A DNA stretch of 62,477 bases from IMG/VR virus record IMGVR_UViG_3300045999_003247, positions 1 through 62,477 of that record; one strand, 5' to 3'. The position numbers and the translations under genes are program-made. Position 1 is the stretch's first letter, and each line of letters begins with the position of its first letter. The notes beneath the pieces are model-generated. The model had not been told where the DNA came from and made no database searches. It saw only the letters and a list, made by a program, of their open reading frames with translations. The DNA comes from a virus. Of this stretch, positions 1 to 62,477 are shown piece by piece.

Positions 1-1
1 G

Positions 2-235
2 AAGGGAGCTAAAGCCACCGCCACCGCGACCCGGGGCGTTTTTTGGGGCCCCGGGGCCCGGGCCCGGGCGCGCGCCGAGCGCTGCGGCTCGGGAGCCGCG
101 GACCGTGCGCCGACGCCGGCGGGCCGGGAGCCGGGAGCCGGGAGCCGTGCGCACAAATACCGCTTGACGTGCGGGGCGCTGGACCTGAAAGCGCCGCGAC
201 GCGACTTCACCGTGCCGGTCTACCAGATCAGCTAA
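2..235 (+). CDS. Partial plus-strand reading frame, 3' end only
   Basis: An open frame runs from the left edge to a TAA at 233-235. The first ~59 codons lie in the GC-rich 174-bp repeat and look compositional (Ala, Arg, Gly, Pro). The last 18 codons, after the repeat, read like the normal end of a protein and finish PVYQIS. A strong hairpin terminator in the same orientation follows at 255-280, which supports some plus-strand gene ending here. The start lies outside the window or was lost at the repeat junction. In the right-hand copy of the repeat the same frame leads into the 57-residue gene at 61700. Function unknown; it may be a fused gene remnant. Confidence 0.25.
   Translation, partial: KGAKATATATRGVFWGPGARARARAERCGSGAADRAPTPAGREPGAGSRAHKYRLTCGALDLKAPRRDFTVPVYQIS
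6..179. repeat. 174-bp GC-rich direct repeat, left copy
   Basis: This segment is identical, base for base, to 61479-61652. It is extremely GC-rich, with runs of CCCGGG and GGGCCC, a 7-bp hairpin GCGGCTC-GG-GAGCCGC near 82-97, and several tandem GCCGGGA heptamers near 123-145. Sequences diverge at once on the right side of both copies. It could be a recombination or assembly hinge; no protein or RNA function is evident. Confidence 0.9.
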
Positions 236-254
236 CGATCCCCAGAACGACGAA

Positions 255-280
255 GGGCGCCAGTAGGCGCCCTTTTTTTT
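255..280 (+). terminator. Rho-independent terminator, left copy
   Basis: Perfect 7-bp stem GGGCGCC / GGCGCCC with loop AGTA (255-272), followed by eight T (273-280). The orientation terminates plus-strand transcription, after the TAA at 235. The same element recurs at 61894-61919. On the minus strand the hairpin is present but has almost no T-tract, so it would be a weak stop for the GP88 gene. Confidence 0.85.
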
Positions 281-289
281 CGCTCGCGA

Positions 290-991
290 TCACGCGCCGA
301 GGCGCACGACGAAGCCTGACACGTCCGCCCGGGCCGGGCCCTTGGCGCGCAGACCCACGACGACGTTGGCCGGATCCGTGAAGCGCAGGTCCGTCAGATC
401 TCCATCGATGACGCGCGCGCCGCCCCAGAACAGCGGCAGCGGCGCGCCGCGGGCCGTGTCGAAAACCACGGCGACGTTGCGCCCGTGATCGAGCGCGCCC
501 AGCGCTTTCCGCGCATACGCGGGATTCGCGCCCGAATAGCTCACCGTTAGGTGATAATTGGCCGGCACCTTCCGCCCCGGGAGTTTCGTGTAATCGTAAA
601 ATTGCACGTCAGGGAATTGCTCAAACAGCGTCTTCCCATCGCCGCCGCGCATATTTTCCCACGCGATGTCGGACGTCCCGTTGAGGCGGACCGCGAGCCG
701 GACCGCTTGGCGATCCGCTTTCCGCAAAGCAATCCGAATATCGGCGGCGATCGCATCCACGAAGGCGACCGGGTCGCGCTTGAAAGCCTCCGTCTTCGCG
801 GCGCGCGCCTGCTGTACGTTTGAGAATGCGCCGCGGCCAGCCATGTTCAGGCACGGCGCTTGGCATTGCGCCAAGCGCGACATGGCGCACAGATCATCAT
901 CGGGCCGCAGGTACAGAATCGCCGTCAGGTACTCGCCGCCACGATCCGATTTGATCGTTTTCGCGTTATTCCCGATCGCAAGGTATCGCAT
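290..991 (-). CDS. GP88-family phage protein, left copy
   Basis: A 233-residue protein of the family named after mycobacteriophage gene product 88. Recognisable blocks are the N-terminal cysteine cluster (CAMSRLAQCQAPC), NMAGRG, the RLNGTSDIAWE block, FPDVQFYDYTK, a NYHLTVSYS block and the C-terminal VIDGDLTDLRF and VVGLRAKG blocks. Biochemical role is unknown. The start at 991 is preferred over upstream in-frame starts because AGGAAG lies just before it, inside the CTATACAG leader also seen at DUF932 and the 74-residue gene. A second, diverged copy is cut by the right edge. Differences between copies are mostly synonymous, so both appear to be under protein-level selection. Confidence 0.85.
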   Translation of the reverse strand: MRYLAIGNNAKTIKSDRGGEYLTAILYLRPDDDLCAMSRLAQCQAPCLNMAGRGAFSNVQQARAAKTEAFKRDPVAFVDAIAADIRIALRKADRQAVRLAVRLNGTSDIAWENMRGGDGKTLFEQFPDVQFYDYTKLPGRKVPANYHLTVSYSGANPAYARKALGALDHGRNVAVVFDTARGAPLPLFWGGARVIDGDLTDLRFTDPANVVVGLRAKGPARADVSGFVVRLGA

Positions 992-1003
992 GCTTCTTTC
1001 TTC

Positions 1004-1011
1004 CTGTATAG
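1004..1011 (-). promoter_or_regulatory. CTATACAG leader element upstream of GP88
   Basis: Minus-strand CTATACAGGAAGA sits 12 bases before the GP88 ATG and merges into its Shine-Dalgarno sequence. The octamer recurs before DUF932, the 74-residue gene and the plus-strand gene at 61700. It may be a shared translational leader; TATACA resembles a -10 box but no conserved -35 is visible. Confidence 0.5.
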
Positions 1012-1163
1012 CGCGCCGCGGGTCACGGCGCAGGGAAAATCCTAGTTTATCCACGCGCAAAGCGCAAGCGCTGTTCGATACCGCGCGCACGGTTCTGAGC
1101 GGAATCGGCCGCGGACCGGGGCCAAGTTTAAAACGTGAGCGATGCGCACATCGGTCGGGGATG

Positions 1164-1213
1164 CATTCCAGAACGGAATGGTTTCGCTCGATTTATTCCG
1201 TTCTGGAATAAAT
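1164..1213. promoter_or_regulatory. Paired palindromic operator-like sites
   Basis: Two hairpin-like palindromes: CATTCC-AGAAC-GGAATG at 1164-1180 and ATTTATTCC-GTTCT-GGAATAAAT at 1191-1213. Their cores, TTCCAGAACGGAA and TTCCGTTCTGGAA, are exact reverse complements, so the pair forms four TTCC/GGAA half-sites. Centres are 30 bases apart, close to three helical turns. They lie in the intergenic space between the GP88 start (991) and the DUF932 stop (1373), upstream of GP88. Operator function is inferred. Confidence 0.55.
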
Positions 1214-1215
1214 AC

Positions 1216-1313
1216 CGCCTCAATCGAGGCGCATAAATCGATAGGCTCCGCCTATCAATGGCGCAGCCTATCAGAAGTCGGAATTGGATAGGTAAAGGCT
1301 ATCGATAGCCTTT
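1216..1313. repeat. Iteron-like cluster of GCCTATC / GATAGGC heptamers
   Basis: Within about 100 bases there are a 6-bp hairpin CGCCTC-AATC-GAGGCG (1216-1231), GATAGGC-TCC-GCCTATC (1240-1256), another GCCTATC (1266-1272), GATAGGT (1287-1293) and a perfect 20-bp palindrome, AAAGGCTATCGATAGCCTTT (1294-1313). The 992-1372 gap contains no supportable gene. Clustered heptamers in both orientations resemble a replication origin, partition site or multi-operator control region. This is inferred from arrangement only. Confidence 0.6.
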
Positions 1314-1330
1314 GGTTCTCGGCGGAGAAT

Positions 1331-1363
1331 GTAAGCGGTGCTAACATGGTTGGCACCGCTTAC
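1331..1363. repeat. 11-bp inverted repeat behind DUF932
   Basis: GTAAGCGGTGC (1331-1341) and GCACCGCTTAC (1353-1363) are perfect inverted repeats around an 11-base loop, starting ten bases beyond the DUF932 stop on the minus strand. The stem is strong but has no T-tract on either side. It could be a factor-dependent terminator, an RNA-stability hairpin or a binding site belonging to the adjacent iteron cluster. Confidence 0.6.
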
Positions 1364-1372
1364 GTCGGGCAG

Positions 1373-2458
1373 TTAAGCGGCAAGCTTCAGCAGATCGCCC
1401 GCTTTTGTTTCAAAGTCGACGCGCGCATCTGTCCATTCGATTTGTCTCGCGTAGGCGGTAGCACCCGTGACGGCGTCCCACAAGGTTTCAATGGGCCGGC
1501 CTTCGTCCAGCATATGCGCGTGCTGGATTTTGTCGGCCATTCTCGGTCCGAATCGTGTGGCCAAAAAGGCTTCGACCTTGTCGATCTTAGTTGACTGCGC
1601 CGAGCGCAAAACGCGGTCAATTTCGCCCGTGCTGGCGCGGCTGTATTCCAGAAGCGCAGGCGCGACTTGATCTAAAAAACGGTCGGGAGCGCTGGCAGTG
1701 TGGCGGATACTGATTTCTTCGAGCTCGTGGGCCCCCCAGACGATGCGATTTGCGCACACGTAGTCGAACAGGAAGGTTTTTACCCGCAAAGCACCCGCGC
1801 CGACTTCAGAATTCGTGACAAAAAAACCGCGCGCGAGGTTGCCGGTCTGACCATTTCGGCGCCCGGGGAGCTCGATTCTGTTTTTTTCGTCGGCCAGAAA
1901 AACGAACATGTCCCTGTCAGAGGCAAAAAGCGTCGTGTTACGTTTCGTAACCTCGACGTCATGGCCGAATTCGCCCGGCACTCGCCAATCCCCGCTGACG
2001 CCATCACCGAACCGGTCGACAAGGGCGGAAACGACGTCCGAATTCCAGATGCGCCCGTACCGCGGCCCGGTCATGGCCATAATCTCCGACCGCCCGTTCT
2101 TCCGCAGCAGAACGCCGACGTCTTGCGCCTCGCGCTCAACCTGCAAACCATAATTCAAACAATCAGCGGCCAGCGGTGCCGGTAGGTCGCGGAGATACCC
2201 GGCGGGAGCGCCGACCAGCGCAGCCGCTTGGCCGAACGCCCAGTGCGTGGGCTCGAACTGGTATCCGGACGGGCCCTGCACCAGCACCCCTCTGTTGTCG
2301 TCCGTCGGGACGACATGCAGGCGTCGGCTGCTGACGACGCACTCGCGGCTGATCTGCCGGTTATGCAGCATCGTTTCGCGCATGTCCACCAGACTGGTGA
2401 AGCGCTCTTCTGAAGGCCGAGTTGCCCACTGTCGGCTGGCTTGCATCAAAGTCGTCAT
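1373..2458 (-). CDS. DUF932 phage/plasmid-like protein
   Basis: A 361-residue protein that reads as the DUF932 family (phage/plasmid-like, TIGR03299 type): an N-terminal block with QGPSGYQFEPTHWAFGQ, a central SEIMAMTGPRYGRIWNSDVV block, a FVFLADEKNRIELPG block and FLFDYVCANRIVWGA before a helical C-terminus. The molecular function of the family is not established. Two ATGs lie near the leader; the one at 2458 is spaced correctly from GGGAGA, whereas the one at 2464 is too close. The leader carries the CTATACAG element and a 7-bp hairpin at 2480-2499. The 11-bp inverted repeat at 1331-1363 follows the gene. Confidence 0.85.
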   Translation of the reverse strand: MTTLMQASRQWATRPSEERFTSLVDMRETMLHNRQISRECVVSSRRLHVVPTDDNRGVLVQGPSGYQFEPTHWAFGQAAALVGAPAGYLRDLPAPLAADCLNYGLQVEREAQDVGVLLRKNGRSEIMAMTGPRYGRIWNSDVVSALVDRFGDGVSGDWRVPGEFGHDVEVTKRNTTLFASDRDMFVFLADEKNRIELPGRRNGQTGNLARGFFVTNSEVGAGALRVKTFLFDYVCANRIVWGAHELEEISIRHTASAPDRFLDQVAPALLEYSRASTGEIDRVLRSAQSTKIDKVEAFLATRFGPRMADKIQHAHMLDEGRPIETLWDAVTGATAYARQIEWTDARVDFETKAGDLLKLAA

Positions 2459-2469
2459 TCTCATTCTCC

Positions 2470-2499
2470 CTGTATAGAACCGATGCGTTAGTGCATCGG
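2470..2499 (-). promoter_or_regulatory. DUF932 leader: CTATACAG element plus 7-bp hairpin
   Basis: On the minus strand, CCGATGC-ACTAAC-GCATCGG (2499-2480) is immediately followed by TTCTATACAGGGAGA. About 20 of 24 bases (TAACGCA..CGTTCTATACAGG) match the leader of the next upstream gene at 2754. The octamer ends 11 bases before the start codon. Role inferred: a shared regulatory or translational leader. Confidence 0.5.
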
Positions 2500-2529
2500 C
2501 AGTCACTCTAAGTCAAACAAAAGCCATCG

Positions 2530-2754
2530 TCAACCCCGCGCGCGGGATGCTCGCAGTTGGGCCTCTCGGCAAACGTCCAGTTCGAGGTATAGCCGAACGC
2601 AGTAGGATGCGTCGTCCCTGAACTGGCGCAAGCAAGAGTTGATGTCCCCGTTTGCGTACTGAAGGCGGCATCGCCAGAACTCAACGCTTTCATCAGCGCG
2701 GCGTGCGAACTTCGCGGCATAGGCTTCCGTCATCATTCGGGGGGCGTCGGGCAT
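2530..2754 (-). CDS. Small conserved-type protein, 74 residues, unknown
   Basis: Begins MPDAPRMMTEAYAAKFARRA and continues with an Arg-rich helical body carrying three scattered Cys residues. No signal peptide or membrane segment is visible and I do not recognise the family. The start at 2754 is chosen because AGGAGA lies 11 bases upstream in the CTATACAG leader; in-frame codons further upstream have no ribosome site. It lies between the 61-residue gene and DUF932 and probably shares the regulation of DUF932 and GP88. High GC and the shared leader set this arm apart from the replication block. Confidence 0.6.
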   Translation of the reverse strand: MPDAPRMMTEAYAAKFARRADESVEFWRCRLQYANGDINSCLRQFRDDASYCVRLYLELDVCREAQLRASRARG

Positions 2755-2767
2755 AAAAAACGTTCTC

Positions 2768-2775
2768 CTGTATAG
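2768..2775 (-). promoter_or_regulatory. CTATACAG leader element upstream of the 74-residue gene
   Basis: Minus-strand TTCTATACAGGAGAAC precedes the ATG at 2754 by 13 bases. GTTCT and AGAAC flank the octamer and could form a short hairpin that covers the ribosome-binding site. It is the closest match to the DUF932 leader. Confidence 0.5.
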
Positions 2776-2785
2776 AACGGCTGCG

Positions 2786-2971
2786 TTATTGCTTTCGATT
2801 CCATAGGCGCTGGACGGCCAGCATACCGGCCAGTTTAAGCGCCTGCCCGAGCGTGGCGTCGGGCGGTCTATTGGCAGCCAATGCGGCATTCATGTCCGCC
2901 CGCTGACGCTCGTGCGCTACGATCATGGCCCTGATTTTGGCGGCGTCCATCCACTTGGTTTCCTGTTCCAT
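2786..2971 (-). CDS. Small helical protein, 61 residues, unknown
   Basis: Starts MEQETKWMDAAKIRAMIVAHERQ at an ATG preceded by GGAGAAAGATAGAT. The sequence predicts mostly alpha helix, with an acidic/basic first half and a hydrophobic LGQALKLAGMLAV stretch that is too short for a confident membrane span. It follows the nuclease gene on the same strand after a 47-base gap. No family recognised. It is the only gene in the left arm without the CTATACAG leader. Confidence 0.6.
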   Translation of the reverse strand: MEQETKWMDAAKIRAMIVAHERQRADMNAALAANRPPDATLGQALKLAGMLAVQRLWNRKQ

Positions 2972-3018
2972 ATCTATCTTTCTCCGTTATTGGCCCCGCA
3001 TTTGGGAAGTACAAGGTC

Positions 3019-3444
3019 TCACAAAATAACATCACCGGTCAATACGTTCTTCAGCATTTCCCAGTGCACCTCGCCCCAGTTCCACCGCGCGAGCGGACGA
3101 ACGTCAATCCCGCCCTCATGCAGCCGAATCGCCTGCTCCCCGCCGTAGAGCAAAAGCTCGCACTCATGCACGCGCTTTCCCATGGGCGCATGCAGGACCA
3201 AGATGTAAGACGGGCATCCATGTTCGGTGTGTCGCATATGGAACGCGATCTGGTGAGGCGACAGGCGCACCTGCCGACCATGGCGCACGACCTTCAACTC
3301 GACCAGCGCAAAGCCTCTGTTTTTGAATCCGATCAGGACATCCGGTATGCCGAGTCCGACCCTACTTTCGATCCGGGTAAAAAGGCAGCCGGACATTTGC
3401 GCCGTCATTCGTCGATACAACACGGCTTCTGGTTTTGCGGGCAT
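3019..3444 (-). CDS. VRR-NUC-like PD-(D/E)XK nuclease
   Basis: A 141-residue protein whose middle reads RVGLGIPDVLIGFKNRGFALVELKV. This fits the D...E-x-K core of small VRR-NUC / Holliday-junction-resolvase-type nucleases: PD in IPD, then E and K in VELK, followed by a conserved Q in the next helix (SPHQIAFH). It likely cuts branched or terminal phage DNA. The start at 3444 is taken because GGAAG precedes it; this puts the first 83 bases inside the 3' end of the small terminase gene, in another frame. Proximity to small terminase suggests a packaging-linked or junction-trimming role. Low-similarity members of this fold are hard to classify, so the exact family is uncertain. Confidence 0.7.
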   Translation of the reverse strand: MPAKPEAVLYRRMTAQMSGCLFTRIESRVGLGIPDVLIGFKNRGFALVELKVVRHGRQVRLSPHQIAFHMRHTEHGCPSYILVLHAPMGKRVHECELLLYGGEQAIRLHEGGIDVRPLARWNWGEVHWEMLKNVLTGDVIL

Positions 3445-4162
3445 TGTCTTCCGTCTCGATAGGCTCTGGAGGCGCTGAGAGCGCCTCTGGGGCGTCTTCA
3501 GTCTCCCCGCTGGTCGGGTAGTCGTCCTCGAACTCTGCGTCCTCCGCGGCGTCCACGGGCGGCTGGTCGTCATCCGTCAGCGTCTGCTGCACCTGCTCCG
3601 GCGTCACGTCGATGACAGGAGACCCCGCGCCGTAAACGCGCTTGATTTCTTCGAGCTTCCGCATGACTTCGTCGCGTGACATCGAGTCGATTGTCCCGTG
3701 TCGGATCTCTTTCCGGTCGATATAGATCGACCCAATCGCTTGCCCCCGCCGATACTCGGCCTGCACGGCAGCGCCGTAGGCGCCCGCGGCCAGCGCTTGG
3801 TCGCGGATCACCTGCAGGTCATGCATGTGCCGCTCGAACGTGGTGCCGTATTTCTCGGCCATCTCGGCACGCGCGGCCTGCACTGCCGCGACCACGTGCG
3901 GGCTGATCGCCGGGTCGAGCAGGCGCTCGACCGCAGGCTTTGCTTTGGCCGGCGGATAGCCGGCACGTATGGCAGCCTCACGCGCAGATATCGAGCCAAC
4001 ACTGCTCGTCAGCTCTTGGACAAAAGTCCATTCCTGCGTAGTCAGCGGCTTGTTCTTTTTCGGGCTGTCGGGAACCGGCTGGGTCAGCTTCTTGGTCGCG
4101 GCCGGTGAGAGCTTCCGGCGCGGCATCCGCGCCGAGAACTCGTCGTCCTTTTTGGACGGCAT
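3362..4162 (-). CDS. terS: Terminase small subunit
   Basis: A 266-residue protein with a basic N-terminal tail (residues ~1-40), a helix-turn-helix-like segment (LTTQEWTFVQEL...SAREAAIRAGYPPAKAKPAVERLL) typical of small terminases, a helical oligomerisation region with EKYGTTFERHMHDLQ, and an acidic C-terminal tail rich in Asp, Glu and Pro. It should recognise the packaging site and load the large terminase at 59906-61372. The start at 4162 uses a TGATG overlap with the upstream stop. The acidic tail is encoded in the region overlapping the nuclease start. Separation from the large terminase is explained if the genome is circular. Confidence 0.8.
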   Translation of the reverse strand: MPSKKDDEFSARMPRRKLSPAATKKLTQPVPDSPKKNKPLTTQEWTFVQELTSSVGSISAREAAIRAGYPPAKAKPAVERLLDPAISPHVVAAVQAARAEMAEKYGTTFERHMHDLQVIRDQALAAGAYGAAVQAEYRRGQAIGSIYIDRKEIRHGTIDSMSRDEVMRKLEEIKRVYGAGSPVIDVTPEQVQQTLTDDDQPPVDAAEDAEFEDDYPTSGETEDAPEALSAPPEPIETEDNARKTRSRVVSTNDGANVRLPFYPDRK

Positions 4163-4383
4163 CAGGCGACGCGCCACACGCGCCAGCCGCCCTCGACGTT
4201 TAGGCAGCTAAAACGACCGCCGACGCGGCGTTGAAACATCGACGCAGCACTGCGGATAGCTGACGACGTGCGCTTCGTGTGTTCTGCATCGGGCACGAAA
4301 AAACTATCGCCTACGGTCATGTCCCCGAACGGAAACTTGGACCGTGTTACAGGCATCTGAACACCCTGTTCGATTGCATACAT
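4162..4383 (-). CDS. Conserved small phage protein (GDSFFVP type)
   Basis: A 73-residue protein with the pattern PFGDMTVGDSFFVP, a central TSSAIRSAASMFQRR helix and a C-terminal GGWRVWRVA. Small proteins of this pattern occur in many phages (I associate it with DUF7303) and have no known function. The basic, aromatic C-terminus could bind nucleic acid. Its stop overlaps the small terminase start by one base (TGATG), implying translational coupling. It is the first gene downstream of the AT-rich gap at 4384-4892, so a promoter is expected there. Confidence 0.65.
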   Translation of the reverse strand: MYAIEQGVQMPVTRSKFPFGDMTVGDSFFVPDAEHTKRTSSAIRSAASMFQRRVGGRFSCLNVEGGWRVWRVA

Positions 4384-4649
4384 GATTCTTGCTCGCTGTT
4401 GTGACTAGGCTGTCCGGTAGTGGGCAGCGTGGCGCACTATACCACAACCTAGTCTTGTGTGGTTTTGAATGCGTAACCTGTGGCCTTCGGCCTGCAAGGG
4501 CCCTCCGGGCAAAAAACAGGGGTTGCATAGTACTTTTTGCCAAGAAATAAAAAAAAAAAAACAAAAAATTGTCTCGCGCGCGATCCCCAGATGAATTTCG
4601 TCTATCCTGTAGGTGTAATGTAACGTGCAGTCGTAACCCCTTGATTCCA

Positions 4650-4685
4650 TTACGTTATTACGGCATTACGTCTATTACGTCTATT
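4650..4685. repeat. ATTACG(TCT) iterated motif
   Basis: CATTACG, TTATTACGG, CATTACGTC and TATTACGTC follow one another with almost no spacing, and GTAATG/TAACG variants flank them. On the minus strand the unit reads GACGTAAT. Spacing near one helical turn in part of the array would suit cooperative protein binding. Inferred only. Confidence 0.5.
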
Positions 4686-4788
4686 TTCAAAAAAAAAATT
4701 TCATTTCACTACTTTTCTGGAAAGGGACTAGTAATACGCCCAAAACAGCCCAAAAACCCCGTTCCGCGGTCCTTTCTTGACAATCCCT

Positions 4789-4870
4789 GCCCCTTTCCCC
4801 CTTCTCCGCCCCTCCTGTCACCCGTCCGCCACCCTGTCCTTCACGCCCCTTTCCCCCTTCTCCGCCCCTC
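4789..4870. repeat. Two 26-bp direct repeats, pyrimidine-rich
   Basis: Bases 4789-4814 and 4845-4870 are identical (start GCCCCTTTCCCCC, end CGCCCCTC), 56 bases apart. The purine-rich complement on the minus strand lies directly after the 61-residue gene that stops at 4893. Such mirror-like polypyrimidine tracts can form triplex DNA; function unknown. Confidence 0.75.
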
Positions 4871-4892
4871 AAACCCCTCTAAAATTACCCCG

Positions 4893-5078
4893 TCATCCCG
4901 TCTCCGCCCCCTGTTTTTCAACAACCTGCCTGCCATGTGCGACTTGTTTAGCGAGTTCTTCCAGCAAAACATTTTGCACTTCTATGCGCCTTCTCAGCTC
5001 GTTGATGTACTCCTGAAGCTCAACGCTTTCGATTTTGACGGGCGGTCCGTGGGTCGTGGTCTGTGCTGGTCTAATCAT
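4893..5078 (-). CDS. Small helical protein, 61 residues, unknown
   Basis: Begins MIRPAQTTTHG and then forms a likely coiled-coil helix (VELQEYINELRRRIEVQNVLLEELAKQV). The ATG overlaps the upstream stop (ATGA) and has a strong GGAGGT ribosome site. Hydrophobic residues recur in heptad-like spacing, suggesting an oligomeric protein. No family recognised. It ends the operon that starts around 9322 and is followed by the AT-rich gap. Confidence 0.7.
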   Translation of the reverse strand: MIRPAQTTTHGPPVKIESVELQEYINELRRRIEVQNVLLEELAKQVAHGRQVVEKQGAETG

Positions 5079-5314
5079 TTCTGTACCTCCGTGGTCCGTG
5101 GGTCGTCGTTATTTGCCATCCGCGTGTACCAGACAGCCTTTTGCAGGTCTTGTGTGGGGGTGGCGTGTTTTAGCTGGGCGCGCCAAAGGTACTTTATGGC
5201 GTTGCCTCTGCAGAAGGCGACGAAGCCATCGGGCCCGAGGGCGGCGCGGATGGCGTCGATACACTCCACGTCGCCGGCACTGTAGTGCGGAGGGCGATTG
5301 ACCATGTCTTTCAT
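5075..5314 (-). CDS. DUF3310 (SaV-like) protein
   Basis: A 79-residue protein with the family hallmarks: VNRPPHYSAGDVECIDAI near the start, GFCRGNAIKYLWRA-like text in the middle (here VAFCRGNAIKYLWRAQLKH) and a QDLQKAVWYTRM helix. This nucleotide-metabolism-like fold is very common in phages, but its reaction is not established. It overlaps both neighbours by four bases. The adjacent MazG-like gene suggests a shared role in adjusting the nucleotide pool. Confidence 0.85.
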   Translation of the reverse strand: MKDMVNRPPHYSAGDVECIDAIRAALGPDGFVAFCRGNAIKYLWRAQLKHATPTQDLQKAVWYTRMANNDDPRTTEVQK

Positions 5315-5757
5315 TGGCTGGGCTCCTTGACGAAGATGCCATCTGGTCTGAGCGTTCCGCGGCGCGTGCGAATTTCATCGTAGGCGCCTTCGAGGCAGTC
5401 TAGGAGTTCGAGGCCGGAGAGTTTGGCGCCGATGATGAGTGTGACGAAAATATCGCCATAGGCGTCGGCAACTTCGTCCCGCGAGCCGCGGTTAATGGCC
5501 GTAAGCAGCTCCTGCACTTCTTCGAGCGTCTTCAGGCCCTGTGCCATGGGGTTGCTGTTGGGGATGATCTTTCTGTTGGATGCCCAGTTGGTGACGAGGT
5601 CTTCCAGTACGTCGTACTTTAGCAAGTGGTTTCTCCCGATGCGGTTGTTGACGGCGAGCAGTTCGGCGAAGCAGATAAGGTCATCCGCGTGTCGTGCCAC
5701 GAAGACCTCGTCGAACCCTGCCTGCGCTGCGGTTTTTAGGATGTCAGTAATGGTCAT
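5311..5757 (-). CDS. MazG-like nucleotide pyrophosphohydrolase
   Basis: A 148-residue, all-helical protein with the MazG-type metal-binding pattern: KTLEEVQELLTA (EExxE-like) around residues 78-88 and EVADAYGDIFVTLI (ExxD-like) around 95-108, ending with the RRGTLRPDGIFVKE tail typical of phage members. Expected reaction: hydrolysis of nucleoside triphosphates or (p)ppGpp-like alarmones to monophosphates, favouring phage DNA synthesis or damping the stringent response. A four-base ATGA overlap links it to the next gene on each side. The N-terminal ~75 residues are longer than in minimal MazG domains. Confidence 0.75.
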   Translation of the reverse strand: MTITDILKTAAQAGFDEVFVARHADDLICFAELLAVNNRIGRNHLLKYDVLEDLVTNWASNRKIIPNSNPMAQGLKTLEEVQELLTAINRGSRDEVADAYGDIFVTLIIGAKLSGLELLDCLEGAYDEIRTRRGTLRPDGIFVKEPSQ

Positions 5758-5969
5758 GCCGTTATCTCTAGCATGATGGAATCCAGAACGTCCTTGTTGA
5801 CATCGTCCAGTTGCCCCGCGGCATGGATATGACGAATCACGTCAAGCATTTCTTGGTGCTCAAAGTACAGCTTTCTCAGCATGCTGGCAGCTTCTTCCAG
5901 CTCTAGCTCGCCCGTAACATCGGACTTATGTTCGAGCCACCGGGAAAGCCATAACGCATCTCTTTTCAT
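5754..5969 (-). CDS. Small acidic helical protein, 71 residues, unknown
   Basis: Reads MKRDALWLSRWLEHKSDVTGELELEEAASMLRKLYFEHQEM and ends in an acidic helix. No signal peptide or membrane segment. It overlaps both neighbours by ATGA, so it is translated with the fibronectin-type and MazG-like genes. Helical proteins with paired Trp near the N-terminus and a Leu/Glu-rich body are frequent in phage early operons, but I do not recognise a family. Confidence 0.65.
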   Translation of the reverse strand: MKRDALWLSRWLEHKSDVTGELELEEAASMLRKLYFEHQEMLDVIRHIHAAGQLDDVNKDVLDSIMLEITA

Positions 5970-6334
5970 GGTGTTACCCCCAGTCGCGGCCTGAATCGAA
6001 TAGTGAACGCGCGCGGTTGACCTTTGGTGAATTTACGGCTCACTTCGTTGGAGTAAGCAGATTCTTCCAGTTCTATAGAAGTCGCGGTCATTACAAAGTA
6101 CCACGTACCAGACAGTCCGCTGATCGTATGCTCTCGGGCATCCGGCGTGATGGTCACTTGCTGCGTGTAATTACCCGGCTCCTGTCCGTAGTAAAGCGTG
6201 TATGACAGGATCTCCGATGCGGGAAGTTCCATTCCATCCACATAAAAGTCGGGTGGAGTCCATTCAATCACTGCGGACGCGGCATGCGCGACCGATGTCA
6301 ACACCATCAAACCCAACGCTATAACTTTTTTCAT
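5966..6334 (-). CDS. Secreted single-domain fibronectin-type protein (early copy)
   Basis: A 122-residue protein with a clear signal peptide (MKKVIALGLMVLTSVAHAA, cleavage near residue 19) and one beta-sandwich domain resembling fibronectin type III. The FnIII signature elements are SYTLYYGQEPGNYT, the HTISGLSGTWYFVMTA strand pair and a terminal EESAYSNEVSRKF. It should be exported to the periplasm or surface. A clear paralogue (roughly half identical by eye) lies in the lysis region at 53113-53466. Expression in an early operon hints at a role in host-surface modification or exclusion of other phages; this is inference. Start is coupled by ATGA with a GAGGAGAACAG ribosome site. Confidence 0.75.
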   Translation of the reverse strand: MKKVIALGLMVLTSVAHAASAVIEWTPPDFYVDGMELPASEILSYTLYYGQEPGNYTQQVTITPDAREHTISGLSGTWYFVMTATSIELEESAYSNEVSRKFTKGQPRAFTIRFRPRLGVTP

Positions 6335-6549
6335 TCCTGTTCTCCTCGTTTACGTACAGCCGCTGCCAGAAAATCCGCGACGAACGTCGCGACGCCAAGT
6401 CGGCGCCCAGCACGCTCGATAGTCTGAGCACACGCCTCACGCTCTACTTCGATAGCTTCTAACACCACCGTCACAACCAGATCCTTCAAAGGCTGTGCCG
6501 TAATGCTGCCGTGTTTTGAAATCAGAGCTTCGATGTCGTCTATTGTCAT
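6331..6549 (-). CDS. Small acidic/helical protein, 72 residues, unknown
   Basis: Starts MTIDDIEALISKHGSITAQPLKDLV and continues with an amphipathic helix containing EVEREACAQTIERAG. The EREACA motif is widespread in small phage proteins and recurs as EREECAK in the next gene, so the two may derive from one family. No export signal. Coupled to both neighbours by TAATG and ATGA overlaps. Function unknown. Confidence 0.65.
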   Translation of the reverse strand: MTIDDIEALISKHGSITAQPLKDLVVTVVLEAIEVEREACAQTIERAGRRLGVATFVADFLAAAVRKRGEQE

Positions 6550-6845
6550 TATTGCTGCGCCTTTTCTCCGATGTGTTCAAACGGCGATCCGTGAACTGTC
6601 GCACGCACGTCTTTAATAAGCGCGTGAGTTTCTTTACCCCTTGCTCTGATGGCTTTGGCACAGTCAATGCACCCTTCGTTGTAGAGATATTGTGTCCATG
6701 CTGCCGTTGTCTCCTCGCACACTTTGGCACACTCCTCCCGTTCTGCTGCGGCGACGAGAGCGGCGAAGCGCTCAGCCCTAGGGTCTATGTGCCACGCAAG
6801 ATATCCAGCCTCTTTCGCCATTCGGATAATGTCTTCTCTGGTCAC
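6549..6845 (-). CDS. Conserved-type small phage protein (MTREDIIRMA type)
   Basis: A 98-residue protein starting with GTG in a GTGA overlap. The first half, MTREDIIRMAKEAGYLAW...RFAALVAAAEREECAKVCE, is a pattern seen in many phages of Proteobacteria; the second half is helical and Cys-containing (NEGCIDCAKAI). Function unknown. The first ~24 bases of its coding sequence recur, with two differences, at the upstream start of the gene at 7329-7622, suggesting a partial duplication. Confidence 0.65.
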   Translation of the reverse strand: MTREDIIRMAKEAGYLAWHIDPRAERFAALVAAAEREECAKVCEETTAAWTQYLYNEGCIDCAKAIRARGKETHALIKDVRATVHGSPFEHIGEKAQQ

Positions 6846-6988
6846 TTCAAAATCTCCCGCTCCAGAATCGCGACCATCTCGCCAATCTCCTCGATCAGAT
6901 AATCAGGCGTCCGTGTGTCCCGATAGATGCCGACCGATTCAAGCGCCGAAAGAAGGCGCATCAGGCGTAACAGTTCTTGCTTGGTCAT
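6842..6988 (-). CDS. Small helical protein, 48 residues, unknown
   Basis: Encodes MTKQELLRLMRLLSALESVG... ending EMVAILEREILK, one or two amphipathic helices. The ATG at 6988 has an excellent ribosome site (GGGGGAGAAG) and overlaps the stop of the glycine-tyrosine repeat gene by ATGA, so both ends are fixed by neighbours. No family recognised. Its conserved-looking, non-repetitive codon use contrasts with the repeat gene upstream and supports both as translated genes. Confidence 0.65.
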   Translation of the reverse strand: MTKQELLRLMRLLSALESVGIYRDTRTPDYLIEEIGEMVAILEREILK

Positions 6989-7329
6989 TTTCTTCTCCCC
7001 CTGCTTTTCTCTACGGTCCCGTAGCCGGTCCCGTAGCCGTATCCGTAGCCGTATCCGTAGCCGGTCCCGTTGCCGTATCCGTAGCCGTATCCGTAGCCGG
7101 TCCCGTTGCCGGTCCCGTTGCCGTATCCGTATCCGTAGCCGTATCCGTAGCCGTATCCGTAGCCGTATCCGTAGCCGGTCCCGTTGCCGGTCCCGTTGCC
7201 GTATCCGTAGCCGGTCCCGTCGCCGTATCCGTCGCCGTATCCGTCGCCGTATCCGTAGCCGTATCCGTTGGCGTATCCGTAGCCGGTCCCGTCGCCGTCG
7301 CCGCTGCCGACAGAAAAGAATATGGGCAT
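6985..7329 (-). CDS. Glycine-tyrosine repeat protein
   Basis: A 114-residue protein with a short hydrophobic start (MPIFFSVGSGDGD), about 95 residues of alternating Gly-X dipeptides, and a basic end (VEKSRGRRK). X is Tyr, Thr, Asn or Asp, in the order G-[Y/N/D]-G-[Y/T], which is a 12-base repeat in DNA. Both ends are fixed by translational coupling: TAATG with the upstream gene and ATGA with the downstream gene, which argues for a real gene rather than a repeat artefact. Gly/Tyr-rich low-complexity proteins can self-assemble or bind surfaces; function here is unknown. Repeat number is likely variable among relatives. Confidence 0.55.
   Translation of the reverse strand: MPIFFSVGSGDGDGTGYGYANGYGYGYGDGYGDGYGDGTGYGYGNGTGNGTGYGYGYGYGYGYGYGYGYGNGTGNGTGYGYGYGYGNGTGYGYGYGYGYGTGYGTVEKSRGRRK
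7013..7308. repeat. Tandem 6/12-bp repeat array inside the Gly-Tyr gene
   Basis: On the plus strand the array alternates (GTATCC or GGTCCC) with (GTAGCC, GTTGCC or GTCGCC). Substitutions fall mainly at one base, changing Tyr to Asn or Asp on the minus strand, while Gly codons never change. No stop or frameshift occurs across ~300 bases, which supports coding constraint. Confidence 0.9.
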
Positions 7330-7622
7330 TACAGCCCCCATCCGTCGTGGACAGGTACACAGAAAATCTCTGCGCCTTCGGGCATATGTACGTCCGCAAT
7401 CGGGCGCAGGTCTGCCTGCTCAGTCTCGACCATCTTGGCAAAACCGATTGTGTCCCATGAGAAAACATGGACGGCTCGGCTCAGATGAATCCGTCCGTTT
7501 TCCCTAGTCACGTCTCCAGCAAAGATCCATCCACGATCTACGACGACCACAGCACGAGTGCCTGTCGGCAGACGGGAAGAAACGGGAGCATACTCAACAC
7601 CATTAATCGTTACGTTTTGCAT
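7329..7622 (-). CDS. Small beta-rich phage protein, 97 residues, unknown
   Basis: Starts MQNVTINGVEYAPVSS, then beta-strand-rich text (TRAVVVVDRGWIFAGDV, RIHLSRAVHVFSWDTIGF) and ends CVPVHDGWGL. Short proteins beginning M-x-x-V-T-I-x-G-V-x-Y are common in phages; role unknown. The ATG at 7622 has AAGGAG eight bases upstream. An in-frame ATG at 7658 also has a good ribosome site (GGAGG) and overlaps the upstream stop by ATGA; using it would add 12 residues (MTREEIIQGDLK) that copy the start of the gene at 6845. Confidence 0.65.
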   Translation of the reverse strand: MQNVTINGVEYAPVSSRLPTGTRAVVVVDRGWIFAGDVTRENGRIHLSRAVHVFSWDTIGFAKMVETEQADLRPIADVHMPEGAEIFCVPVHDGWGL

Positions 7623-7654
7623 TTTCAAGTCTCCTTGGATAATTTCTTCTCTGG

Positions 7655-7819
7655 TCATTCCACATGCCTCCACGTCTTACGCGCCACCACGGACTCAATG
7701 GCTCGTTTGCTGACCTCGAACTTCCGCGCCAGCACGCGATAGCTCAGATCCGGGTGAAGCTGGCGGATCAGGCGCACGTCGCTCTCGGTCAGCTTGGTGA
7801 AGTAATTCCGACGTCCCAT
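7655..7819 (-). CDS. Small helix-turn-helix protein
   Basis: A 54-residue protein: MGRRNYFTKLTESDVRLIRQL..., then LSYRVLARKFEVSKRAIESVVARKTWRHV. This is a classic tri-helical HTH in which the second part resembles the recognition module of phage HNH-associated and resolvase-type proteins (LARKFEVSKRAI as the turn; KTWRHV as the tail). It probably binds DNA and may regulate the early operon. The ATG at 7819 follows GGAGG; its first 31 bases overlap the next gene's end in another frame. An in-frame GTG lies just upstream. Confidence 0.7.
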   Translation of the reverse strand: MGRRNYFTKLTESDVRLIRQLHPDLSYRVLARKFEVSKRAIESVVARKTWRHVE

Positions 7820-8199
7820 TCTCTGGTGTACCTCCACCCGTTGATCCCCTGCGCTTTGCTCAGACGTTTTTTAGCCCACAGTTCCATCAGAGGGCTTTTA
7901 GTAGATGCGTTTTCATCCACTTTCGCCCTCTCGATCCGTTCAATAAATGGGATCTTTTTCGTGACATCTTTGAATCCCCGCCGCCTGATCCAGCTCATAA
8001 CCGCATGTCGGCTAACCCCAAGCTCTGCCGCAATATCGTCGATGTCCAAGGTCTCCAGCATGCCCAGAAATTTCTCATCGCCGGGGTATTTCTTGTTGGC
8101 TGGCACAAACTTTTTAGTGCCCTTGCTCCGTTTTGAGGCCATGGCAACTTCCCAACTGATCGGGATCTTGGTCTCTTTCTTTCCTTCAACGTATCTCAT
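7789..8199 (-). CDS. Helix-turn-helix DNA-binding protein, 136 residues
   Basis: Begins MRYVEGKKETKIPISWE, has a Lys-rich stretch (ASKRSKGTKKFVPANKKY) and then an HTH: LETLDIDDIAAELGVSRHAVMSWIRRRGF, with the turn at AELGVSRHAV. The rest is helical and basic, ending GWRYTREWDVGI. Likely a sequence-specific DNA-binding regulator. The start at 8199 has AGGAGGT six bases upstream and overlaps the upstream stop by ATGA. Two consecutive HTH genes in one operon suggest a small regulatory module. Confidence 0.7.
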   Translation of the reverse strand: MRYVEGKKETKIPISWEVAMASKRSKGTKKFVPANKKYPGDEKFLGMLETLDIDDIAAELGVSRHAVMSWIRRRGFKDVTKKIPFIERIERAKVDENASTKSPLMELWAKKRLSKAQGINGWRYTREWDVGITSPS

Positions 8200-8453
8200 C
8201 TCAGCACCTCCTCTTCCACAAACGCGTCGCGCGAGAAGTGGTCCCAGAGCACCTCCCACGCGTAGTTGGCCTTCATCTTTGTCTCGTGGTCCGCGCCGGC
8301 TTGAGCGGCATCCGCGATGGTTTCCTCGAAGAGTTCGCTGACAAGCGCTAGGGTGGCGGGACGTAGAGTACGTTGTCCGCACCAGATGCACGCGGGTTCT
8401 TGCACCGTGCTGATAGATAGGCACTCTTCGCAGATAGTCTTGTACGTTTCCAT
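8196..8453 (-). CDS. Zinc-ribbon-like small protein
   Basis: An 85-residue protein with a CxxC...CxxC pair near the N-terminus (ICEEC at residues 8-12 and CIWC about 14 residues later), fitting a small zinc ribbon, followed by an acidic helical segment (ELFEETIADAAQAG) and EVLWDHFSRDAFVEEE. It may bind nucleic acid or a host polymerase or protease. Start ATG has GAGAG upstream; stop overlaps the following HTH gene by ATGA. No family name recognised. Confidence 0.65.
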   Translation of the reverse strand: METYKTICEECLSISTVQEPACIWCGQRTLRPATLALVSELFEETIADAAQAGADHETKMKANYAWEVLWDHFSRDAFVEEEVLR

Positions 8454-8477
8454 CTATTTCTCTCTTTCTGTTTGTGT

Positions 8478-8699
8478 TTACGAGAAAAGCAAGTGTAGCA
8501 GGATTACGATAGCAAACAACCCCCACAGACATACCACATAACCCGCAGCAGTTTCCCGCTTTTGCTCCTGCCGCTCGAAGTAGTCCCTGTAGTCTTCCGC
8601 GTCGGTGTAGCATTTGAAAGGACCGCGGACCGCGGACCGTGGTTCGATGTCACACTGTACTATTTTGTACCCAGCATCCCCAAGCACAATCCACCACAT
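8478..8699 (-). CDS. Small C-terminal membrane-anchored protein
   Basis: A 73-residue protein with an N-terminal WWIVLGDAGYKIVQCDIEP segment and a clear C-terminal membrane helix (YVVCLWGLFAIVILLHLLF). This suits a tail-anchored inner-membrane protein, possibly a modulator of host membrane functions. The coding sequence contains a triple GGACCGCG-type repeat (8620-8643, plus strand), giving an PRSAVRGP peptide that looks inserted between ordinary residues. A GTG immediately before the ATG is an alternative start. No family recognised. Confidence 0.6.
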   Translation of the reverse strand: MWWIVLGDAGYKIVQCDIEPRSAVRGPFKCYTDAEDYRDYFERQEQKRETAAGYVVCLWGLFAIVILLHLLFS

Positions 8700-8703
8700 C
8701 ACC

Positions 8704-8928
8704 TCACTCCTCTGATATGTGCTCTAAGATCTCATCTTCCAGTAGTATCTTCTGCGATTCATCTAGGACTTTCAACAGGTTTACAGATGATACCTTGCCG
8801 TCCTCGCGTTCCAGCTCGCACCGCACCTCGGTGATGTCGATCATGGGTTCGTCGAGTAACCCGTCGTCGATGACTTCATACGTTATGCTTACGTTTAGGT
8901 GTAGCTGTGTTAGATGCTTCTTCTTCAC
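8704..8928 (-). CDS. Small acidic protein, 74 residues, unknown
   Basis: Starts with GTG at 8928 (VKKKHLTQLHLNVSITYEVID) after an AGGAGA ribosome site; upstream in-frame codons lie in the overlap with the next gene and lack such a site. The body is acidic (DGLLDEPMIDITEVRCELERED) and the C-terminus is a Glu/Leu helix. The first 53 bases overlap the 3' end of the upstream gene. No export signal or domain recognised. Confidence 0.6.
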   Translation of the reverse strand: MKKKHLTQLHLNVSITYEVIDDGLLDEPMIDITEVRCELEREDGKVSSVNLLKVLDESQKILLEDEILEHISEE

Positions 8929-9322
8929 GCTTTCTCCTGTTCTCTTCGATTCGAGCAAGCACTTCTGCTTCTTGTGTGGCTTTTTCCCAGAGCGCATCGA
9001 CTTGTTCGCGCACGATGGAGGCCATGGATTTGCCGTAGAATTTTTTCAATTCTTGTAGCTTTGCGCGCGTCTCGAAATGCACGATGACTGCTTGGAATTT
9101 GACGCCAGTGCGTTCAGACGGGGGCAGCCGCTTGTAGCGGTACGTCATCCGACGACCGGTTTTAGTGGTGATCTTGATCTTCGGATCTTCGACGCCGGAC
9201 TTTGCTAGGCGTCTTACGCCGAGGATTGGGTGCTTCTTACGAAATGTGGGGGCGTTGAGGTCAGCCCACTTGCGTCCCTTGGGTTTCGGCTTCTTTTCTG
9301 GAGTGTCATCGACATCAGACAT
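8876..9322 (-). CDS. Basic protein with ribbon-helix-helix-like C-terminal half, 148 residues
   Basis: N-terminus is disordered and basic (DDTPEKKPKPKGRKW), followed by KKHPILGVRRLAKSG and a Lys/Arg-rich strand (KIKITTKTGRRMTYRYKRLP). Residues ~85-125 (VKFQAVIVHFETRAKLQELKKFYGKSMASIVREQVDALW) look like a short strand followed by two helices, as in ribbon-helix-helix regulators. A Glu/Arg-rich helix follows. Probably DNA-binding. The ATG at 9322 has a near-perfect AGGAGG. It sits immediately downstream of the polymerase gene and heads the early operon, so a regulatory role is plausible. Confidence 0.6.
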   Translation of the reverse strand: MSDVDDTPEKKPKPKGRKWADLNAPTFRKKHPILGVRRLAKSGVEDPKIKITTKTGRRMTYRYKRLPPSERTGVKFQAVIVHFETRAKLQELKKFYGKSMASIVREQVDALWEKATQEAEVLARIEENRRKREEEASNTATPKRKHNV

Positions 9323-9374
9323 AGGTGGCCTCCTGATATTGTGCGTGAAGCATAATACCAGAGGGCCCCGGTGT

Positions 9375-11237
9375 TCAATGCGCGTCGCCCCAGCTCGTCC
9401 CGACTTCAACGTCTACGACGGACGGCACCTGCAGTTCCACTGCGTGGGCCATGATCCGTGCGGCGTGTTCCGCCTCTTCTTTGGATGAGACGGACAGCGC
9501 GATCTCGTCGTGCACCTGCAGCAGCAGGTGAAAGCCTGCTTCGTGAAGCGCGACCATTGCTGCCTTGGTCTGGTCGGCTGCGGAGCCTTGTATCAGCCTG
9601 TTCAGGCCCTTGTAGGTCATGGCGCGCTTGACCCGTGGTCCGTACTCGATGACGGCCTGCTCGTAGGGGAGCGCTTTGTTCACGCCCCATTGAACGGGCT
9701 CCCAGAGTGGGAACCGGCACTTTCGACCGAGTAGTGTGCGGATCGCGCCGCCGGAGGCGGGTTTTTCGATGCGTCGCATGACAGCGTCGATGGTGCCGCG
9801 CAAGAACGGGACGTTTGCGTGGAAGGTCGAGATAAGTTCGCCGGCATCTTCTATCGGCAGGTCCAGCGAGTGGGCGAGCTTTGCCTTGCCCATCCCGTAC
9901 ATCAGCCCGAGGCCGATGGTCTTTGCTTCTTTTCTACGGATGTTCGCCATGTCTGCGACCATCTGGTGGAAGTCGGTCTGCGGATTGTCTTTGTAGGCGC
10001 TGACCATTTTCTCGGCGCCGGGAAGTTCGAGCAGGCTGGCGTAATGGATGAGAAGTCTTGGTTCTTGGGCCGAGAAGTCATTCGCTGCCCACATCTGCCC
10101 TTCTTCGGGAAGGAACAGGGACCGCACCATTGGCCCGATGATTTCATGCCGTGCCGGCACCTGCTGCAGGTTCGGCGAGTTCATGGACAGGCGCCCGGTC
10201 ACCGTGCCGCCGTCCTCGGAGCGCATTTGATTGACGTGCGGGTGGATTCGCCCGTCTGCGGCGCTGTGGTCTAAGTAGGGCTGGAGGAACGTGCCGTGGG
10301 TCTTGTTGTATTCCCGAGATTCAAGGATCAGGTTGCCGATGGGGTGTTCTATTCCTTCTAGGAATGTCTTGGTGAAGCTCGGCTGGCCGTTCGCGGTTCG
10401 CGGGTAGTCGATCTTGAGCTTGTCGAAGGCTTTGGCGATGCTTGCCGCTGCCCAGATGTCCACGTGCTCCCCGGACAGGTTGCGGATTTTCAGCAGGTTT
10501 TCCTGCTCTTTCTCCTGCAGCGTCTTGATCACCGAGGCGCACTTTTCCCGGTCAAATCGGATGCCGCGGAAGGTCAGGTCGATCAGTATTGGCAGCAGCT
10601 TTGTCTCCAGCGCGAAGATGGACTCCAGCTCGTCGCGGCGGATGAGCGCGCGCAGGTGATGCCAGAGCTTCAACGTTAGCGCGGCATCCTGTTCTGCGTA
10701 GGGGCCGACGTGCATGGCCGGCAGCTTCCAGAGTCCCTTTTTAGGGTGTACGCCGAACTCTGCTGCCGCTTCTTTGAGGAGCTGCTCACTCTTGATCTCC
10801 TTCAGGTAATCAAAACCGAGCGAGTTGAGGGCGTAGCTAAAGCGGTTCTCGTCCAGCAGCGGCGCGGCGATCATGGTGTCGTAGATCGTGCCGTTGACCG
10901 TGAACCCTGTGGCTTTAAGCCAGCCCACGTCATATGCGGCGTTGTGGAAGATCTTGTCGGAGGGTAGTGCCAAAACCTTCTTGACCCAGCGCTCTACGAT
11001 GGCCTTGTCGAGGTTTCCGCCGCCTTGATGGGCTACGGGGAAGTATCCCTTCCAGCCGTCTACGGCGACTGCGTAGCCGACGATGAAGCCATCCTTGCGT
11101 GGCCAGCCGGGGCCGAGCGATTCAAGGTTCGGGTCGCAGGTTTCGAGGTCTATTGCGATTTCTGGGGCAGAAGACAGGTCTGGGAAAGACTCCGGTGGGG
11201 TCCACTCGGAGGAACTTGGGAAGAGCGGTAGTGTCAC
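9375..11237 (-). CDS. polA: DNA polymerase I-type (family A) with 3'-5' exonuclease
   Basis: A 620-residue replicative polymerase. The exonuclease domain shows IAIDLET (Asp30, Glu32), HNAAYDVGWL (Asp103) and YAEQDA (Tyr180, Asp184). Polymerase motifs: TGRLSMNSPNLQQVP; motif A ANDFSAQEPR (Asp387); motif B RRKEAKTIGLGLMYG (Arg435, Lys439, Tyr447); motif C QVHDE (Asp577, Glu578). All catalytic residues are present. The position equivalent to E. coli Phe762 is Leu443, a state known in some viral polymerases. There is no 5'-3' exonuclease domain. GTG start in a GTGA overlap with the helicase upstream. Works with the primase, helicases and SSB-like protein nearby. Confidence 0.95.
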   Translation of the reverse strand: MTLPLFPSSSEWTPPESFPDLSSAPEIAIDLETCDPNLESLGPGWPRKDGFIVGYAVAVDGWKGYFPVAHQGGGNLDKAIVERWVKKVLALPSDKIFHNAAYDVGWLKATGFTVNGTIYDTMIAAPLLDENRFSYALNSLGFDYLKEIKSEQLLKEAAAEFGVHPKKGLWKLPAMHVGPYAEQDAALTLKLWHHLRALIRRDELESIFALETKLLPILIDLTFRGIRFDREKCASVIKTLQEKEQENLLKIRNLSGEHVDIWAAASIAKAFDKLKIDYPRTANGQPSFTKTFLEGIEHPIGNLILESREYNKTHGTFLQPYLDHSAADGRIHPHVNQMRSEDGGTVTGRLSMNSPNLQQVPARHEIIGPMVRSLFLPEEGQMWAANDFSAQEPRLLIHYASLLELPGAEKMVSAYKDNPQTDFHQMVADMANIRRKEAKTIGLGLMYGMGKAKLAHSLDLPIEDAGELISTFHANVPFLRGTIDAVMRRIEKPASGGAIRTLLGRKCRFPLWEPVQWGVNKALPYEQAVIEYGPRVKRAMTYKGLNRLIQGSAADQTKAAMVALHEAGFHLLLQVHDEIALSVSSKEEAEHAARIMAHAVELQVPSVVDVEVGTSWGDAH

Positions 11238-12733
11238 AGTCGGAATCCTAGTTCGATTTGCTTCGGGTAGATGATGTGTAATGACTGCTTTGCGCGGGTC
11301 AGAGCAACGTATAGCAGACGGTTGACACCATCGGGGTTTTTGTCGTACTCGGAAACGAATTTTTTCGTAAGGTCTCCGACCAGCATCACGTGGTCGGCTT
11401 CACCGCCCTTCGCGCCGTGGATCGTGGAGAGCTGAATCGGCGCCTTGCCCGTGAGCCGCGTTCCGCGGCGCAGCAGCGCGATGATGTAGTTGCGCTTGTC
11501 GGCACCGATCTTTGTGAGCGCTTCGTGCCAGATGTCCGTGGTCAGAAGCCCGTGGTCCGTGACCAGTTTTTCGAGCGTATACATCTGCTCTGTACTGGCC
11601 GTTTTAAGGCCTTTGTAGCCGTGCTTTACGGCACCCTTGTCGAGGTACTGGTAGATCGTTTTGACGGTCTCAAAAGGCACTGCGTCGCCTTTGCGCAGGC
11701 GTTCCCAGCCGGTCACAGCGATGACCACTTTCTCGGGAATGGAGCGCTGTCCCTGCCGTTCAAACAGTAGCCCTTGCGAGCGCAGCCAGCCGTGCATGTC
11801 GGAGAGCATGTAATTCGCGGCGGCGAGGATCAGCCATTCGCCGCTTGCGACGTTTACGTCGTGGAAGTCTCCGTAATAGGTAATCGTCCCGCCCTCGACA
11901 CGCGGCTTCCAAACCTTGGGCTGCCTGCGTTTAATGCGCCGCACGACCCTGTCGGCGAGACTGTGTATGGCCGACGGGACGCGGTATGACTGGTCGAGCA
12001 CTTTTACGTTGCCGGCGAAGTTCAGGAAGGCTTCGACGTCTGCGCCGGCCCACGTGTAGAGCGCTTGGTCATCGTCGCCGGCCACGTAGCATTTCTGAGA
12101 CCGTTCCGCGAGCAGTAGCACCAGTGCCCACTGTAGTGGCGACAGATCCTGCGCTTCGTCGATGATCAGCGTCGTGAGCCGCGGTAAGCGATCCGGTTGC
12201 TCTACGATCTGTTCGAGCAGGTCGGTGAAGTCGAGCAGTCCTTTGTCGGTTTTGTAGTGCCGGTAGGCGCGTTCTATGTACTCGAAGTGGCGCCACTCGA
12301 TCTTTATCTCGGAGCGATTGTAGTGCGTGCGCAGGTCGAGGCCCTTGATGCGTGCGATGTTGATTTCGTTCAGCACAGGGTGTTCGGCCTTCACGGCGAA
12401 CTCCTCATCGAGGCCGATGTTCACCTCGATCCCGGCATGATCCGCGAACTCCTTAAAGTGCTCTGCGCTCATCATGTCCTTCGTGCCAACGCCGAGGCAT
12501 CGGAACGCAAGGCTGTGCAGTGTTCTGAACCACGGGAAGTCCGTATCCGGGTTCAGACTCGGGAACTTTGTGAAAGCCCTGTCGCGCGCTTCGTTGGCGG
12601 CTTTGCGGGTGAACGCGAAGTAGCCAATCCTCGTTGGGTGGACGCCCGCCTCCAGTTCGGCGTTGACGACGTTCAGCAGATACGTCGTCTTGCCGGATCC
12701 CGGGGGACCGAAGACCTTAGTCGTCGTGGTCAA
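11234..12733 (-). CDS. UvrD/Rep-like superfamily 1 helicase
   Basis: A 499-residue ATP-dependent DNA helicase. Walker A is GPPGSGKTT (residues ~9-17); motif Ia includes IGYFAFTRKAANEA; motif II is LIIDEAQDLS; motif III is VAGDDDQALYTWAG; motif IV includes LDQSYRVPSAI; motifs V and VI are LSTIHGAKGGEADHV and LYVALTRAKQSLHII. It should translocate 3'-5' on single-stranded DNA, either opening the fork for the polymerase or supporting recombination. It is shorter than host UvrD (about 720 residues), lacking much of the accessory 1B/2B mass. TTG start with GAGGTG upstream; the gene overlaps neighbours on both sides. Confidence 0.9.
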   Translation of the reverse strand: MTTTTKVFGPPGSGKTTYLLNVVNAELEAGVHPTRIGYFAFTRKAANEARDRAFTKFPSLNPDTDFPWFRTLHSLAFRCLGVGTKDMMSAEHFKEFADHAGIEVNIGLDEEFAVKAEHPVLNEINIARIKGLDLRTHYNRSEIKIEWRHFEYIERAYRHYKTDKGLLDFTDLLEQIVEQPDRLPRLTTLIIDEAQDLSPLQWALVLLLAERSQKCYVAGDDDQALYTWAGADVEAFLNFAGNVKVLDQSYRVPSAIHSLADRVVRRIKRRQPKVWKPRVEGGTITYYGDFHDVNVASGEWLILAAANYMLSDMHGWLRSQGLLFERQGQRSIPEKVVIAVTGWERLRKGDAVPFETVKTIYQYLDKGAVKHGYKGLKTASTEQMYTLEKLVTDHGLLTTDIWHEALTKIGADKRNYIIALLRRGTRLTGKAPIQLSTIHGAKGGEADHVMLVGDLTKKFVSEYDKNPDGVNRLLYVALTRAKQSLHIIYPKQIELGFRL

Positions 12734-12941
12734 AGTACACCTCGTCGCCGATCCAGACGAGCAGCGGCCCTTTGATGGTCTCTATGTTTTGTGTCATGTG
12801 GTCGATGGCCGCGTCTTCTTCCATCCCGTCACGATTAATCAGGATGCTTTGTATCTTGTAGGCGTCATAGACCATGCAGATATCGTCGTTGACCAATGAG
12901 ACTCCGAGAATGGCTTCATCAAACCCGTCTATCTTTTTCAA
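12717..12941 (-). CDS. Small acidic phage protein of replication operon
   Basis: A 74-residue acidic protein: MKKIDGFDEAILGVSLVNDDICMVYDAYKI..., NRDGMEEDAAIDHMTQNIET and PLLVWIGDEVYFDHDD. Proteins with this FDEAI-G / YD-x-x-K / DGM-x-x-x-EA / N layout are widespread in phages but have no assigned function. TTG start in a TTGA overlap with the primase, and the stop lies within the helicase start region (17-base overlap), so it is made with the replication proteins. Confidence 0.7.
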   Translation of the reverse strand: MKKIDGFDEAILGVSLVNDDICMVYDAYKIQSILINRDGMEEDAAIDHMTQNIETIKGPLLVWIGDEVYFDHDD

Positions 12942-14470
12942 AATGGTGTGTCCCGTAGTTGCTCGCGTGTGGTGAAGGGGGCGCTCTGTTTCTCAAAAGC
13001 CGGCATTCGCCAGCACCGCACCGCCCTGCCCTTCAGAAACAGACTCAGCGGTTCGCCTCCCATGTCCCGAAGGCGCTGTGCCATGCGCGGGGCGCTAAGA
13101 CTTTTGAAGTTGTTGCGCGTTAGGTGCGCTTCCAAGTCCTTGATCCGGAAGTAAACCTTTGCTTCGACTTCATCCACCCATGGGCGGCCCATCAGGATCT
13201 CGTCGCGGTCCATGGCGTTTTGTCGGTGCGCCGCAAATTCTTCCAGCAGGTCGGCGAAGCGACCGGTGACGCTGGTGTCTTCTGACGCTTCGACAATCTG
13301 CTCGGTCTCCACCATCTCCCGGAGGAGGGCGTTCAGCGTCTGTTCCCAGTCCTGCTTACGCAGTGTCGGGGGCAGCACGTTGATTTTGTCGATGCAGGCT
13401 TTCTGGAACGCCGACTGGTTGTAGAGGCTCTCTGTGTCCAGCTCGATACGTTTGTTGTTGATATCCAGAAACCACAACGGCGGTTCGGAGTTGTACTTAG
13501 ACAGGCTGGAGAGCTGCGGAGCGTCAGGCGCATCTCCCCCGATGCCGAACTTCCGCGTGCGGCAGAGTCCAGCGTTGCAGAACGCGTTGATCGGGGCGTC
13601 CTTGCACTTGTACTTGTAGTCCTTCTTACTGAGCTGCTTGATGATGACCTGCAGCTCGCTGTTCGGCAGCGGAGGGGCCACGTACTTGTAGTTGTACTCC
13701 ACCAGCGCGTCTTCCCAGCCACCCGGTTGTGCGCGCTTCAGGTAGATCCCGAGGTTGAACAGGGCGTTGTTTCGCGTCCCTTCTGGCACGCCTTGCGCGC
13801 AGATGGCCTGAAGGCATGGAGGGCCGTCCTTGACGGGGCTGTCGGCCTTCTTAGGCTCCTCTGGCGGCTCCATGGCCGCCTCGTCAGCGTAGGCATAGGT
13901 GTCGTAGAGGGTGTAGAACTCTTCGAGCGTAGCTGCCGCGCCATCGTCTCTAATCGCATAGCGCATCGACTCGTCGCCGCCGAAGTACGGCAGATTCAAG
14001 AAGTTACCGGTGTCGCCGCGCTCGACAAGGATCTCAGCCTGCTTCGGGAAGATTTCGCGACCGGCCTCGCCGAGCACTGCGGCGCAAGCCTTCAGGTAAC
14101 GCTGCATGTGTGCCGCGGCCACCGGTTCGCGGCTAAAGGCAAATACGTGGGCACCGCCAGACTTGCTGCGGCAGACAACCAGCGGCAGTTCCAGCTTCCT
14201 GATCTTCTGGATCAGCCCGAGATGGTCGAGCGGGTACTGGTCGATGTCTATGCAGCCCCACGTGCAGCTATTGTCGGCACGTATGGGGATGATCCCAAGG
14301 CTCGGGTCCACGCCCTGTAGGTGCTTCTCCCAGAGGTCGTCGGTTGGCGGCTTGCGGATGACGAACGCCTTCCCAGCCTGCTTGCCGCTCGCCTTGCTGC
14401 CGTCGATCTTGTACGTGCCGTAGGCAACGTCGAGGCCGCGGAAGATTTCTTTGAATCGTGTGATGTCCAT
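12938..14470 (-). CDS. Archaeo-eukaryotic-type primase (TOTE-primase-like)
   Basis: A 510-residue protein. The N-terminal half resembles the AEP primase domain found in TOTE-type proteins: a WGCIDIDQY motif with catalytic Asp75 and Asp77, then CRSKSGGAHVFAF (His108 of the sxH motif), ILVERGDTGNFLNLPYFGG and MRYAIRDD. The middle (residues ~215-320) is Cys-containing, with GTRNNALFNLGIYLK and a KCKDAPINAFCNAGLC cluster that may bind zinc, as in primase C-terminal domains. It should lay primers for the adjacent family A polymerase. No Walker motif, so unwinding is left to the separate helicases. Confidence 0.85.
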   Translation of the reverse strand: MDITRFKEIFRGLDVAYGTYKIDGSKASGKQAGKAFVIRKPPTDDLWEKHLQGVDPSLGIIPIRADNSCTWGCIDIDQYPLDHLGLIQKIRKLELPLVVCRSKSGGAHVFAFSREPVAAAHMQRYLKACAAVLGEAGREIFPKQAEILVERGDTGNFLNLPYFGGDESMRYAIRDDGAAATLEEFYTLYDTYAYADEAAMEPPEEPKKADSPVKDGPPCLQAICAQGVPEGTRNNALFNLGIYLKRAQPGGWEDALVEYNYKYVAPPLPNSELQVIIKQLSKKDYKYKCKDAPINAFCNAGLCRTRKFGIGGDAPDAPQLSSLSKYNSEPPLWFLDINNKRIELDTESLYNQSAFQKACIDKINVLPPTLRKQDWEQTLNALLREMVETEQIVEASEDTSVTGRFADLLEEFAAHRQNAMDRDEILMGRPWVDEVEAKVYFRIKDLEAHLTRNNFKSLSAPRMAQRLRDMGGEPLSLFLKGRAVRCWRMPAFEKQSAPFTTREQLRDTPF

Positions 14471-14528
14471 TTCTCTTCTTTCTTATCAGAAAGAAGCGGG
14501 GGAGACCCTAGACCTCCCCCGCCCCATC

Positions 14529-15290
14529 TTAGAAGAACGAGCCGCCAGACCCTTCCGAAGCGTCTTCGTGCTTCACCTTCACGTCGCCCGCACCTACGGA
14601 GAGGGCGAAAGCCTTGCACATCGAGTAGACATCGCCGCTCTCAACAGAGCCGATGCGCTCGATCTCCCAGCCAAACCACTTACCCTTGTCGTTGGACTCA
14701 GCAACCGTCGTCAGCCGGTAAATCTGCGAGTACATCGGAGGGGTAAAAAGCCCATTCTTACCGCGCAGCTTGACGCTGTGCATCATCGAGTTCCACTTGC
14801 GGCTTTTCTTGAGCTGCGTGGACTTCATGACGATCAGCGCGGGGAACGGCGCATCGTCAGACATGACCATCACGTAGTGATTGGCCGTGTTCTCGATGTA
14901 GTTGCCGTTATCCAGATAGTCCTTGTTGTCACCCTGATCGCGGTTCGTGCGGCTCAGGATGTCGGACGTTGCCGGGTAGATATGGACCGGTGCACCACTG
15001 CCCGTGCCACGGGGCTGCCATTCGATGTACTGGCGCACGTAGGCGCAGGGCACCACGGTGATACCTTTCTTGCCATCGAACAGTTCGCCGGTGACGCTGT
15101 TGTAGATCATGCCGGGCAGTGCGCCCTCTACGTCACCAACCTCGGGGCTGGTGTTAGTCAGCAGGCGCAGGAACGGTAGGGCAAAGTCATCTTGCGACAT
15201 GCCGTCGAAGCCAGCGCTTGCGTCGTCCTCGAATGACGTGGACAGGACCAGTGCGTTTTCGTTCTTCTTTGCGAGTGCGTTCTCAGCCAT
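14529..15290 (-). CDS. Putative single-stranded-DNA-binding protein
   Basis: A 253-residue protein between the primase and the coiled-coil protein. The N-terminus is flexible, followed by SQDDFALPFLRLLTNTSPEV, LPGMIYNSVTGELFDGKKGITVVPCAYVRQYIEW, a central NHYVMVMSDDAPFPALIVMKSTQ strand set and FTPPMYSQIYRLTTVAESNDKGKWFGWEIERIG. This beta-rich layout with a disordered acidic C-terminus ending in aromatic residues (SGGSFF) matches phage SSB proteins, whose acidic aromatic tail recruits partner enzymes. I infer SSB function from position and layout, not from a definitive motif. Confidence 0.6.
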   Translation of the reverse strand: MAENALAKKNENALVLSTSFEDDASAGFDGMSQDDFALPFLRLLTNTSPEVGDVEGALPGMIYNSVTGELFDGKKGITVVPCAYVRQYIEWQPRGTGSGAPVHIYPATSDILSRTNRDQGDNKDYLDNGNYIENTANHYVMVMSDDAPFPALIVMKSTQLKKSRKWNSMMHSVKLRGKNGLFTPPMYSQIYRLTTVAESNDKGKWFGWEIERIGSVESGDVYSMCKAFALSVGAGDVKVKHEDASEGSGGSFF

Positions 15291-15300
15291 TTTTCGTTCC

Positions 15301-15855
15301 TCAAAGTGTCTTGATTACGGCTTTCTTCCCGATGAAGGCGCCGAAGAGTTCCGTTGGGAACTCATCGCCACGTTCCACCCGTTCCCTGACCCAAGCCTTG
15401 AGGGTCGAGGGCTCGACTTTTTCCGCTTGCTCAGAGCGGAAACCTTGCGTAGCCAGCACGGCGAGTAGCCGGTCGCACAGTTCTGCTTCGCCGCGCCCGA
15501 AGCGGACGCTGACGGTGTTCTTAATAATGTCATCGAAGCCATGGTCCCTGAGCCATTGGAAGGCTTCCGCGCGCCGTGCTTCGCTGATCGAGGCGCCGTA
15601 GAACGGCTTGATGTCGATGCTGCTGCCGTCTTCCATCTTGAAGCTGGACATACCCATCTCGGCCAGCGCTTCGGGGATGGTCTCCTCTGTCAGCTTGCGG
15701 TAGCGCTCCTTCGCGCCTTTGAGCGTTGTTTCGTGTTCCTCGATCTCTTTTTCGAGGGACTTGGCACGCTTCGCGAGTGCGGACACGCCGGTCAGTTGGT
15801 CGTCCTGCACACGCAGGGCTTCTGATTCTTGCTCGAATAGATTAGTCAAGCTCAT
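15301..15855 (-). CDS. Coiled-coil replication-operon protein, 184 residues
   Basis: The start at 15855 (MSLTNLFEQESEALRVQDDQ) follows AAGGAGACAGCT. The first third is a long charged coiled coil (ALAKRAKSLEKEIEEHETTLKGAKERYRKL), then EMGMSSFKMEDGSSIDIKPFYGASI (a beta hairpin) and a helical C-terminal half ending IGKKAVIKTL. Proteins with this arrangement sit beside SSB-like genes in many environmental phages; function unknown, perhaps a recombination or replication accessory factor. Confidence 0.65.
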   Translation of the reverse strand: MSLTNLFEQESEALRVQDDQLTGVSALAKRAKSLEKEIEEHETTLKGAKERYRKLTEETIPEALAEMGMSSFKMEDGSSIDIKPFYGASISEARRAEAFQWLRDHGFDDIIKNTVSVRFGRGEAELCDRLLAVLATQGFRSEQAEKVEPSTLKAWVRERVERGDEFPTELFGAFIGKKAVIKTL

Positions 15856-16177
15856 AGCTGTCTCCTTTCTTAAACAGATCAATCTCTAGCGGCAGGTACC
15901 GCCGCTCGCGTTTATCCCACTTCAGAACACGAAATCGCCCTGCGTTCTTTGCAGCGGCTACTGCACAGCATATACCTATCGCACAAGGGTCGCCAATAAG
16001 CAACAAGAAGTCCTCATCGGTAAACTTCTCCAGCTTACGCTTAACCCTGCGCACAGTAGGGTCTACGCTAAAGCTCACCTGAGCGTTAGGTGGCAGAATC
16101 GTCTCGATCCTACCAAAGTCCAAAGCACTTGCAATGTTATGTTGCATTGTTTCGGACACAACATATACCGTTGGCAC
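15842..16177 (-). CDS. Conserved-looking protein with Rossmann-like fold, 111 residues
   Basis: GTG start at 16177 with AAGGAG upstream (VPTVYVVSETMQHNIASALDFG). Alternating strands and helices follow: QVSFSVDP, DFLLLIGDPCAIGICCAVAAAKNAGRFRVLKWDKRERRYLPLEI. The LLLIGDPCAIGI segment resembles a small alpha/beta fold. Such proteins appear at the head of replication operons in other phages without known function. It is the first minus-strand gene from the divergent intergenic region, overlapping the next by 14 bases. Confidence 0.65.
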   Translation of the reverse strand: MPTVYVVSETMQHNIASALDFGRIETILPPNAQVSFSVDPTVRRVKRKLEKFTDEDFLLLIGDPCAIGICCAVAAAKNAGRFRVLKWDKRERRYLPLEIDLFKKGDSYELD

Positions 16178-16273
16178 AAAATTCTCCTTTCTCAAACGAG
16201 GGACAGAGCGTAGACTGTGTCACGGGCGCATTGCAAGCCCTACCAAAAAAGAAAGTTAGATCGGAGAGACATC
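16178..16273. promoter_or_regulatory. Divergent intergenic region, likely bidirectional promoter
   Basis: Only 96 bases separate the minus-strand replication operon (start 16177) from the plus-strand helicase (start 16274), so both must be transcribed from here. The best minus-strand pair I can see is TTGCAA (16236-16231) with TACGCT (16212-16207) at 18-base spacing, a weak consensus. No good plus-strand -10 was found. Phage-specific or activator-dependent promoters are therefore possible. Confidence 0.45.
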
Positions 16274-17725
16274 ATGGACATGTGGCTAGAGCGATATCCG
16301 TTTAAGAACAAGCCTTATGCGCATCAAGCGTCGTATCTGGCGCGCTTTTGGAAGAGCCCTGTTGCGGCGCTGTTTGCCGACATGGGAACCGGCAAAAGTT
16401 TTATGTTAATCAACAACATATCTATGCTGTACGACAGGGGAGCCATTAACGCTGCGTTGATTGTCGCCCCGAAAGGTGTGTACCGCAACTGGGTAAACAC
16501 AGAGATTCCTAAGCATATCCCCGACCACGTCGTGTACCGGCTGGCTGCGTGGTCCCCGAGCCCTAAGAAGGCGGAAGTCGCAGCGCTGGACTCGCTGTTC
16601 GAGGTGTCAGAAGACCTGAAGATACTGGTGATGAACATCGAGGCGTTCAGCACGCAGCGCGGTGCGTCGTTCGCGCAGCGGTTTCTGATTAACCACAGCG
16701 CCATGATGGCGATTGATGAGTCCACGACCATCAAGACGCCGGGTAGCAAGCGGAGCAAGAACACGGAGAAGGTGGGCACGCATGCGCGTTATCGGCGGAT
16801 CATGACCGGATCTCCGGTCACCAAGAGCCCGTTAGACTTGTACCAGCAGTGTGCGTTTCTGTCGGAGGACTGTCTGAAGACGCCGTCTTATTACAGCTTC
16901 CAAGCGCGGTACGCGGTCACCGTAGAACGGCGCCTGCCCAGCCACACCTTCAAACAGGTCGTAGGCTACCAGCGACTAGATGAGTTAAAAGGTCTACTTG
17001 ATGATTTCAGCTTCAGGGTTAAAAAAGAAGAATGTCTTGATCTGCCAGACAAAGTATACGTGAAGCGAGAGGTAGACCTGACAGATGAGCAGATAAAAGC
17101 ATATAACCAAATGAAGGACATGGCGCTGGCTCTGTTTGACGAGGGGATGATGACCACGGTCAACGCCCTAACGCAGCTCATGCGCCTGCATCAGATCGCC
17201 TGCGGACACGTGAAACTGGACGACGGCACCGTGTTGGAACTGCCGAACCGGCGCGTCGATGAACTCCTGTCCGTGGTCGAAGAGACTGACGGCAAGATCA
17301 TCATCTGGGCGACTTACCGGCACGACATCGAAGCCATCAAACTGGCGCTGCAGAAAGCATACGGCATGGAGAGCGTCGGCACGTACTACGGAGAGACTGA
17401 CTCCGACGAGCGGCAGCGGGTGGTGGAAGAGTTCCAAGACCCGGACAGCGCGCTCCGGTTCTTTGTCGGCAACCCCAGCACCGGTGGTTACGGGTTAACC
17501 CTTACGGCAGCGTCAGTGGTCATCTACTACAGCAACTCCTTCGACCTTGAGAAGCGGCTGCAGTCCGAGGACCGCGCACATCGGATCGGGCAGACCAAGA
17601 ACGTCACTTACGTGGATCTCATCGCGGTCAACACCGTAGACGAGAAGATCGTCAAAGCGCTTCGTGACAAAATAAACATTGCAACGCAGGTGCTTGGAGA
17701 GGAAGTAAAGCAATGGTTGATCTGA
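16274..17725 (+). CDS. SNF2-type DNA helicase/translocase
   Basis: A 483-residue superfamily 2 protein. Motif I is DMGTGKS (residues 36-42); Ia IVAPKGVYRNW; II IDESTTIK (Asp148, Glu149); III MTGSP; V NPSTGGYGLTL; VI QSEDRAHRIGQ with the arginine finger region. AHQ at 16-18 is the Q-motif-like start. The SNF2 architecture is compact, and the protein translocates on duplex DNA, possibly for recombination, replication restart or displacing host proteins. The start at 16274 follows CGGAGAG; longer upstream frames have no ribosome site. It is co-transcribed with the nuclease gene downstream (13-base overlap), suggesting a helicase-nuclease pair. Confidence 0.9.
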   Translation: MDMWLERYPFKNKPYAHQASYLARFWKSPVAALFADMGTGKSFMLINNISMLYDRGAINAALIVAPKGVYRNWVNTEIPKHIPDHVVYRLAAWSPSPKKAEVAALDSLFEVSEDLKILVMNIEAFSTQRGASFAQRFLINHSAMMAIDESTTIKTPGSKRSKNTEKVGTHARYRRIMTGSPVTKSPLDLYQQCAFLSEDCLKTPSYYSFQARYAVTVERRLPSHTFKQVVGYQRLDELKGLLDDFSFRVKKEECLDLPDKVYVKREVDLTDEQIKAYNQMKDMALALFDEGMMTTVNALTQLMRLHQIACGHVKLDDGTVLELPNRRVDELLSVVEETDGKIIIWATYRHDIEAIKLALQKAYGMESVGTYYGETDSDERQRVVEEFQDPDSALRFFVGNPSTGGYGLTLTAASVVIYYSNSFDLEKRLQSEDRAHRIGQTKNVTYVDLIAVNTVDEKIVKALRDKINIATQVLGEEVKQWLI

Positions 17726-18420
17726 TCCCCGTCCGCAAGAAGTACAAATATGAAACCTTGAAGCGGATGGACACGACCGAAGGGCGGTACTACGTGGACG
17801 AGGAGGGCTCTGCGCTGCCCTCCGTGACCACGATCCTGTCCGGTACGAAAGACAAAAGCAGCCTCGAAGCGTGGTCCGCGAGGATTGGTAAGGAAACCGC
17901 GGAGCGCATCAAAACCGACGCGGCCACCGTAGGCACGCACATGCACAACGTCATCGAGCGGATGGTGGCGTACAGGGATCTGCCGAAGCCCACAAACTGG
18001 CTCATGACCAAGGGCTATGAGATGGGCTACCGGCTGGTCAACACCTACTTCGAGAACCTGTCGGAGATTTGGGGGTCAGAGGTGCCGCTGTATTACCCGA
18101 ATAAGTATGCGGGGACCACGGACTTGGTGGGGATCTACCACGGCAACGAGTCGGTGATTGACTTCAAGCAGTCGCTGAAGCCGAAGCGCCATGAGTGGAT
18201 TGAAGACTACATGCACCAGCTTGCCGCGTATGCCCTTGCGCATGACGCGGTCCACGGTACGTCGATCACGCACGGCTACGTGCTGATCGCGCTTCAGAGT
18301 GGGGGTACGCAGGAGTTCAGTACCACCGGCTCTGAGTTTGCGGGTTACAAGGAGGCGTGGCTCAAGCGCGTGGAGGCGTTCAGGACGGCAATGCCGTCTG
18401 AAGCGCCGCCGCGCCCATGA
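17713..18420 (+). CDS. PD-(D/E)XK exonuclease (RecB/Cas4-like)
   Basis: A 235-residue protein opening with LPSVTTILSGTKDKSSLEAWSAR, the N-terminal block of phage RecB-type nucleases, followed by GTHMHNVIERM (the helix with a conserved His), GTTDLVGIYHGNESVIDFKQS (D...D-x-K: Asp in TTDLVG, then DFK as the D-x-K pair) and YMHQLAAYALA (Q-motif helix). Likely a 5'-3' or 3'-5' single-strand exonuclease working with the SNF2 partner. The gene ends 41 bases inside the convergent minus-strand gene, so the two 3' ends are sense-antisense. Confidence 0.85.
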   Translation: MVDLIPVRKKYKYETLKRMDTTEGRYYVDEEGSALPSVTTILSGTKDKSSLEAWSARIGKETAERIKTDAATVGTHMHNVIERMVAYRDLPKPTNWLMTKGYEMGYRLVNTYFENLSEIWGSEVPLYYPNKYAGTTDLVGIYHGNESVIDFKQSLKPKRHEWIEDYMHQLAAYALAHDAVHGTSITHGYVLIALQSGGTQEFSTTGSEFAGYKEAWLKRVEAFRTAMPSEAPPRP

Positions 18421-21400
18421 TCGCGTCGTTCGGGAAGAGCTGCTGAAGCATCAGCCGGCTGGTTGATGCTTGCGGCGCGCCACCCGGAGCAGGGGCCGGA
18501 GCAGCGCCACCGCCACCGCCCTGCATTGGAGCCATCCCCGGAACACCTCCGCGGGTTGACGGAGCGGTTGGAAGGGGTCTTGGATAGAGAACCTGTTCCC
18601 TTGTCCGTGCGGTTTCTTCGCTTTCCAGTAGACTGGTTGCAGGAGTGGTGAGGCGTATCGGAACAATGGCCCCCATCGAAGAAAGCATGTCGGCTACCTC
18701 GCGGTAGGCGTTCAGCTTTTCCTGCTGTGTCTTCCCACGTTGCAACATGAGTCGCATACGGTTAGGGTCCGCAGCAACTTCCTTCACCGTCGCCAGTGCG
18801 TTCATGCGCGGCAACTTGTTGAAAAGTTCCTGCGCGGTCTTCGCCAGCGCACCTGCCGCAGCAAGAGATCCCGGGCCTTCTGGTATGGCCCCAGACCCAA
18901 AATGCAGTGCGGCAAAACGAACTGCAAATTCGTCTATCGGTGACCCTACGCCCATTAACGAATTAAGTGCCTCACCGTTCTGGATTGCTTGCTGCGCGCG
19001 TGAGATAGGACGAATAAACCGGAGAATGTTTGCAACTTCTTCTCGGGTCATCAGACCCTGCGAACGGAGCATCTGAACAACCGACTGCTTTCCGGCTGAG
19101 ATGGGGGTGAACAGCTTGTCGCGGAATACTGCAGTGTTGAAACCGTTTGGACCACCAAGTGCTTGTTGGTATGCCCAGTCATACACCGCGCTTTTTAGGC
19201 CCCCAATCGCCAGTTCCGGATTATCCGAAGATCTTGCAACGTCAACCAGTCTTGAGAAGTCCCTGAACGGGTTCGGGTTGTTTTTTCGTAATGCACTGTC
19301 TACGGCAAGAATGGGCTTTTCACCCGCGGCAAGAACAGAAGTTAACGCCGCCGCTTTTTCCACCTCCTGAGCAGAGAGACTGTTTCGGTCCCGAACGGTG
19401 TTAAGCGCATTCTGGGCTTCTACTGCGTTAGTGAGATCGTTGCGAAGTTCTGGGAACTCGTTCAGCGCAGGATTCCTCGCGGCCCATGCGTTAATCTCGT
19501 TGATCTTAACTTCGCCGGTCGTCGGATTCACAAACCGCGGATCGGTAAGTATGCCTCTAAGGATTTTGTGAGTGGCATCCGTAACAGAAAGAACACGGTC
19601 TGCCGAGGCCTGTGCGAGGTCCGCGGACCTTACTTCAAACCTCGGATCTCCTACTAGCACGTCAGGAGCGCCGCTGAATTCCCTTGAAAAAAGTCCTACG
19701 GCGTCTTTGACGTCTTCAAAACGGGATGCGACGATGTCAGGACTGCCTCTTACCATGGATGCAACGGCAATCTCTGGAGAAAGGGCATCCTTGCCTGTCT
19801 TATCAGCAGCAGTCAGTGTGCGAGCGTAGCTGCGCTTGAAGTTGTCGTTCAGCGCCCTAGAAAACATCCGTGCCGTGTCATACGCGTCTGTGTTTATTTG
19901 GTCAAAATCGGACAGAATTGAGTTAGCTATTCTGCCGAACATCCTAGCGTCAGTGGCCGATGTTTGTGCTGTCCCTGCCGCGCTATCCCTTGCGTTGTCC
20001 AAAAACTTGGTGCGGATGTTGTATAGATCGGAGATATTTACAGGCTTTCCAAGAGGCAGATAGGTAACATCCCCTGTTTGCGGGTCTATCACCCTTCCAC
20101 TGCTTAGGTACTCCTCTGGTACAACCCCAGTTCTAACGCGTTCGGCGGAGTTCTGTCCTTGTCGATACAGGTCTACTGCAAAATCATTGATCCCAAGCTC
20201 ACCGAGTTGTTTTTGCATCCAAGACGGGAGGTCGCCTATGTCTTTGGTTGTTAGTTCTTCCAACACAGAAATAAGCGTGTTTCGCGGTACTACAGTCTTG
20301 GGGACTGCAGTCTCAAGCCTTCCCCCTGCCGATGGAGCAGTCGGAACGCGTTTCCCTGTTGCAAGTTCCCGTGTAAGTTGTCCGATATCAATCGGCTCTA
20401 GGTCAAAGGACTGACGATATGCGATTTCGTACAGTGCCCGTTCATATCTACGAAGGTCGGAAAGGGCCGCAAATGCGTTGGTCTTTAACGTTTCACCGAT
20501 GTCTGCCCTAGAGCCCGCCTGCCCTGCTATAAACGCAGATATAGACTGCTCTTGTGCCTCTGCAGTACGGCCTTTACCCGTGGCCAGCCGTGCTACTGCA
20601 TCCGCAACATTTCTTTCTGCTTGACCAATCCTAGCTTGGATCATGTCATCGAACAGGACCTGTTGCAGCTTCGCGGCTTCTGTCAAAAGTGCGGGATCTC
20701 CCGTTTCTTTTAGCCGAGAGATGAGGAGCTTAGATGCGGCGATCGCGTCTTGCCCCTGCCTTTGCACCTGCGCGCCATATGCAGAGTCGCCACGAACAAG
20801 TGTGTTCTCAAGAATCGCAAGAACAGAGTCCCCAGTAGCCTGCGCTGCGGTCGGAGAAGCCCCTGTTGGAGGAACCTGCGAGAGCGAACGAATCGTATTC
20901 CTGTACCAACGGTCCCTCAAAAGAGTTGCAGCTCTGGCGGCCTCCTTGTCTCCGTTAGCCGCCATCTCTTCCAACGTGCGGATCTGCGGTGTTTGAGACA
21001 AGATCGTATCAAGTGTCTGAAACAGCTCTCGTGCAGCACGTTCTTCCGTGCGCCCGCCCTTGAACTGTTGAATCAGATTGGTGACCGTGTTTTTGGCAGA
21101 ATTCAAGCCGTAGAGCAGCATTGATCCGGGTAAAAACCCGGCACCTAATTCTGCAGCAAAACGAGTGCGAGCATCCCCGGGGTCATACGCTTCTGCTACC
21201 CCACCAGCGGTGCCGATAACTCCAGCCGAAAGTGCTTCTGATGGGTAAAACACCCGTGGCGCCTGTCTGGCCGTTTGTCCTCCGGTGCGAAGAGCCCCGT
21301 AGACCATGTTCATGATGCGCCCACCGACGCGCTCGGGAATATCCTTCAGGAATCGTATTGCGGCTGACCCACCCAAGACGCCGCCCATGGTTTCGCCTGC

Positions 21401-21904
21401 CACACGGTACGGCATTGCCGCTTGCGAACTTACTGGAAGCGATTCTCCGACAAGATCAGACAGCGGGTCTGACGCGAGGTAAGCAACAGTTCCTGCCGTA
21501 CCCGCGGCAATGAAGGGAAGCAGTTTTGCTCCGGGAATAGGTATGTTTGCAAAAGGTGCGGTAGCGCTAAATGCCCGTGCAGCCGCAATGCTGGTTGGAG
21601 CAGCCTGTACAAGTTCTTCCGCAGCGCCAAATGCCACCTGTGCGGCGGCTTCGTTAGGCGTTACTTGTGGGACGATGCCGGGAAATTGTCGTTCTAACTC
21701 GCTGAAGTTTGACGTCTTTCGGGCTGCGTCTGATGCTTGTTGCTTTGAAAGCACAAACAGCCCAGATGGGCCCATTCCCATTGTGGCGAGGTACTGCCCC
21801 TGCCAGCCTGACGCAGGCGGTGTTGTTTCTGGCGTGGGCGGTACTTCCCCGTCAAAACGCATTCCGGGGAACTGTTCCTTAGCTCTGTTAGTAAAGTCGC
21901 TCAC
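18380..21904 (-). CDS. Large virion/ejection-type protein, 1174 residues
   Basis: GTG start with AGAGGGG upstream. After a short polar N-terminus, residues ~90-190 contain Ala/Gly-rich hydrophobic segments (LLPFIAAGTAGTVAYLA, RVAGETMGGVLGGSAAI) that could span or insert into a membrane. The middle ~800 residues are long, polar helices (ELFQTLDTILSQTPQIRTLEEMA, NAFAALSDLRRYERALYEIAYRQS). The C-terminus is Pro/Ala/Gly-rich. The size, hydrophobic N-terminus and position last in the late block fit an internal protein ejected with DNA. No enzymatic domain recognised. It overlaps the convergent nuclease by 41 bases. Confidence 0.6.
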   Translation of the reverse strand: MSDFTNRAKEQFPGMRFDGEVPPTPETTPPASGWQGQYLATMGMGPSGLFVLSKQQASDAARKTSNFSELERQFPGIVPQVTPNEAAAQVAFGAAEELVQAAPTSIAAARAFSATAPFANIPIPGAKLLPFIAAGTAGTVAYLASDPLSDLVGESLPVSSQAAMPYRVAGETMGGVLGGSAAIRFLKDIPERVGGRIMNMVYGALRTGGQTARQAPRVFYPSEALSAGVIGTAGGVAEAYDPGDARTRFAAELGAGFLPGSMLLYGLNSAKNTVTNLIQQFKGGRTEERAARELFQTLDTILSQTPQIRTLEEMAANGDKEAARAATLLRDRWYRNTIRSLSQVPPTGASPTAAQATGDSVLAILENTLVRGDSAYGAQVQRQGQDAIAASKLLISRLKETGDPALLTEAAKLQQVLFDDMIQARIGQAERNVADAVARLATGKGRTAEAQEQSISAFIAGQAGSRADIGETLKTNAFAALSDLRRYERALYEIAYRQSFDLEPIDIGQLTRELATGKRVPTAPSAGGRLETAVPKTVVPRNTLISVLEELTTKDIGDLPSWMQKQLGELGINDFAVDLYRQGQNSAERVRTGVVPEEYLSSGRVIDPQTGDVTYLPLGKPVNISDLYNIRTKFLDNARDSAAGTAQTSATDARMFGRIANSILSDFDQINTDAYDTARMFSRALNDNFKRSYARTLTAADKTGKDALSPEIAVASMVRGSPDIVASRFEDVKDAVGLFSREFSGAPDVLVGDPRFEVRSADLAQASADRVLSVTDATHKILRGILTDPRFVNPTTGEVKINEINAWAARNPALNEFPELRNDLTNAVEAQNALNTVRDRNSLSAQEVEKAAALTSVLAAGEKPILAVDSALRKNNPNPFRDFSRLVDVARSSDNPELAIGGLKSAVYDWAYQQALGGPNGFNTAVFRDKLFTPISAGKQSVVQMLRSQGLMTREEVANILRFIRPISRAQQAIQNGEALNSLMGVGSPIDEFAVRFAALHFGSGAIPEGPGSLAAAGALAKTAQELFNKLPRMNALATVKEVAADPNRMRLMLQRGKTQQEKLNAYREVADMLSSMGAIVPIRLTTPATSLLESEETARTREQVLYPRPLPTAPSTRGGVPGMAPMQGGGGGAAPAPAPGGAPQASTSRLMLQQLFPNDAIMGAAALQTALPS

Positions 21905-21917
21905 GCGAGCCCCTCTG

Positions 21918-23924
21918 TTATGGCTGTGCCAACGCGGGTTTGACCTGTGGGGTCAAATTACCCTCTTGATCCATGAGCAAAAACACCGTTCCGGAAGGAG
22001 CACTTGCCCACTTTCCCTGACTTTGTGGGTCATTCAAGAACAGCCGTCTGTTTTGAACCCCAATTACCTCTCGTGCCCTTTGCAGTTTTGACAATCTAAG
22101 TTTAGCGAGATTCCGGTCTTTTCTGGCTAGATCAGTGTTTTCGGCTTCATCCGCTGCCGCTCCCTGTAACGACTCTATCGCACGGTCTACCCCGTCTAAC
22201 GCGGCGTAGTACGAAGGCGTGTTAGAAAACAAACGCTGGTCAATAGAGGACAGTCGATCTCGTATGCCCTCAAACTCACGCACAGAGTAATCAGCTTTTC
22301 CAGTAAAGATACCCGTTAGTTGCTGGACCATGAGTGGAAGCGTTTGCGTTGCAGATTGTAGGTCAGGGCGGATCGTTCCTGCGACATCTGCTGGAATGTT
22401 TCTTACAACACCGGAAAGCGCCGTTGGAACGAAACCGGTTCCCTTTTCTGCAAGACTCAGTAGGGTAGCGGGTTCAGAACTTTCCACCCTGTTTACCGTA
22501 TCTACACTTGGAGGGACCTGAAACGCGTCTAGTGGTACAGTTCCTTGGGGCACTGCCTCCGGCGGAGCCGCAGTTGCCGCCGATGCTCCTTGGGCCCGAG
22601 CGGACATCGCGTCTTTCAACATCGGCAGATTTTCTGCCATGCCCGGTATGGTTACAGTATCCCCATTTTCATCTATGGTCGTTACGGGCTTGCTCAAAAG
22701 AGCATTTGCCGCCTGCACCAGAGCAGTCTCGTCTTCAGTAGTCTCGCCGCGCGCGTACCTATTGAGAAGTTCGGAGTTTGTGACAGTGTCATATGCCCAA
22801 CGCGGGCCTAAGCCCCCGCCGTACTTACTACCCGCTGCTATATTCGCCGCATCTATCCGCGTTCTTGCGGCCAAATCAGCGCGTTCATTCGCGCCTTGCT
22901 CTCGAACGGCAGCCATAAGGATATCGGTCTGCTCTGATTGGAGCCGTGCGTTGTAGTCACGGATCTCGTTTTGCTCTTTCTCGCTTGCTTCAAGCGCATA
23001 CAGAGAAAGCTGCCGACGGGTGTCTTGGATGTCCGATACGCGCTTCTGGATAGCTGCAGGAAGCGCACTGAACGCTGCTGCAAAACGACCTAAGCCGTCG
23101 CCAGATAGCGCTTCTCCGCCCGGGCCGCGGTTCGCGGCGTACCCAAGTGCTGCACCTGCAATGTCGAACAGGATGTTTGCCTTGGCGGACTGCTGGCTGG
23201 GCGCAAGGCCAAGCTCTTCATACTGCGCCATGCGCCTTTGCATCGCGTCGCCAATGGAAATCTCTGCTTTTGGCTTCCCGAGGTTAGTCAAAAGATCCTC
23301 AAACGGAGAAGAAGGCATTTGAGTTGCAGACGGGGTCACGCCTTCTTCATCTGACCCGTCTCTAAAACGTTGTACGAAGCCTCCATCCCGCATTTGGATC
23401 GGCGGCATACCTTCCGGCGGAATCGGCTGGCCATTCGGCCCCATCATCGCGCCACCGGGTGCCATACCGCCCCCGGGGGCTGGGGTAGCAGCAGCGAGCA
23501 GCGCTGCCATGTCACCGCCCGAGGGGGCAGGCGGGGCCGGTTGTGGCGGCATCCCCATCTCACCCCCGGGGGGCGGCGGCATCGGGGCCTGCGGTCCCTG
23601 AGCCATGGGCCCTGATTGGGGGAGCGCCCCAAGTCCAGCACCCTGCGCGAGGACCGGCTGCAGCATTGCGAGCACCGAGTCCGGCGTCTCTGCAGCGGCC
23701 TTGTACCCTACGAGGTCAGCAAGCTCTTCGCGGCGCGCGTCAACTGAGCGCATGTCGCCACGGAGGTTGTTCATGAGGATTTCTGGGGAATCCGGTTTCC
23801 GGTCGAGCATGCGAGCGGAGGAACCCTCGTCAGAGTCTTCCTCTTCTTCCATCTCATCTTCGTCTTCTCGGGCTTTGTCGAGAAAGCCCTGCATGATTCC
23901 GACGTTTTCAACGTCGTCCATCAT
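21918..23924 (-). CDS. Virion-associated protein with acidic and Pro/Gly-rich N-terminus, 668 residues
   Basis: The N-terminal ~30 residues are intensely acidic (DEDEMEEEEDSDE), then a Pro/Met/Gly-rich linker (residues ~90-180) and the peptide MRDGGFVQRF, a member of the recurring GG-x-V signature seen in other late proteins here. A long helical body follows (DTRRQLSLYALEASEKEQNEI, RADLAARTRIDAANIAAG), then a globular C-terminal part. ATG at 23924 has AGAGG four bases upstream; ATG at 23936 is an alternative. Likely an internal virion protein; function unknown. Confidence 0.6.
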   Translation of the reverse strand: MMDDVENVGIMQGFLDKAREDEDEMEEEEDSDEGSSARMLDRKPDSPEILMNNLRGDMRSVDARREELADLVGYKAAAETPDSVLAMLQPVLAQGAGLGALPQSGPMAQGPQAPMPPPPGGEMGMPPQPAPPAPSGGDMAALLAAATPAPGGGMAPGGAMMGPNGQPIPPEGMPPIQMRDGGFVQRFRDGSDEEGVTPSATQMPSSPFEDLLTNLGKPKAEISIGDAMQRRMAQYEELGLAPSQQSAKANILFDIAGAALGYAANRGPGGEALSGDGLGRFAAAFSALPAAIQKRVSDIQDTRRQLSLYALEASEKEQNEIRDYNARLQSEQTDILMAAVREQGANERADLAARTRIDAANIAAGSKYGGGLGPRWAYDTVTNSELLNRYARGETTEDETALVQAANALLSKPVTTIDENGDTVTIPGMAENLPMLKDAMSARAQGASAATAAPPEAVPQGTVPLDAFQVPPSVDTVNRVESSEPATLLSLAEKGTGFVPTALSGVVRNIPADVAGTIRPDLQSATQTLPLMVQQLTGIFTGKADYSVREFEGIRDRLSSIDQRLFSNTPSYYAALDGVDRAIESLQGAAADEAENTDLARKDRNLAKLRLSKLQRAREVIGVQNRRLFLNDPQSQGKWASAPSGTVFLLMDQEGNLTPQVKPALAQP

Positions 23925-23957
23925 CTTGCCTCTCATTCGATGTTTTCTCGCTTCTCG

Positions 23958-26957
23958 TTAAATTCCGGCGGCTTTCGCGCCAGCATACGCCGTCAGTCCG
24001 GCCAATCCGATACCCGCCGCCTGCTGGAAGGGGCTGGGGCCTGCCTGACTTGCGGCTGCGGTGGACATCTGCGTGGACGGCGCGCCGCGGTAGATGTCGG
24101 ACAGGAACGATGCCTGCTGGTACGGAGCGTACAGCCGCTGCAGTTGCGTGGCGCGTGTTGCGTCGAGCGTCTGCTGGTTGTACGCCTGCTGCGCTTGGCC
24201 GACGTTGTAGAGCATGTTGATGTCGGCCTGTTGCATGCCCTGTGCTGCCTGACCGACGCCCAGTTGCTGCAGTCCCATCTGGCCGTACTGCTGCCCCAAC
24301 GCACCAAGGCCCTGCGACATCTGCTGGCCAATCCCGAACTGCTGTCCTGCCAGTGCACCGATGCCTTGACCGATGTTCTGGAACTGGCCGGCCTGCTGGC
24401 CGTAGATCGCGGCCAGTGCTTGCGCAGCGTCCGTTCTCTGGCCTGCTTGCTGTGCGAGCAGGTTGGCGATGTTCTGCTGGATGCCTGACTCTTGCCCCGC
24501 GACCGCCGCCTGCTGTGCGGCGAGATTGCCATACCCTTGCGCGGCTTGCTGGTAGATGTTCGCGGCGCTTTGGCCCAGTTGAGCCTGCTGCACGCCCAGT
24601 TGCCCGAGCCCTTGGCCGGCGGCAACGACGTTCTGTGCAAGGTTCCCGTAGAGGCCTGCGGCACCTTGGCCGAGCTGTGCCTGCTGAACCGCTTGCTGGC
24701 CGGCCACTTGGCCGATGTTCGCGAGCTGTGCTGCGGCGGCCTGTTCGGCTGCTGCGCGCTGCGATTCCATCGAGCCGAGCGTCTGACCTGCCTGTACGCC
24801 GAGTGCGCCCTGCTGTGCTGCGAGCTGGGCGGCCTGTTGGCCAAGCTGTCCTTGCTGTACGCCGGCTCCAATCGCACCGGTGCCCGCGCCCTGCAGCATC
24901 TGTGCTGCTTGCTGGCCGAGCTGTGCCTGCTGCGTCCCTGCGCCAATCTGGCCAATGCCGACCTGCCGAAGCATGTCTGCGGCCTGCTGACGCATCTGCG
25001 CTTGCGTAAGGCCGTATTGCCCTTGCAGGGCTTGGTTGGCGAGTGCCGCCTGCTGCGCGAACTGTGCGTTCTGCTGCGAGGAGGTCAGACCTGCTTGTTG
25101 GTTGGCCAGTGCGGCCTGAAGTGCCGCTTGCTGGTTCATGCCCTGCGCCTGCAAGCGGTTCGCTTCGTTCTGTACGTTCGCCTGCTGCTGGGAGGACATG
25201 TTTGCCAGCGCCGTTTGCAGGTTCGACTGCACGCCAAGCTGTTGTACGCCAAGCTGCGACGCAAGGTTCTGCTGTCCAACAGTAAGGCCGGCTTGCTGGT
25301 TCGCTAGAGCGGCTTGCATTGCCTGCTCCGCAGACATGCCTTGTGCCTGCAGTTGCGCAGCTTGGTTCTGCACGTTGGCCTGCTGTAAGGACGACAGGTT
25401 CGCCAGTGCTGTCTGAAGGCCCGTCTGCGTGCCCAACTGCTGGACACCCAACTGCGAGGCAAGGTTCTGCTGGCCTACCGTGAGGCCTGCCTGCTGGTTT
25501 GCCTGTTGCGCCGCAAGACCGGCTTGCTGCTCTACGTTGAACTGCTGCTGCGCTTGGCCGTAGGCTTCTTGCAGCCCTCTGGCACGTATATCTGCCTGCA
25601 GTTGTGAAAGGTTTCGAGCGGCTTCCGCTTCTACAACGCCTTCTCGCTCGCCGCCGAATGCGCCTGTCCTGACCGCCTGTGCGGCCCGCGCTTGCCGTGC
25701 AATCTCGTCAGCGCGCTGCGCCTCTCGGACCTGCGTGTTGACGACTTCCTGCATGTACGGAGACATGTACTGCTGGATAGCGCCCGGAGCGGTAATGGTG
25801 CCCGTCGAAACGCGTTCTGCCGGACCCATTTGATAGGTCTGCAGGTCGGGTCGGAACCCTGTCTGTGCTGCCGCCATTTGCGGGGTGATGATTTCACGCC
25901 CAGATACCCGCTCCGCAGCGCCCATTTGATAGGCCTGCAAGCCGGTAGGCGCTGCGGCTTGCGCGGCTTGGATAGTGCCTGTGCCAACCTGCTGTGCCCC
26001 GACCATGGGCGCCGCGCCCATTTGAGCGGCCTGTGCCGTGGGCGCTGCTCCGAAGTTCGCGGCCTGTGCTGCCTGCTGCGCGGCAAGCTGCTGTGTGGCA
26101 ATACCCTGCGCGAACTCAGGACGCATAGCGGCTTCTTGTGCCTGCTGTGCGCCTTGGAACAGTGCGCCGATACCCTGCTGGATGGCAGGCTGTCCCGCTG
26201 CCTGCTGTGCCGCCAGAGCGGCTTGTTGGCCTGTGGTCAGGCCCTGTGCAATCGCCTGCTGTGCGCCGCCAAGTTGCGGTACGCCTTGTTGCGCTGCGGC
26301 ACGAAGTCCTGCCGCTTGAAGCATCTGCTGCGAGCCGGTGAAGTCCGCCCCAGCCGCCTGCGCGGCCATGCGCTGGGCGTCGGACAGTCCGAGAATGCCT
26401 TGCCCCATGGTCGTAGTGGCTGGCTGCAGGTCCGCTTGGGACGAGCGTGCCGCCATGTTCTGTGCGGTCGCAAGCGCGTTAACGCCCGTTCCAATGTCTT
26501 GATAGGAACCGGTGAGTCGATTCGTAACGTCAGCTGCCAGCGCTCGCTGGCCTGCAAGGTCAAGGTAGCCAAGACCGGTGTTGATTTGCCCTACACCGCC
26601 GGCCATCCCCGCTGCCGCAGCACCGGCCTGCCCCATCGCGCTCTGTGCGCCAGCAAACTGCTGTCGAGTATCCGCCGCACGCAGGAGGTCTGCCGCTTCC
26701 TTTGTAGTACCCATGCCCCCAGCAAGCGCTTCGTTGGCAGAGGTGACATAGGGCATATACGCGCCAACGCCCTGCTGCTCTGCCGCACGCATCGCGGCGA
26801 CTTGAGCAGGGGAGAACCCGGCGACCTGATACCCGGGGAGCTGATCTGCAAATCCCGGTTGAAAGGCCAGATTTCGAGCTTGCTGCAGAAGCTGCAGCTT
26901 ATACGCCTCGATCTCCGGCGCTTCACGTATGATTTGCTGTTGTACGGCGTCTGCCAT
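23958..26957 (-). CDS. Gln/Ala-rich repetitive virion protein, 999 residues
   Basis: Begins MADAVQQQIIREAPEIEAYKLQLL and contains GYQVAGFSPAQVAAMRAAEQ, a pattern common in internal proteins of environmental podoviruses. More than half of the protein is Gln, Ala and Gly in helix-friendly repeats, including a 66-residue unit starting GLTVGQQNLASQLGVQQLG present about two and a half times (25060-25510). It ends GIGLAGLTAYAGAKAAG, a small-residue hydrophobic helix. It is predicted to form long helical bundles and is probably ejected or internal. Position between two other large late proteins supports this. Confidence 0.6.
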   Translation of the reverse strand: MADAVQQQIIREAPEIEAYKLQLLQQARNLAFQPGFADQLPGYQVAGFSPAQVAAMRAAEQQGVGAYMPYVTSANEALAGGMGTTKEAADLLRAADTRQQFAGAQSAMGQAGAAAAGMAGGVGQINTGLGYLDLAGQRALAADVTNRLTGSYQDIGTGVNALATAQNMAARSSQADLQPATTTMGQGILGLSDAQRMAAQAAGADFTGSQQMLQAAGLRAAAQQGVPQLGGAQQAIAQGLTTGQQAALAAQQAAGQPAIQQGIGALFQGAQQAQEAAMRPEFAQGIATQQLAAQQAAQAANFGAAPTAQAAQMGAAPMVGAQQVGTGTIQAAQAAAPTGLQAYQMGAAERVSGREIITPQMAAAQTGFRPDLQTYQMGPAERVSTGTITAPGAIQQYMSPYMQEVVNTQVREAQRADEIARQARAAQAVRTGAFGGEREGVVEAEAARNLSQLQADIRARGLQEAYGQAQQQFNVEQQAGLAAQQANQQAGLTVGQQNLASQLGVQQLGTQTGLQTALANLSSLQQANVQNQAAQLQAQGMSAEQAMQAALANQQAGLTVGQQNLASQLGVQQLGVQSNLQTALANMSSQQQANVQNEANRLQAQGMNQQAALQAALANQQAGLTSSQQNAQFAQQAALANQALQGQYGLTQAQMRQQAADMLRQVGIGQIGAGTQQAQLGQQAAQMLQGAGTGAIGAGVQQGQLGQQAAQLAAQQGALGVQAGQTLGSMESQRAAAEQAAAAQLANIGQVAGQQAVQQAQLGQGAAGLYGNLAQNVVAAGQGLGQLGVQQAQLGQSAANIYQQAAQGYGNLAAQQAAVAGQESGIQQNIANLLAQQAGQRTDAAQALAAIYGQQAGQFQNIGQGIGALAGQQFGIGQQMSQGLGALGQQYGQMGLQQLGVGQAAQGMQQADINMLYNVGQAQQAYNQQTLDATRATQLQRLYAPYQQASFLSDIYRGAPSTQMSTAAASQAGPSPFQQAAGIGLAGLTAYAGAKAAGI
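25060..25510 (-). repeat. Intragenic 198-bp tandem repeats in the Gln/Ala-rich gene
   Basis: The block encoding GQQNLASQLGVQQLG recurs at an exact 198-base (66-codon) offset (near 25459 and 25261), with a third, truncated unit (GLTSSQQNAQF) further downstream. Frame is preserved and changes are scattered, as expected for duplication followed by drift. Confidence 0.7.
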
Positions 26958-26984
26958 GTTATTTTCCGCTAGTTAGCCCGTAGG

Positions 26985-29027
26985 TCAGCCGACCTTTCCG
27001 CCCTCAAGCATTTTCATCAGCTTATACATGCGCCGCGCGCCCTTGCGGCGGCTCCCACCACCTGCGTTACGCACGGCTCTGGCCGTCATCACAAACTCAC
27101 CGTCCGACAGCATCGCAGGGATGGAGTCAGAAGTCCCGGTCCCCGGGCCGTTGATCGGACCCGTCTTTCTCGGGAAATGCGTCTCGCCGCCCTGCTTGAA
27201 CGGGCGTGGTGCCATCGGATTAACGGCACCGCCCTGTGCATAGGTCCGCGGCACTTGGTACATGCCGGGGAGGTTATACGGCTGTGGGATACCGCCCGGC
27301 ATGTTGGTGATCGCGCCTTGCGGCACGTTGTACGTGGGCACCTGCGGCGCCGTCTGCGGCATAGGCACCGTGAACAAAGGGATCTGCCCTGCGTCCGCGT
27401 TTGCGCCTTGAAGGCCGTAGGACGGGGTTTGGACTACGGGGTTATACGGTTGCAGCGTTGCAGGCTGCAGCGATCCGGTAAAGAGCTGCGGGTTGTCCCG
27501 GATGTAGTCCTCGCCCGTGTACGAGCTTTCGTACAGGGGGTTTGCCGCAACTTCTTCTTGCTGGAACCCGCCAGTGGCAGCAGACAGCCCCAGTCCGGTG
27601 GCCACGGCAGGCGCGTAGCGCAGCAAAGAGCCTTGAGCTGCGTTTGGGTTGACGAGGAAAGCGTCCTTGAACCCTGCAAACGTAGGGGAAGCGCCGCCGG
27701 GGGCGAGTGATTTTACGAAGTCCCCTGCTCGACTAAAGAACGTGCTTTGTCCGCCGGCGGGGGGAGCGCCCGCCGTGGGGGCCGCCCCACCAGTGCCCGG
27801 AGCCGCCGCCTCCGCTTGAGGAGTAAAACGTGCGCCTTGCGGGGCTTCATTATAGGCATACGACCGTGGCCCGGTAGGCGGCTGCCCGGCTGGGGCAGCA
27901 GTGCGCGCGTTTTGGTATGCCGTTTTGGCGCCAACCGCAACGCCAGCAACAAGGCCTGCCGTAGCGGCTTCTTTGGGCTTCATGCCGCCGAGAATGCCGG
28001 TCCCCGCGGTAGCTACGCCGGTTCCAACGCCCTGTGCAAGTGCCCCTGTAGCGCTTCTTCCAAGCAAAGATCCAACCTGACCCGCAACGGCTTGACTTGG
28101 ATTGAATCCGCCGATTCCGCCACCACCACCGAAATAACCCATTGCGCCTGATACAAGGGCGTCCTTTAGGCTTCCGCCACCCGCCAGAGTGACGGCGCCG
28201 GCGGCAATTCCGGCAGTAGCCGCAGTGCCTAGACCCGCTATCGCTCCCCCAAGTGACCCTCCGATTGCAGTTCCTATGCCCGGCAGCGCAACCGTCAACC
28301 CCACAGTAGCCAAAACACGGCCAATCGGGCTTTTAAGGACCTTCTTTACGGTGTCTTTTACTTTCTTAAAAGCATTTTTAACGCCGCCGACCACCTTTTT
28401 CAAAAAGAACTCAGGCAGCCCCGTATCAGGGTTGATCGTCCCAGATCCGCCCATGCGCCGGAGCATCGCCGCTTCTTGCGGCGTAATGTGCGCCAGCAGG
28501 GTGTCCCCACGCCGGCCCTTCGACGCCAGATATTGCGCCATGTCGGCAAGGCCGCCACGTGCCATCTCCATCGGAGGCAATCCTGCTACCGTAGGAGACA
28601 CCTCCATCGCAGCGTTAGCGTTGCTGGACAGAGTGCTTAGGTACTCATTGATCGCCATCAGCGCAATGCCGATGAATGCCGGATCGTATTCTTCCGGCAA
28701 GTCATCGGCTTCCATCATGTCGCTGTCGATCAACTGCTGACGGATGCGCGGGTAGTCCGAAGGACTGTTGGCAAGGTACTCAAAAACATCAATAAGATCA
28801 GCGGCTTCTGTCGCCGTCAGATCCAAGTCTGCAATGCTTTCCCGGACGGCCTGACGTACAGCAGCCGCTTGATTAGGGTCGTTCGTCGAAAGACCAAGCG
28901 CGGTCAGCGCGGCGTCATACGTGTCCGCACTGGAGACGTAAACCGGCTCTTGCTGTGCGCCCTGCGGGGCTGGAGGAGCCTGCATGCCCTGCATATCAGG
29001 CAGGGACATGATGCCTTCATTTGCCAT
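26985..29027 (-). CDS. Membrane-active virion protein with Gly-zipper segment, 680 residues
   Basis: The start at 29027 (MANEGIMSLPDMQG) has AAAGGA upstream. Residues ~174-207 carry the GDT-x-LA / MGGSGT-x-NP-x-TGL-x-EF module that also occurs in the 1667-residue protein. Directly after comes a cationic amphipathic stretch (KNAFKKVKDTVKKVLKSP) and then about 60 residues of Gly/Ala-rich hydrophobic glycine-zipper sequence (VALPGIGTAIGGSLGGAI), suggesting membrane insertion. The C-terminus has GTSDSIPAMLSDGEFVMTARAVR and ends LEGGKVG. The pattern suits a protein that crosses or perforates the host membrane on DNA entry; this is inference. Confidence 0.65.
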   Translation of the reverse strand: MANEGIMSLPDMQGMQAPPAPQGAQQEPVYVSSADTYDAALTALGLSTNDPNQAAAVRQAVRESIADLDLTATEAADLIDVFEYLANSPSDYPRIRQQLIDSDMMEADDLPEEYDPAFIGIALMAINEYLSTLSSNANAAMEVSPTVAGLPPMEMARGGLADMAQYLASKGRRGDTLLAHITPQEAAMLRRMGGSGTINPDTGLPEFFLKKVVGGVKNAFKKVKDTVKKVLKSPIGRVLATVGLTVALPGIGTAIGGSLGGAIAGLGTAATAGIAAGAVTLAGGGSLKDALVSGAMGYFGGGGGIGGFNPSQAVAGQVGSLLGRSATGALAQGVGTGVATAGTGILGGMKPKEAATAGLVAGVAVGAKTAYQNARTAAPAGQPPTGPRSYAYNEAPQGARFTPQAEAAAPGTGGAAPTAGAPPAGGQSTFFSRAGDFVKSLAPGGASPTFAGFKDAFLVNPNAAQGSLLRYAPAVATGLGLSAATGGFQQEEVAANPLYESSYTGEDYIRDNPQLFTGSLQPATLQPYNPVVQTPSYGLQGANADAGQIPLFTVPMPQTAPQVPTYNVPQGAITNMPGGIPQPYNLPGMYQVPRTYAQGGAVNPMAPRPFKQGGETHFPRKTGPINGPGTGTSDSIPAMLSDGEFVMTARAVRNAGGGSRRKGARRMYKLMKMLEGGKVG

Positions 29028-29117
29028 GGTGGTCCTTTCCTTGTTCTGCCATAGGCCCGGCATGCGGGCCGCGCGTCGGGAAAGGACGCGAAGATGGCTC
29101 GATTATGATGGATGTCG

Positions 29118-29444
29118 TCACAGCCTGTCTACTTCAAGGTAGGACAGGTAGAAATTCACTGCAGCAGCACTGGAAGTCACCCGAAGATTGTCTCCACTCT
29201 CAAGGACACACGGGATTCCGCTAAACACGTCAAACGTGCCGTTAACCTCAAGTGGCCTATTTTTCTGCAGGTAATACGTGGTCCCTGTTCCAGTATGCGT
29301 GACTGTGACCTGAGAAGTAGCAGTGCCGTTGTTCGTGACCCGCAAAGAACGGACAACGGCTGAGTTTGCCTCTGGCACCGTATAGATGGTTGTCTCGGTT
29401 GCGGCAGAGGGGATAAGGACTTTTCTGAAATACTTATTGGCCAT
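29118..29444 (-). CDS. Small beta-sandwich structural protein, 108 residues
   Basis: Starts MANKYFRKVLIPSAATETTIYTVPEANSAVVRSLRVTNNG and continues with Thr/Val-rich strands (TSQVTVTHTGTGTTYYL, NFYLSYLEVDRL). This is typical of small phage structural proteins of the tail or head surface with an immunoglobulin-like or jelly-roll fold. ATG follows AGAGG. It lies between the ejection-type and receptor-binding genes. No specific family recognised. Confidence 0.6.
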   Translation of the reverse strand: MANKYFRKVLIPSAATETTIYTVPEANSAVVRSLRVTNNGTATSQVTVTHTGTGTTYYLQKNRPLEVNGTFDVFSGIPCVLESGDNLRVTSSAAAVNFYLSYLEVDRL

Positions 29445-29452
29445 GTCCGCCT

Positions 29453-30862
29453 CTACTCTGTCAGGTCATAGAACGTGAGTGACCCGACCGCGTCCCCAGT
29501 GGTTGCACCAGAAACCGTGCGAATAGCAATAGTGTAGACATCGCTAGTGCCGGCAATAGAAACGCCCAACTGCAAGTCAAAGTTGTACGCATTTGAGAAG
29601 CTGGTGTTCTGCGTCCCACCAGAGCCAGATGACGTCACATAATCCGTTTGAACAATCGTCCCGCCCGTTATCGCCGTGGCTGCGACGTCATACTCCACAT
29701 TCGCGTCCGAAGGCACCGTAGCCGCCCATGTCGCACTAGTCAGCGTGGGGTTTTTGACCAGCGCTACTTCGTAGTTCTGACTGGTTGTTGGGAGCACCTG
29801 AACGCGGTTGGGCAGCACTATCGCTCCCGTCCTACCCGAGGCTAGGCGGATAGACACCAAGGGCAGGAAGGTCGTTCCGATAGTGCCTAGAATTGTTGTC
29901 CTTCGTGCAATGTGGTCAACCGACGTCTGCTGGAACCCCCCCTCTGATACGACAGTGCAGCAGATCGCCTTCATAGAGGCAGCAACCGCCGACGTGGTGC
30001 TCGTAATCTCGTAGCGAACCGGCAGGATTGCCGTGGTCATGTAGACGTTGGCAATGTCGTTAGCGTTGTTGAAGGTGTGGCAGACAATGTACTCACCATT
30101 AATGATGAACCCACACCGTACCGACCCAACCCCAAGCCACTCAAAATCCATCCAAAGGATCTGAGCCTTAGACGGGTCCAGCACCAGCCCTGAAGGGCCA
30201 GTGCCGTCGAGCTTGTCGCCGTTCCAAGAAGACTGGCTAACGGCCCGGGAGTCGCTGACGCTGCCCGTCACGTAGCTCCGCAGGACAAAGGAGTTCGTTG
30301 ACCCCGTCCTCTTAAAGAACACCCCGTTCTGCGCGTTGTAATAGCCCACCTGCTGCGTCAAGTTTGCGCTGGTACTGCTGTCCATCACAAAGGTGGCAAG
30401 TACAAGCAGCCCTTTACCCGGCTGGTACGGGAAAGAACGGTACGACTGGCGAATTACGGAGCCCACCCCGCCAGAGGTGACCTCCATCTTGACCGCCGCT
30501 TCGTTGGACAAGAACGTCGTCGTCCCCGTGCCGGTGGTGGATACGTCGAACTGATTGTCCGCGGCGTATCTGTTCTGACTGTCGAACAACGTGTAAGGCT
30601 CACTTACACGCTGCCGGCCAAACGCGTCAAGCGACGTCGGCGGAAATGAAATTGGATTCGGAAGACCGTTTGTGTCCATGCCGCCCCCGCCGTCCCCGTA
30701 CCAAGCATATGCCGAGTCTTTGTTCTCGGTAACCACAGGGGAATACGTGCTGTTAAGCTGAAAAATGACCTGTTCAAGCGAACGTACAAGCTGGTCGAAC
30801 TGCTCCGGGCTGTACATCGTCGCCGCAGCGTTCGGCAGACGGACGTTGAGTATCTTACTCAT
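29453..30862 (-). CDS. Virion structural protein, 469 residues
   Basis: N-terminal ~45 residues are helical (MYSPEQFDQLVRSLEQVIFQLN), then DAFGRQRVSEPYTLFDSQNRYAAD, a phrase common to phage structural proteins with a jelly-roll lectin-like domain. The rest is beta-strand-rich (FLSNEAAVKMEVTSGGVGSVIRQS, PGKGLLVLATFVM, LWMDFEWLGVGSVRCGFIING). It probably sits on the tail or baseplate, perhaps as a tail hub or a glycan-binding part. Coupled by ATGA to the next upstream gene. Enzymatic residues not evident. Confidence 0.65.
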   Translation of the reverse strand: MSKILNVRLPNAAATMYSPEQFDQLVRSLEQVIFQLNSTYSPVVTENKDSAYAWYGDGGGGMDTNGLPNPISFPPTSLDAFGRQRVSEPYTLFDSQNRYAADNQFDVSTTGTGTTTFLSNEAAVKMEVTSGGVGSVIRQSYRSFPYQPGKGLLVLATFVMDSSTSANLTQQVGYYNAQNGVFFKRTGSTNSFVLRSYVTGSVSDSRAVSQSSWNGDKLDGTGPSGLVLDPSKAQILWMDFEWLGVGSVRCGFIINGEYIVCHTFNNANDIANVYMTTAILPVRYEITSTTSAVAASMKAICCTVVSEGGFQQTSVDHIARRTTILGTIGTTFLPLVSIRLASGRTGAIVLPNRVQVLPTTSQNYEVALVKNPTLTSATWAATVPSDANVEYDVAATAITGGTIVQTDYVTSSGSGGTQNTSFSNAYNFDLQLGVSIAGTSDVYTIAIRTVSGATTGDAVGSLTFYDLTE

Positions 30863-32712
30863 CTTAGGCCGTCAGGCTGGATGTCGACCCGCATGGTGCC
30901 GAAGCGCCAGTTGGACCCAACCCCGTCGCTCGCAACACGAAGACTGATCTGCCTCCCGCGCGCCCGAGTGTCCACTTTCTCCGTGTTCGGAGAAATCACA
31001 TACGGGTCAAGAGAACTCGGCACCGCAGATCCCTGCGGATACGGACGAAGCAGCAGGTGCACCGTCAGGTTCTCGCTCTGATCCTTGAAGTCAGGGATAA
31101 ACCGACGCATGTACATCATCTCGTCGCCGTCCCCAATGTCAAAGTAGCCAGATGTGATGTACGAGGGGATTGGATCGGTTACGGCGTTCACGCCGTCTTC
31201 GTGGTTGTACAAGCGTGATCGACCTGCCGTTACCCCGTAAATGGTCGAGATCGTCGCCTCAGTTGAAGTCGGATCATAGTCCATAGCCACGGGCTTATCG
31301 TAAGTGCCAAGATCCTGCCACGTAGTTCTCGATAACGTGCCGACCGACCAGACGCCTTCAAGGTAGTTGTAGGTGACGAAGCGATTGATGTAGTTTTGCC
31401 CGAGAGAGCAGTACCACCACGTTACCTCATTAAACTGTGTGTTGATGCCGACGTGCGTCTTAGCGGACTCTACGATGTTCATGTCCTTAAACACGTAGTC
31501 CTGCACCGTGCACGGCATCTTCTTCACCGTACCGTCAAACACGTAGAACGCGTCCTTACTCATCCAATAGGACACGCCATTCACATCCGCCGAAGCGTGC
31601 GGGCCAATGCACCCGCAGTTGGCGCCCAACTGCTGGAAGCCAAAGGTGTACGGCGGCCCGACATACTGCATGCCATGCAAGGACGTGTCCGTCCAGATCA
31701 AAATCTGACCACGAGAACGAAGCGCCGTTATGACCTCGTTGCCATCCGTGAGCCGTTGTCCACCCGCCGTGTTTGTAGCCGTTGCGGCGAACTCCTGCAG
31801 GTTCTCTTGACTGGAGAACCGCACATACATCGGATCCTGAGTGCTCGGCGTGCCAATCGTAGACTCCGTGCCAAAGCAAACCAAGTGCCGGTCAGGCGTT
31901 GAGACCAGCGCATAACGGCTCTTTGTGGGGGCGTTAGGGATTACCGCAGCACGCGTGTTGATGCCCGCAGACAAATCCCAGCGGTAAATTCCGCCGTTAA
32001 CGAGCTGGAGAATCAGGTCTTCGCCGAAGTTGTCAAACTGCCATACACGAGAACTTAACGACAATGCGGAAGACTGTGGGCGTGCCGTGCCCCACGTAGA
32101 CGCACTCCAAGTTCCAGTGCCCCATCCAAAGTCAAAATAACTAACATCCGTTCCAGTGTTGATCTGGTACGCCGCAGTTGCACTGCCAGCAGTGGAAACA
32201 GTGCTTGAGGCTTGCGTAGGGGACTGAATGCGGTAAGAACTTCCAGAAATAACCTCTAGGATCTCAAACTCGTTTTGTAAGCTGGCGTTGGTAATGCCCC
32301 CGGGGTTCCCTGTGACGCTGGAGAACGTAACGAAGTCCCCGACAATGGCCCCGTGATTAAAGTCATTCACCACGACATTCGTAGAGCCGGAAGTGGTGTT
32401 AAACGTGACTCCGGTTTCGGTGGCGCGAATCGGCGTGATGTCCGCCCAAATTCCACCGTAGAAAACATAGACCTTTCGTGTGGTGCCAATAGCAAGAGCG
32501 GGTGAGCCCGCTAGATCGTTCCACGTGAACACCTCACTGGCCATACCAAGAAAATACTCGGCAGACTCATTGAAGTTCGTCCATCCGCCCAGCTTCTCAG
32601 GAAGCCCGTACCGAAAGCGGATGTAATCGCCGTCGATCCAGCCGCCTTCCGCACCGTACTCGGTGTTCTGTTTGTCGATGCCCGGCTTCAGAAATAACCG
32701 CAAGAGAGGCAT
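30859..32712 (-). CDS. Tail hub/stabilisation-type structural protein, 617 residues
   Basis: Starts MPLLRLFLKPGIDKQNTEYGAEGGWIDGDYIRFRYGLPEKLGGW, followed by repeated beta blades (FTWNDLAGSPALAIGTTRKVYVFYGG; LVSTPDRHLVCFGTESTIG; VNGVSYWMSKDAFYVFDGTVK). The series suggests a beta-propeller as in P22 gp10-like DNA-stabilisation/tail hub proteins, but I rank that as possible rather than shown. An alternative is a bacterial-surface-binding propeller. The ribosome site before 32712 is weak (GGCGG). Overlaps the downstream gene by ATGA. Confidence 0.6.
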   Translation of the reverse strand: MPLLRLFLKPGIDKQNTEYGAEGGWIDGDYIRFRYGLPEKLGGWTNFNESAEYFLGMASEVFTWNDLAGSPALAIGTTRKVYVFYGGIWADITPIRATETGVTFNTTSGSTNVVVNDFNHGAIVGDFVTFSSVTGNPGGITNASLQNEFEILEVISGSSYRIQSPTQASSTVSTAGSATAAYQINTGTDVSYFDFGWGTGTWSASTWGTARPQSSALSLSSRVWQFDNFGEDLILQLVNGGIYRWDLSAGINTRAAVIPNAPTKSRYALVSTPDRHLVCFGTESTIGTPSTQDPMYVRFSSQENLQEFAATATNTAGGQRLTDGNEVITALRSRGQILIWTDTSLHGMQYVGPPYTFGFQQLGANCGCIGPHASADVNGVSYWMSKDAFYVFDGTVKKMPCTVQDYVFKDMNIVESAKTHVGINTQFNEVTWWYCSLGQNYINRFVTYNYLEGVWSVGTLSRTTWQDLGTYDKPVAMDYDPTSTEATISTIYGVTAGRSRLYNHEDGVNAVTDPIPSYITSGYFDIGDGDEMMYMRRFIPDFKDQSENLTVHLLLRPYPQGSAVPSSLDPYVISPNTEKVDTRARGRQISLRVASDGVGSNWRFGTMRVDIQPDGLR

Positions 32713-32727
32713 TGCCGTGCCGCCGCG

Positions 32728-32901
32728 TCAGGTCTTCTTGCTGCGCGAGCCGCGGGCCGCGCGCATGTTGTCGACAAGATTGGGGTACGGACGACCCGCC
32801 TTCTTTGCCATCTTCTTGGCAGAAGCCTTCTTGGCCGCCGTAAGTGCTTCCGGCTTACCGAGTTTAGCAGGGCGCTTTTTATCCCAGACAGGTTCTTTCA
32901 T
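32728..32901 (-). CDS. Small Lys/Arg-rich protein, 57 residues
   Basis: Begins MKEPVWDKKRPAKLGKPEAL and has a Lys/Ala-rich middle (TAAKKASAKKMAKKAGRPYP) and a basic C-terminus (RAARGSRSKKT). The ATG at 32901 is preceded by AGAGGTGG. Highly cationic small proteins of this sort occur in late operons of podovirus-like phages and may condense DNA or coat the virion interior. At least three others occur in this window (50503-50751, 45666-45953, 45183-45416). Confidence 0.65.
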   Translation of the reverse strand: MKEPVWDKKRPAKLGKPEALTAAKKASAKKMAKKAGRPYPNLVDNMRAARGSRSKKT

Positions 32902-32948
32902 ACGCCACCTCTACTTAGTAATCCTTGACGAGCACGTTCGGCGTGCAC

Positions 32949-35045
32949 CTATTGTAGGAAGATCAGAAAGTTTCCACCAGAACCGAATTGCCAGCCCGTA
33001 TTCCCCCCAAGGTTTACACTGTTTAGACCCGCGCGCCAAGACGCCCCGCCTGTCGCGGTGCTGTTTTGAATCTGCACGTAATCCACGCTAACCGACCCGC
33101 TAGACTTAGACAGCGTTGCGGGGGAGGTAGACGAGGAGTTTATTGTTACAGGGTTGCCCAACGTACCGTTTACGTTGAAATCAGTGACTGTTTGCGTTGT
33201 GCCTGCTGTGAACGTAAAGGTTGTGGGCTGTACGCCGTTAGCAATAGTCGTAAATGTGTTACTTCCAGTGACGATGAGTGCCCCTGCACCGTCGTTAGAT
33301 AGCGTGCAGTTATATGTCGCCCCGCCTCCCGCAAAAATCTTTGCGGCAACCCCTGTCATGCTTATCTTTCCCGTTCCGGTTCCCGCTGTTGTTGTAAAGT
33401 TTGGCGCAACAAGAGCAGAGCATGTGAACACGGAAACTGTGGGGGACTCACCTGTAACAGTAAGTGTTCCCCCGTTAAACGTCAGGTTTTTATTTACAAC
33501 ACTTCCGACTGTGTTGCCCACAAAAAACTGAAGGCAGCTCAGTGTTTTTCCGTTAAGGTCCGCTGTCCCCTCAAGTAGATATGCCTGCCTCGTCGTAGAT
33601 AAAGCGTCTAGAGGCTTGAACGTGTTAGATAAGAAGTATAAGATGGTCCCAAAAGAAACCCCGTTAGATGTTACGTTCTGGGTCTTTCTTCCAGAAAACC
33701 CAATACTGCCTCCAGCTTGAGACAACACCACGCCGGTACCGGTCTTCCAGTCTCCGTGAACGGAAAAAGCAGAGTTAACCGCAAACGTCATGGCGGTTGT
33801 TCGGCCAGACAGGTCTATGCTTCCAAAATTAAAAGTAGCACTGGTGGATACCGTGCCCGCCGCTCCCGTGTTATCAAAAACAGCAGTGTCTTGCGCAAGG
33901 GGGAAATTATCCACGGCAGGCGTTCCTCCAGAGGACAGCGCCCAGCCTGTGTTTTGGATGTTTCTTACACCACTTAAGTTCCAATAGACAGTTTTTGCCG
34001 CAGGGAACGTTATGCCAGAATTTCCACCGCAATCTCCTGCGCGTAGGGGAGAGGCAGGAGAGGCCGCGCCAGAAAGCGTAATGTCTCTAAAGTCACAGTT
34101 ATTAGCAGCAATTGCAGCGGCTGTTATTGTCCTAGAAGTCCTGCGAGCGCTTGAATAAACAGCGTTTCTGGATATGGCCGAGGCCCCGCTTATGGATAAA
34201 GTGCCGTTTACTGTCTGGTTATCGTAAAGGACTATTGATTTTACGCTAACGCTGGTAGCCGACACGGTTAGATTATTGAAGGTGTTTTGTCCGCTTATGC
34301 GGATGTCACCTGTTTCGGTGCCCGAGCCCGCGTTAGATGTATTAGAAAGGTTATAAAAAGTAACCCCTGACCCCCCGTGTATGGCCAGATACAAGCCAGA
34401 CGACAAGTTTCCTGATGCTGAGACAGAGGACGTCCCCGCAAGAAACGTCAGGTTCGTTGATGTGGAAAAATCAATAGGCCTAGTCGGCGCTCCAGTAAAT
34501 GAAGTGCTTGAAAGTGAAACCGTAGAACTTCCTAACGATATGGTCCTAGCATTGGAGTTGCTTGACGATATGGCTCCTTGCGACAGGCTATAGTTATTAG
34601 TTGTAAAAGTCCCACGTGTGACGGTCAGCAGCCCTCCGCTGCCCAACATCGCATCGCCAAGGGAAACTGTTATCCCAATTCCGTCTATCGTTACATATGG
34701 TAGTGATTTTCCAGCGGAGATCAGTGTTGAGTCGGCTGTTATGGTGACTGTTCCGAAGTAGTTCATCACCATAGTAGAAGCTAGGGTGATGTTCCCCGCG
34801 ACGGTGATCGCGCCTGTTGACGATGTAGCCAGAGTCCCTGTGAACCCCGTAAAAGTTATGCTTTTTGCACCCGTATTTGAGGGATCAATAGAAACGGTAA
34901 CTGCACCGCTGTTTGCGTCTATGAAAACGTCATCGGCAGTCGTTGGAACAGAAGCGCCTCCCGCTCCACCGGAAGTAGTCGACCACTTGGTCCCCGCCGT
35001 TCCGTCCCAATTAGCGGTGCCGCCAACCCAATAACGGTTAGCCAT
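32949..35045 (-). CDS. Beta-solenoid adhesin-like virion protein, 698 residues
   Basis: Starts MANRYWVGGTANWDGTAGTKWSTTSGGAGGASVPTTADDVFIDA, a hallmark opening of phage fibre/adhesin-like proteins. The remainder is Ser/Thr/Gly/Asn-rich with repeating short strands (ITVAGNITLASTMVM, TVTITADSTLISAG, NTFNNLTVSATSVSVKS), consistent with a parallel beta-helix. It likely binds the host surface or other virion proteins. It overlaps the short proline-rich gene upstream by eight bases. No catalytic motif seen. Confidence 0.65.
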   Translation of the reverse strand: MANRYWVGGTANWDGTAGTKWSTTSGGAGGASVPTTADDVFIDANSGAVTVSIDPSNTGAKSITFTGFTGTLATSSTGAITVAGNITLASTMVMNYFGTVTITADSTLISAGKSLPYVTIDGIGITVSLGDAMLGSGGLLTVTRGTFTTNNYSLSQGAISSSNSNARTISLGSSTVSLSSTSFTGAPTRPIDFSTSTNLTFLAGTSSVSASGNLSSGLYLAIHGGSGVTFYNLSNTSNAGSGTETGDIRISGQNTFNNLTVSATSVSVKSIVLYDNQTVNGTLSISGASAISRNAVYSSARRTSRTITAAAIAANNCDFRDITLSGAASPASPLRAGDCGGNSGITFPAAKTVYWNLSGVRNIQNTGWALSSGGTPAVDNFPLAQDTAVFDNTGAAGTVSTSATFNFGSIDLSGRTTAMTFAVNSAFSVHGDWKTGTGVVLSQAGGSIGFSGRKTQNVTSNGVSFGTILYFLSNTFKPLDALSTTRQAYLLEGTADLNGKTLSCLQFFVGNTVGSVVNKNLTFNGGTLTVTGESPTVSVFTCSALVAPNFTTTAGTGTGKISMTGVAAKIFAGGGATYNCTLSNDGAGALIVTGSNTFTTIANGVQPTTFTFTAGTTQTVTDFNVNGTLGNPVTINSSSTSPATLSKSSGSVSVDYVQIQNSTATGGASWRAGLNSVNLGGNTGWQFGSGGNFLIFLQ

Positions 35046-35292
35046 CTATGATCCCCGGCTCTGGATTCGGCTCGGGCAATGGCTCGGGCAATGGCTCGGG
35101 CAATGGCTCGGGCAATGGCTCGGGCTCTGGAAGGATTATTGGATTCTCAATGTTGTAAACCCAACTTGTGACCCGTTCTAGTTTCATCTCTTCAATGACC
35201 TCCTGCGGAGGCAAAGGCTGATCCTCTGGGAAGTACAGCGCGTCACGGTATGTCCCGTACTGGGTTTCAGCTTCAAAGGTTATCTTTATCAT
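35038..35292 (-). CDS. Small protein with Pro-Glu-Pro-Leu repeat tail, 84 residues
   Basis: The N-terminal ~55 residues (MIKITFEAETQYGTYRDALYFPEDQPLPPQEVIEEMKLERV) form a compact domain, and the C-terminus is a tandem PEPL/PEPN tail encoded by 12-base repeats at 35070-35130. The tail should be an extended polyproline rod that spaces or docks proteins. The ribosome site is weak (AGG only), and translation is probably coupled to the fibre gene that ends three bases upstream. Function unknown; fibre chaperone or linker is possible. Confidence 0.55.
   Translation of the reverse strand: MIKITFEAETQYGTYRDALYFPEDQPLPPQEVIEEMKLERVTSWVYNIENPIILPEPEPLPEPLPEPLPEPLPEPNPEPGIIDG
35070..35130. repeat. Five tandem 12-bp repeats encoding PEPL
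   Basis: The unit GGCTCGGGCAAT is repeated about five times without interruption, giving Pro-Glu-Pro-Leu on the minus strand. Exact identity of the units suggests recent slippage expansion. Confidence 0.85.
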
Positions 35293-35294
35293 TG

Positions 35295-38200
35295 TTATGC
35301 CTGTGTAGAAACAGCCAGAACGTCCCACCGCGCGTTGTAGGCGTTGTATATGCATCCTACATACGTGGTCTTGTTTGCAGTGGTAGCCGTTGGAAGTGTC
35401 ACGCCGATCTGCACATACGTTCCATTCCAAGTCAAAGCACGGCTTGTTCCGTTGTCTAGTATACGAAAAACCAGTTTACTCCCGTCAACAGGGGTTCCTG
35501 TTGGGGCGTTGATGGTAAGTCCTTCCGCAAGCGCCGTATAGGCATAGATGTCCGCAGCACTTACATCTGGGGTCAGGCTTGCTGCCGACGACGCAGAAAC
35601 CACTCTCGGATCAATGCGCTTGTTCGTCAGCGTTGCCGTGCCGTTTGTTGTTGCGACACCATTCGCTGCGTTAACAGAATTTCCTAGCGCCGTGACAACC
35701 CCTGTACCGGTAGTGGCGGAGGAAATCGCGGTGCCCGAGCCGCCCCCTAGTAACAAGGCGTTAGAAGCTAACGCGCCTGATTGGGTGACAACACCCCCGG
35801 TTGTATTGACCGAATTTCCTAGCGCAGTAAGAACGCCTGATCCGGTTGTGGTCGTTGCCGGTGCAGCCCCAGCGCCTCCGCCTATTACGAGGGAGTTTGC
35901 CGCTAGAGCAGCAGAAGATGCCCAAGAACTTGCACTGCTAAAGTATGGGATGCCCCCCGATGTACCCGCTACCGTTAATGCAAGCGTCCCAGTGGACGTG
36001 ACCGGAGATCCACTTACAGAAATCAATCCGCCGGTAAACGTTTGTCCAACAGAGGTAACTGTTCCGTTGCCCCCGGTGGTAGCAATCGTGATAGCGCCGT
36101 TCCCGTTTGTGATAGAAATTCCACTCCCAGCGGTCAGGGTGGACTTTGTGAGCGTATTACCGGTCGTGTTGCCAATTAAAAGTTGGCCATCCGTATACGA
36201 ATCTTGACCCGTTCCGCCTCGGCTCACCGACAACGTGCCCGTGGTGCCGCCGACAATAGGAAGCCCTGTGGCGTTGGTAAGCGTCAGTGCGCTTGGCGTT
36301 CCCAAGTTCGGCGTGGTCAAAACAGGAGACGTGGCTAGTACGTTATTTCCAGACCCCGTGTTCGTCACGCTGACGACGTTCTTGCTAGCGTCTAACGCCA
36401 ATGCCGTGCTGGCGGTCAGGCCTGAAAGCGTCGTTGTGCCGCTCGCGGACAGGCTGGTAAATGCGCCTGAATTTGCCGTTGTCGCTCCAACCGTGCCGTT
36501 GATGTTGATGCTAGCGGTGCCCGTCAGGTTCGTTACCGTACCTGATGAAGGAGTTCCCAACGCCCCGCCGTTAACAACAAACGATCCCGAACTGCCTGTG
36601 TTAACACCCAGAGCCGTGGCAACGCCCGTCCCAAATGACGTAATCCCAGTGCCGCCATTGGCTACGGCAAGCGTGCCCCCAAGAGTAATTGCACCGGTGG
36701 TTGCGCTCGAAGGCGTAAGTCCCGTAAGACCGCCGCTGAAAGAACTTACCGATCCGGAGGACGACACAATAATGTTTGCCGTGGAGTACCACTGCGTCGT
36801 ACTCGACGCATTGAACTCCATATAACCGCCGACCACGACTGAAATGGGGATGTTGGCGCCAAGGGCATCAATGGCACCGCCAGTGGCCGGAAAGACGTTG
36901 ATCGGGTTTGCGCCTTTGTTGACGATGATGATTCGGCGACCGGTAGTAGCCGTGGGCAGCGTCACCCCGCTGGGGTTGCTTGCCGCTGTCGTAATGACGT
37001 TGTAGTCACTCGTCAACGCCCCTTGACCCTGTGCGTTGGTTCCTGCCGTTACGGCAGCGTTGGTGCTAAATGTCTCCCCAGACAACGCAGGGGTAGTTAG
37101 GCTGGGGCTCGTTCCGAATACCAGCGCCCCGGATCCCGTTTCGTCGGTGACGGCCGCTGCAAGGTTTGAACTAGAGGGCGTCCCAAGGAACGTCAGAATC
37201 CCCGTACCAGTCGTGGTGGTAGAAGGCGCCGCGCCCGCACCGCCGCCAATTACCAGCGCGTTCGCAGCAAGAACGCCAGAACTGGCCATTGTGTTAGCGG
37301 CGTTAAAGTACGGCAGGCCGCCTGACGTGCCCCCCGTAAGCCCAGTGCCGCCCTGTGGAACAGTTACCGCAGCATTTGTGGACAACAGCGTCGTGCTTGC
37401 ATCCGGTAAGGTATACGTGCGGGAAGCAGTCGGGCCAGAAAAAGTAAGTTGCTGCGTTGCAATCGGCAACGTGGTGTTTGAATCAGGCAACGTTACCGTG
37501 CGGCTCGCGCTCAACGTTGCAGGCGTAAGAGATACCGTGTGCGACGATGTGCCGCCAGCACGGCCAACAAGAGCCACTCCGTCCTGCGTAGCAGCCGCAC
37601 GACTCAAGACCCCAGACGCGCTGGTAGAGACTACAGAAGTAAAAGCACCCGTGTTCGGGGTGGTCGCCCCCACCGTGCCGTTGATGTTGATGCTGGCTGT
37701 GCCCGTCAGGTTCGTTACCGTACCGGAGGAAGGAGTTCCCAACGCCCCACCGTTAACAACAAACGATCCCGAACTGTCCGTATTAACCCCCAGAGCCGTG
37801 GCAACGCCCGTCCCGAAGGAGGTGATACCCGTTCCGCCGTTTGCTACCGAAAGCGTACCTCCAAGGGTAATTGCTCCCGCCGTCGCACTTGAAGGCGTCA
37901 AGCCTGTAGCTCCGGCACTGAACGAAGTTACCGCACCTGTAGACGACACAATGATGTTCGCTGTGGAATACCATTGAGTCGTGCTCGACGCGTTTAACTC
38001 CATGTACCCGCCGACGACGATTGAAATCGGCGTGTTGGCGCCAAGCGCGTCAATGGCCCCGCCAGTGGCCGGAAAGACGTTGATCGGGTTTGCGCCCTTA
38101 TTAACGATAATGATCCGGCGACCAGTGGTCGCCGTGGGCAGCGTCACCCCACTCGGGTTATTTGCCGCTGTCGTAACGATATTGTAGTCACTGGTCAGCG

Positions 38201-39635
38201 CACCCTGCCCTTGCACATTGGTGCCCGCTGTTACCGCGGCGTTGGTGCTGAACGTTTCGCCCGACAAAGCAGGCGTAGTCAGGCTAGGACTCGTGCCAAA
38301 CACCAGCGCCCCGGATCCCGTCTCGCCGGTGACTGCCGCTGCAAGGTTCGCACTAGAAGGCGTACCAAGGAACGTCAAGATTCCCGTGCCCGTCGTGGTG
38401 GTAGAAGGCGCTGCGCCCGCACCGCCCCCGATCACCAGCGCATTCGCAGTAAGAACGCCCGAACTGGCTAGCGTGCTGGCGGCATTAAAGTACGGAAGTC
38501 CGCCAGAGGTGCCACCGGTCAGCCCCGTGCCGCCACTAGTGACGGGCAACGTTCCGGTCACCTCACTAGCAAGGTTCACGTTACCGGCAGTAAAAGCAGA
38601 AGTACCGTTCCCTTTCAAAACCCCCGTCAGGGTTGTCGCGCCACTACCGCCTCGAGTTACAGGCAGCGTGTTAATAGTCCCACCGTCTATAGGAAGGCCG
38701 GTAGCGTTGGTTAGAGTCAGCGAACTTGGCGTGCCCAAGTTCGGAGTTGTCAGGGTAGGAGATGTTGCTAGAACGTTATTGCCCGTACCCGTGTTTGTCA
38801 CGCTAGCGATGTTCTTGCTTGCGTCCAAAGCCAATGCAGTGCTGGCGGTCAACCCCGAAAGGGTTGCCGTGCCACTAGCCGACAGTGTAGTGAATGCGCC
38901 TGTGGTGGGCGTTGTCGCTCCAACCGTGCCGTTAATATTGATGCTGGCTGTGCCGCTGGCGTTTGTTAGTACGATTGCACTTGGCGTGCCCAAATTAGGC
39001 GTGGTCAGGGTGGGCGAGGTTGCTAGTACGTTACTACCCGAACCCGTATTCGCCACGCTAACGACGTTCTTGCTAGCGTCTAACGCCAATGCCGTGCTGG
39101 CGGTCAAGCCAGAAAGTGTCGCCGTGCTACTAGCCGTCAACGTCGTGAAAGCCCCCGTAGACGCACTGCTCGCGCCAATGGGCGTGCCGTCAATCGTCCC
39201 GCCATTGATGTCCACAAAGTCGGACATCTGAATGACGTTCGTGCCGTCAACGTACAAGTGCGCCTTACGACCGTTCGGAACCGTGATCCCCGTTCCAGCC
39301 GACGTCTTGACCGTAATACTCTGCGCGCCCGTGGTGTTGTTCTGGACGATGTACTGCTTCTGAATCGTCGGAACCACAAGCTCACGCGTCGCCGTCAAAC
39401 TCACCGCAGACGTTACGTTCAGCACTAACGCCCGTGCTGTCTGCGCCGCGTTCGTGTCTGTATACGTCAGAGTCAGGTTGGCGTCCGAGGCATAGCTCGG
39501 GTTTCCATAGCCAACAATCGCCTGCTCAAGCGTCGTGCCGAGGTTCGTATTAGTGATCGTGCCCCACGTACCGGGGTTCTCGCCGGTCCCCTGAAGCTCT
39601 ATTTTCAGGTTGGTCGAATACGTCGTGCTAGCCAT
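35295..39635 (-). CDS. Long tail fibre protein, 1446 residues
   Basis: N-terminal part MASTTYSTNLKIELQGTGENPGTWGTITNTNLGTTLEQAIVGYG is the widespread attachment domain of aquatic-phage tail fibres. The shaft is Thr/Gly/Ala-rich, with many copies of ASTALALDASKN, LATSPTLTTPNLGTPS and TLTNATGLP phrases, consistent with a trimeric fibrous stalk. A ~390-residue block is duplicated (see repeat). The C-terminus is DPRVVSASSAASLTPDVSAADIYAYTALAEGL...NAPTGTPVDGSKLVFRI, a compact receptor-binding tip. ATG with AAAAGGA. This is the main host-recognition candidate. Confidence 0.8.
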   Translation of the reverse strand: MASTTYSTNLKIELQGTGENPGTWGTITNTNLGTTLEQAIVGYGNPSYASDANLTLTYTDTNAAQTARALVLNVTSAVSLTATRELVVPTIQKQYIVQNNTTGAQSITVKTSAGTGITVPNGRKAHLYVDGTNVIQMSDFVDINGGTIDGTPIGASSASTGAFTTLTASSTATLSGLTASTALALDASKNVVSVANTGSGSNVLATSPTLTTPNLGTPSAIVLTNASGTASININGTVGATTPTTGAFTTLSASGTATLSGLTASTALALDASKNIASVTNTGTGNNVLATSPTLTTPNLGTPSSLTLTNATGLPIDGGTINTLPVTRGGSGATTLTGVLKGNGTSAFTAGNVNLASEVTGTLPVTSGGTGLTGGTSGGLPYFNAASTLASSGVLTANALVIGGGAGAAPSTTTTGTGILTFLGTPSSANLAAAVTGETGSGALVFGTSPSLTTPALSGETFSTNAAVTAGTNVQGQGALTSDYNIVTTAANNPSGVTLPTATTGRRIIIVNKGANPINVFPATGGAIDALGANTPISIVVGGYMELNASSTTQWYSTANIIVSSTGAVTSFSAGATGLTPSSATAGAITLGGTLSVANGGTGITSFGTGVATALGVNTDSSGSFVVNGGALGTPSSGTVTNLTGTASININGTVGATTPNTGAFTSVVSTSASGVLSRAAATQDGVALVGRAGGTSSHTVSLTPATLSASRTVTLPDSNTTLPIATQQLTFSGPTASRTYTLPDASTTLLSTNAAVTVPQGGTGLTGGTSGGLPYFNAANTMASSGVLAANALVIGGGAGAAPSTTTTGTGILTFLGTPSSSNLAAAVTDETGSGALVFGTSPSLTTPALSGETFSTNAAVTAGTNAQGQGALTSDYNVITTAASNPSGVTLPTATTGRRIIIVNKGANPINVFPATGGAIDALGANIPISVVVGGYMEFNASSTTQWYSTANIIVSSSGSVSSFSGGLTGLTPSSATTGAITLGGTLAVANGGTGITSFGTGVATALGVNTGSSGSFVVNGGALGTPSSGTVTNLTGTASININGTVGATTANSGAFTSLSASGTTTLSGLTASTALALDASKNVVSVTNTGSGNNVLATSPVLTTPNLGTPSALTLTNATGLPIVGGTTGTLSVSRGGTGQDSYTDGQLLIGNTTGNTLTKSTLTAGSGISITNGNGAITIATTGGNGTVTSVGQTFTGGLISVSGSPVTSTGTLALTVAGTSGGIPYFSSASSWASSAALAANSLVIGGGAGAAPATTTTGSGVLTALGNSVNTTGGVVTQSGALASNALLLGGGSGTAISSATTGTGVVTALGNSVNAANGVATTNGTATLTNKRIDPRVVSASSAASLTPDVSAADIYAYTALAEGLTINAPTGTPVDGSKLVFRILDNGTSRALTWNGTYVQIGVTLPTATTANKTTYVGCIYNAYNARWDVLAVSTQA
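36465..38535 (-). repeat. Duplicated ~1.18-kb block in the tail fibre gene
   Basis: The segment encoding SGGLPYFNAA... through NLTGTASININGTVGATT occurs twice, at about 37645-38535 and 36465-37355, offset by roughly 1180 bases. Protein identity is high, with scattered substitutions (for example GETGSG against DETGSG), so the duplication is not brand new. Confidence 0.75.
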
Positions 39636-39647
39636 CTCTAGTTCCTT

Positions 39648-41339
39648 TTAAGTAAGCACCTGCGTCCAAGATGCCGAGTGACTATCGTCAACTATAACCC
39701 AATTAGGCGTCTGGCCGTCATCTACCGGTCCCCAGACAAGCGGGGAGCCCACGTAGCCCGTCGCAACTACGCCTGTGACATTGACATCAGGATTGCTCGT
39801 GACGGAAACCGTGACCGCGCCAATCGAAGAGATACCCGCTATGCCGGTAACAAGCGCGTTTATTGAAATCGCGACCGAAACCGTTCCAACGTTCCCGGTT
39901 CCAGATACGCCTGTGACGTTGACGCTAACGCCTGCAGATGCAATAAGTTCTGCAGGGGAACCGGTCAGCGAATAAATGCCCGGAGTCGTGTCAACTAGAC
40001 GGTTGTATAGCGTCGTCGCGGAGGATCCGGTCAGCGTGTAGCTGCCGGCGGTCGTGTCAATCAGTCGGCCATAAAGGGCGGTCGCGGACGATCCGGTTAA
40101 GCTGTAGCTGCCGGCCGTCGTATCAACTAGACGGTTGTAAAGTGTCGTCGCGGACGAGCCCGTCAGCGTGTAACTGCCCGGGGTCGTATCCAGTTCAAGA
40201 GCCGCGACGTACTCAAGAGTCGCGGACGAGCCGGTTAACGTGTAGCTGCCCGGAGTCGTGTCCAGCGTAAGCGCTGCAACCACATCAAGGGTCGCGGATA
40301 CCCCAGTGAGCGTGTAACTACCGGCCGTCGTATCAACTAGACGGTCGTACAACGTCGTCGCAGACGAGCCGGTTAAGCTGTAACTGCCGGCAGTCGTATC
40401 AACTAGACGGTCGTACAACGTCGTCGCGGACGAACCGGTTAAGCTGTAACTGCCGGCAGTCGTATCAACTAGACGGTCGTACAACGTCGTCGCGGACGAA
40501 CCGGTTAAGCTGTAACTGCCGGCGGTCGTATCAACTAAACGGTCGTACAACGTCGTCGCGGACGAGCCCGTCAGCGCATAAGAACCGGGCGTGGTGTCGA
40601 GGGAGTAGGCGTTAGCTGCGGCGGATTGAAGCGGGAAAATGAACCGCTGCGGCTGATAGAGTTGCCACGGGTTTTGAGTGAGCGCGACAAGTTCTGAGTC
40701 GCTTAAACGCCTGTTCCAGACCCAGTAAGCGGCAAGATCGCCAAGACCGTCAGTCAGCGCGAACTGACCGCCGACATTGTTGATGGTAACGCCGCTCAGC
40801 GTTCTTGCATGGGCTGCTGTGCGCTTTTGCTCGCCATTCCAAAAAACGGCGGCTTCTGCGCCAGTTCCTGATGACGAGCGGAAAGCAATGTAAACCTGCT
40901 CTCCTTGCGGCACCTGCGGACCAACCGTTGCAGGAATAACGTCAGTTCCGCCAATTCGGATCTGAGCAAACCCGTTCGAGGTGGCTACGTTGAACAGCGT
41001 GCCGCCGTTCGATAAAGGACCTGTTCTCCAGATCCCTCCCCATGTCGTCGTGCGTGTTTTCGGAACGGCCGCCAGAATGGTCAGGCTCCCGTTCGTCGGA
41101 ACCGTCCACTCATCACCGGTAGCGTAAGAGAATGCCCAAGTAGTCCCGACGCGGGAGATCAGATTCCCGCCAGTCCCCGGCTCGATAAGCGCCGTGGTGA
41201 GCGGCGCATTAGTGACGAGATCGCGCTTAGAAGTAGCAGCGCCAGCCCTGACGAGCTGGGCCGTCGCGGGGTGAGCCCAGTTGATCCTCGGTGGATACTT
41301 CGGCTGCGAAGTCCACTGGGCTTTAGGGAGAATGATCAT
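39648..41339 (-). CDS. LamG-like virion protein with 22-residue tandem repeats, 563 residues
   Basis: Residues ~30-215 resemble a concanavalin/LamG carbohydrate-binding fold and close with GDLAAYWVWNRRLSDSELVALTQNPWQLYQP, typical of such domains. Residues ~235-475 are eleven tandem copies of a 22-residue unit DTTAGSYSLTGSSATTLYDR(LV), then glycine- and Val-rich strands with alternating TGV/SGTG elements. Predicted to form a repetitive beta stalk bearing a glycan-binding head. ATGA-coupled to the upstream gene. Likely a secondary fibre or adhesin. Confidence 0.7.
   Translation of the reverse strand: MIILPKAQWTSQPKYPPRINWAHPATAQLVRAGAATSKRDLVTNAPLTTALIEPGTGGNLISRVGTTWAFSYATGDEWTVPTNGSLTILAAVPKTRTTTWGGIWRTGPLSNGGTLFNVATSNGFAQIRIGGTDVIPATVGPQVPQGEQVYIAFRSSSGTGAEAAVFWNGEQKRTAAHARTLSGVTINNVGGQFALTDGLGDLAAYWVWNRRLSDSELVALTQNPWQLYQPQRFIFPLQSAAANAYSLDTTPGSYALTGSSATTLYDRLVDTTAGSYSLTGSSATTLYDRLVDTTAGSYSLTGSSATTLYDRLVDTTAGSYSLTGSSATTLYDRLVDTTAGSYTLTGVSATLDVVAALTLDTTPGSYTLTGSSATLEYVAALELDTTPGSYTLTGSSATTLYNRLVDTTAGSYSLTGSSATALYGRLIDTTAGSYTLTGSSATTLYNRLVDTTPGIYSLTGSPAELIASAGVSVNVTGVSGTGNVGTVSVAISINALVTGIAGISSIGAVTVSVTSNPDVNVTGVVATGYVGSPLVWGPVDDGQTPNWVIVDDSHSASWTQVLT
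39965..40605 (-). repeat. Eleven tandem 66-bp repeats in the LamG-like gene
   Basis: Each unit encodes DTTAGSYSLTGSSATTLYDR plus LV (or variants with DVVAAL, EYVAAL, NRLV). Four of the central units are almost identical in DNA, while the outer ones have drifted, a pattern expected when unequal recombination homogenises the middle. Copy number is likely to vary between relatives. Confidence 0.85.
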
Positions 41340-41848
41340 GCGATGTCGTACTTGATACCAACGTACTCAAATGAGTCATCATTGACAGCGTTGTTGTAGA
41401 GAGCGGCTCCCGTATTCTGAGTGACGTATAGCCCCCAAAACTTCGGAAGAACTCCCCCAAACAAAGATGCTACCGAGAACGGGAGCACGATATAGGCTTG
41501 GTTGTTTGTCGTCGCAGGGACAGCAACCGTAGCGCCCAGTCTGAGCCCATTCAAAATGCCTGTGTTGGTTAGGTTTGCCACGCTATCAACGCCATCTAGA
41601 TCGTCAAGATTGGTTGTCGCCAGCGATGTATCTGCGCCGTAGACGTAGATGGCAATGGTCGTATTTGCAGTCATGCCCGTAGAGCCGACCGAGACCTTCC
41701 CGGACACCAGCGCATCAATGTATTTGTTGGTCGTGTTATCCACCTGATTAGATTGCCGACCAGCAATGAATGTGGACGACGACGCAAGGTTTTGCAGATC
41801 CATCGTGATGGCGGTATTCGCGCTATAATTGATTGTGCTGGTCGCCAT
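41336..41848 (-). CDS. Structural protein, 170 residues
   Basis: Beta-rich, Thr/Asn/Ala-rich protein: MATSTINYSANTAITMDLQNLASSSTFIAGRQSN..., KVSVGSTGMTANTTIAIYVYGADTSL and FWGLYVTQNTGAALYN. ATG after GAGGAACC; stop/start coupling (ATGA) with the downstream LamG-like gene. The composition and neighbours indicate a virion surface or fibre-associated protein. No family recognised. Confidence 0.6.
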   Translation of the reverse strand: MATSTINYSANTAITMDLQNLASSSTFIAGRQSNQVDNTTNKYIDALVSGKVSVGSTGMTANTTIAIYVYGADTSLATTNLDDLDGVDSVANLTNTGILNGLRLGATVAVPATTNNQAYIVLPFSVASLFGGVLPKFWGLYVTQNTGAALYNNAVNDDSFEYVGIKYDIA

Positions 41849-42331
41849 TTACGGGTTCCTCGACTGATAGACGTCTTGCCAAACGACAGTTTGACCAACC
41901 AGCTCGACGCTTTGAGGGATCAGCGCACAGGCAATGCCATTCGGCTGCTGGTATACCCGGTCGTACTCAGCCTGAGTAATGACGCTAGCAGCAAGCCAGC
42001 CGTCGAACAGCCCTTTGATCTCGGCTTCTTCAGTGTGCAGCAGCGAGCTGGTTCCGCCCATGATCAGATCAAGAAAGACCTGACACGAAGCGCGGATGGC
42101 TTCCGGCTGCTGCTGATCGACGCTCGCATTCCCGATACGAACACGCGGACCTTCTGCTGCCCAAAGCATAGCCGAGCCGGTCGTGATCGCCTGATATCCG
42201 GGGTTGCTCGGAGTATTCAGGATATCGGCAATCTCATACGCGCCGTCCGGCGTATTCGGAATGCTATTGAGCGCAGGCGTCGCGGCGATGTATGCGCCGA
42301 GGGTTGCGTACTGCTGTGGTGTTAATGACAT
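41849..42331 (-). CDS. Conserved-type structural-block protein, 160 residues
   Basis: Reads MSLTPQQYATLGAYIAATPALNSIPNTPDGAYEIADILNTP, then GSAMLWAAEGPRVRIGNASVDQQQPEAIRASCQVFLDLIMGG. It is helical and stays within the structural operon; similar proteins accompany fibre genes in other environmental phages. No obvious ribosome site is seen (translation may be coupled). Function unknown. Confidence 0.6.
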   Translation of the reverse strand: MSLTPQQYATLGAYIAATPALNSIPNTPDGAYEIADILNTPSNPGYQAITTGSAMLWAAEGPRVRIGNASVDQQQPEAIRASCQVFLDLIMGGTSSLLHTEEAEIKGLFDGWLAASVITQAEYDRVYQQPNGIACALIPQSVELVGQTVVWQDVYQSRNP

Positions 42332-42334
42332 GGT

Positions 42335-42778
42335 TTACGCCAGTGTGAAGATAGTGCCGGGGCTGGTGTTATTAAACTTCAACGTGAACGTTTCCCCGGC
42401 GGCCAGCGTAACGCCACTACCCCCGTAATCAAACCACGCGATCAAGGCGTCCTCTGGGCTGGTAGAGCTGTCGTTGTACAGGACGGCATACCTAAACGTG
42501 GCCATGCCCCCGCCAGAACCGGTCCACTGCACCTCCGTGCCAGAAACGGTCGTAGTACCCGAGGTTTCACTTACCGTAATAGTGGTTGTCACGCCCCCGG
42601 TGGTATACCCGCCGCCAGAGGCGATCTGAGTAATGTCGGCCAGAACGGTATCCGTCGCAACTGGAGCGTCGGTATCTGGCACGAGCACGACCTTGAACGT
42701 GTTAGCGTCAAAGTCATGCACGCCACGAATAAGCTGGTCACTGAAATCCTGAAACTTGTTATAGGCTGAAGTCGGCAT
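42335..42778 (-). CDS. Structural beta protein, paralogue A, 147 residues
   Basis: Begins MPTSAYNKFQDFSDQLIRGVHDFDANTFKVVLV and ends with FRYAVLYNDSSTSPEDALIAWFDYGGSGVTL. It shares the layout F...(L/I)-x-G-V-H-x-F...TFK and YNDS-x-x-x-x-D with the next upstream gene (42794-43231), so the two are tandem paralogues. Probably a tail- or head-surface protein with a beta-sandwich fold. ATG with TTAGGAGA. Confidence 0.6.
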   Translation of the reverse strand: MPTSAYNKFQDFSDQLIRGVHDFDANTFKVVLVPDTDAPVATDTVLADITQIASGGGYTTGGVTTTITVSETSGTTTVSGTEVQWTGSGGGMATFRYAVLYNDSSTSPEDALIAWFDYGGSGVTLAAGETFTLKFNNTSPGTIFTLA

Positions 42779-42793
42779 TTAAGAGTCTCCTAA

Positions 42794-43231
42794 CTATGCG
42801 ATACGGATGATGGCGTTACTGGCATCTGCGGTCGGAAAAATGACGGTAAAAGTGCCGTTGTTAGAGGTCTTTGCGCCTCCAAAATCAAGCACGCACACCG
42901 TCGGATCGCCCGCAGCACTGTCGTTGTAAATCAACGCACCGTAAGCGGTGATCGTTGAGCTAGTGAACGAAATATCCGCAAAATCGGTCAAGGCGGTCGT
43001 TCCGCTAGTCGTCGGAGTGACGTTGGTCAACGCTCCACCGCCCGCAACGTAGCTGCCCGACGCAGAAACCTCTCCAGAACTGGTGTACGCCGTCGTCGCC
43101 GCCGTAAAGGACGGGGTGTTGTCGTACAACGCCAGTTTGAACGTGTTTCCGGTGCTCAAGGTAAAATTGTGCACCGCCTGCAACAGCTCCCTTTTGAAAC
43201 TGGTGCACATGAAATTACCAGAAAACGCCAT
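42794..43231 (-). CDS. Structural beta protein, paralogue B, 145 residues
   Basis: Reads MAFSGNFMCTSFKRELLQAVHNFTLSTGNTFKLALYDNTPSF, a beta-rich middle, and ITAYGALIYNDSAAGDPTVCVLDFGGAKTS near the end. Matches paralogue A in the VH-x-F/TFK start and YNDS...FDFGG end. Both follow the adaptor-type genes, as expected for tail-surface components. ATG preceded by TTGGGGAAA. Function not known. Confidence 0.6.
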   Translation of the reverse strand: MAFSGNFMCTSFKRELLQAVHNFTLSTGNTFKLALYDNTPSFTAATTAYTSSGEVSASGSYVAGGGALTNVTPTTSGTTALTDFADISFTSSTITAYGALIYNDSAAGDPTVCVLDFGGAKTSNNGTFTVIFPTADASNAIIRIA

Positions 43232-43233
43232 CT

Positions 43234-43521
43234 TTATTTCCCCAACAAAGGTACGAGTTCAGGATGCCCCGCTTCTGAAAGACGAAGCGCAGTGGTCTGG
43301 CGGTCCTGATCTACCGCCTCCCTGAGATAGTGCTCTACAACCTGACGGATTTGGTCTTTAAATGCCCTAGCTTGCGCCTGAACTACAGGATCTGACCGAT
43401 CACCCACGTAAACGATCTTATCTGCAGCACGCTGCGCCAACTCGCCTACCGTCCAACCGCGGTTGACAGTAGTGGCAACGACAACGCCGTTAGTTACAGC
43501 AGGCATCTCTATGGTAATCAT
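43234..43521 (-). CDS. Small structural-block protein, 95 residues
   Basis: MITIEMPAVTNGVVVATTVNRGWTVGELAQRAADKIVYVGDRSD opens with strands and is followed by a helical half (PVVQAQARAFKDQIRQVVEHYLREAVDQDRQTTALRLSEAG). It overlaps the adaptor gene upstream by ATGA. A similar short protein sits beside head-tail connector genes in other phages, suggesting a connector-associated role. Not assigned to a family. Confidence 0.6.
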   Translation of the reverse strand: MITIEMPAVTNGVVVATTVNRGWTVGELAQRAADKIVYVGDRSDPVVQAQARAFKDQIRQVVEHYLREAVDQDRQTTALRLSEAGHPELVPLLGK

Positions 43522-44168
43522 GGCGACTCCGATTTGAGCGGAAGTCTAAGCATACCATCACGATACTCATCCCGACGACGCCGGCCCTGCTGCTCAACCG
43601 TCAGACCCTGCAACGCTTCCTTGTATGCATTGCGGAAGTAGCCCAACATGTTCTCCGGGCCTTTCATGTAGCTGTATGCCTGCACCAGACAGGCATACAG
43701 CAACGCTTCTGGAGCGTTGTTGCTGATCCAAGTCGTCGGCGTGGTGGAGGATAACTGGGTGGGCCGGTAGATGTAGCCCAGCTCCACTACAAAGTTCGCG
43801 TTAGGCGTGGGCGCTATGTAAAACGTGTTCTGGTCCCAAACCGAGTAATACTTCGGAACCCCTGTCGTGGCGCCGTTCGGCCAGTATTCCTTCATGAAGG
43901 ACGTGTCCCTGAAGTCAAGGAATACTTGATCACTGCCCGACGTGACCATCATGTATCGGTGCGTCAAGATGTCGGTCGGGGCCGTCAGGAACTTGTTCCC
44001 GTTGGTCATGTTCCCCGTCACTTCCAGCTTGAACACGTCCAGATCAATCTCTCGGAGAATCTGATTCTCCGCCATCGTGATGAACGTGTTGATCACCGCG
44101 TTGGTGAACACGTTGCTGTTCACCTCGGTGTAGTTCCGGATATTCGTAACCAGTTCGTCGTAGGTCAT
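43518..44168 (-). CDS. Head-tail adaptor-like protein 1, 216 residues
   Basis: Reads MTYDELVTNIRNYTEVNSNVFTNAVINTFITMAENQILREIDLDVF, a helical N-terminal part, then FLTAPTDILTHRYMMVTSG, GVPKYYSVWDQNTFYIAPTPNANFVVELGYIYRP and helical NAPEALLYACLVQAYSYMKGPEN. This resembles podoviral (SU10-type) adaptor proteins that sit between portal and tail. Its layout (beta centre, late helical bundle) matches the second adaptor-like protein at 44517-45182. Overlaps neighbours by ATGA. Confidence 0.65.
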   Translation of the reverse strand: MTYDELVTNIRNYTEVNSNVFTNAVINTFITMAENQILREIDLDVFKLEVTGNMTNGNKFLTAPTDILTHRYMMVTSGSDQVFLDFRDTSFMKEYWPNGATTGVPKYYSVWDQNTFYIAPTPNANFVVELGYIYRPTQLSSTTPTTWISNNAPEALLYACLVQAYSYMKGPENMLGYFRNAYKEALQGLTVEQQGRRRRDEYRDGMLRLPLKSESP

Positions 44169-44515
44169 GATATGTCCACTGTCACTGAGCCAACGACGCC
44201 ACTAGCTATTAAAGGCTGGCCGACAATGTAGGGGCGCATGTCGTTCGTGCCCCTCGCTGTGCCGTAACTTTGAAAGGCAGTAAAGCCCGGCGCTCCAACA
44301 AAGACAGAGACGGGCTCAATTCGATCGGGTCGTGGATCTCGGAGGGCTATCGCATCGCCGCGATAACGTAAAGGCTCCAACTGCGGCTCTTTGGGCTCGT
44401 AGTCCTCCGGGCAGACCATGAATCCCTTCCAGTTCTTGCGAAGAACGTTGTACGAATACCGTTGTCCGCAGTAATCGCACAGACCAAGCGCATATTTGCC
44501 CGATGCAAAGGCCAT
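44165..44515 (-). CDS. Zinc-ribbon protein in connector operon, 116 residues
   Basis: Reads MAFASGKYALGLCDYCGQRYSYNVLRKNWKGFMVCPEDYEPKEPQLEP: a CxxC at residues 13-16 and a later Cys form a likely zinc-binding element, with the rest Pro/Arg-rich and beta-like. The layout (CDYCG-x-R-Y ... W-x-G-x-x-V-C ... PEDYE-x-K-x-PQ) is frequent in phage structural operons without known function. ATG has AGGGGG upstream. Possibly a tail-completion or connector-associated protein. Confidence 0.65.
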   Translation of the reverse strand: MAFASGKYALGLCDYCGQRYSYNVLRKNWKGFMVCPEDYEPKEPQLEPLRYRGDAIALRDPRPDRIEPVSVFVGAPGFTAFQSYGTARGTNDMRPYIVGQPLIASGVVGSVTVDIS

Positions 44516-44516
44516 C

Positions 44517-45182
44517 TCAGCCCCCTAAGTCTGGCACGAACTGGACACTTGCAGTATCCCGGTCCTCCAATGCTGCCCTGTTGAAGTCTTCTTCGTAGAT
44601 GGCTTTAAGCGCCGTAAGCCGATCAGGCGCAAACTTGAGCGCAAGCTGATAGGCAAGCCCGGACGCTATGCAAGGCAAAAACCGGAAGTTGATGTCCGTC
44701 GTGTTCGTGTACCCGCCCGCATCTTGGATCCGTCGTATCCTGTAGTAAACAAACGTATACGTTTGATCTGCCGCAGGATAGAAGAAAACTTTCGGCGTGT
44801 TCGCGCGCTGGACGTAAAACTGCGCTGGGCGAGATTGCGTGGACTTATCCGGGACGTTCAGCCAGTCCTCTCTACTGATTCTCTCAATGTAGATGTCGCT
44901 GTTCGTTCCCTGAACATTCTGGCGAATGACCGCTTCAAGGACGTTGACCGTGTCGCTCGGCAGCGTGATCTCGTTCGTCCCCTGCGTCAGGGTGTACGTA
45001 CCCTGCTCAATCGTCCACAGATTGAGTCCACGGTTGGCCCAGTCCAGAAAAAGCAGGTTGAGCGAGCGGCGTGCCGAGTTGAGCTGATACCCACTCGTGT
45101 TGCGCATGCCGCAACGCTCAAACGCTTCTTCAACCAAGTCATCAATCGACAGGTTGAAGTCTGTTGTGCCCGAAGTGGCCAT
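44517..45182 (-). CDS. Head-tail adaptor-like protein 2, 221 residues
   Basis: Reads MATSGTTDFNLSIDDLVEEAFERCGMRNTSGYQLNSARRSLNLLFLDWANRG, then a beta section (NLWTIEQGTYTLTQGTNEITLPSDTVNVLEAVIRQ, KVFFYPAADQTYTFVYYRIRRIQDAG) and a helical C-terminal half (FRFLPCIASGLAYQLALKFAPDRL). Arrangement is that of podoviral adaptor proteins and parallels the 216-residue protein two genes downstream. Placed directly after the head-surface genes in the late order. Confidence 0.65.
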   Translation of the reverse strand: MATSGTTDFNLSIDDLVEEAFERCGMRNTSGYQLNSARRSLNLLFLDWANRGLNLWTIEQGTYTLTQGTNEITLPSDTVNVLEAVIRQNVQGTNSDIYIERISREDWLNVPDKSTQSRPAQFYVQRANTPKVFFYPAADQTYTFVYYRIRRIQDAGGYTNTTDINFRFLPCIASGLAYQLALKFAPDRLTALKAIYEEDFNRAALEDRDTASVQFVPDLGG

Positions 45183-45416
45183 TTAGTCGCAAGACCCGCC
45201 CATACGCATCTTGCGTACCTTGCCGCCCTTCTTGTAACCACGCACCATGCCGCCGCCCATCATGCCCATGGCCATGCGCTTGTGCTGATTAACCGCGCCG
45301 CCCTTTTTCATCATGATCGGGCCAGTCGTCTTGCTGGTCTCGGAAACAGTCTTGTTCTTCGAGCCGCCGCCTACCGCACCGCCACCACGGGTGGCACACC
45401 CCATACCACGTCCCAT
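45183..45416 (-). CDS. Small Gly/Lys-rich protein with GG-x-V motifs, 77 residues
   Basis: Reads MGRGMGCATRGGGAVGGGSKNKTVSETSKTTGP, then MMKKGGAVNQHKRMAMGMMGGGMVRGYKKGGKVRKMRMGGSCD. Two copies of the Met/Tyr-x-x-GG-x-V signature are present (MKKGGAV, YKKGGKV). Start at 45416 gives correct spacing to AGGAG; an ATG six bases upstream is too close. Cationic, flexible protein of the late block; DNA or membrane association is plausible. No family recognised. Confidence 0.6.
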   Translation of the reverse strand: MGRGMGCATRGGGAVGGGSKNKTVSETSKTTGPIMMKKGGAVNQHKRMAMGMMGGGMVRGYKKGGKVRKMRMGGSCD

Positions 45417-45425
45417 AGCCATCTC

Positions 45426-45665
45426 CTATTTGCGAAGCTCGTCGAGCTTCTCTTCAAGTCTATTGAATCGCTGGTCTACGTGTGCGACAAACTTCTCAAT
45501 CCTATCATCGACCTCTTTACGGGTAATGTGGTCTCGGGCAACCTCCTCACGTGTCTTATTGAGAAGAATGCCTAATCGAGAGAGTTCCTCGAACCGAGCT
45601 TTAAGCATGAAACCCATCCCCGCAACCACTGCAGTGAGGAGGATGTTCCAGACCGTCATCTCCAT
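45426..45665 (-). CDS. Small membrane-anchored coiled-coil protein, 79 residues
   Basis: One N-terminal membrane helix (TVWNILLTAVVAGMGFML) followed by a cytoplasmic or periplasmic charged coiled coil (LLNKTREEVARDHITRKEVDDRIEKFVAHVDQRFNRLEEKLDELRK). This resembles small phage proteins sometimes considered holin- or spanin-associated, but it sits among head genes rather than in the lysis cassette. GGAAG precedes the ATG. Function uncertain. Confidence 0.55.
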   Translation of the reverse strand: MEMTVWNILLTAVVAGMGFMLKARFEELSRLGILLNKTREEVARDHITRKEVDDRIEKFVAHVDQRFNRLEEKLDELRK

Positions 45666-45953
45666 CTAGCACTTCCATCTTCGTCGCGCCTGACGAAGAC
45701 GGCTATCCGGGTCTTTCGCAGCCTCCGGATGCATCTTCATCTGCCCTGCAGAGCGTGCGCAAAATGACTTGCGACGCTTTGCACGGCCCGGGCTTGGGTT
45801 ATCTTCAGTAACTGCCGTCTGGAGCTTGCTCCCGGGATTGGCACGACGATAAGCGGCAACGCCCTTTTTCGTCATGCCGGCTCCCGCCTTGGTGGGCCTA
45901 AAGTTCCCACTTTTGACGGAAGTCCTAATCCCCATGCCCTTTTTAGTGGCCAT
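45666..45953 (-). CDS. DUF6321-type basic protein
   Basis: A 95-residue, strongly basic protein with the pattern MTKKGVAAYRRANPGSKLQTAVTEDNP, then KRRKSFCARSAGQMKMHPEAAKDPDSRLRQARRRWKC. I associate this pattern with DUF6321, a family of phage-encoded proteins of unknown role with one conserved Cys-Ala-Arg tract. TAATG coupling with the upstream gene. Probably binds nucleic acid; it travels with capsid/adaptor genes. Confidence 0.65.
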   Translation of the reverse strand: MATKKGMGIRTSVKSGNFRPTKAGAGMTKKGVAAYRRANPGSKLQTAVTEDNPSPGRAKRRKSFCARSAGQMKMHPEAAKDPDSRLRQARRRWKC

Positions 45954-46255
45954 TATGCTAGTGCACCGCCTTGGAACAGCAGGGTTACACTGGCCACGTC
46001 TACTGCACTGACATCAATGAACACGCCTGAATCAAACAGGATGCCCATGTCCGGAAGAATCAAGTCATACGCCCCTGCAGCGGCAGGGGTGTTGACTGTG
46101 ATAAGTGCAGTAGCGCCTACCGTGGAACCATTCCGCAGCGAAAACGATGCCGCCGTGCTCGAACAAGTGTAGTAGATTCCCACTACCCGAGTTCGCCCGG
46201 CAATCGCATGAGCATCGGCAGTCTTAGTGACTGCCTGAATGTTGCTGACGCTCAT
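45953..46255 (-). CDS. Small beta structural protein, 100 residues
   Basis: Begins MSVSNIQAVTKTADAHAIAGRTRVVGIYYTCSSTAASFSLRNG and continues in Val/Ala/Thr-rich strands to VASVTLLFQGGALA. ATG with GGAGG. Short beta sandwiches of this kind lie between the capsid and connector genes in many environmental phages and may decorate the head. Not assigned to a family. Confidence 0.6.
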   Translation of the reverse strand: MSVSNIQAVTKTADAHAIAGRTRVVGIYYTCSSTAASFSLRNGSTVGATALITVNTPAAAGAYDLILPDMGILFDSGVFIDVSAVDVASVTLLFQGGALA

Positions 46256-46267
46256 GAGAGCCTCCGA

Positions 46268-46705
46268 TTAAGCGGTTCGAGTAAAGGCGTAGGCAGTTGC
46301 ACTTGAAAACATCAGGGTGAATCGGGCAAGGCCCGTCGCACCCGAAGCGACGGTCAGGTCGCCAAAGGACCCTGCCGTATCTGCGCCTGCGGTAGAAATA
46401 ACGCCGTTAGTCGCAACAGCAATCGTGACGGTGTTCGCGCCGCCGGTGTTGTCGATGTACAGGTCAAACACGGTGCCTTTTACCGCACCAAGTGCTGCGC
46501 CAAGGAGCGTGCCGGTAGGCAGGGTGATGGTGGTGGCGGCGGCAGAAGTCGAGGTAATCCAGCCAGTGGCCACTTCCGCTGCGGTCGCGGTTGCCGTAGC
46601 GTTAATCGCTGCCGTGGTGGCGTGCGTGATACTTCCAGAGCCCGCGATATTGCCAATAAACCCATTGGTAGAAGCAACCGGGCCGCTAAATGTCGTACGA
46701 GCCAT
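46268..46705 (-). CDS. Capsid-fibre/decoration-type protein, 145 residues
   Basis: Thr/Ala/Gly-rich beta protein: MARTTFSGPVASTNGFIGNIAGSG..., TTITLPTGTLLGAALGAVKGTVFDLYIDNTGGANTVTIAV. The opening and ITLPTGTLLG phrases are typical of phage head-fibre or decoration proteins. ATG with GAGGG. It is the first gene behind the capsid terminator, so its level should be lower than capsid. Confidence 0.6.
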   Translation of the reverse strand: MARTTFSGPVASTNGFIGNIAGSGSITHATTAAINATATATAAEVATGWITSTSAAATTITLPTGTLLGAALGAVKGTVFDLYIDNTGGANTVTIAVATNGVISTAGADTAGSFGDLTVASGATGLARFTLMFSSATAYAFTRTA

Positions 46706-46820
46706 CTAAAATCCCTCACATGCGAGTTCGTGTACGCCTGTCTGCATGTCGTCAGCCGGGGCTGTCAGACGTACGATGTTTCCCGGAATTTCAACTATAC
46801 AACAGCACTTCAGATACAGA

Positions 46821-46843
46821 AAGGGGGCCAAGAGGCCCCCTTC
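46821..46843 (-). terminator. Hairpin terminator after the capsid gene
   Basis: Perfect 7-bp inverted repeat GGGGGCC-AAGA-GGCCCCC (46823-46840), followed on the minus strand by TTT. It lies 12-35 bases past the capsid stop, in the 149-base gap before the 145-residue gene. The stem is strong but the T-tract is short, so partial termination is likely, which would give more capsid than downstream products. Confidence 0.65.
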
Positions 46844-46854
46844 TGCATTCCGGG

Positions 46855-47760
46855 TTATGCGCCCGGCGAACCGAAGATCCCGCGAGGATCGCTAAAGCCG
46901 AAGCTATAGCGCTCACGAGCCTTGTACCGCACGTTACCGGTGTCGAAGTCGCCCTCGAAACCAGTCTTGATGGCCACGCGCTGGAACATCTTCATGCCGT
47001 TCGGAGCGTCGGTCTTGATAAACCATGCGTCCGGGTCGGTCAGGAAGTGGTTCACGGTGTAGCCTTGCGGCACCATGCCCATGTTGCGAACGGCGTTCAG
47101 ATCGTTGTCTGCCGTGCCAACCCGCAGGGTGGACTTCAGAATGCGATCCGCCGTGAACATGAGTTCCTTCGGGATAAGCAGCTTCAGACCCTGAACCGCG
47201 ATCTTTAGACCACGCTCGTCCGTGAACGCAGCGATGTCGATGAGCGCCTGTTCCAGCGAGGTTTCGCTGAGGTCCGCCGAGGTTGCCAACTCGTTCGACA
47301 GGTCCGGACCCGACAGGGTCGGGTGGTCCGTCGCGCACAGTGCCTTCCCGTCACCGCCCAGCGACGTGGTGAACGCGCCGTTCAGAATGGAAGCAGCTTT
47401 GATCTGCTTGGTCTGTGCCATCGAGCGCGCCAGTGCCTTGGTGTACCGAGCGGCAAGACGGTCATAGAGGTTGTCCTCAATGGCCTCTTCCGTCAGCGAG
47501 AAGGCAAGTGCAATCGTCTCGTGGGTATAGCGCGCAGTGAAGGTTTCTTGTGCTTGGTCGTATGCGACGCCTGCACCTTCCGTCTTCACCGGAGCTTCGC
47601 CAAAGCCCGATTCCATTACCTCTTCCTCGAACGCACGATCAGAGGTCTCTACCGCGTAAATCTCGGCATGCTCGTTCTCGTAGTTCTTGTACTCAAGGCC
47701 GAACAGGGCGTTAAGGCCCGGTTCCAGCTCTTTTACCAGTTGTGCACGTGAAATTGCCAT
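46855..47760 (-). CDS. Major capsid protein (Mu gpT-like)
   Basis: A 301-residue protein that reads as the Mu gpT-type major head subunit: MAISRAQLVKELEPGLNALFGLEYKNYENEHAEIY at the start, ETFTARYTHETIALAFSLTEEAIEDNLYDRLAARYTKALARSMAQTK in the middle (spine helix region), and ALCATDHPTL, DPDAWFIKTDAPNGMKMF and RYSFGFSDPRGIFGSPGA at the end. The fold is HK97-like. ATG with AAGGGG. It lies downstream of scaffold and portal and is followed by a hairpin terminator, matching the high dose required. Confidence 0.85.
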   Translation of the reverse strand: MAISRAQLVKELEPGLNALFGLEYKNYENEHAEIYAVETSDRAFEEEVMESGFGEAPVKTEGAGVAYDQAQETFTARYTHETIALAFSLTEEAIEDNLYDRLAARYTKALARSMAQTKQIKAASILNGAFTTSLGGDGKALCATDHPTLSGPDLSNELATSADLSETSLEQALIDIAAFTDERGLKIAVQGLKLLIPKELMFTADRILKSTLRVGTADNDLNAVRNMGMVPQGYTVNHFLTDPDAWFIKTDAPNGMKMFQRVAIKTGFEGDFDTGNVRYKARERYSFGFSDPRGIFGSPGA

Positions 47761-47773
47761 GGTTATTTACCCC

Positions 47774-48355
47774 TTACTGGCCAGCTACACCGGCACTGCC
47801 GTACAGGTGTTCGTTGATTTTAACAACTACGACAGTGTAGTTCGTAGCCAGTTCATTGCTAGGTACGTTCCACATGCCAACCAGCTTGAGGTTCAGCGCT
47901 GCAGTAGTAGCAATCGTTGAAGAATCAAGCGTCATGTTGGACAGGCCGGTATCCGTAGAGCCCGTGGTGCTAGCAGTAACATCGGCGTTTTTGCCGAAGT
48001 CCGACTGCACCGCATCTTCATCACACTGGATGATAAAGAGCTGGTTCGGATCATCAATTACGTCGGCAATAATTTTGCCTTCGGAAACGTTGATGCTGCC
48101 CGGGTAGTAGTTTTTCCACGTCGGCTTTTTGGTCGTAGGATCGACGTAAAAGCAGCCGTTGAACACGCCTACCGCAGCAGTGTGCGACGCCGGTGCGAAC
48201 TTCAGGATGTAGCCATCCTTCAGCGTAACCAGATCGCCCTGAAAAATCGCCCCGGACTGGTTATCGGCAATTTCATACCCGTACTGCTTTTGACCACCAG
48301 TAGCAGACAGATTGCCGAGGGGACGCAGACCAAAGGGCTTATTTGCATTCGCCAT
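47774..48355 (-). CDS. Putative head decoration protein, 193 residues
   Basis: MANANKPFGLRPLGNLSATGGQKQYGYEIADNQSGAIFQGDLVTLKDGYI starts a beta-rich protein that continues with GVFNGCFYVDPTTKKPTWKNYYPGS and FIIQCDEDAVQSDFGKNADV. This opening is common among proteins encoded next to gpT-like capsids and fits a decoration or head-stabilising protein. GAGGG precedes the ATG. Function inferred from position. Confidence 0.65.
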   Translation of the reverse strand: MANANKPFGLRPLGNLSATGGQKQYGYEIADNQSGAIFQGDLVTLKDGYILKFAPASHTAAVGVFNGCFYVDPTTKKPTWKNYYPGSINVSEGKIIADVIDDPNQLFIIQCDEDAVQSDFGKNADVTASTTGSTDTGLSNMTLDSSTIATTAALNLKLVGMWNVPSNELATNYTVVVVKINEHLYGSAGVAGQ

Positions 48356-48378
48356 TTGTTATACCCTCAAAAAGTTAT

Positions 48379-48855
48379 TCACCGCTCCTTAGAGGAGCTG
48401 CCGAACGAAACACGGGACTTACGGTTCGGACGCTCGATTTGCATGCTCGAATGAGCGTTGCTCTTCATAAGCTCGTTATCCGCAGCCTGCATTTGGTCGT
48501 TCGCGCGTTGATTGTAATAGGCAGCACGCTCCTCTACGGTTTCTTGTGGGATACGAGCAAGAAGCAAGCCACCAACGCTGATCACGCCAGCATGGCGACC
48601 GTCATCCATCGTAGGTGCGGGAAAATCCGGGTGATCCTCAGACCGTACCAGCTCATATCCTTCACGAATACGGCCTGCAACATTTGTACGGTCTTCAACA
48701 CCACCAGCAGATGCCCGAATCCAACGGTGCTTGTATCCCATCGGCGCAGGGGGCGCATCAAGTCGCGAAGGAGGTGCCCACGGACGACGTCGCGCGTTCT
48801 TGAGCCGGGTCTCCGACTCACGAGAATCGCGATTCATAGGTTTGAAGTCGCTCAT
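48379..48855 (-). CDS. Head-block protein, 158 residues, unknown
   Basis: Reads MSDFKPMNRDSRESETRLKNARRRPWAPPSRLDAPPAPMGYKHRWIRAS..., GYELVRSEDHPDFPAPTMDDGRHAGVISVGGLLLARIPQETVEERAAYYNQR. The basic, Pro-rich N-terminus and the central G-x-I-x-V-GGLLLARIP segment recur in phage proteins encoded between scaffold and capsid, without known function. AAGGAG precedes the ATG. Possibly virion-associated. Confidence 0.65.
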   Translation of the reverse strand: MSDFKPMNRDSRESETRLKNARRRPWAPPSRLDAPPAPMGYKHRWIRASAGGVEDRTNVAGRIREGYELVRSEDHPDFPAPTMDDGRHAGVISVGGLLLARIPQETVEERAAYYNQRANDQMQAADNELMKSNAHSSMQIERPNRKSRVSFGSSSKER

Positions 48856-48860
48856 GTCAG

Positions 48861-49757
48861 TTACTCCTTGACGTACTTGGCGTATTCCTCAAGCGGAACG
48901 CCCAGCTTTTTTGCAATAGCCACTTGACTTGGGGTCAATCGGACAGTGCGGCGCGCAGAAGAGTTGATCCCAGAGGATCGTGAGGCCGGGGCTACCGTCT
49001 GCACGACACGGTTAGTCCTGCCTTGCGTCCCGGATGCATCCTGAAATTTTTGAGGAAAAGCATCTCGGATACGTTTATCTATTTCATCATAGTATTCGTC
49101 ACTGCTCGGGTCAATTCCTTCTATCTGAACAAGTTGACGATGAATTCCCCATGCAGCATGGGTCATTACAACATCCTGACCATACCACGGGTTCTTCTCT
49201 GCCCAATCCTCCACCCGCGGGTCAACCTGCTGCTGCGGCTGTTGGGCCGGCTGAGGCTGATACTGCTGCTGGGGCTGCGCCTGCTGTTGCTGCACGTACG
49301 CCTCATGCTGGGCGTTCGCAACCTGCAACTGAGAGTTTTCAAGCGTCAAAGCCGTAAGCCGCTGCTGGGCTTCCGTCTCCGTGTCAATATCGCCCTCTTC
49401 GCGCGCCTTGCGAATGATCTGCTTCAGCGCCACAACCTGTGTTTCAACACGATTGCGCGCCTCAACCAGACGTTCAGCGTCCGTGCGGACAAACTTCTGC
49501 TCAATCTGCTGCGCGTGCGCCTGTACCTGACGGGCGTAGTCGAGCGCCGCCTGCTCCCGACGCTCCGTCTCCCGAAGACGTGCCGTCAGCTTATGAATCC
49601 GCTTCTGAACACGGTCGTTGTACTCGTCAAGCTCCCGACCCTGCCCCTGCCCGCCTTCATCCGTAACAGTAGGGAGCGCCGGATCCTGTTCCACGACCGG
49701 CACCTGAACGGTGGCCGGCTCTTCGTTTTCACCAATGTTGAATTGTGCTTCTGACAT
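48861..49757 (-). CDS. Scaffolding protein
   Basis: A 298-residue protein of low complexity and high charge, typical of capsid scaffolds: an acidic N-terminus (MSEAQFNIGENEEPATVQ), a long helix (residues ~45-150, VQKRIHKLTARLRETERREQAALDYARQVQAHAQQIEQ), a Gln/Pro-rich linker (QQQAQPQQQYQPQP), and a C-terminal helical domain (SSARRTVRLTPSQVAIAKKLGVPLEEYAKYVKE) that probably binds the capsid subunit. Start at 49757 with AAGGAG. Immediately upstream of the head genes and downstream of the co-chaperonin. Confidence 0.8.
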   Translation of the reverse strand: MSEAQFNIGENEEPATVQVPVVEQDPALPTVTDEGGQGQGRELDEYNDRVQKRIHKLTARLRETERREQAALDYARQVQAHAQQIEQKFVRTDAERLVEARNRVETQVVALKQIIRKAREEGDIDTETEAQQRLTALTLENSQLQVANAQHEAYVQQQQAQPQQQYQPQPAQQPQQQVDPRVEDWAEKNPWYGQDVVMTHAAWGIHRQLVQIEGIDPSSDEYYDEIDKRIRDAFPQKFQDASGTQGRTNRVVQTVAPASRSSGINSSARRTVRLTPSQVAIAKKLGVPLEEYAKYVKE

Positions 49758-49767
49758 GCCTAGCTCC

Positions 49768-50235
49768 TTACCACAAATGAAGAACGTCCTCAGGGTCAGC
49801 AACTACCCCCAAAACCTCGTCGTCGTTGATCAGCCGAATCTCCCCGCCGTCAATCGGGATGCGCGCGCCCGCGTAACGACCAAAGATGATCCAGTCCCCC
49901 TCCGCGCACCACGGGCCGGTGGAAAACTTGGATTCATCGGCATAGGCAAGAGAGCCCATCTTCAGCACGTAACCACAGACGGTGGTCAACTGCTGCTTAC
50001 GCTGCGTCTCTTCCGAAAGCACAATGCCGCCTTTAGTCTTCTCGGCGCCGCGATACGGCAGGATGGCAATGCGCCATCCCGTAGGAGAAGGAATGCGATC
50101 AATGACCGCTTGTTCGAGTTTCTCCGGCTTGAACCCTTCTGACGTGTAAGCGTCGTCCAGTGTCGGTACCCGGTTTGCTTCCTCTTCCGCCCACTTACGT
50201 TCCAGTGGGGTAAGTTCCATGTGTGGTCCTGCCAT
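49768..50235 (-). CDS. GroES-like co-chaperonin
   Basis: A 155-residue protein whose C-terminal ~105 residues follow the Cpn10 plan: PSPTGWRIAILPYR (beta strand), KTKGGIVLSEETQRKQQ (the mobile loop that docks on GroEL, with GGIVL), TVCGYVLKMG, CAEGDWIIFGRYAGARIPI and INDDEVLGVV at the end. The N-terminal ~48 residues (MELTPLERKWAEEEANRVP) are an extra helical extension absent from host GroES (about 97 residues). It likely replaces or modulates host GroES so that GroEL can fold the phage capsid, as T4 gp31 does. It lies immediately upstream of scaffold and capsid. Confidence 0.85.
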   Translation of the reverse strand: MAGPHMELTPLERKWAEEEANRVPTLDDAYTSEGFKPEKLEQAVIDRIPSPTGWRIAILPYRGAEKTKGGIVLSEETQRKQQLTTVCGYVLKMGSLAYADESKFSTGPWCAEGDWIIFGRYAGARIPIDGGEIRLINDDEVLGVVADPEDVLHLW

Positions 50236-50244
50236 TGGTTGCCC

Positions 50245-50445
50245 TCAGAGTAAAAAGCCGTCGTTGTCCGTTCTCGTTTCCAAAAGATCTTTCACGGACT
50301 GTTCTGCCAGCTTTAACCCCTCAAGACGACCCATCATGTAGCGATAACGCTCCATGTCAGAGATCGTGCCGTTCAGGATAATCTCCTCCGCCGCCGAGCG
50401 GAGCTTTCTGATTTCTTTCAGCACTGCGTCTGCAAATTCCAGCAT
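50245..50445 (-). CDS. Small helical head-block protein, 66 residues
   Basis: MLEFADAVLKEIRKLRSAAEEIILNGTISDMERYRYMMGRLEGLKLAEQSVKDLL is a single helical hairpin with a conserved-looking ISDMERYRYMMGRLEGL block. It recurs in other phages next to portal genes; proposed roles are none that I can support. The gene starts after a GGAAC site. Placed between the co-chaperonin and the Lys-rich gene. Confidence 0.65.
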   Translation of the reverse strand: MLEFADAVLKEIRKLRSAAEEIILNGTISDMERYRYMMGRLEGLKLAEQSVKDLLETRTDNDGFLL

Positions 50446-50502
50446 GGTAGAGTTCCATGAAAGCAGGCGGTTTAACGCACCGCCTGAAGCGTAAAAGCAA
50501 GA

Positions 50503-50751
50503 TCAGTAAATACTGACCTTGCGATTCCCGTCTTTCTTCTTAACTACACGAGCCGGGGCGACCTCGCCACCGTCCTTCTTGTTGCGCGCCTTGCCTGCCT
50601 TGGCATAGGCAATCGCAGCCGCCTGCTTCACGGCAGCCGACTTGCTCTTAGGCTTGCTCGTGCCGATCTTTCCCTTCTCTTTGTACGCCCCAACCATCTC
50701 GCCGATGTTGGCGCTGATGGTCTTCTGGCTAGAGCCCTTTTTAAGCGGCAC
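50503..50751 (-). CDS. DUF6496-type Lys-rich protein
   Basis: An 82-residue basic protein: MPLKKGSSQKTISANIGEMVGAYKEKGK..., KQAAAIAYAKAGKARNKKDGGEVAPARVVKKKDGNRK. The MPLKKGSSQKTISANI start and QAAAIAYAKAGK block match DUF6496-type phage proteins, whose function is unknown. It contains the KDGGEV variant of the recurring GG-x-V signature. GTG start with a strong GAGGAGG; overlaps the portal stop by 11 bases. Confidence 0.7.
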   Translation of the reverse strand: MPLKKGSSQKTISANIGEMVGAYKEKGKIGTSKPKSKSAAVKQAAAIAYAKAGKARNKKDGGEVAPARVVKKKDGNRKVSIY

Positions 50752-53062
50752 TGCGACCTCCTCGTGAGATTTGTAACTGTAGCTTCGCTTGATCCATCTG
50801 CATGGACTGCTGCGCCTTCTGCGTCTCCAACTGCAACTTCGCCTGATCCATCTGCATCTTCGCCTGATCTGCCGCAGCGCGCTGGTCCAGTTCCTGCTTC
50901 TTCAGGGCTACCAGCGGGTCTTCCTCGCCCCCGCCGGCAAGCTGGCTCTGCATGTCACGAACCTGCTGCATGTTGGTGGCACAACGGATAGCAACCATGC
51001 CTTCCTTCTGCAACGCCGACACCATCCGGTCAGGATCAGTGCCGTACATGCGGAACAGATCCGCCTCGACGTCTTCTTCCGACTTGATTCGGACGTGAGC
51101 CAAAATGTGCTGGTGCAGTTCCATCATGGCCATAGGATTCGACTGCATTGTCGGAGAAAGTGCCATCATCAAGTGCGCAGCAATGTGTGCATCGTGGTGC
51201 TGTCCCGCGAACGCCTTCAGTTTCATGCCGTTCAGCACAGAAGCGTTCTCGGTCATCGGATCACGGGGCATCTGGTTGTTCTGCGGGAGCAGAATACCGT
51301 CGATGTCGCGCACGTTCAGGGCCGCATAGACGCGGTAGTACGCTTCGTACATGTTGTGCATCTGCGGAGCAGACTGCGCCATGCCCAACTGCATCTGCGC
51401 GAGCTGTAGACGCTGCGCGCTGCTGAAGATGTTCGGGTCAGAAACCGGAACAACCGACACCAGTTTGTCAAAGTCAGTGCGCTTAACGCGTCGGCTGGCG
51501 CCGGGGACGTCATACGGGTACTCATCCGGTAGGTAGTACCCGAAACCCTCAAACAAAAGCCTAAATTCAAGCGATTGCGCGTAGTGCAGACGCTTGTGGA
51601 TGGCCGACATGACCATCGAACCGCGTTCCAGCAGCGCAATCGTCGTTCCGACCTGCGCATACTGGTTTCCATCGCCAACCTGCATGTCTGCAGTGCTAGA
51701 AAGGCGCTTCCCGGCCTCCACAACAAACCCGAGAAGCGTAAACAGAACCTGACTCGGCTCCTTGTACGGCAGCGGCAGCAAAGATGCCGAAAGTTCCGCC
51801 CCGCCCGCGTCAATATCGCGCCACTCGCCCGGCTGAATCGGGTCGGAGTCGTCCGCGATGCGCGCACCCTTGGCCTTAAAGCCCGCCGGCAGGTTTGCAA
51901 GCGTCCCGGCGTCAATCAGTTGACGCAAAGCGCTCGTTGCCGCCTTCGACAGGCCCCCAATCAGGTGTACAAAGCCCAGACCATACGCTCCGGGGCCCTC
52001 TACCAGCACGTAATGTACGAAATAGTTACGTCGGCAGCAGGTTTTGTCTTCTTCGCGCCAGTTTCGACGTATTCCGACGACCTGAAGCGTGTCTTCCACC
52101 ATCGTCACGACGTATGGCAGCTTTATGCCCGTCGGGTTTCCGGATTGGTCAAGGTCCTCAAATCCATGCAAGTCCAAATCGACCAGCATTTCGAGCAAAA
52201 ACACCTCATGACTCTCGTCAGAGGGCTGAAAACCGACCATTTTGTCAATTGCAGACTGGATTCGAGACGGATCATCAGAAGAAGGCTCAAGATCCGCGGC
52301 TACATCTAGGTATTCGCCCGCCAAAACACGCTTTCTGAATTCGTTTGAATCCATCGCAATGCGGTGAGTGAGCCGCGCGCACTGCGAAACGACGCTCGAA
52401 CCGTTGTACGGGATGTATACGTCGTCCGCCAGACACAACTTGGACACCATCCGGCCCAGTTGCATGTCGAAATAGACCTTTTTGAAGGTCGAACCGCCGT
52501 ATCCGGTGTAGTAAAGCAGTTGATCGAACTCAGGAGTGTACTCCTCCATGACGGTCGTCAACTGATAGTTCATGAAATCCTGAACGCGAGACGCCTGCTG
52601 GAACTTGTCCACCGTCTCTTTGCCCAAAACCTGCGTCCGAACAGGGCCGCTAGCCGGCATCAGCTCCTTAAACGCCTGCGCTTGGAACTGAATAATGGCC
52701 TCTTGGAGCATCGGGTGCGTCGTGCCTGACGCACCGCGGAAGGGTTTGCTGCGCTCTTCAATGCGAAGGCCCAACAGATCCAGTCCCTTGGCGTACATCT
52801 GCTCCCAATCAGACCTAGACGACTTGTCTGCCTCAAACAAAGCCGCCACGTCGAGAGCAATTCGACCCAAAACAGAAGGATCTACCACCTCTGCAAGGTT
52901 TGCGTAGAAGTCTACTTCCTTGTTGGACTTGGCATCCAACTCAACAATAGCGCCGCCTTCCTCATCAATAATGATCTCTACGTCCGGAAGCGCTTCCGCA
53001 TCTTCTGCGATGACCAGAATGCCGCTTTCCGGCGCCTGATTGACGGCTTTTTCTATAGGCAT
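50741..53062 (-). CDS. Portal protein
   Basis: A 773-residue protein in the style of podoviral (SU10-like) portals: SRSDWEQMYAKGLDLLGLRIEERSKPFRGASGTTHPMLQEAIIQFQAQAFKEL near residues 75-130, LLYYTGYGGSTFKKVYFD, CLADDVYIPYNGSSVVSQC, a central FVHLIGGLSKAATSALRQLIDAGTL and LLPLPYKEPSQVLFTLLGFVVEAGKRLSSTADMQVGDGN. The C-terminal ~150 residues include a Gln/Lys-rich coiled barrel region. It forms the dodecameric DNA gate at the head vertex. ATG at 53062 is preceded by AGGA; TTG upstream is a weaker alternative. Confidence 0.85.
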   Translation of the reverse strand: MPIEKAVNQAPESGILVIAEDAEALPDVEIIIDEEGGAIVELDAKSNKEVDFYANLAEVVDPSVLGRIALDVAALFEADKSSRSDWEQMYAKGLDLLGLRIEERSKPFRGASGTTHPMLQEAIIQFQAQAFKELMPASGPVRTQVLGKETVDKFQQASRVQDFMNYQLTTVMEEYTPEFDQLLYYTGYGGSTFKKVYFDMQLGRMVSKLCLADDVYIPYNGSSVVSQCARLTHRIAMDSNEFRKRVLAGEYLDVAADLEPSSDDPSRIQSAIDKMVGFQPSDESHEVFLLEMLVDLDLHGFEDLDQSGNPTGIKLPYVVTMVEDTLQVVGIRRNWREEDKTCCRRNYFVHYVLVEGPGAYGLGFVHLIGGLSKAATSALRQLIDAGTLANLPAGFKAKGARIADDSDPIQPGEWRDIDAGGAELSASLLPLPYKEPSQVLFTLLGFVVEAGKRLSSTADMQVGDGNQYAQVGTTIALLERGSMVMSAIHKRLHYAQSLEFRLLFEGFGYYLPDEYPYDVPGASRRVKRTDFDKLVSVVPVSDPNIFSSAQRLQLAQMQLGMAQSAPQMHNMYEAYYRVYAALNVRDIDGILLPQNNQMPRDPMTENASVLNGMKLKAFAGQHHDAHIAAHLMMALSPTMQSNPMAMMELHQHILAHVRIKSEEDVEADLFRMYGTDPDRMVSALQKEGMVAIRCATNMQQVRDMQSQLAGGGEEDPLVALKKQELDQRAAADQAKMQMDQAKLQLETQKAQQSMQMDQAKLQLQISRGGRSAA

Positions 53063-53112
53063 GGGCGGCAATCCTACTTATTTGCTACGCTTTTTGCTAG
53101 CGTGTGGAGGTT

Positions 53113-53466
53113 TTACTGGAGTGTTATTGTGAACTTTTGCGGCTTTCCCCGGCTAAATCTCCTCATGACCTCGTTTGATATGGCAGAGGTCTCAAGTTCA
53201 ACGGTCGTAACTGTTGCAACAAAGTACCAAGTACCCGACGAAAGGTCAGTTATTGAAAACTCGCGAGCATCGCCACTGACTGTGACGCTGTTGGTGTAGT
53301 TTCCCGACTCGGTTCCGTACAGCAGCTCGAAAGACAGGATCTCTTCTGGAGCAAGCGGCGTGCCGTCTTCATAAGCAGTCGGTGCAATCCACTTAATCGT
53401 TGCAGAGTAACTCGCAAGAGCAGTAGTAGGCAGCAGTAACAGCGCAGCTATAAGAACTTTGTTCAT
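53113..53466 (-). CDS. Secreted single-domain fibronectin-type protein (late copy)
   Basis: A 117-residue protein: signal peptide MNKVLIAALLLLPTTALASYS, then a single FnIII-like beta sandwich (YGTESGNYTNSVTVSGDAREFSITDLSSGTWYFVATVTTVELETSAISNEV). It matches the early copy at 5966-6334 in length, strand order and the GTWYFV, AxSNEV and F(T/S)xGxP(R/Q) blocks. Coupled to lysozyme by ATGA, so it is made with the lysis proteins. Possible roles: a periplasmic lysis partner, virion-surface decoration or an anti-superinfection factor. Confidence 0.75.
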   Translation of the reverse strand: MNKVLIAALLLLPTTALASYSATIKWIAPTAYEDGTPLAPEEILSFELLYGTESGNYTNSVTVSGDAREFSITDLSSGTWYFVATVTTVELETSAISNEVMRRFSRGKPQKFTITLQ

Positions 53467-53951
53467 GATACACCCGTTAAAAATAAAGCTCGCTCATCTT
53501 GTCGGCGTTTTACAAGTCCCGGAAGCACACGGCCCGCCGCTTTTGTCCACTTCATGAACTCTTCCGCAGCTTCTTCGTACTCGCCACGGTTGATCTTCAT
53601 GCGCAAAGTGCTTCTTTGGAGATTCCCCAGACCTACATTAAAGGAGAACGAGACAAGAGCGTCAAACATTCCTTGCCGACCAACAGAAGCAGGGCAAGCT
53701 CTGGCCACGCCTTGCTCAAACCTGCCAAGGTCTTTAGCAAGAATAGCGTCAACCTCGTCCATGGTGAGCGCACGGTCCCAACCAGAGGGTATCGGTAGGT
53801 TCTTCCTGTCTTCATACTTAACCGAAATGTGGCTCGGATCAATGACGTGGCCCACGCCAACCGTCCACAAAAGCGCCGGACAACGGTACGGGCGAAGGCG
53901 GACGCCTTCGTGATGCTTGATCATCCGAATCGCTTCCGGACTGGTCTTCAC
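53463..53951 (-). CDS. Endolysin, glycoside hydrolase family 24 lysozyme
   Basis: A 162-residue lysozyme of T4/P22 type. Residues HHEGVRLRPYRCPALLWTVGVGH carry the E-x8-(D/C)-x5-T catalytic triad as Glu15, Cys24 and Thr30 (Cys in place of Asp is common in phages). Family blocks continue with LTMDEVDAILAKDLGRFEQGVARA and MFDALVSFSFNVGLGNLQRSTLRMKIN. It cleaves the glycan strand of peptidoglycan. No signal peptide, so holin-dependent release is expected; two membrane proteins follow upstream. GTG start in a GTGA overlap. Confidence 0.9.
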   Translation of the reverse strand: MKTSPEAIRMIKHHEGVRLRPYRCPALLWTVGVGHVIDPSHISVKYEDRKNLPIPSGWDRALTMDEVDAILAKDLGRFEQGVARACPASVGRQGMFDALVSFSFNVGLGNLQRSTLRMKINRGEYEEAAEEFMKWTKAAGRVLPGLVKRRQDERALFLTGVS

Positions 53952-54433
53952 TTCTTGCTAAAAGCCTGAGAACCAAACCAAAACGCAATGATCGAGGACA
54001 GAATCAGCATTTCATCCTCGGAAAACACGTTCTCCATCGCCACCGCAAAGGCCACGCCTTGCGTGTAGGCGTACCAGACCCCCGCCGCGTTCAACGCCGC
54101 AAGCTCCAGTACAAAGATATACGTCACAACAGGACGCACCGACGCCCGCAGGTTGATCATCCACTGGCTGGCGCCCTTGCCAAGCTCAGTATCGTGCGCG
54201 TACAGCGCCTGCTTCTCCTGCGCGTCCGCCTGAATCTGGATCTGCTCAGTGCGGATCTCTTCTACCCGCTCCTGCGCCGCGAACCCGCGGCTGGCCATCT
54301 CCAGTTCCCGCTCTTTCTGGAGTTGCATGACCTCCAGTTCATGCCGCTTGTCCTGCCGGTCTTGAAAGACCTCAAGGATCTTCGGCAGCCCGCCTGCCAA
54401 GAAGCTCATGAACGTAGACAGCAGCGTCATCAT
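53948..54433 (-). CDS. Three-helix holin-like membrane protein, 161 residues
   Basis: N-terminal hydrophobic segment (LLSTFMSFLAGGLPKIL), a charged coiled coil (DRQDKRHELEVMQLQKERELEMASRG), and two C-terminal membrane helices (VVTYIFVLELAALNAAGVWYAYTQ and MLILSSIIAFWFGSQAF). This arrangement with RPVVTYIFV and IIAFWFGSQAF matches three-helix phage holins. Probable function: timed permeabilisation of the inner membrane to release the adjacent lysozyme. GAGGAA precedes the ATG. Confidence 0.65.
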   Translation of the reverse strand: MMTLLSTFMSFLAGGLPKILEVFQDRQDKRHELEVMQLQKERELEMASRGFAAQERVEEIRTEQIQIQADAQEKQALYAHDTELGKGASQWMINLRASVRPVVTYIFVLELAALNAAGVWYAYTQGVAFAVAMENVFSEDEMLILSSIIAFWFGSQAFSKK

Positions 54434-54435
54434 AG

Positions 54436-54849
54436 TCAGTTCCTCTTCGCAGACACGACATCGTTACCTTTGGTAACAGTTACGTGGTCGCCTTCTACGT
54501 CCACGCGCATCGGCATTTCCTCTCGGTCAAGCCGGTCCAACTTGTTGATCAAGTCCTTGATCACGCCAAATTCAGGCTTCTCTTGCTTCTCGTTAGCACC
54601 GGCAATGCCGTTCAGCATGCTGATCAAAGCTGTCAACGACGCGCCAAGCAGGCCCATGACCGCCGCAATCTTCTCGTTGTCCAAGACAAGGCTCGCGCCC
54701 ACGCCAATCGCCACGATCAACGTAATGTAGGCAAGCCCGTGCTTGCCAATCGCCTTGCCCGCAACCTCCTTCGCCGTGGAGTTTGCCTCCAACCGGTTCA
54801 GTTCCGCACGCGCCTGCGCCTTCAACAACCGAAGATCAACCGTCTCCAT
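54436..54849 (-). CDS. Membrane protein, possible second holin or antiholin, 137 residues
   Basis: A helical N-terminus (METVDLRLLKAQARAELNRLEANSTAKEV) precedes two membrane helices (GLAYITLIVAIGVGASLVL and AVMGLLGASLTALISMLNGIA), then a charged tail with KDLINKLDRLDREEMPMRV. Adjacent to the three-helix holin-like protein, it may be a second holin or an antiholin. Equally, it could be a general membrane protein of the lysis cassette. AGGAAG precedes the ATG. Confidence 0.6.
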   Translation of the reverse strand: METVDLRLLKAQARAELNRLEANSTAKEVAGKAIGKHGLAYITLIVAIGVGASLVLDNEKIAAVMGLLGASLTALISMLNGIAGANEKQEKPEFGVIKDLINKLDRLDREEMPMRVDVEGDHVTVTKGNDVVSAKRN

Positions 54850-54854
54850 GTCTG

Positions 54855-57800
54855 CTACTTCCTACCTTGCGCCCGTTGAAGGAACGCTTGCGCTTCTGAA
54901 AGCACGTCTACCGGGCCGCCTTTGGCCATTTTACGGATGAATGCGGTGTTTTTGTCTACTAGGCCGCCGTGCTTAAATGGTACCCCTTCTGACCGAATAC
55001 GCTCCGCGGCTTTCTGATCCCAAACCACGGCGCGATGCATGCGTTCCACGCCGTTGTTGTCCGTTAGCGTCACCTGATTGATATCGAATCCCGGACCAAG
55101 GTCCTTTACAACCTGTTTTAAGTTATTTGGCAGTTTTTCGTATAGTTGAGCCTGTGAAGACTCTGCCCCCGGGAACGCCACAAAGTTGTCGCCTCTCCTG
55201 ATCGCCGCTGAGATGACGTTCTTTGCCATCAACTGCTGCAGTACCTGCGAGGACCTTTCCATGGCAGGGAAAGACTCTCTTGCAGAGTAGTCATTTTTTT
55301 CTACTCTTCGCGCTAGGCTCTGTCTTCTGCGAATCTGCCTCCACATCTCGGGTTGCGTCATGCTTGGGGTTTCGAATGCATCATTAATGGCAGCTATTTC
55401 GTCGATGTCTTCTTGCCTTCCTCCAATACGGCCTTTTTCTGATATCTCACGTCTTAAGTCAGACTGAAGCTCGCTAACATAGATTCCTTTAGCGGGCCCA
55501 AAGCCGGGGATGTTGGTTTCGTGCTCCGTGAAACGACTGAAAGCAATCTGGTTGGGGGATTGGAGCCCAGAGTGACGACCCTGAAACCCTAGTGTTAAGT
55601 TTTGTTTAATGCCGCTAAACTGATCCCTTATGTCTCTTCTAACGGAAGACCTCCACGAAGTTAGGGCGTCTTTAAGTGTGTCTAGTTCGTCAGCTAATTC
55701 TCTAGCGTACTCTGTTATTTGCCGTTGTGCGTCAGACTTTCTTTGAGGGTCTGAATTTGAGTCTGTAGAAAAAGCGTCATCAAAAGCAGTCTTTGCCTTT
55801 TGGTAGGTTGGTCCTGTGTAACTATCTTCGTCAACGTCGAGGGCCTTGGCCAGAATAGGCGCTGCTTCTTTCATCCCATCCAGAACGACCCTTGAGCGGG
55901 CCTCTTCGTAGGGCATTCCAGTGTCCATATACGTTTTTAATTCTGTGCCAATCGATGGGTATAGAATCTTATCCCTAGATACGTTTATAAGATCTGATTG
56001 CTGCGTTGCTTTTTCGTACAGGTCGAGTTTTTCCATAAGAGGCTCGACCTTAGGGGCGGCTTGCGGGCTAAGTCTTTTAATCCGCTCTAAAAACCCAATA
56101 GCCGCTTCTTTTTCTGCGTTTCCACCATGTTGGATATAGATACTAAGTGCGTGTTGTGCGTTGCCCATGTCCGACACCAGCGTTTTGGTGACGTCAACTT
56201 CACCAGAGGCCGCACCTTGATTAAGGTAGATCACCCCTACCGGCTGGCCTGCTTCTGAGTATACGTTGTCGTAACTTGCGTAAAATGCCCCCTTTACGGG
56301 CTCTCGGACCTGTGTCTCAAAGTCCGCAGGGTTGTAGGGGGTCTGCAGTCGGTTTAGAAGGTCGGAGGGCTCCAACCTAGATGCGTTATCAAGGTCGGCC
56401 AGTGCGTCTTTTGCACGACTGACCTCATAGCCCCTAAACTTGCCTTCCAACTGCCCTAAGAACTGCCGTTTTGTGGTTGCACCGGGCAATGACGCCACAT
56501 ATTGGTCCAAACGACCAACAAAAGGTGCTTCTGCAGTTGGAACCGGGGTGTAGATAGAGGCTGAAGAGGCCGGTTTTGCTCGTAGCCCCATGCCAGCAGC
56601 CGCCCCGACCCCTCCTACAACCCCCCCTACCCCGGGCAATGGCGGAACCTCATACGCTGAAAGCGTATCTCCAACAGATTGCAAAAAGCCCTGCGCCCCT
56701 GAAGTTCGGGGCCGGTAGGTAAACATCTCCCCGCCAAGGGCGGTGCTTTCCGCTATTCGGCGCGACGCTTCTTCGCTGCCAAAATCGCCTCTCGCAAGGG
56801 ACTGAATCGCCCCCGCCCCAAACCCTGCGGCTTGACCCAGCAATCCTGTCGTGCCCGCCGTCCCGAGCGTAGCCAAAACCTCCAGCGGAGCAGTGATCGC
56901 CTGTGGGATTGACTCCCCGAGATACCGCTGGGATTCAGGCTTTTTTGAGTCGGTTACCTCCCCGCCCTCGGCCATACGCTTTACCGCCGCCTTTCGCAAG
57001 AACGCCTGAGCCGCGAGCAACGGGTCTTGTTCCGCCACCTCTCCGCCGTCCTTGAACCGACGCGTCATCAAATCGCCCGCACGGCCAATACTCGCCTTCA
57101 TCAACTCCGGCGACGACAGGGTCTCTGTCGTGAAATCTATCCGCTGCTGGCCCGTTTTTTGGGTCTCCATGCTCCGTGGGCCGCGGGCCGTGGACAACTC
57201 ATCAAACTCCTCGACCATGCCCCGCGCACTACCACTCGGCGTTTCGCCACTGATCGGGCGCTTTGAAGCACGACGCAAAGTGCGCTTCTTCGGCGACACC
57301 TTTATGTCCACCCTCTCCCCGCCATCCGTTGAGAGGCTGTCCAGCATCTCCTTGGCAGTCGAGAAGTTGGTGTCAACCCGACGACGCTTCATCAACGCAC
57401 GGATCGCCTCAGCGTCCACTTCCCCGCCTTCAGCAAACGCGCCTACCGCACCGGGCGACAGGATTCGATTGCCAAACCGGTCGGTGTAGTAGCCCAGCGT
57501 CTCCTGCCCGCCAAGAATCGTTGGCGTCAGGTTGGGATTGGTCGCCAACTGCATGAGCGGCACCGCACCCGTCTCCAAGCTGATCGGCCCGGGGCCCGCG
57601 ACAGGGATCGTGCCGGGCGTCAGGCCGCCCGCATTCTGCTGGAAGAACGGCGTTCCAATGCTAGAAGGCTGCATCAGCGGACCCGGCAATGCATTTGTCG
57701 CCGTAATCGGACCTGAGTTGTACAGGTCTGGGGTCGGCATCGGCGTTACAGGACTCGGAATATACGGCTGCCCCTGCGCGGCCTCCGTACTTCCCGCAGT

Positions 57801-59858
57801 CGCGCCTTGGGTCGTGCCCGCAGCTGTACCAGTGCCCGTGAAGTTAAAACGGGGCATTGTGGCAATGCCGCTCGGCGTCGTTGCTTGCCGGTAACGGGCC
57901 AGCATCCGACCTACGTCAGAGTTGGGGTCAACCGACCCGAACATGCCGCCGAAAAAGTTGTTCGCCATCTGCGACGCTTCGGTGCGGTCCTCCACGCCGT
58001 TCATGTTCTGGTCGATGAACTGCGTCGTCGTCCCGCCGGCACCCGATACAGGAGAAATCCCACCCGTAGTCGGAGTGGGAGTCGGCTCCGCAGGGGTCGG
58101 CAACGGGCTGGTAATCAAGCCCGGAGGCGGTGCCGGCGGCGGAACTACCGGGGGTGGCGGCGCAACCGGTGGCGGGGGCGGAACTACCGGGGGTGGCTCC
58201 GCAACCGGAGGCGGTGCCGGCGGCGGAGGAGGAGGAGGAGGCGGTGGCGGCGGAGGTGCAACCGGGGGAGGCACCGGAACGACTGGGGGTGGCTCCGCAA
58301 CCGGTGGCGGGGGCGGCGGAACGACTGAAGGTTCCGGAGCAGGCGGCGGTGGAGGCGGCGGCGGTGGAGGCGGTGGTGGTTCTGGTTGTGGCGCAGGAGG
58401 CGGAGTGCCGCCGCCCGTAGTGCCACCACCAGCAGTACCACCACCCGTGGTTAACTGGTTCAGCACACCGCCGCGCGCGCTGAACTCCTGCAGCGTGAGC
58501 ACCGTGCCGTCAGCAAGACGAACGCCCGTCGGAACCTGAACCGTGCCGCCGGTCGGCAGGACAACGTCCCCCATGACCAACGTGGCGCCGGCGAAACTTC
58601 CACCCGTGGCAGTGCCCGTAGTCGTGGGCGAAGTGCCGGCAGTGCCAGTGCCAGTAGCGGTTCCGCCGGGAGCGGCCGCCGCCGCTGTACGGTCCATCTT
58701 CCGCTGCATCTCCTCCTTCAGCCGTCCATACATCCCGCTTGTTGGGAGCCTGTCTACACCCGTCGGGGCAGGGGCGGGCGCAGGGGCAGGAGCAACAGGA
58801 GCCGCGGTACGGTCCATCTTCCGCTGCATCTCCTCCTTCAGTTTTCCATACAACCCGCTTGTTGGGAGCCTGTCTACACTCGTTGGAGCAGGAGCAGGGG
58901 CAGGGGCAGGGGCAGGGGCAGGGGCGGGAGCAGCGGCAGGAGCAACCGCCGCGGTACGGTCCATCTTCCGCTGCATCTCCTCCTTCAGTTTTCCATACAA
59001 CCCGCTTGTTGGGAGCCTGTCTACACCCGTTGGGGCAGGAGCCGGGGCAACAGGAGCCGGGGCAACAGGAGCCGGGGCAGGCGGCTGATATGCCGACCCA
59101 GAAATGTTTAGTTTCTCCCCGTTAGGCAGCGTTACCGTCGTCGGAAGCGGGAAAGGGTAGTCCGTTCCAGTGCCCGTGGCCCGTGTTCCAGTGCCCGCAG
59201 TAGTCCGTGCCTCCTGAGCTGCCGCTTGTTGCGCACGTTCGGCGGCTGCACGCTGCGCTGCCACTTGTTGCGCACGTTCGGCGGCTGCACGCTGCGCTGC
59301 TTCCTGAGCTGCCGCTTGTTGCGCACGTTCGGCGGCTGCACGTTGCGCTGCGGCCTGTCGCGCCGCCTCTTGTCGAGCTGCTTCCTGTCGCGCTGCCTCT
59401 TGTCGAGCTGCTTCCTGTCGCGCTGCCTCCGCCGCACGCTGGGCAGCGGCCTGCTCCGCTAGGCGCTGACGTTCCGCAGTCGCCGCACGCTCCGCTTCCG
59501 CATACTGTCGCGCCGCCTCAATCCTTGCCGCCTCTGCACGGGCAGCCGCTGCCGCACGCCCCTGCTCTGCCGCCGCCTCTGCACGCGCACGTGCAGAACC
59601 CTCGTTGCCAGAATTGCCCTGACCACGCTCAGAAGCCGTCCTTTGCGACGCCGCACGGGCCGCACGGTTAGGCGCAAACTCACGCAAACCCGTAGCAGGG
59701 TTCACGGTCCCCGAACCGCCCATCGCCCGAAGCAACTCCGCCGCGCTCGGACTCAAATACGCAAGCTCAGTGTCCCCGCCCCTGCCCGCAGCAGAAACAC
59801 GACGGATAAACTCTTCCGTGCTGCTAATTGACCCCGTACCTCTACGACCTTTCGCCAC
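54855..59858 (-). CDS. Giant mosaic virion protein, 1667 residues
   Basis: GTG start. Layout: GDT-x-LA / MGGSGT-x-NP-x-TGL-x-EF module (residues 28-61, shared with the 680-residue protein); an Ala/Glu/Arg/Gln coiled region (~90-220); three copies of VDRLPTSGLYGKLKEEMQRK (~290-430) in Pro/Ala linkers; a long Pro-rich block (~500-640); a middle with GG-x-V motifs (FAEGGEV, FKDGGEV, MAEGGEV); Ala/Gly hydrophobic stretches (~1000-1100); a helical ~400-residue C-terminal half; and GIYVSELQSDLRRE with IRRGDNFVAFPG, resembling an E-x-QSD domain of phage polyvalent proteins. Likely ejected or internal; enzymatic activity unproven. Ends with FKHGGLV and MAKGGPV. Confidence 0.6.
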   Translation of the reverse strand: MAKGRRGTGSISSTEEFIRRVSAAGRGGDTELAYLSPSAAELLRAMGGSGTVNPATGLREFAPNRAARAASQRTASERGQGNSGNEGSARARAEAAAEQGRAAAAARAEAARIEAARQYAEAERAATAERQRLAEQAAAQRAAEAARQEAARQEAARQEAARQEAARQAAAQRAAAERAQQAAAQEAAQRAAAERAQQVAAQRAAAERAQQAAAQEARTTAGTGTRATGTGTDYPFPLPTTVTLPNGEKLNISGSAYQPPAPAPVAPAPVAPAPAPTGVDRLPTSGLYGKLKEEMQRKMDRTAAVAPAAAPAPAPAPAPAPAPAPTSVDRLPTSGLYGKLKEEMQRKMDRTAAPVAPAPAPAPAPTGVDRLPTSGMYGRLKEEMQRKMDRTAAAAAPGGTATGTGTAGTSPTTTGTATGGSFAGATLVMGDVVLPTGGTVQVPTGVRLADGTVLTLQEFSARGGVLNQLTTGGGTAGGGTTGGGTPPPAPQPEPPPPPPPPPPPPPAPEPSVVPPPPPPVAEPPPVVPVPPPVAPPPPPPPPPPPPPAPPPVAEPPPVVPPPPPVAPPPPVVPPPAPPPGLITSPLPTPAEPTPTPTTGGISPVSGAGGTTTQFIDQNMNGVEDRTEASQMANNFFGGMFGSVDPNSDVGRMLARYRQATTPSGIATMPRFNFTGTGTAAGTTQGATAGSTEAAQGQPYIPSPVTPMPTPDLYNSGPITATNALPGPLMQPSSIGTPFFQQNAGGLTPGTIPVAGPGPISLETGAVPLMQLATNPNLTPTILGGQETLGYYTDRFGNRILSPGAVGAFAEGGEVDAEAIRALMKRRRVDTNFSTAKEMLDSLSTDGGERVDIKVSPKKRTLRRASKRPISGETPSGSARGMVEEFDELSTARGPRSMETQKTGQQRIDFTTETLSSPELMKASIGRAGDLMTRRFKDGGEVAEQDPLLAAQAFLRKAAVKRMAEGGEVTDSKKPESQRYLGESIPQAITAPLEVLATLGTAGTTGLLGQAAGFGAGAIQSLARGDFGSEEASRRIAESTALGGEMFTYRPRTSGAQGFLQSVGDTLSAYEVPPLPGVGGVVGGVGAAAGMGLRAKPASSASIYTPVPTAEAPFVGRLDQYVASLPGATTKRQFLGQLEGKFRGYEVSRAKDALADLDNASRLEPSDLLNRLQTPYNPADFETQVREPVKGAFYASYDNVYSEAGQPVGVIYLNQGAASGEVDVTKTLVSDMGNAQHALSIYIQHGGNAEKEAAIGFLERIKRLSPQAAPKVEPLMEKLDLYEKATQQSDLINVSRDKILYPSIGTELKTYMDTGMPYEEARSRVVLDGMKEAAPILAKALDVDEDSYTGPTYQKAKTAFDDAFSTDSNSDPQRKSDAQRQITEYARELADELDTLKDALTSWRSSVRRDIRDQFSGIKQNLTLGFQGRHSGLQSPNQIAFSRFTEHETNIPGFGPAKGIYVSELQSDLRREISEKGRIGGRQEDIDEIAAINDAFETPSMTQPEMWRQIRRRQSLARRVEKNDYSARESFPAMERSSQVLQQLMAKNVISAAIRRGDNFVAFPGAESSQAQLYEKLPNNLKQVVKDLGPGFDINQVTLTDNNGVERMHRAVVWDQKAAERIRSEGVPFKHGGLVDKNTAFIRKMAKGGPVDVLSEAQAFLQRAQGRK
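58688..59026 (-). repeat. Three 73-bp repeats in the giant gene
   Basis: Near-identical blocks at about 58688-58760, 58808-58880 and 58954-59026 encode VDRLPTSGLYGKLKEEMQRK with a following DRTAA, separated by Pro/Ala-rich linkers. Third-position changes are few, suggesting recent duplication or strong constraint on the peptide. Confidence 0.8.
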
Positions 59859-59905
59859 GGCAGCACGCCCTCATCAAGGTTAGACTTCCGCAGCCATTCT
59901 ATTCC

Positions 59906-61372
59906 TCAGTAGTATTCAGGTACAAGGGACCCGCCCTCCCGCGACTCCTCCTGAAAATCCGTCTGTAACGACACAAAATTCCCCTGCCGAAACCGCATGA
60001 TCGCCTGCGTCGTCGAGTCCACCATGTCGTCGTTGTCCCCGTTCGGAAACTCCGCACACTCCTCCACCAACTCCTCCGCCCAGTCCGTGTCCGGCGCCCA
60101 TACCATCCCCGCCTCAAACACCGGCGCAACCGAATGTGCACGACTGATCTTGTCCGTACCCGCCCTACGACCACCGGGAGTGTACATAGTCACAGGAATG
60201 CCTACGCGACGTAACTCCTGCTGCAAGGTCACGCCAGTGGCCTTAGCCTCGATCAACACATTGTCAGGGTTCCAGTGGTAATACTGTTCTTTCGCGATGC
60301 GCTTTAGCTCAGGAAAGTCCCACCGACCACGGATAACATCCAACAGAACAATGTTAGGGCCGGAGTCTTGGTCAGGGTAGAACACGCCCCACGTCGTGAT
60401 CACACTGTAGTCTGCAGTTTCCTTCTTACTGTACGCAGTGTCATAGCTCTGGATTATATAATCCACCAACGGAGGCTGCATATCAGGCCATATGCGCCAC
60501 CACTCGCGCTTCAAAATAGCACCCTCGTCGTTCGTCGGCTGCTGTTGGTACATCGCGTTCCATTTACGCACCGACAAAGACGAACGAACCGCCTCTAACT
60601 CCTCAACTTTCCAAAACTCCGGCCACAACGCCTTCCCAGACGGCAAAATCGCAGGGAACTCAATCACCTCCCACTTGTCCGCGTTGTGACTCGACTGCGC
60701 CTTCAATAACCGCGCCGTCAAATCCTTCGTCCCCCACCGCGTCATGACCAATACAATCGCCCCGCCCGGCTGCAAACGCGTGCGAGGACCACTCTGGTAC
60801 CACTCCCACGCGTTCTCCAAAGCAAGATCCGACTGCGCGTCTTGCTCCGAATGCGGGTCGTCAATGATCAAAAGGTCCGCGCCCCTCCCCGTCACCGCAC
60901 CGCCCACACCAACAGCAAAGTAACTCCCGCCGTGGCTCGTGTCCCACCGCCCAGCAGCCTTGCTGTCCGCCTTCAACTCAACGCTCGGAAACAACTCCTT
61001 GTACCGATCCGTCGCCATCAAGTCCCGGACCTTCCGGCCAAACCGAACAGCAAGCTCCGCCGTGTGCGTCGCTTCAATCGCCTGTATCCGCGGACGACGG
61101 CCCATGAAAAACGCCGGCAACAAATACGACGCAAACTCAGACTTCGTGTGCCGCGGCGGCATGTTAATGATCAACCGCTTCAACGTCCCATTCGCAATCC
61201 TGTCAAACGCCCCCGCAATACGACGGTGATGCTCGCCAAGAATCGCCTCCGGCCACACGTACCGTACAAAGTCCAGAAAGTTAGTACGGGCCTTCTCCTG
61301 CGTCTCCAAAATGGCAAGGCGGTACTCTAACTTGATCCGCTCCTCCTCAACCTCTTTCGGAACAACAGACAT
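59906..61372 (-). CDS. terL: Terminase large subunit
   Basis: A 488-residue packaging motor. Walker A is PPRHTKSE (residues 72-79, Lys77); Walker B is LLIIDDPHSE (Asp171, Asp172); the translocating ATPase also shows VMTRWGTKD. The C-terminal RNase H-like nuclease has SYDTAYSKKETADYSV (Asp311), EAKATG (Glu375) and GDNDDMVDS (acidic site). ATG at 61372 follows GGGGT; upstream in-frame codons lack a site. It powers DNA entry through the portal, with small terminase encoded at the other end of the window (adjacent if the genome is circular). No intein or frameshift seen. Confidence 0.95.
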   Translation of the reverse strand: MSVVPKEVEEERIKLEYRLAILETQEKARTNFLDFVRYVWPEAILGEHHRRIAGAFDRIANGTLKRLIINMPPRHTKSEFASYLLPAFFMGRRPRIQAIEATHTAELAVRFGRKVRDLMATDRYKELFPSVELKADSKAAGRWDTSHGGSYFAVGVGGAVTGRGADLLIIDDPHSEQDAQSDLALENAWEWYQSGPRTRLQPGGAIVLVMTRWGTKDLTARLLKAQSSHNADKWEVIEFPAILPSGKALWPEFWKVEELEAVRSSLSVRKWNAMYQQQPTNDEGAILKREWWRIWPDMQPPLVDYIIQSYDTAYSKKETADYSVITTWGVFYPDQDSGPNIVLLDVIRGRWDFPELKRIAKEQYYHWNPDNVLIEAKATGVTLQQELRRVGIPVTMYTPGGRRAGTDKISRAHSVAPVFEAGMVWAPDTDWAEELVEECAEFPNGDNDDMVDSTTQAIMRFRQGNFVSLQTDFQEESREGGSLVPEYY

Positions 61373-61478
61373 ACATACCCCGTTTGATAAAAATTTGCGA
61401 AAAATTTTTGCACGTAAATCAGAACGAGACAAGGCGGGGGGTTAATTGCTCACGGACCGGGATTCAGTGTCTAAAATC
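61373..61478. other. AT-rich spacer upstream of large terminase
   Basis: Contains two AAATTT palindromes (around 61388-61404), a purine run and a transition to the GC-rich repeat at 61479. A minus-strand TTGTCT with AAAAAT at 17-base spacing is a poor promoter match. No gene supported. Confidence 0.4.
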
Positions 61479-61652
61479 GAGCTAAAGCCACCGCCACCGC
61501 GACCCGGGGCGTTTTTTGGGGCCCCGGGGCCCGGGCCCGGGCGCGCGCCGAGCGCTGCGGCTCGGGAGCCGCGGACCGTGCGCCGACGCCGGCGGGCCGG
61601 GAGCCGGGAGCCGGGAGCCGTGCGCACAAATACCGCTTGACGTGCGGGGCGC
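61479..61652. repeat. 174-bp GC-rich direct repeat, right copy
   Basis: Identical to bases 6-179. Here the open frame through the repeat continues into the 57-residue gene region, while at the left end it continues into a different gene tail. Divergence is immediate on the right side of both copies. Confidence 0.9.
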
Positions 61653-61675
61653 GTCGCGGTCAAATCCGCGTGGTC

Positions 61676-61683
61676 CTATACAG
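61676..61683 (+). promoter_or_regulatory. CTATACAG element upstream of the 57-residue gene
   Basis: Plus-strand CTATACAG lies 16 bases before the ATG at 61700, then GACGGAG provides the ribosome site. It is the only plus-strand instance I found and links this gene to the leaders of GP88, DUF932 and the 74-residue gene. Confidence 0.45.
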
Positions 61684-61699
61684 CCAGACGGAGTCTAGA

Positions 61700-61873
61700 A
61701 TGAGAACGATCGACATGACGCCCACGTGGAGCGACATCGCGCCCGTGCTGTTCCGCATTATCCGCGACGCGGATAAGAGCGATTCGCTACGCACGGCGTA
61801 CGACGAATTGCTTCGCATGGCCGCGCTCGCCGACCGCGCCGTTGCGGCGGCAAAAGCGGAGGCCGAAGCATGA
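61700..61873 (+). CDS. Small helical protein, 57 residues, unknown
   Basis: MRTIDMTPTWSDIAPVLFRIIRDADKSDSLRTAYDELLRMAALADRAVAAAKAEAEA. The start has GGAG seven bases upstream and the CTATACAG leader; a terminator follows at 61894-61919, so it appears to be a complete monocistronic unit. Helical and acidic in the first half, Ala-rich at the end. No family recognised; small proteins with IRDADKSDSLRTAYDELLRMA-like text accompany phage early genes. Absent from the corresponding place at the left end. Confidence 0.65.
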   Translation: MRTIDMTPTWSDIAPVLFRIIRDADKSDSLRTAYDELLRMAALADRAVAAAKAEAEA

Positions 61874-61893
61874 CCACAGAACAGCACGACGAA

Positions 61894-61919
61894 GGGCGCC
61901 AGTAGGCGCCCTTTTTTTT
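61894..61919 (+). terminator. Rho-independent terminator, right copy
   Basis: Same 7-bp stem GGGCGCC-AGTA-GGCGCCC and eight T as at 255-280. It ends the 57-residue plus-strand gene. In this copy the next 30 bases hold an extra segment with CCACGGACCACGG absent from the left copy. Confidence 0.85.
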
Positions 61920-61964
61920 CGCTCGCGATCCGCGCGCCGAGGCGCGCGAACCACGGACCACGGA

Positions 61965-62477
61965 TCACGCGCCGAGGCGCACGACGAAGCCTGACACGTC
62001 CGCCCGGGCCGGGCCCTTGGCGCGCAGACCCACGACGACGTTGGCCGGATCCGTGAAGCGCAGGTCCGTCAGATCTCCATCGATGACGCGCGCGCCCCCC
62101 CAGAACAGCGGAAGCGGCGCGCCGCGGGCCGTGTCGAAAACCACGGCGACGTTGCGCCCGTGATCGAGCGCGCCGAGCGCTTTACGCGAGTACGCTGGAT
62201 TGGCGCCCGAGTAACTGACAGTCAAGTGATAGTTCGCCGGAACCTTGCGCCCCGGGAGTTTCGTGTAATCGTAAAATTGCACGGCCGGGAATTGCTCAAA
62301 CAGCGTCTTCCCGTCGCTTCCGCGCAGGTTCTCCCACGCGATGTCGCTGGTACCGTTGAGCCGTACCGCGAGCCGTACCGCTTGGCGATCCGCTTTCCGC
62401 AAAGCAATCCGAATATCGGCGGCGATCGCATCCACGAAGGCGACCGGGTCGCGCTTGAAAGCCTCCGTCTTCGCGGC
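61965..62477 (-). CDS. GP88-family protein, right copy, cut by window edge
   Basis: The C-terminal 170 residues of a second GP88 protein; the 5' end lies beyond the window. Compared with the left copy there are only a handful of amino-acid changes (for example MRGG to LRGS, DVQ to AVQ, ARKAL to SRKAL) but many silent ones. The last 101 bases (62377-62477) match 702-802 exactly. The pattern is that of two strain alleles rather than fresh gene duplication. Confidence 0.85.
   Translation of the reverse strand, partial: AAKTEAFKRDPVAFVDAIAADIRIALRKADRQAVRLAVRLNGTSDIAWENLRGSDGKTLFEQFPAVQFYDYTKLPGRKVPANYHLTVSYSGANPAYSRKALGALDHGRNVAVVFDTARGAPLPLFWGGARVIDGDLTDLRFTDPANVVVGLRAKGPARADVSGFVVRLGA

Follow-up and report, generated by a model that had tools for sequence, protein, structure and literature searches.

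A dense palindrome cluster in a phage intergenic gap: a possible composite cis-regulatory region at a gene-swap border

The gap at 992-1372 of the window (the whole 62,477-bp IMG/VR virus record analyzed here) is, in the reading that we favor with moderate confidence, a composite cis-regulatory region that belongs to a leftward gene cluster and sits at a gene-swap border. The gap contains palindromes, hairpins and promoter-like boxes, and its palindromes are packed at a density that chance does not produce. In one relative, the sites are conserved with constant spacing, and a gene swap extends from a leader module to the palindrome cluster.

Results

The ends of the window overlap at 94% identity. 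Positions 288-802 are 94% identical to 61963-62477, and 6-179 is the same sequence as 61479-61652, which indicates that the contig overlaps itself with strain-level differences. The record is thus likely to be an almost complete phage genome whose assembly ran round the circle and met differing strains where the ends join. Its terminase is closest to that of Phage DSL-LC04 (77%), followed by those of HTVC023P-type pelagiphages (55-61%). The genome encodes DNA polymerase A, an AEP-type primase, UvrD- and SNF2-type helicases, a portal and terminases; no integrase was found among the scanned proteins, which represent part of the ORFs. The gap is flanked by GP88 and DUF932, both read leftwards, and the features of the region are as follows.

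290-991, minus strand: GP88 family gene, downstream of the cluster (Pfam PF17338, E=4.6e-41)
1003-1011, minus strand: CTATACAGG box just 5' of the GP88 start codon
1013-1031, minus strand: leader hairpin GCGCCG/CGGCGC, 3' of the putative GP88 promoter and ahead of the start codon
1039-1067, minus strand: putative sigma70-type GP88 promoter TTGCGC-17-TAGGAT, as read from the sequence
1134-1150, unstranded: operator-like 17-bp dyad, with 2 mismatches relative to TGTNAGCRNYGCTNACA
1165-1179, plus strand: near-palindromic dyad TTCC-N5-GGAA, ATTCCAGAACGGAAT
1195-1209, minus strand: inverted second copy of the same 15-mer, 30 bp start-to-start from the first
1216-1231, minus strand: hairpin CGCCTC-GATT-GAGGCG
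1240-1272, unstranded: GATAGGC/GCCTATC units, inverted and direct, forming a long hairpin
1294-1313, unstranded: perfect 20-bp palindrome AAAGGCTATCGATAGCCTTT
1330-1364, unstranded: gene-end stem-loop 3' of the DUF932 stop, in which two TGTNAGCNNNGCTNACA-type dyads overlap
1373-2464, minus strand: DUF932 gene, the upstream neighbor (Pfam PF06067, E=2e-7)
2465-2533, minus strand: putative promoter TTGACG-17-TAGAGT, leader hairpin CCGATGC/GCATCGG and CTATACAGGGAG box, before DUF932

Perfect inverted-repeat arms (at least 6 nt, with a loop of at most 12) cover 98 of the 200 bases at 1164-1363, compared with a mean of 7.0 (sd 9.4, maximum 50) in 2000 dinucleotide shuffles of the same segment. Genome-wide, 200-bp segments contained a mean of 11.7 arm bases (sd 12.5) and the runner-up, in the G+C-rich tail, contained 70, making 1164-1363 the densest 200 bp in palindromes across the 62 kb of the window. 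A sequence-only reading had described a dense cluster here, and it is present, far above the level of the shuffles. The twin complementary palindromes that it placed 30 bases apart are exact reverse complements; the CGCCTC hairpin and the perfect 20-bp palindrome are likewise where it saw them, and the 11-bp inverted repeat, with arms at 1331-1363, matches at 14 of 15 positions once extended. Its four GATAGGC/GCCTATC units, on the other hand, come down to three exact ones (1240, 1250 and 1266) and a near match, GATAGGT, at 1287. It had also held that no gene explains these elements and, consistent with this, no ORF in the window accounts for 1164-1363, and a scan of the whole window against Rfam 15 gave 0 matches at the gathering score.

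Not listed in the sequence-only reading are the putative promoter and leader hairpin before GP88 and the 17-bp dyad TGTNAGCNNNGCTNACA, which lies at 1330-1346 and recurs in weaker form at 1348-1364 and 1134-1150; dyads of this type show no genome-wide enrichment. The TTCC dyads have no other mismatch-free occurrence in the genome, so that no regulon is visible, and we identified no cognate regulator for them. The ORF at 7789-8613 shows weak matches to an HTH domain and to a phage D5-like transcription regulator family; its product would be a candidate for a protein binding the dyads.

When IMG/VR was scanned for the cluster with three patterns, a single other phage matched, IMGVR_UViG_3300005805_001790 (L157, also L004); it is a close relative and, among the sequences searched, the only one sharing the cluster region. 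L157 is collinear with the window at 357-1304, 2461-2538 and 2785-5748. Between 1304 and 2461 there is no homology, and several small genes replace DUF932. The borders of the gene swap are, exactly, the DUF932 leader module on one side and the palindrome cluster on the other, and L157 retains the cluster despite its different upstream gene. In a gap-free 188-nt alignment of the window with L157, the single relative on which this conservation rests, the palindromic elements are identical at 70 of 75 positions (93%) compared with 81 of 113 (72%) outside them (Fisher p=1.3e-4). The GP88 coding DNA of the two phages is 86.7% identical, and the palindromic elements are thus conserved at least as well as coding sequence.

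Furthermore, the twin TTCC dyads of L157 retain the exact 30-bp spacing, with a 17-bp spacer that is equal in length and has drifted to 6 of 17 identical positions. The hairpin at 1216-1231 reads CGTTTC/GAAGCG in L157, which amounts to one compensatory pair and one change from C-G to U-G; the GATAGGC/GCCTATC hairpin differs by one base, and one C-G pair of the GP88 leader hairpin has become U-G. The putative GP88 promoter of L157 is TTGCCT-17-TAGGAT, and TGTGAGCATCGATAACA stands at the place equivalent to the dyad at 1134-1150. A hairpin at 1191-1213 has 9-bp arms in the window and shorter arms in L157, indicating that the RNA fold is not strictly conserved. The sequence of the 20-bp palindrome is not conserved, and homology stops there. 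The sequence-only reading had expected sites to be kept and spacers to drift among related phages; this is the pattern in L157, the only relative with the region, which supports functional sites and, among the options offered by that reading, fits a multi-operator switch best.

The gene-end stem-loop also has counterparts in L157, since the minus-strand TGTTAGCACCGCTTACATTCTCC of 1330-1364 matches units repeated after L157 genes. One such unit, TGTGAGCACTGCTAACATTCTCCGCC, sits after two inserted genes, with a shortened copy at the start of the cluster, and the window has TGTTAGCACCGCTTACATTCTCCGCC directly after DUF932. A reading of this motif as integron attC-like was rejected because the half-sites do not fit. 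A LacI/GalR-type operator was likewise rejected, as the half-sites are similar and the 3-bp centre spacing is wrong. A longer coding frame 5' of GP88 is open in both phages, but the changes between them do not appear codon-like.

The starts of GP88 and DUF932 share the same order of promoter boxes, hairpin and box. The word CTATACAG has 4 copies in the window, every one just before a gene start, compared with a shuffle mean of 0.57 (4 copies were reached in 0 of 100 shuffles), and promoter-like boxes precede it at DUF932, GP88 and several L157 genes. The promoter scan itself showed no overall enrichment (2 found vs 3.5 expected), and the GP88 -35 box is weak. On the minus strand of L157, repeated promoter, leader hairpin and TATACAGG modules lie between small genes at 655-2576, and the leader hairpins covary among copies, with A-U, G-U and G-C at one pair. 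The leader-module pattern also matched one Pedobacter contig; its matches in L158-L161 were false, being inside coding sequence.

How might such a region work? Read leftward, its first element behind the DUF932 stop codon would be a stem-loop that is at the same time a 17-bp dyad. Next come hairpins and the two inverted 15-bp dyads, which are likely sites for a phage or host DNA-binding protein; a dimeric regulator probably binds both dyads on the same helix face and would thereby control GP88. The region would close with the sigma70-type promoter, a hairpin at the mRNA start and the presumed ribosome-binding box CTATACAGG, leading to the GP88 start, and its stem-loops may separate or protect the two transcripts. 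Since the promoter, leader-hairpin and box module is repeated at other gene starts, homologous recombination between modules could exchange the genes lying between them.

Among wider relatives, 59 distinct loci have DUF932 followed by TerL. The sequence-only reading had named, as evidence against itself, relatives with the same genes in which the repeats are not conserved, and where DUF932-TerL relatives were inspected they indeed lacked the window motifs. In the more distant GP88 relatives that we examined (at most 65% identity), the upstream DNA was unrelated. TTCC-N5-GGAA pairs at 30 bp gave 46 hits in other viral contigs, none of which, apart from L157, encodes GP88, DUF932 or TerL; the common type of pair, examined in L285, is part of a coding repeat that resembles single-strand-binding protein and so lends no support to an operator. 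A scan of bacterial genomes for the pair found none.

What most relatives share instead is a noncoding element just before terL, roughly AAAAAACGGCC...GGCTTTAGCCCGATTTCACACA. In the window a version of it lies at 61479-61560 and again at the window start, and since it adjoins terL, the conserved noncoding site of the family is not the palindrome cluster. Around it, at 61440-61660 and 6-179, the window has the conserved form CCAAAAAACG...GGCTTTAGC.CGATTT just upstream of TerL. This element is a candidate packaging or origin site. Very G+C-rich repeated words adjoin it.

The core parS sequence GTTYCACGTGRAAC was found in 45 of 87 distinct terL-upstream regions of relatives, and there are 49 distinct occurrences in 2.8 Mb against 0.04 expected. 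These sites are of the chromosomal type, TGTTYCACGTGRAACA, and lie at about -160 to +38 relative to the TerL match; examples upstream of TerL are L130 (~6680), L141, L101, L113 and L164. A search of 17 whole records found a single parS in 10, one of them with a mismatch, and a ParB_N domain in 0 of the same 17. The site is absent from the window phage, where none occurs within 2 mismatches, and from DSL-LC04; nor did the window genome match ParB_N (PF02195). We found no obvious literature report of parS near terL, and the paper on HTVC023P-type phages (PMC9599517) does not mention parS. It looks like these relatives use a host segregation protein, a use that is possibly unreported.

Discussion

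Could the cluster act mainly as RNA? The minus-strand transcript of DUF932 and GP88 would then carry successive hairpins that act in its processing, stabilization or attenuation, or that form a small structured RNA; this alternative we regard as possible but rather doubtful. The fold of 992-1372 on the minus strand has a z of -6.3; the plus strand, however, folds equally well or better (-7.4), as is expected for palindromic DNA. Three single-base L157 changes in the cluster and leader hairpins give G-U pairs on the minus strand only and would be mismatches on the plus strand, and one pair is altered on both sides between the two phages. The confinement of the G-U changes to the transcribed strand, together with the double-sided change, favors some RNA role, as does the lack of a strong terminator after DUF932, unlike several relatives that have GC hairpins and T runs there. 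On the other hand, no Rfam family was matched. The stems are not of equal length in the window and L157, and the twin dyads hold a fixed 30-bp distance around a spacer that drifts, which is commoner at protein sites; both of these points favor DNA-binding sites. The region may be both, with operators inside a transcribed intergenic stretch.

The sequence-only reading had also offered a replication origin or a partition centromere, and of its options the multi-operator one fits best, the other two being unsupported. The origin, centromere and packaging readings are possible, with no positive evidence specific to these coordinates. An origin at which a phage initiator or the phage AEP primase/helicase recognizes iteron-like sites, which we judge unlikely, would agree with the dense palindromes, the repeated heptamers and the replication proteins encoded. 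The replication genes, however, are 8-18 kb off, the neighbors are GP88 and DUF932, a regular direct-repeat iteron array is absent, and relatives with the same gene order do not have the cluster in common. The GC-skew change that was to mark an origin did not appear either: around 1250 the skew is ~zero, with a small local rise only, and the global extremes lie at ~8.8 and 43.0 kb. Somewhat less likely again is a site between terS and terL that serves for cos/pac packaging or resembles a centromere, and that corresponds to the region in which relatives carry parS. The cluster does lie between terS and terL on the circle, relatives have parS near terL, and 36 of 59 relatives have their palindrome maximum between DUF932 and terL (8.5 expected by length). 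We rejected these maxima as a sign of conservation, because the ten inspected were largely terminators and short G+C-rich repeats; the common element of relatives adjoins terL, away from the cluster, and the window has neither parS nor ParB. The more specific proposal that the cluster is a centromere- or packaging-like nucleoprotein site replacing the captured chromosomal parS of relatives, a noncoding terS-terL handle gripped by a host protein, seems to us very improbable. Least likely is a remnant of a small MITE-like mobile element with terminal inverted repeats, carried along with GP88. Related 17-bp motifs bracket ~200 bp in opposite orientation in L157, and the element end coincides with the homology breakpoint; the bracketing motifs are themselves dyads, though, so their orientation means little, and neither phage has a second copy of the body nor, among the scanned proteins, a transposase.

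The regulatory reading has parallels in known phage systems. As outlined in PMC4503421 (citing Arbiol 2010 and Comeau 2014), PeSLs (promoter early stem-loops) of T4-type phages combine an early promoter and a stem-loop in intergenic gaps at the borders of exchanged genes. As far as that outline goes, the resemblance lies in a putative early-type promoter beside a stem-loop in an intergenic gap, repeated in one genome and found at exchanged-gene borders. In the present gap, putative promoter-like boxes and stem-loops occur together, and modules stand at DUF932, GP88 and several L157 genes with the swap between them. Unlike the PeSL phages, however, the window phage is not T4-type, its terminase being closest to those of DSL-LC04 and HTVC023P-type phages; its stem-loops lack a clear terminator T run, and it has extra inverted dyads. 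Similarly, the SAS/ESAS elements of cluster K mycobacteriophages (TM4) consist of a 13-bp GGGATAGGAGCCC box at start codons and 17-bp inverted repeats (PMC3203893). In these mycobacteriophages and the window alike, a short conserved box stands directly at the start codons of some non-structural genes, and an inverted repeat often sits just before it, whereas the window box is CTATACAGG rather than GGGATAGGAGCCC, has only 4 copies in the window, and is accompanied by 6-7 bp leader hairpins instead of 17-bp repeats, with the palindrome cluster farther upstream. By analogy, our best reading is that the region would work like PeSL and ESAS and is a member of neither by defining sequences or phage group.

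Fixed-spacing inverted dyads 5' of a promoter also recall the operator arrays of phage repressors and activators, but the cluster has no adjacent regulator gene, its sites are not repeated, and no dyad overlaps the predicted promoter. The likeness to chromosomal parS (TGTTYCACGTGRAACA) is a near-palindromic putative protein site in the terS-terL interval, where relatives carry true parS near terL; the cluster dyads differ in lacking the CACGTG centre and in their odd spacing.

If the regulatory reading is right, promoter/stem-loop modules as swap borders would extend beyond T4-type and cluster K phages to aquatic phages with HTVC023P-type terminases, and the window and L157 would be a clear example of such a swap, with two modules enclosing one gene in one phage and several in the other. 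The parS observation may matter more than the palindrome cluster; if confirmed, it would point to use of the chromosome-segregation protein of the host by these phages.

Elsewhere in the window, a small plus-strand gene (~61701-61871) is present in only one of the two end copies (1-800 vs 61479-62477), reflecting either strain variation or the assembly join. A long tandem repeat with a 12-bp period occupies 6971-7351, and its minus-strand frames would encode (G-Y/N/T/D)n or (R-I/D-R)n proteins.
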